Source of the DNA: Chloroflexota bacterium
GTDB taxonomy: Bacteria > Chloroflexota > Dehalococcoidia > SM23-28-2 > RBG-16-64-32
DNA: 7,572 nucleotides
Direction of reading: 5' to 3'
NCBI GenBank assembly: GCA_016190405.1
Contig: JACPQO010000100.1
Coordinates: 1 to 7,572, forward strand
In this document: positions 1 to 7,572 of the stretch, in pieces
Layout: each line of letters opens with the position of its first letter
Position numbering within the stretch: the first letter of the stretch is position 1
Program-made: the position numbers and the translations under genes
Notes under the pieces: model-generated
What the model was told of the DNA's origin: nothing
Databases searched by the model: none
What the model saw: only the letters and a program-made list of their open reading frames with translations

Positions 1-1242
1 CTCCAACCACTAACCTCCGCCGAGGCCCCACCCGAGGTCGAAATCCTGCTGGCCGAGACGCCGTTCAACCCCGAGGGCGGCGGCCAGGTCGGCGACCGCG
101 GCGAGATCGTCGCACCGCACGGCCGCGTCGTGGTAGACGACACGCGGCGCGTCGCCGAGCGCCTCATCGTCCACCGCGGCCGCGTGGTGGAGGGGCGCAT
201 CGCCGCCGGCGATGCCGTCACCGCCCGCGTGGACCCCCAGCACCGCGCCGACACCATGCGCAATCACACGGCCACCCACCTCCTGCACGCCGCCCTGCGC
301 CGCGTCCTGGGCAGCCACGTCCGCCAGTCCGGCTCCCTGGTGGCCCCGGACCACCTGCGCTTCGATTTCACCCACACGGAGGCCCTCACGCCGGAGCAAC
401 TGGCCGAGGTGCAGCGGCTGGTGAACGATAAGGTCCGCCAGAACCTGCCCGTCCAGACGCGGCTCGCCAGCTTCGATCAGGCGATGACCGAGGGCGTCCT
501 CGCTTTCTTCGGCGAGAAGTACGGCGAGGAGGTGCGCGTGGTGGAGGTCGATTCCGTCGTCCCCAAGTTCAGCGCCGAGCTGTGCGGCGGCACCCACTGC
601 CAGCGCACCGGCGACATCGGCGCCCTCATCATCACCGGCGAGTCCTCCATCGGCGCCGGCATGCGGCGCGTCGAGGCGCTGACCGGCCGCGGCGCCGAGG
701 AGTACGTCCGCGCCCAGCAGACGGTCCTGGACGCCATCGCCCGCCGGCTGGCCTCGCCTCGGGACGGCGTCCTCACCAAGCTCGACGCCCTCCTGGCCGA
801 GCAGGAAGCCCTGCGCAAGCGCATCGAGCGGCTGGAGCGCTCTCTGGCCTCGGCGCCGACCACGGACCAGCTCCTCCAGCGCGCGGTCGATGTCGACGGC
901 GTCCGCGTCCTGGCGACAACGGTCGATGCCCCCAGCCTGGACGCCCTGCGCTACGTGGGGGATGCCGTCCGCAAAGGCCTCCCGTCCGGCGTCGCTGTCC
1001 TGGGCGTCGTCATCGACGGCCGCCCCCAGTTCCTGGCGCTGGTCAGCCAGGACCTCACGCAGCGGGGCCTGCACGCTGGGCAAATCCTGAAGTGCGTCGC
1101 CTCCATCGCCGGCGGCGGCGGCGGCGGCCGGCCGGAGATGGCCCAGGGCGGTGGCAAGGACCCCACCAAGCTGGAGGAGGCGCTGGCCGCCGTGCCGGAG
1201 ATCGTCCGCGAGATGTTAGGTAGAAAAGAGCCGATAGCCTAG
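1..1242 (+). CDS. alaS: alanyl-tRNA synthetase, 3' part (start lies before the window)
   Basis: AlaS charges tRNA-Ala with alanine in the cytoplasm and clears Ser/Gly mischarging. The frame is open from base 1 to the TAG at 1240-1242 (413 residues). The usual enzyme is about 870-880 aa, so the catalytic and tRNA-recognition domains (roughly 470 residues) lie upstream. Visible motifs: TPFNPEGGGQVGD at the start of the editing domain (local residues 20-32); the zinc/editing motif HTATH (265-279); CGGTHC (Cys at 583, His at 595); and the Gly-rich C-Ala motif GGGGGGRPEMAQGGG near 1111-1155. The two metal motifs are spaced as in other AlaS proteins, and a charged, coiled-coil-like stretch lies between them and C-Ala. 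All editing residues that can be seen are present. An internal GTG at 130 is not the true start. The next gene, ruvX, follows after 119 nt; alaS-ruvX-mltG order is common in bacteria. Confidence 0.97.
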   Translation, partial: LQPLTSAEAPPEVEILLAETPFNPEGGGQVGDRGEIVAPHGRVVVDDTRRVAERLIVHRGRVVEGRIAAGDAVTARVDPQHRADTMRNHTATHLLHAALRRVLGSHVRQSGSLVAPDHLRFDFTHTEALTPEQLAEVQRLVNDKVRQNLPVQTRLASFDQAMTEGVLAFFGEKYGEEVRVVEVDSVVPKFSAELCGGTHCQRTGDIGALIITGESSIGAGMRRVEALTGRGAEEYVRAQQTVLDAIARRLASPRDGVLTKLDALLAEQEALRKRIERLERSLASAPTTDQLLQRAVDVDGVRVLATTVDAPSLDALRYVGDAVRKGLPSGVAVLGVVIDGRPQFLALVSQDLTQRGLHAGQILKCVASIAGGGGGGRPEMAQGGGKDPTKLEEALAAVPEIVREMLGRKEPIA

Positions 1243-1268
1243 AACGTGAAACTGCCTTCCAACTTTGC

Positions 1269-1341
1269 AACCGACAAACCAACAAACCAGCAAACCATGA
1301 AAGACGACTGGTTTGGAGGTTTGCTGGTTTGCTGGTTCGGG
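1269..1341. repeat. octamer-based inverted repeat (hairpin) between alaS and ruvX
   Basis: Two short tandem arrays with an 8-nt period face each other. The left array (1269-1300) has units AACCGACA, AACCAACA, AACCAGCA, AACCATGA. The right array (1310-1341) has units GGTTTGGA, GGTTTGCT, GGTTTGCT, GGTTCGGG. Bases 1277-1296 and 1318-1337 are complementary at 19 of 20 positions with a 21-nt loop, so the RNA or single-stranded DNA could form a strong hairpin. There is no T-tract after it, so it does not look like an intrinsic terminator. A second copy of the same design lies after mltG. Function unknown; it could be a dispersed intergenic repeat, a transcript-processing or stability element, or a non-autonomous mobile repeat. 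Confidence 0.85.
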
Positions 1342-1361
1342 GGCGGTGAGGAGGGGAGGCT

Positions 1362-1826
1362 GTGCGCATCCTAGCCCTGGATATCGGCGACAAACGCATC
1401 GGCGTCGCCGCCGCCGACGACCGCACCCGTGTGGCGATCCCCGTCGCCGCCATCACGGTCGACGGCGACCCGGCCGAGGCCATCGTCCGCCTCGTCCAGG
1501 AGCAGCAAGCGGACGAGCTTGTGATCGGCCTGCCGCTGTCGCTGAGCGGCGCCCTGGGCCCCCAGGCCCAGCGCATCCAGGCCCTGGTCGAGGCCCTGGC
1601 GCAGCGGCTGTCCATCCCCGTCCTCACCTGGGACGAACGGCTGACCAGCGTGGAGGCTGACCGGCGCCTGGCCGGTGTCAAGCCTCACGGCCGGCGCGGC
1701 CGGGCCGCCGCCGCCAGCCGCGCCCGCAGAGAGGGGGGCCGGCAGGACTCCCTGGCCGCGGCCATCATCCTCCAGGCCTATCTGGACACCCGCTCGGGGC
1801 GGGGTGGCCGCCAAGCCTCTCGCTGA
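1362..1826 (+). CDS. ruvX: RuvX/YqgF-type RNase H-fold putative nuclease
   Basis: Member of the YqgF/RuvX family, linked to 16S rRNA 5'-end processing and proposed as a Holliday-junction resolvase-like nuclease. The 154-aa product shows the RNase H-fold signatures in order: ALDIGDKRIGVA near the N-terminus (acidic D7), ELVIGLPLSLSG (52-63), TWDERLTSVEA (89-99, DER triad) and QDSLAAAIILQAYLD (128-142, last acidic D129). The start is GTG at 1362, chosen because the family N-terminus begins there and a purine-rich Shine-Dalgarno stretch (1348-1359, GAGGAGGGGAGG) lies just before it. Residues 104-127, between the DER helix and the last acidic motif, are rich in Arg, Ala and Gly and about ten residues longer than the equivalent E. 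coli loop. mltG starts one base after the stop, so the two are probably co-translated. Confidence 0.93.
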   Translation: MRILALDIGDKRIGVAAADDRTRVAIPVAAITVDGDPAEAIVRLVQEQQADELVIGLPLSLSGALGPQAQRIQALVEALAQRLSIPVLTWDERLTSVEADRRLAGVKPHGRRGRAAAASRARREGGRQDSLAAAIILQAYLDTRSGRGGRQASR

Positions 1827-1827
1827 C

Positions 1828-2907
1828 ATGCGCATACTCCCTCCCAGACGAGCGTTGCCCTTCATCGCCGTCTTCCTCACCCTGGTCATGACCGGGCTCG
1901 CCATCTGGCAGATCACAGAGAGCCCCGGCGCCGTTCCGGACGTGCGCCCCGGCCTGTCGCCCTCGCCCTCACCCGGCGAGGCCGTGGCAATCACCATCAA
2001 GCCGGGGCAGAACCCCAGCGAGATCGGCGACCTGCTCCAGGAGCAAGGCGTCATCGATTCCGCGATCCAGTTCCGTGTCCTGGTGGCCCTCCTGGGCTAC
2101 GACAAGATGCTCCAGGCCGGCGACTACGAGTTCGACGCCGGCACGCCGGCCCTGACGGCCGTCTACCGGATGCGGCGGGGCGTCATCTCCTCGCGCTTCG
2201 TCACCGTCGTCGAGGGCTGGCGGCTGGAGCAGATCGCCGACGCCCTGGCCGAAAAGGGCATATCGCGGGAGGAGTTCCTCGCCGGCGCCCTCGCTGACGG
2301 CTACGACTTCGAATTCCTCAGCGACCTGGAGGCTGGCCAGCCGTTGGAAGGGTACCTCTTCCCGGCCACCTACTACTTCCGCCGCAGCGACACCGCGGCC
2401 GATATCGTGGCCCGGATGCTTCAGGCGTTCGATCAGAACGTCACCCCGGAGCTGCGGGGTGAGGCCGGGAGGGCTGGCCTCACCCTGGCCGAGGTGGTGA
2501 CACTGGCCTCCATCATCGAGCGCGAGGCGCAGGTAGGGTCGGAGCGGCCCATCATGGCCCAGGTCTTCCTGAAGCGGATCCGGCTGGGCATCCCCCTGGA
2601 GGCCGACCCCACCGTCCAGTACGCGGTGGCCTCCGACGCCACCAGCGTGCAGAGGTACGGCTACTGGAAGCAGGAGCTAACGACGGCAGACCTGGAAGTC
2701 GACTCGCCATACAATACCTACCGCTACTACGGCCTGCCGCCGGGGCCGATAGCGAACCCGGGCCTGGACTCGATCACGGCCGTCATCCGGCCCGCCAAGA
2801 CCAACTACCTCTACTTCGTGGCCAAGCCGGACGGCTCCCACGCCTTCGCCGAGACCTTTCAGGAGCACCAGGAGAATGTGAAGAAGTACCGGGGAGGAAG
2901 CGAATGA
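1828..2907 (+). CDS. mltG: endolytic murein transglycosylase MltG (YceG-like)
   Basis: MltG is an inner-membrane lytic transglycosylase that cuts nascent peptidoglycan strands and sets glycan length. The 359-aa protein has a short basic N-terminus (MRILPPRRALPF), one membrane helix (about 11-29), a Ser/Pro-rich linker (about 40-50) and a LysM-like region (about 52-135, ITIKPGQNPSEIGDLL then VEGWRLEQIADAL). The YceG catalytic core follows: LEGYLFPATYYF (173-184), LASIIEREAQ with the catalytic Glu at 231, ERPIMAQVFLKRIRLGIPLE, DPTVQY and DSPYNTYRYYGLPPGPIANPG, and near the end LYFVAKPDGSHAF. Length and motifs match an intact family member. I chose ATG 1828 because it gives a normal signal-anchor; the frame stays open upstream to 1675, but that part lies inside ruvX. 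It is followed by the second octamer hairpin. Confidence 0.95.
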   Translation: MRILPPRRALPFIAVFLTLVMTGLAIWQITESPGAVPDVRPGLSPSPSPGEAVAITIKPGQNPSEIGDLLQEQGVIDSAIQFRVLVALLGYDKMLQAGDYEFDAGTPALTAVYRMRRGVISSRFVTVVEGWRLEQIADALAEKGISREEFLAGALADGYDFEFLSDLEAGQPLEGYLFPATYYFRRSDTAADIVARMLQAFDQNVTPELRGEAGRAGLTLAEVVTLASIIEREAQVGSERPIMAQVFLKRIRLGIPLEADPTVQYAVASDATSVQRYGYWKQELTTADLEVDSPYNTYRYYGLPPGPIANPGLDSITAVIRPAKTNYLYFVAKPDGSHAFAETFQEHQENVKKYRGGSE

Positions 2908-2910
2908 GCA

Positions 2911-2986
2911 AACCAGCAAGCCAACAAAACAACAAACCAACGGCCACGTCCTCAGGTTTGTTGGTTTGCTGGTTCCCTGGTTGGGG
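2911..2986. repeat. octamer-based inverted repeat (hairpin) between mltG and aroE
   Basis: Second copy of the 8-nt-period design. Left units (2911-2942): AACCAGCA, AGCCAACA, AAACAACA, AACCAACG. Right units (2955-2986): GGTTTGTT, GGTTTGCT, GGTTCCCT, GGTTGGGG. Bases 2911-2930 pair with 2955-2974 at 18 of 20 positions plus one G-T wobble, leaving a 24-nt loop; a register shifted by one octamer (2921-2938 with 2955-2972) also pairs, less well. It begins 3 nt after the mltG stop and ends 19 nt before the aroE ATG. No T-tract follows, so a terminator role is unsupported. The loop sequence differs from the first copy, while the arms share the octamer motif. Confidence 0.85.
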
Positions 2987-3005
2987 CGGCGATGGGTAGG
3001 CGGGG

Positions 3006-3872
3006 ATGAAATACCTCGCCGTCATCGGCTACCCGTTGGAGCACTCCCTGTCGCCCTTCTTCCAGCAGGCGGTCATCGACCACCTGGGGCTCGACATCCG
3101 CTACGAGGCGTGGCCGACGCCGCCCGACCGCCTGGCCGAGACCGTCCAAGGGCTGCGCGCGCCCGACCGGCTGGGGGCCAACGTGACCATCCCCTACAAG
3201 GAGGCCGTCGTCCCGCTCATGGACGAACTCAATGACCTGTCGCGCAAGGTGGGTGCCGTCAACACCATCGTCAACCGCGAGGGCCGGCTGCACGGCCACA
3301 ACACCGATGTCGAGGGCTTCCTGTGGGCTCTGCGCCACGACGCTGCCTTCGACCCTGCCGGTTGCCGAGCCCTCATCGCCGGTGCCGGCGGCGCCGCCCG
3401 CGCCGTCGTCGTCGCCCTCAGCGAGGCCCGCGCCGCCAGCATCACCGTCATCAACCGCACCTTCGCTCGCGCCACCCGCCTGGTGGAGGAGCTGCGGCCC
3501 GTGGCCGGGGACACGGAGCTGCACGCCCTGCCGGACATGTACACATCCTGGGCCGCTTCGGCTGTCGGCTGCCGCCTTCTGGTAAACTGTACCTCGGTCG
3601 GTCTGGCCGGGACCCCCGAGGAGAAAGAATCGCCTGTGCCCGTTGAAGTCATACCCGCCAGCGCGCTGGTCTATGACCTGCTCTACCGGCCTCTGGAGAC
3701 GAAGCTGATGGCCGCCGCCCGCCGCCGCGGCGCCCGCGTTTTGGGGGGCCTCCCTATGCTCGTCTACCAGGGCGCCGCCTCCTTCGCCCTGTGGACGGGC
3801 AGGGAAGCGCCGGTCGACATAATGTTCGAAGCGGCCCGCAAGGCCCTGCGCTCGACAAAAGGAGAGCGATAG
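3006..3872 (+). CDS. aroE: shikimate dehydrogenase (NADP+)
   Basis: Reduces 3-dehydroshikimate to shikimate with NADPH in the cytoplasm, the fourth step of the shikimate pathway. The 288-aa length is normal. The N-terminal substrate domain has [10 protein letters not shown] (8-17, shikimate-binding serines), [10 protein letters not shown] with catalytic Lys65, VGAVNTI with Asn86, and GHNTDVEGF with catalytic Asp101. The nucleotide domain has GAGGAARA (126-133) and NRTFARA (150-156), whose NRT fits NADP preference. Further on are NCTSVGL, YDLLYRP and the C-terminal [19 protein letters not shown]. All catalytic residues are present. The ATG at 3006 gives the family N-terminus, with a G-rich stretch (2993-3005) before it. 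The next gene begins 2 nt after the stop. Confidence 0.97.
3858..3866 (+). promoter_or_regulatory. ribosome binding site deciding a TTG start
   Basis: AAAGGAGAG lies inside the last codons of aroE, 8 nt before the TTG at 3875. It is a good Shine-Dalgarno match and is the main reason for placing the start of the membrane-protein gene at 3875 instead of the in-frame GTG at 3791, which lies well inside aroE. Confidence 0.7.
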
Positions 3873-3874
3873 CC

Positions 3875-4525
3875 TTGGAGTGGGCCGTCGCCGGCATCGG
3901 CGTCTTCTTCCTCTTCCTGGCCTACATCGTGGTCCAGGGGACCCGCGCCGCTACGGCCTGGCGCAAAGCCGCTGCCGCCGGCGATGTCGATGTCATCCGC
4001 CGCATCATCGAGGAAGGCATCGCCGCCTGGCGGTCCATGAAACGCCCCCAAGAGGTGGCATCGGAGGTCTGGCGCGGCGTTCAGAGCATGGAGGTCGTGG
4101 CGGTGGCTGCGGGCTCGGCGCGCGTCTCCTGTCAGGCCGAGAGCGAATACCGGCTGCTGAACGGGCGCTGGGTCGAGATGGCCAACCCATTGCAGCAGGG
4201 CATGGCCATCACGGCCCGCGCCGCCGATATGCTCCTGTACGAGCTGCCCCACCTGCGCCTGGAGCGCGTACAGATCGACATCTACACCACGTTCCGCGAG
4301 GCGGACGGGCCGGCCGGCCGCCGCTGCATCCTCTCCACACAGGCCACGCGCGAGGCCGCCCGACAGCTGGACTGGGAGAACTGGACCGCGACCGAGATCG
4401 TCGAGGCCCTGGGCGGCCGCTACCGGATCAGCGGCTCCGGCCAGCCGCTGCCCATCGATCCCCGGCGGCCGTCTTTGACCCGGCGAGCGCCCCGGAACGG
4501 CCGCAAGGCCCGCGTCACCCCATGA
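3875..4525 (+). CDS. unrecognised single-pass membrane protein in the aro cluster
   Basis: I do not recognise a family. From TTG 3875 the product is 216 aa. Residues 4-21 form one hydrophobic helix ([18 protein letters not shown]), followed by a soluble part. An Ala-rich, charged amphipathic stretch (24-70) comes first, then a region that alternates hydrophobic and polar residues and could be beta-rich (about 73-140, including the only two cysteines but one). A helical segment with WENW follows (about 157-180), and the tail is short, basic and Pro/Arg-rich (191-216). There is no cleavable signal and no catalytic motif I can name. The gene starts 2 nt after aroE, preceded by AAAGGAGAG, and its TGA overlaps the aroC ATG (ATGA at 4522-4525), so it is translated as part of the same operon. 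This context suggests, but does not show, a link to aromatic biosynthesis; hitch-hiking is equally possible. Codon use resembles its neighbours. Confidence 0.8.
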
Positions 4526-5697
4526 CCGAGCTGCGCTTCCTCACCGCCGGCGAGTCGCACGGCAAGGCGCTCACCGTCATCATCGAAGGCGTTCCGGCCG
4601 GCCTGCCGCTCACCGAGGAGTTCATCGCCTGCGACCTGCGCCGCCGCCAGGGCGGCTACGGCCGCTCCAAGCGTCAGCAGATCGAGGAGGACCGGGCCGA
4701 GGTCCTGAGCGGCGTCCGCCACGGCCTCACGTTGGGCAGCCCCAACGCCCTCCTCATCGCCAACCGCGTCTGGGACGACTGGCGCGAGGTGATGCAGGTG
4801 GAACCGTATGAGGGGGAGACGAAGAAGGTGACCCGCCTGCGCCCCGGCCACGCCGACCTGGCCGGCGCCATGAAGTACGGCTTCGACGACGCCCGCAACG
4901 TCCTCGAACGCGCCTCCGCCCGCGAGACGGCCGCCCGCGTGGCCGCCGGCGCCGTCTGCCGCCGCTTCCTGGAGGATTTCGATATCGCCGTCCACTCCCA
5001 CACCGTCTCCATCGGCGATGTCGTCGCTGACGTCGAAGGCGAGCCCGATTGGGCCACCGTCGAAGAGTCGCCCGTCCGCTGCGCCGATCCTCAAGCCTCG
5101 GACCGCATGGTGCGGGCCATCGACGCCGCCCGCGAGGCCGGCGACACCCTGGGCGGCACCTTCGAGATGTGGGCCACCGACGTCCCCATCGGCCTCGGCT
5201 CCCACGTCATGTGGGACCGCAAGCTGGACGGCCTCCTGGCCCAGGCGGTCATGAGCATCCACGCCGTCAAGGGCGTGGAGATCGGCGGCGGCTTCGCCGT
5301 CGCCGTCGGCCCCGGCTCCCAGGCCCACGACGTCATCCTGCCGCCGGGCCAGTGGGCCGGCCGCCCCTGGGGTCGCGCCACCAACCGCGCCGGCGGCCTG
5401 GAGGGCGGCATGACCAACGGCGAGCCGGTCCTCGTGCGCGGGGCGCTCAAGCCCATCTCCACCCTCTCCAAGCCGCTGCCCTCCGTGGACTTGCACACCG
5501 GCGAGGAGATCCGCGCCCACTACGAGCGCTCCGACGTCTGCACGGTCCCCGCCGCCGGCGTCATCGGCGAGGCGATGGTGGCCATCGTCCTGGCCCGCGC
5601 GATGCTGGAGAAGTTCGGCGGCGACTCGTTGGCGGAGACGAAGCGCAATTTCGAGGGGTATCAGAAGACGGTAGGGCCCCGATTGGAGGTAGATTAG
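4522..5697 (+). CDS. aroC: chorismate synthase
   Basis: Converts 5-enolpyruvylshikimate-3-phosphate to chorismate, the last common step to aromatic amino acids, folates and quinones; it needs reduced FMN. The 391-aa length is typical of the longer bacterial/Gram-positive-like form. Signatures: [15 protein letters not shown] with His13, the [10 protein letters not shown] phosphate-binding region (40-49), [13 protein letters not shown] with His110, the RASARET signature (130-136) with AARVAAGA, the FMN-binding [13 protein letters not shown] (288-300), and [19 protein letters not shown] (336-353). Both conserved histidines are present. The ATG at 4522 fits the family start exactly. The frame is open far upstream (to 3880), but that part is only the other frame of the preceding gene. 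The ATGA overlap implies translational coupling. Confidence 0.98.
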
Positions 5698-5837
5698 CCT
5701 TGGTTCGTGAGAAGAGAGCTCGCACGCGCAAGCCGGGCTCGATATGGACTAGTCCGAGACTGCGGCACATTCGCCATCAGCCCGCGAGTACGTGCGCCAG
5801 CTGAAGCCAATCTGGAGAGGGCTTCTTAAGAGGCGGA
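5698..5837 (+). other. gene-poor spacer after aroC, possible decayed coding end
   Basis: Between aroC and the RAYT gene (309 nt) there is no intact gene of normal size. In this first part I see no promoter, no hairpin with a T-tract and no tRNA. From 5753 a short open frame runs to the TGA at 5843-5845 and ends in a protein-like stretch (REYVRQLKPIWRGLLKRRNG); its stop would overlap the ATG at 5838. It begins right after an in-frame TAG (5750) and has no visible start, so it could be the remnant 3' end of a lost gene or chance. An AAGAGGCGG Shine-Dalgarno-like stretch (5828-5836) precedes the ATG at 5838. Confidence 0.4.
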
Positions 5838-5893
5838 ATGGCTGAGTTCTTGCGCATCATCCTCACTGGCTTCTCCGGCACCGGCAAGAGCCT
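5838..5893 (+). pseudogene. truncated 5' fragment of a shikimate-kinase-like gene
   Basis: From ATG 5838 the first residues read MAEFLRIILTGFSGTGKS, a P-loop NTPase N-terminus almost the same as that of the downstream aroKB (LRVILTGFSGTGKT). Bases 5853-5888 match 6587-6622 at 34 of 36 positions. After about 20 residues the kinase similarity stops and the frame runs into two REP repeats, giving a chimeric 59-codon frame that ends at TAG 6015-6017. The nucleotide-binding loop is there, but the shikimate-binding DxD, Arg and GGG motifs and the LID are missing, so this cannot be a working kinase. It is either the old 5' end of aroK, cut off when the REP/RAYT module arrived, or a duplicated fragment. 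High codon bias alone could keep a conserved P-loop similar in DNA, so recency cannot be judged. Confidence 0.65.
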
Positions 5894-5916
5894 CATCGCG
5901 CCCGGCCTCCCCAGAA

Positions 5917-5998
5917 GACCGTCACCAGTCAGAAGGCCAGGCTTCAGCCTGGCCGGCGGACCGTCACCAGTCAGAAGGCCGGGCTTCAGCCTGGCCGG
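5917..5998 (+). repeat. two tandem REP-type palindromic repeats, upstream of RAYT
   Basis: A 40-nt unit occurs twice (5917-5956 and 5959-5998), 2 nt apart and identical except at one base (A5939 versus G5981). Each begins GACCGTCACCAGTCA and ends in a hairpin: 5935-5954 (GGCCAGGC, loop TTCA, GCCTGGCC, 8 bp) and 5977-5996 (one A-to-G change). Each hairpin is preceded by GAA, giving it a direction. Inverted relatives lie at the 3' end of the transposase gene. The position next to a RAYT gene and the hairpin-plus-tag design match REP elements. Confidence 0.88.
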
Positions 5999-6001
5999 AG
6001 G
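5997..6001 (+). promoter_or_regulatory. ribosome binding site of the RAYT gene, abutting a REP hairpin
   Basis: GGAGG sits 5 nt before the GTG start at 6007 and begins directly after the second REP hairpin (5977-5996). Folding of that hairpin in the mRNA would place a stable structure at the edge of the ribosome footprint, so it could affect translation; this is inference. Confidence 0.6.
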
Positions 6002-6006
6002 CCGCC

Positions 6007-6558
6007 GTGGGCACTAGGAACCACCCGCTCGTTTCCAACCAACCGTTCTTTGTCACCGTAGTGACCAGGAACCGGCAGCCGATCTTCCACGACCACAACG
6101 CAGCCGATCTGATGCTCACGGAATTGTGGCGCCTGCGCGAGGAGCTTCGCTTCGCACTGCTGGGCTACGTGGTGATGGTGGACCACATCCACTTGATCTT
6201 GGTGCCCGGCGAGGCCGCCAGCCTGAGCCAGATCATGCAACTGGTCAAGGGCAGGTTCGCCCGAGCCTGGAACGAGCGTCGCAGCCGCACGGGAAGCCTC
6301 TGGCAGTCGCGGTACTACGAGTCCGCCGTGCGGACGCAGGAGCAATTGACCAGCTGGATTGAGTACATTGACCGAAATCCGCTGGAGGCTGGCCTTGTAG
6401 CGTCAGCGCCGGAGTATCCCTATTGCTCCGCTGGCGGCAGGCTGGCGACGGACCTAGAAGCGTACCTCGACGGTTCGTGGGGCGGCCAGGCTAAAGCCTG
6501 GCCTTCGGATGAGAAGGGGCTCATGGCCGGCCGGGCTGAAGCCTGGCCTTCGGGGTAA
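6007..6558 (+). CDS. REP-associated tyrosine transposase (RAYT, IS200-like Y1/HUH family)
   Basis: A single-strand DNA transposase of the Y1_Tnp/HUH type expected to nick and join REP hairpins. The 183-aa product has the family start (FFVTVVTRNRQPIF, 14-27), the metal-binding HUH motif within VVMVDHIHLILVP (H60 and H62), SLSQIMQLVKGRFARAWN (72-89), LWQSRYYESAVR (98-109) and WIEYIDRNPLEAGLV (117-131) with the presumed catalytic Tyr120, then YPYCSAGG. Catalytic residues are intact, so it could be active. The start is GTG 6007, 5 nt after GGAGG. Residues from about 159 onward (GGQAKAWPS then GRAEAWPSG) are encoded by the two inverted REP repeats, so the ORF has read into its own repeats; the natural family domain ends near residue 155. 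It overlaps the end of the chimeric fragment ORF by 11 nt and stops 10 nt before aroKB. Confidence 0.93.
   Translation: MGTRNHPLVSNQPFFVTVVTRNRQPIFHDHNAADLMLTELWRLREELRFALLGYVVMVDHIHLILVPGEAASLSQIMQLVKGRFARAWNERRSRTGSLWQSRYYESAVRTQEQLTSWIEYIDRNPLEAGLVASAPEYPYCSAGGRLATDLEAYLDGSWGGQAKAWPSDEKGLMAGRAEAWPSG
6484..6553 (-). repeat. two REP-type repeats, inverted relative to the upstream pair
   Basis: Hairpins at 6484-6503 (GGCCAGGC, loop TAAA, GCCTGGCC) and 6529-6548 (GGCCGGGC, loop TGAA, GCCTGGCC), each followed by TTCGG. Read on the minus strand, each is GAA plus the hairpin, the same direction tag as the upstream pair, so these two are inverted copies. Unlike the upstream pair they lack the GACCGTCACCAGTCA extension. 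They lie wholly inside the 3' end of the RAYT reading frame, and the second ends 8 nt before the aroKB Shine-Dalgarno stretch. Confidence 0.87.
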
Positions 6559-6565
6559 GGGGGAG
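6557..6565 (+). promoter_or_regulatory. ribosome binding site of aroKB
   Basis: AAGGGGGAG overlaps the RAYT stop codon (TAA at 6556-6558) and lies 3-5 nt before the GTG at 6569. It supports that start and suggests translation of aroKB is close-coupled to the end of RAYT translation. Confidence 0.55.
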
Positions 6566-6568
6566 CCT

Positions 6569-7572
6569 GTGTCTCGCCGCCCCCTTCGCGTCATCCTCAC
6601 CGGCTTCTCCGGCACCGGCAAGACCGCCGTCGCTCGCTTTGACGCCGAGAAGCTGGGCTGGCAGGCCGTCGACACCGACGCCCTCATCCAGCAGGCCGCC
6701 GGGCGCCCCATCGCCGACATTTTCGCCCGCGACGGCGAGACCCGCTTCCGCGAGCTTGAAGCCCAGACCCTGCGCGACGCCTGCTCGCGGGAGCGCGCCG
6801 TCATCTCCACCGGCGGCGGCGCCCTCCTGCGCCCGGACAACCGCCGTCTCGTGGCGGACGGCGGCTTCATCGTCTGCCTGGAGGCGCGGCCCGAGACTAT
6901 CCTCCATCGCCTGCGCGAAGCCGCCGAAGAGGAGCCTCTTGACCGGCCGCTGCTGGCGGGGCCCGACCCCCTGGGCCGCATCCGCGAGCTGAAAGCCGCC
7001 CGTCAGCCCCTGTACGCCCTGGCCGACTGCACCGTGCACACCGACGGCCTCTCGCCGGAGGAGGTGGCCGACGAGGTTGCGCGCGCCTGGCGCCGCCGCT
7101 CGGCGGCCGCCCTGGCCGATCCGAGCCGCCTGCCAGCCCTGGCCGGGGCGCCGGTCATCGCGGCCGGTCCCGCGCCTGCGGGTGAAGCCTGCGTCGTGCG
7201 CACGCCGAGCGCGTCCTACCCCGTCTTCGTAGCGTGGGACGCCCTGTTCGACCTGGGCCGCCGCCTGCGCGAGGCCGGACTGACCCGCCAGGCCTACCTC
7301 ATCAGCGACGAGACCGTCTACGCCCGCTACGGCCCTCAGGCCGAGGCCGCCGTCCGCCAGGCCGACATCGCCGTCGACTCCTACAGCGTCCCGCCCGGCG
7401 AGGCCAGCAAGTCCCTGCAGACCGCCAGCGCCATCTTTGACTGGCTGGTCGAGCGCCGCGCCGAGCGTGGCGACACGCTGGTCGCTTTAGGCGGCGGTGT
7501 CGTGGGTGACCTGGGTGGCTTCGTGGCGGCGACGTTCCTGCGTGGCATCAACCTCGTCCAGGTGCCGACCAG
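6569..7572 (+). CDS. aroKB: shikimate kinase / 3-dehydroquinate synthase fusion, 5' part (runs off the window)
   Basis: Two shikimate enzymes in one chain. AroK phosphorylates shikimate with ATP; AroB turns DAHP into 3-dehydroquinate with NAD and a metal. The frame from GTG 6569 is open to the window end (334 residues). Kinase half, about 1-175: P-loop GFSGTGKT (12-19), DTD (35-37), GETRFRELE with Arg61, STGGG (80-84), DRPLL in the LID (Arg126) and RQPLY (Arg145); all expected binding residues are present. A linker of some 30 residues rich in Ala, Pro and Arg follows. AroB half, from about 205: YLISDETV (243-250), VPPGEASKSLQT (274-285) and the NAD-site GGGVVGDLGGFVAATFLRG (308-326), ending at QVPT where TTL normally follows. 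The metal ligands and C-terminal domain lie beyond the window. Such fusions are known in some bacteria (Thermotoga has one). The gene follows RAYT by 10 nt and may depend on read-through transcription from aroC. Confidence 0.95.
   Translation, partial: MSRRPLRVILTGFSGTGKTAVARFDAEKLGWQAVDTDALIQQAAGRPIADIFARDGETRFRELEAQTLRDACSRERAVISTGGGALLRPDNRRLVADGGFIVCLEARPETILHRLREAAEEEPLDRPLLAGPDPLGRIRELKAARQPLYALADCTVHTDGLSPEEVADEVARAWRRRSAAALADPSRLPALAGAPVIAAGPAPAGEACVVRTPSASYPVFVAWDALFDLGRRLREAGLTRQAYLISDETVYARYGPQAEAAVRQADIAVDSYSVPPGEASKSLQTASAIFDWLVERRAERGDTLVALGGGVVGDLGGFVAATFLRGINLVQVPT

Follow-up and report, generated by a model that had tools for sequence, protein, structure and literature searches.

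Gene order and features of the locus

The stretch of DNA analyzed here (the window) comprises 7572 bases and carries, in this order, the 3' end of alaS, a ruvX-like gene, an mltG-like gene, aroE, a hypothetical gene, aroC, the region in question, and aroKB; the names alaS, ruvX, and mltG were assigned from translations alone. The GTG start codon of aroKB at 6569 is intact, whereas the 3' part of the gene is lost at the contig end; its nearest full-length relatives are fused proteins of 546 to 580 amino acids. Between aroC and aroKB, the two anchors of what is referred to below as the slot, lie a decayed gene, a displaced 5' end of aroK, and a module of REPs and a RAYT gene (Table 1). An earlier note on this DNA had placed a RAYT module in the aro operon ahead of an intact aroKB, and this is borne out by the match of the former to NF047646 and of the latter to the Pfam families SKI and DHQ_synthase.

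Table 1. Position of the anchor genes and of the features lying between them
Feature	Position	Strand	Evidence
aroC, chorismate synthase, left anchor of the slot	4522..5697	+	Pfam Chorismate_synt, E 7e-118
Decayed antitoxin-like gene (putative), shorter than its relatives	5700..5836	+	Halves match slot ORFs of G008 and G026
Displaced aroK 5' end, 22 codons, MAEFLRIILTGFSGTGKSLIAP	5838..5903	+	AroKB N-terminal HMM, E 8e-10; 48/51 nt to aroK of G001-G004
Chimeric ORF, 59 codons, aroK head read on through the REP array	5838..6017	+	Translation
REP copy 1, left of RAYT	5931..5959	+	Repeat family D1; exact core match
REP copy 2, left of RAYT	5973..6001	+	Repeat family D1; exact core match
RAYT gene (REP-associated tyrosine transposase)	6007..6558	+	NF047646; PDB 4er8 alignment; RAYT group of the aro locus
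REP copy 3, right of RAYT, opposite in orientation to copies 1 and 2	6480..6508	-	Repeat family; exact core match
REP copy 4, right of RAYT, inverted	6525..6553	-	Repeat family; exact core match
aroKB, fused shikimate kinase/3-dehydroquinate synthase, right anchor	6569..7572	+	Pfam SKI, E 5e-39; DHQ_synthase, E 1.5e-22

The RAYT protein has the HUH motif DHIHL and the tyrosine of EYIDRNP, both of which presumably have a catalytic role. It scored 120.4 bits with the NCBIfam model REP_Tyr_transpos (NF047646; cut-off 80), with the IS200 model staying under its own cut-off, and it could be aligned with TnpArep of PDB entry 4er8 (E 2.4e-7) such that the HUH and tyrosine positions coincide. Two REP palindromes lie to the left of the gene and two, in inverted orientation, to its right, inverted flanking REPs being present in the related genome G001 as well, and the C terminus of the protein is encoded by REPs. 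The exact core pattern, to which our REP count refers, degenerate copies falling outside it, was found at four sites in G001, two of them at the aro locus, and at any site in 7 of 12 genomes; no exact core was found at the RAYT copy of G013. The genomes G001, G010, and G013 each possess one RAYT of the window type.

The 140 bases separating aroC from the aroK fragment are filled by the decayed gene, whose two recognizable halves are out of frame with each other and whose last stop overlaps the ATG at 5838. Its 5' half matched, across one stop and a gap, the ORF that precedes a PIN-domain gene (identified by Pfam) in the slot of G008, and its 3' half matched a small ORF that stands alone in the slot of G026. 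These matches had E values of 3.7e-6 and 3.8e-7 for the window alone, corresponding to 5e-4 and 6e-5 when all loci are searched, and each was the best in the window for its query, the next best being at E 0.02. No Pfam family matched the ORF, and we term it antitoxin-like because of its place before PIN.

A displaced 5' end of aroK

The earlier note had reported that the beginning of the kinase gene occurs twice, and the repeat is real: 34 of the 36 bases are identical between positions 5853-5888 and 6587-6622. The whole recognizable head covers 5853-5903 and 6587-6637 (43/51 bases), and a repeat search extended the pair to 47 nt at 87%. As that note had described, the upstream copy is a truncated kinase 5' end; it belongs to an aroK and stops shortly ahead of the REPs, although recognizable aroK sequence runs to about 5903 rather than to 5893. 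An HMM of the AroKB N terminus, whose training set includes the downstream copy of the window itself, gave 39.1 bits (E 8e-10) for the fragment and 65.7 bits for that downstream copy. From the ATG at 5838 an open frame reads MAEFLRIILTGFSGTGKSLIAP and continues with GLPRRP, meeting no stop across the REP array until its end at 6017, where it overlaps the RAYT start codon (GTG at 6007). A search for proteins like this chimeric ORF yielded 30 candidates, none of them at E 0.1 or better.

Agreement of 34/36 or better was found in 42 of 231 pairs of aroK heads from 22 related loci (median 28; the set includes L119 and L124, which are displaced heads themselves). The match thus identifies the fragment as an aroK head and does not mark it as a recent copy of the downstream gene. 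Indeed, the fragment agrees at 48/51 bases with the aroK of each of G001, G002, G003, and G004 and is therefore nearer to these heads than to its own downstream copy. A recent duplication of the aroK start was rejected for this reason, since the two window copies differ from each other more than the fragment does from the heads of G001-G004. After the P-loop the fragment reads KSLIAP and the downstream copy KTAVAR, and KSLVAP is found at this place in 13 of the 20 database AroKB proteins scoring closest to the window (P0004-P0023). Judged by their sequence, the two heads resemble two alleles rather than a gene start and its fresh duplicate. A donor allele carrying the fragment 5838-5903 was sought and none was found.

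Cargo between aroC and aroKB in related genomes

The same two core genes enclose differing cargo in the relatives surveyed: 17 of the 22 related genomes have an occupied junction (in one of them by a scar), and in the other five (G002, G019, G020, G021, and G022) it is empty, with 9 to 26 nt separating the aroC and aroK matches. An amidohydrolase gene is present in G003, G004, G005, G006, G024, and G025, a GNAT gene of one family in G007, G014, G016, G018, G010, and G013, and a different GNAT gene in G024. Antitoxin-like cargo was found in G008 (with PIN) and G026, cargo of a family that we named LD after a sequence motif in G001, G009, and G024, and RAYT in G001, G010, and G013, with a RAYT scar in G023. 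Cargo families recur in differing combinations, and many slot matches lie only 5 to 22 nt from the next one. Most or all of the genomes compared are drafts, in large part metagenome-derived; they comprise members of the order with an aroKB match (G011, G012, G015, and G017 had none) and G003, added from the class. The contigs of G001, G004, and G010 begin within the slot, those of G009 and G024 end within it, and the aroC of G003 is mostly masked.

Neither an integrase nor an attachment site was noticed in the slots looked at. With PADLOC, neither four cargo proteins of the slot nor the hypothetical gene of the window had a match at E 0.01, and close relatives sought on plasmids gave no match; the alignment query recovered 68 loci on genome contigs, and a single-protein query confirmed no relative. 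These data are best explained by a slot in which single cargo genes have been gained, swapped, and lost inside the operon in this Dehalococcoidia-like group.

The RAYT gene takes part in this pattern. In G001 the order is LD gene, REP, RAYT, REP, aroKB, the module being located before the aroKB start codon and not inside the gene. The order is aroC, RAYT, GNAT, aroKB in G013 and RAYT, GNAT, aroKB in G010, whose contig begins just before RAYT. In G023, aroC and aroKB are separated by a left REP piece that passes directly into an apparent RAYT end and right REP (by eye; REP core match). A RAYT match at E 1e-20 or better was found in 15 of 393 genomes of the class, an even draw from a larger group, and the top three, at 66, 50, and 48% identity, are those of G001, G010, and G013 at the aro locus, all others reaching at most 44%. 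Together with the RAYT of the window these three form one group (support 87/82, not at the starred level) in a tree of 24 rows, in which L075 is represented by the piece before its stop and from which L078, L083, L084, L086, L090, L096, and L097, as short or weak matches, were left out. Given RAYTs of one group at aroKB in three relatives and the REP scar in a fourth, the gene looks like an old resident beside aroKB.

Broken anchor ends in other genomes

A scan of 155 loci and the window with the head HMM, which would miss heads much shorter than those found, revealed displaced aroK heads only in G009, G024, and the window, corresponding to 3 of the 23 junctions examined, window included. In G009, aroC and LD are followed by an aroK head of 21 codons that is in frame with a TolB-like PD40 protein, after which the contig ends; the remaining aroKB of this genome begins at residue 60, at the edge of another contig. 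In G024, aroC and GNAT are followed by an aroK head of 30 codons that continues in frame into an aroC tail of 33 codons, and this fusion by an amidohydrolase gene, LD, and the contig end. At the join of G024, CCTGG is common to aroC and to the aroK continuation expected from relatives (by eye). The aroC tail agrees at 79/90 positions with the upstream aroC of the same genome and at 81/90 with that of G006. Because both contigs end before their aroKB, the downstream order in G009 and G024 is deduced. Neither RAYT nor REP was seen at the two head joins, and the REP core pattern is absent from both genomes.

The left anchor has left comparable traces. Of 45 database RAYTs listed, three (P0125, P0132, and P0135) end in 29 residues of an aroC tail, starting from residue 362. 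They share one identical join, while their bodies are 78 to 88% and their tails 72 to 86% identical, and from this divergence around an identical join the fusion event is judged to be old. Overall, the scars measure 21 to 30 codons of aroK and 29 to 33 codons of aroC. The copies within a genome appear to differ like alleles of different lineages, as judged from the heads of the window (43/51) and the aroC tails of G024 (79/90). Second strong AroK matches in G003 and G156 were rejected as displaced heads; they belong to second aro loci on other contigs, one of which, in G156, is cut by a contig end.

Phylogenetic signal on the two sides of the junction

In trees of aroC the window falls into a set of seven rows with group B (G007, G008, G013, G014, G016, and G018), with support of 96/95 (19 rows) and 88/94 (15 rows). 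The aroKB tree contains a set of group B and G023 that excludes the window (97/94). In AU tests, placing the window with group A (G002 and G009) gave p 0.049 for aroC, 0.093 for aroKB, where it is not the best tree either, and 0.326 for aroE, and placing it with group B gave p 0.046 for aroKB; the values of 0.049 and 0.046 are borderline, aroE does not decide the placement, and the groups were chosen after the trees had been seen. The AU tests were run on trees of rows with a match of 150 residues, leaving out G010, G021, G022, G025, and G026, as well as G003 outside aroE; the earlier trees had more rows. There is thus a hint, and no more, that the aroC and aroKB sides of the window have different histories. 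The last 15 nt of the fragment agree at 13 to 14 positions with group A and at 12 with G008 and are slightly nearer to group A, which does not fit a simple donor from group B. Head replacement in G001 relative to G002 was considered and not seen, identity being fairly even along aroKB.

Origin of the arrangement

The scars can all be read as two slot alleles placed one after the other and separated by a broken anchor end, a pattern that one homologous crossover and one illegitimate join would produce. We thus consider it probable that alternative alleles of the cargo slot have been stacked in this way. The REP-RAYT-REP module would be long-resident cargo of the slot. In the lineage of the window, another allele of this locus (aroC, the antitoxin-like gene, aroK, and what followed), possibly from a different lineage, would have become attached in front of it. 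One side of the exchange would have been an ordinary homologous crossover in an anchor gene; on the other, an illegitimate join would have truncated the aroK of the second allele behind its 22nd codon and linked the remaining head to the left flank of the RAYT module, without the intact downstream aroKB ever being interrupted. Natural transformation would be the likely route. The leftover head may have persisted for being too short to recombine the cargo out again; longer repeats would do so, and short scars may thus be what survives. It may also have been kept since its ORF still leads ribosomes to the RAYT start. The broken end is in an open frame to the next gene or its start in the window, in G024, and in the readable part of G009; this suggests that translation of the operon was kept, three cases being too few for a test.

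The earlier note had offered a simple reading, in which the module entered the start of aroK and a start was then restored or duplicated downstream. A related version would have the REP ends joined after aroK codon 22 by RAYT activity, with the second start regained by recombination with a sister copy. The break does sit just before the REP array, the RAYT retains its motifs, and the opposite flank of the module adjoins a broken aroC tail in P0125, P0132, and P0135, so that both of its sides have been seen at broken anchors. However, RAYT lies at the junction and outside aroK in G001, G010, and G013, and a scar of it in G023, which disfavors simple insertion into the gene. The comparison with an empty site does not support insertion either: in G002, which lacks the RAYT and whose aroKB DNA is 94.5% identical to that of G001 (1608/1701), the aroKB start codon follows the aroC stop by 4 bases. 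Moreover, neither RAYT nor REP was seen at the displaced heads of G009 and G024, the two heads of the window diverge too far to stem from a recent duplication, and RAYTs are described, in the part of PMC3116915 cited here, as apparently incapable of self-mobilization and as single copies. We therefore regard this origin as unlikely. We consider it quite doubtful that the module actively remodels the locus, its REP ends serving as recombination ends that were joined to a broken aroC tail in the P0125 group and to an aroK head in the window, with anchor pieces kept in frame for translational coupling; a domesticated transposase would then act as a slot-specific device for gene stacking.

It is very unlikely that a paralogous kinase gene standing in tandem, be it aroK or a different P-loop gene, was lost except for its first codons, even if the fragment comes with a start codon, a Shine-Dalgarno-like sequence, and a coupled gene of its own upstream. 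The HMM comparison with AroKB heads identifies it as a head of the AroKB type, and it is preceded by a cargo gene of the slot. No tandem pair of full kinases, which the earlier note had named as support for such a loss, was seen in the stretches of 22 genomes, five of them cut by contig ends. The idea that a kinase was lost down to its first codons nevertheless came nearer than insertion; as the upstream neighbor of the fragment is decayed slot cargo, the missing part would have belonged to an aroK allele of the same slot. Since the window is a single metagenome contig and REPs are repeats, contigs of two strains might also have been joined near the REP array by the assembly, and the AroB end (ending in VVGDLGGFVAATFLRGINLVQV) contains GINLVQV, absent from the other listed AroKB proteins, which could mean a chimeric end. 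Such an error is rather unlikely, as the break precedes the first REP core, the end of the chimeric ORF overlaps with the start of RAYT, and scars of the same kind occur in two other assemblies and three database proteins.

Relation to known systems

Integrative elements exist that replace the 5' end of their target gene. What they share with the stacking proposed here is an intact gene whose former 5' end lies displaced on the upstream side of the cargo; unlike with these elements, neither an integrase nor an attachment site was noticed, and the cargo differs from case to case.

Hotspots devoid of recognizable mobile elements, in which the core genes on either side recombine, have been described (Oliveira et al. 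2017, PMC5635113), and in the part of that work cited here they resemble the present slot in their variable cargo between two conserved genes and in the suspected recombination at the flanking genes, with no integrase noticed. They differ from it in that our slot lies within a biosynthetic operon, holds one to three genes, and preserves broken ends of the flanking genes as scars. Homology-facilitated illegitimate recombination is known from experiments in competent bacteria and E. coli (PMC3240628); as far as the cited part of that source describes it, a process with one homologous and one illegitimate end would yield cargo and a truncated anchor, and the 5-base microhomology at the join of G024 (by eye) is in line with it, whereas here the process is deduced from scars alone. 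While the kind of hotspot is thus known, what is new is the RAYT held at one place and the recurrence of displaced anchor ends inside a biosynthetic operon. A search of the literature, with most subscription papers outside its reach, gave no title on the aroC-aroKB locus among the matches listed. What appears to be a transposon strike on an essential gene may be read as a record of how accessory genes enter a conserved operon without breaking it and without a noticed integrase, and the scars provide testable predictions on joins, lengths, and frames.

Compared with RAYT/REP(IN) systems (NF047646 and the part of PMC3116915 cited here), the module shares the inverted flanking REPs, and one gene of its type was found per genome in G001, G010, and G013. 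It differs in the small number of REP copies per genome, as counted by the exact core pattern, in the fusion of RAYT to an aroC tail in three database proteins, and in the position of the gene, which stays at one place in an operon, and thus on the chromosome, across several species. One more genome may be added to these: the RAYT P0152 and the AroKB protein P0058 are both encoded on a contig of 165,896 bases, the sole contig size common to the 43 RAYT and 117 AroKB entries listed, which suggests linkage of RAYT and aroKB there as well.

RAYT C-termini and gene fusions at the aroC-aroKB junction

The closest database RAYT among the matches listed, P0124 (83%), ends in repeated GQPEAWPSEWGDGV-like units. 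These units look REP-coded, which suggests that translation of the protein continues through a REP array. In three further RAYT proteins, P0125, P0132, and P0135, the C-terminus runs via REP-coded residues into the C-terminal tail of aroC. An in-frame fusion of an aroK head with an aroC tail was found in a related genome, G024, at L201 (G024:C84) and likewise in L119; it is flanked by two cargo genes, and CCTGG is common to both partners at the join.

Coordinates of features in the window and in related loci
Feature	Location	Basis
LD gene, recurrent slot protein	L124 663-1487; L001 1-672; L119 from 2559	
AroB part, terminal stretch (...VVGDLGGFVAATFLRGINLVQV)	window 7470-7572	protein comparison
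In-frame fusion, aroK head + aroC tail	L201 (G024:C84) ~3341-3530; L119 1495-1686	

Other features of the slot and the window

The LD protein of L124 comprises 274 aa, carries the motif VFLDPDNGL, and had no match in Pfam, NCBIfam, or PADLOC.

At the contig end, the terminal AroB stretch as a whole shares 79% identity with the database protein P0004, and it contains the motif GINLVQV, which is absent from all other AroKB proteins among the matches listed. This stretch may represent a chimeric contig end or, possibly, gene conversion.

By eye, runs such as aaaccagcaaaccaacaaac and its complement were observed in the spacers 3' of mltG and alaS (window 2908-2995 and 1243-1340); they resemble imperfect inverted repeats from a different family.
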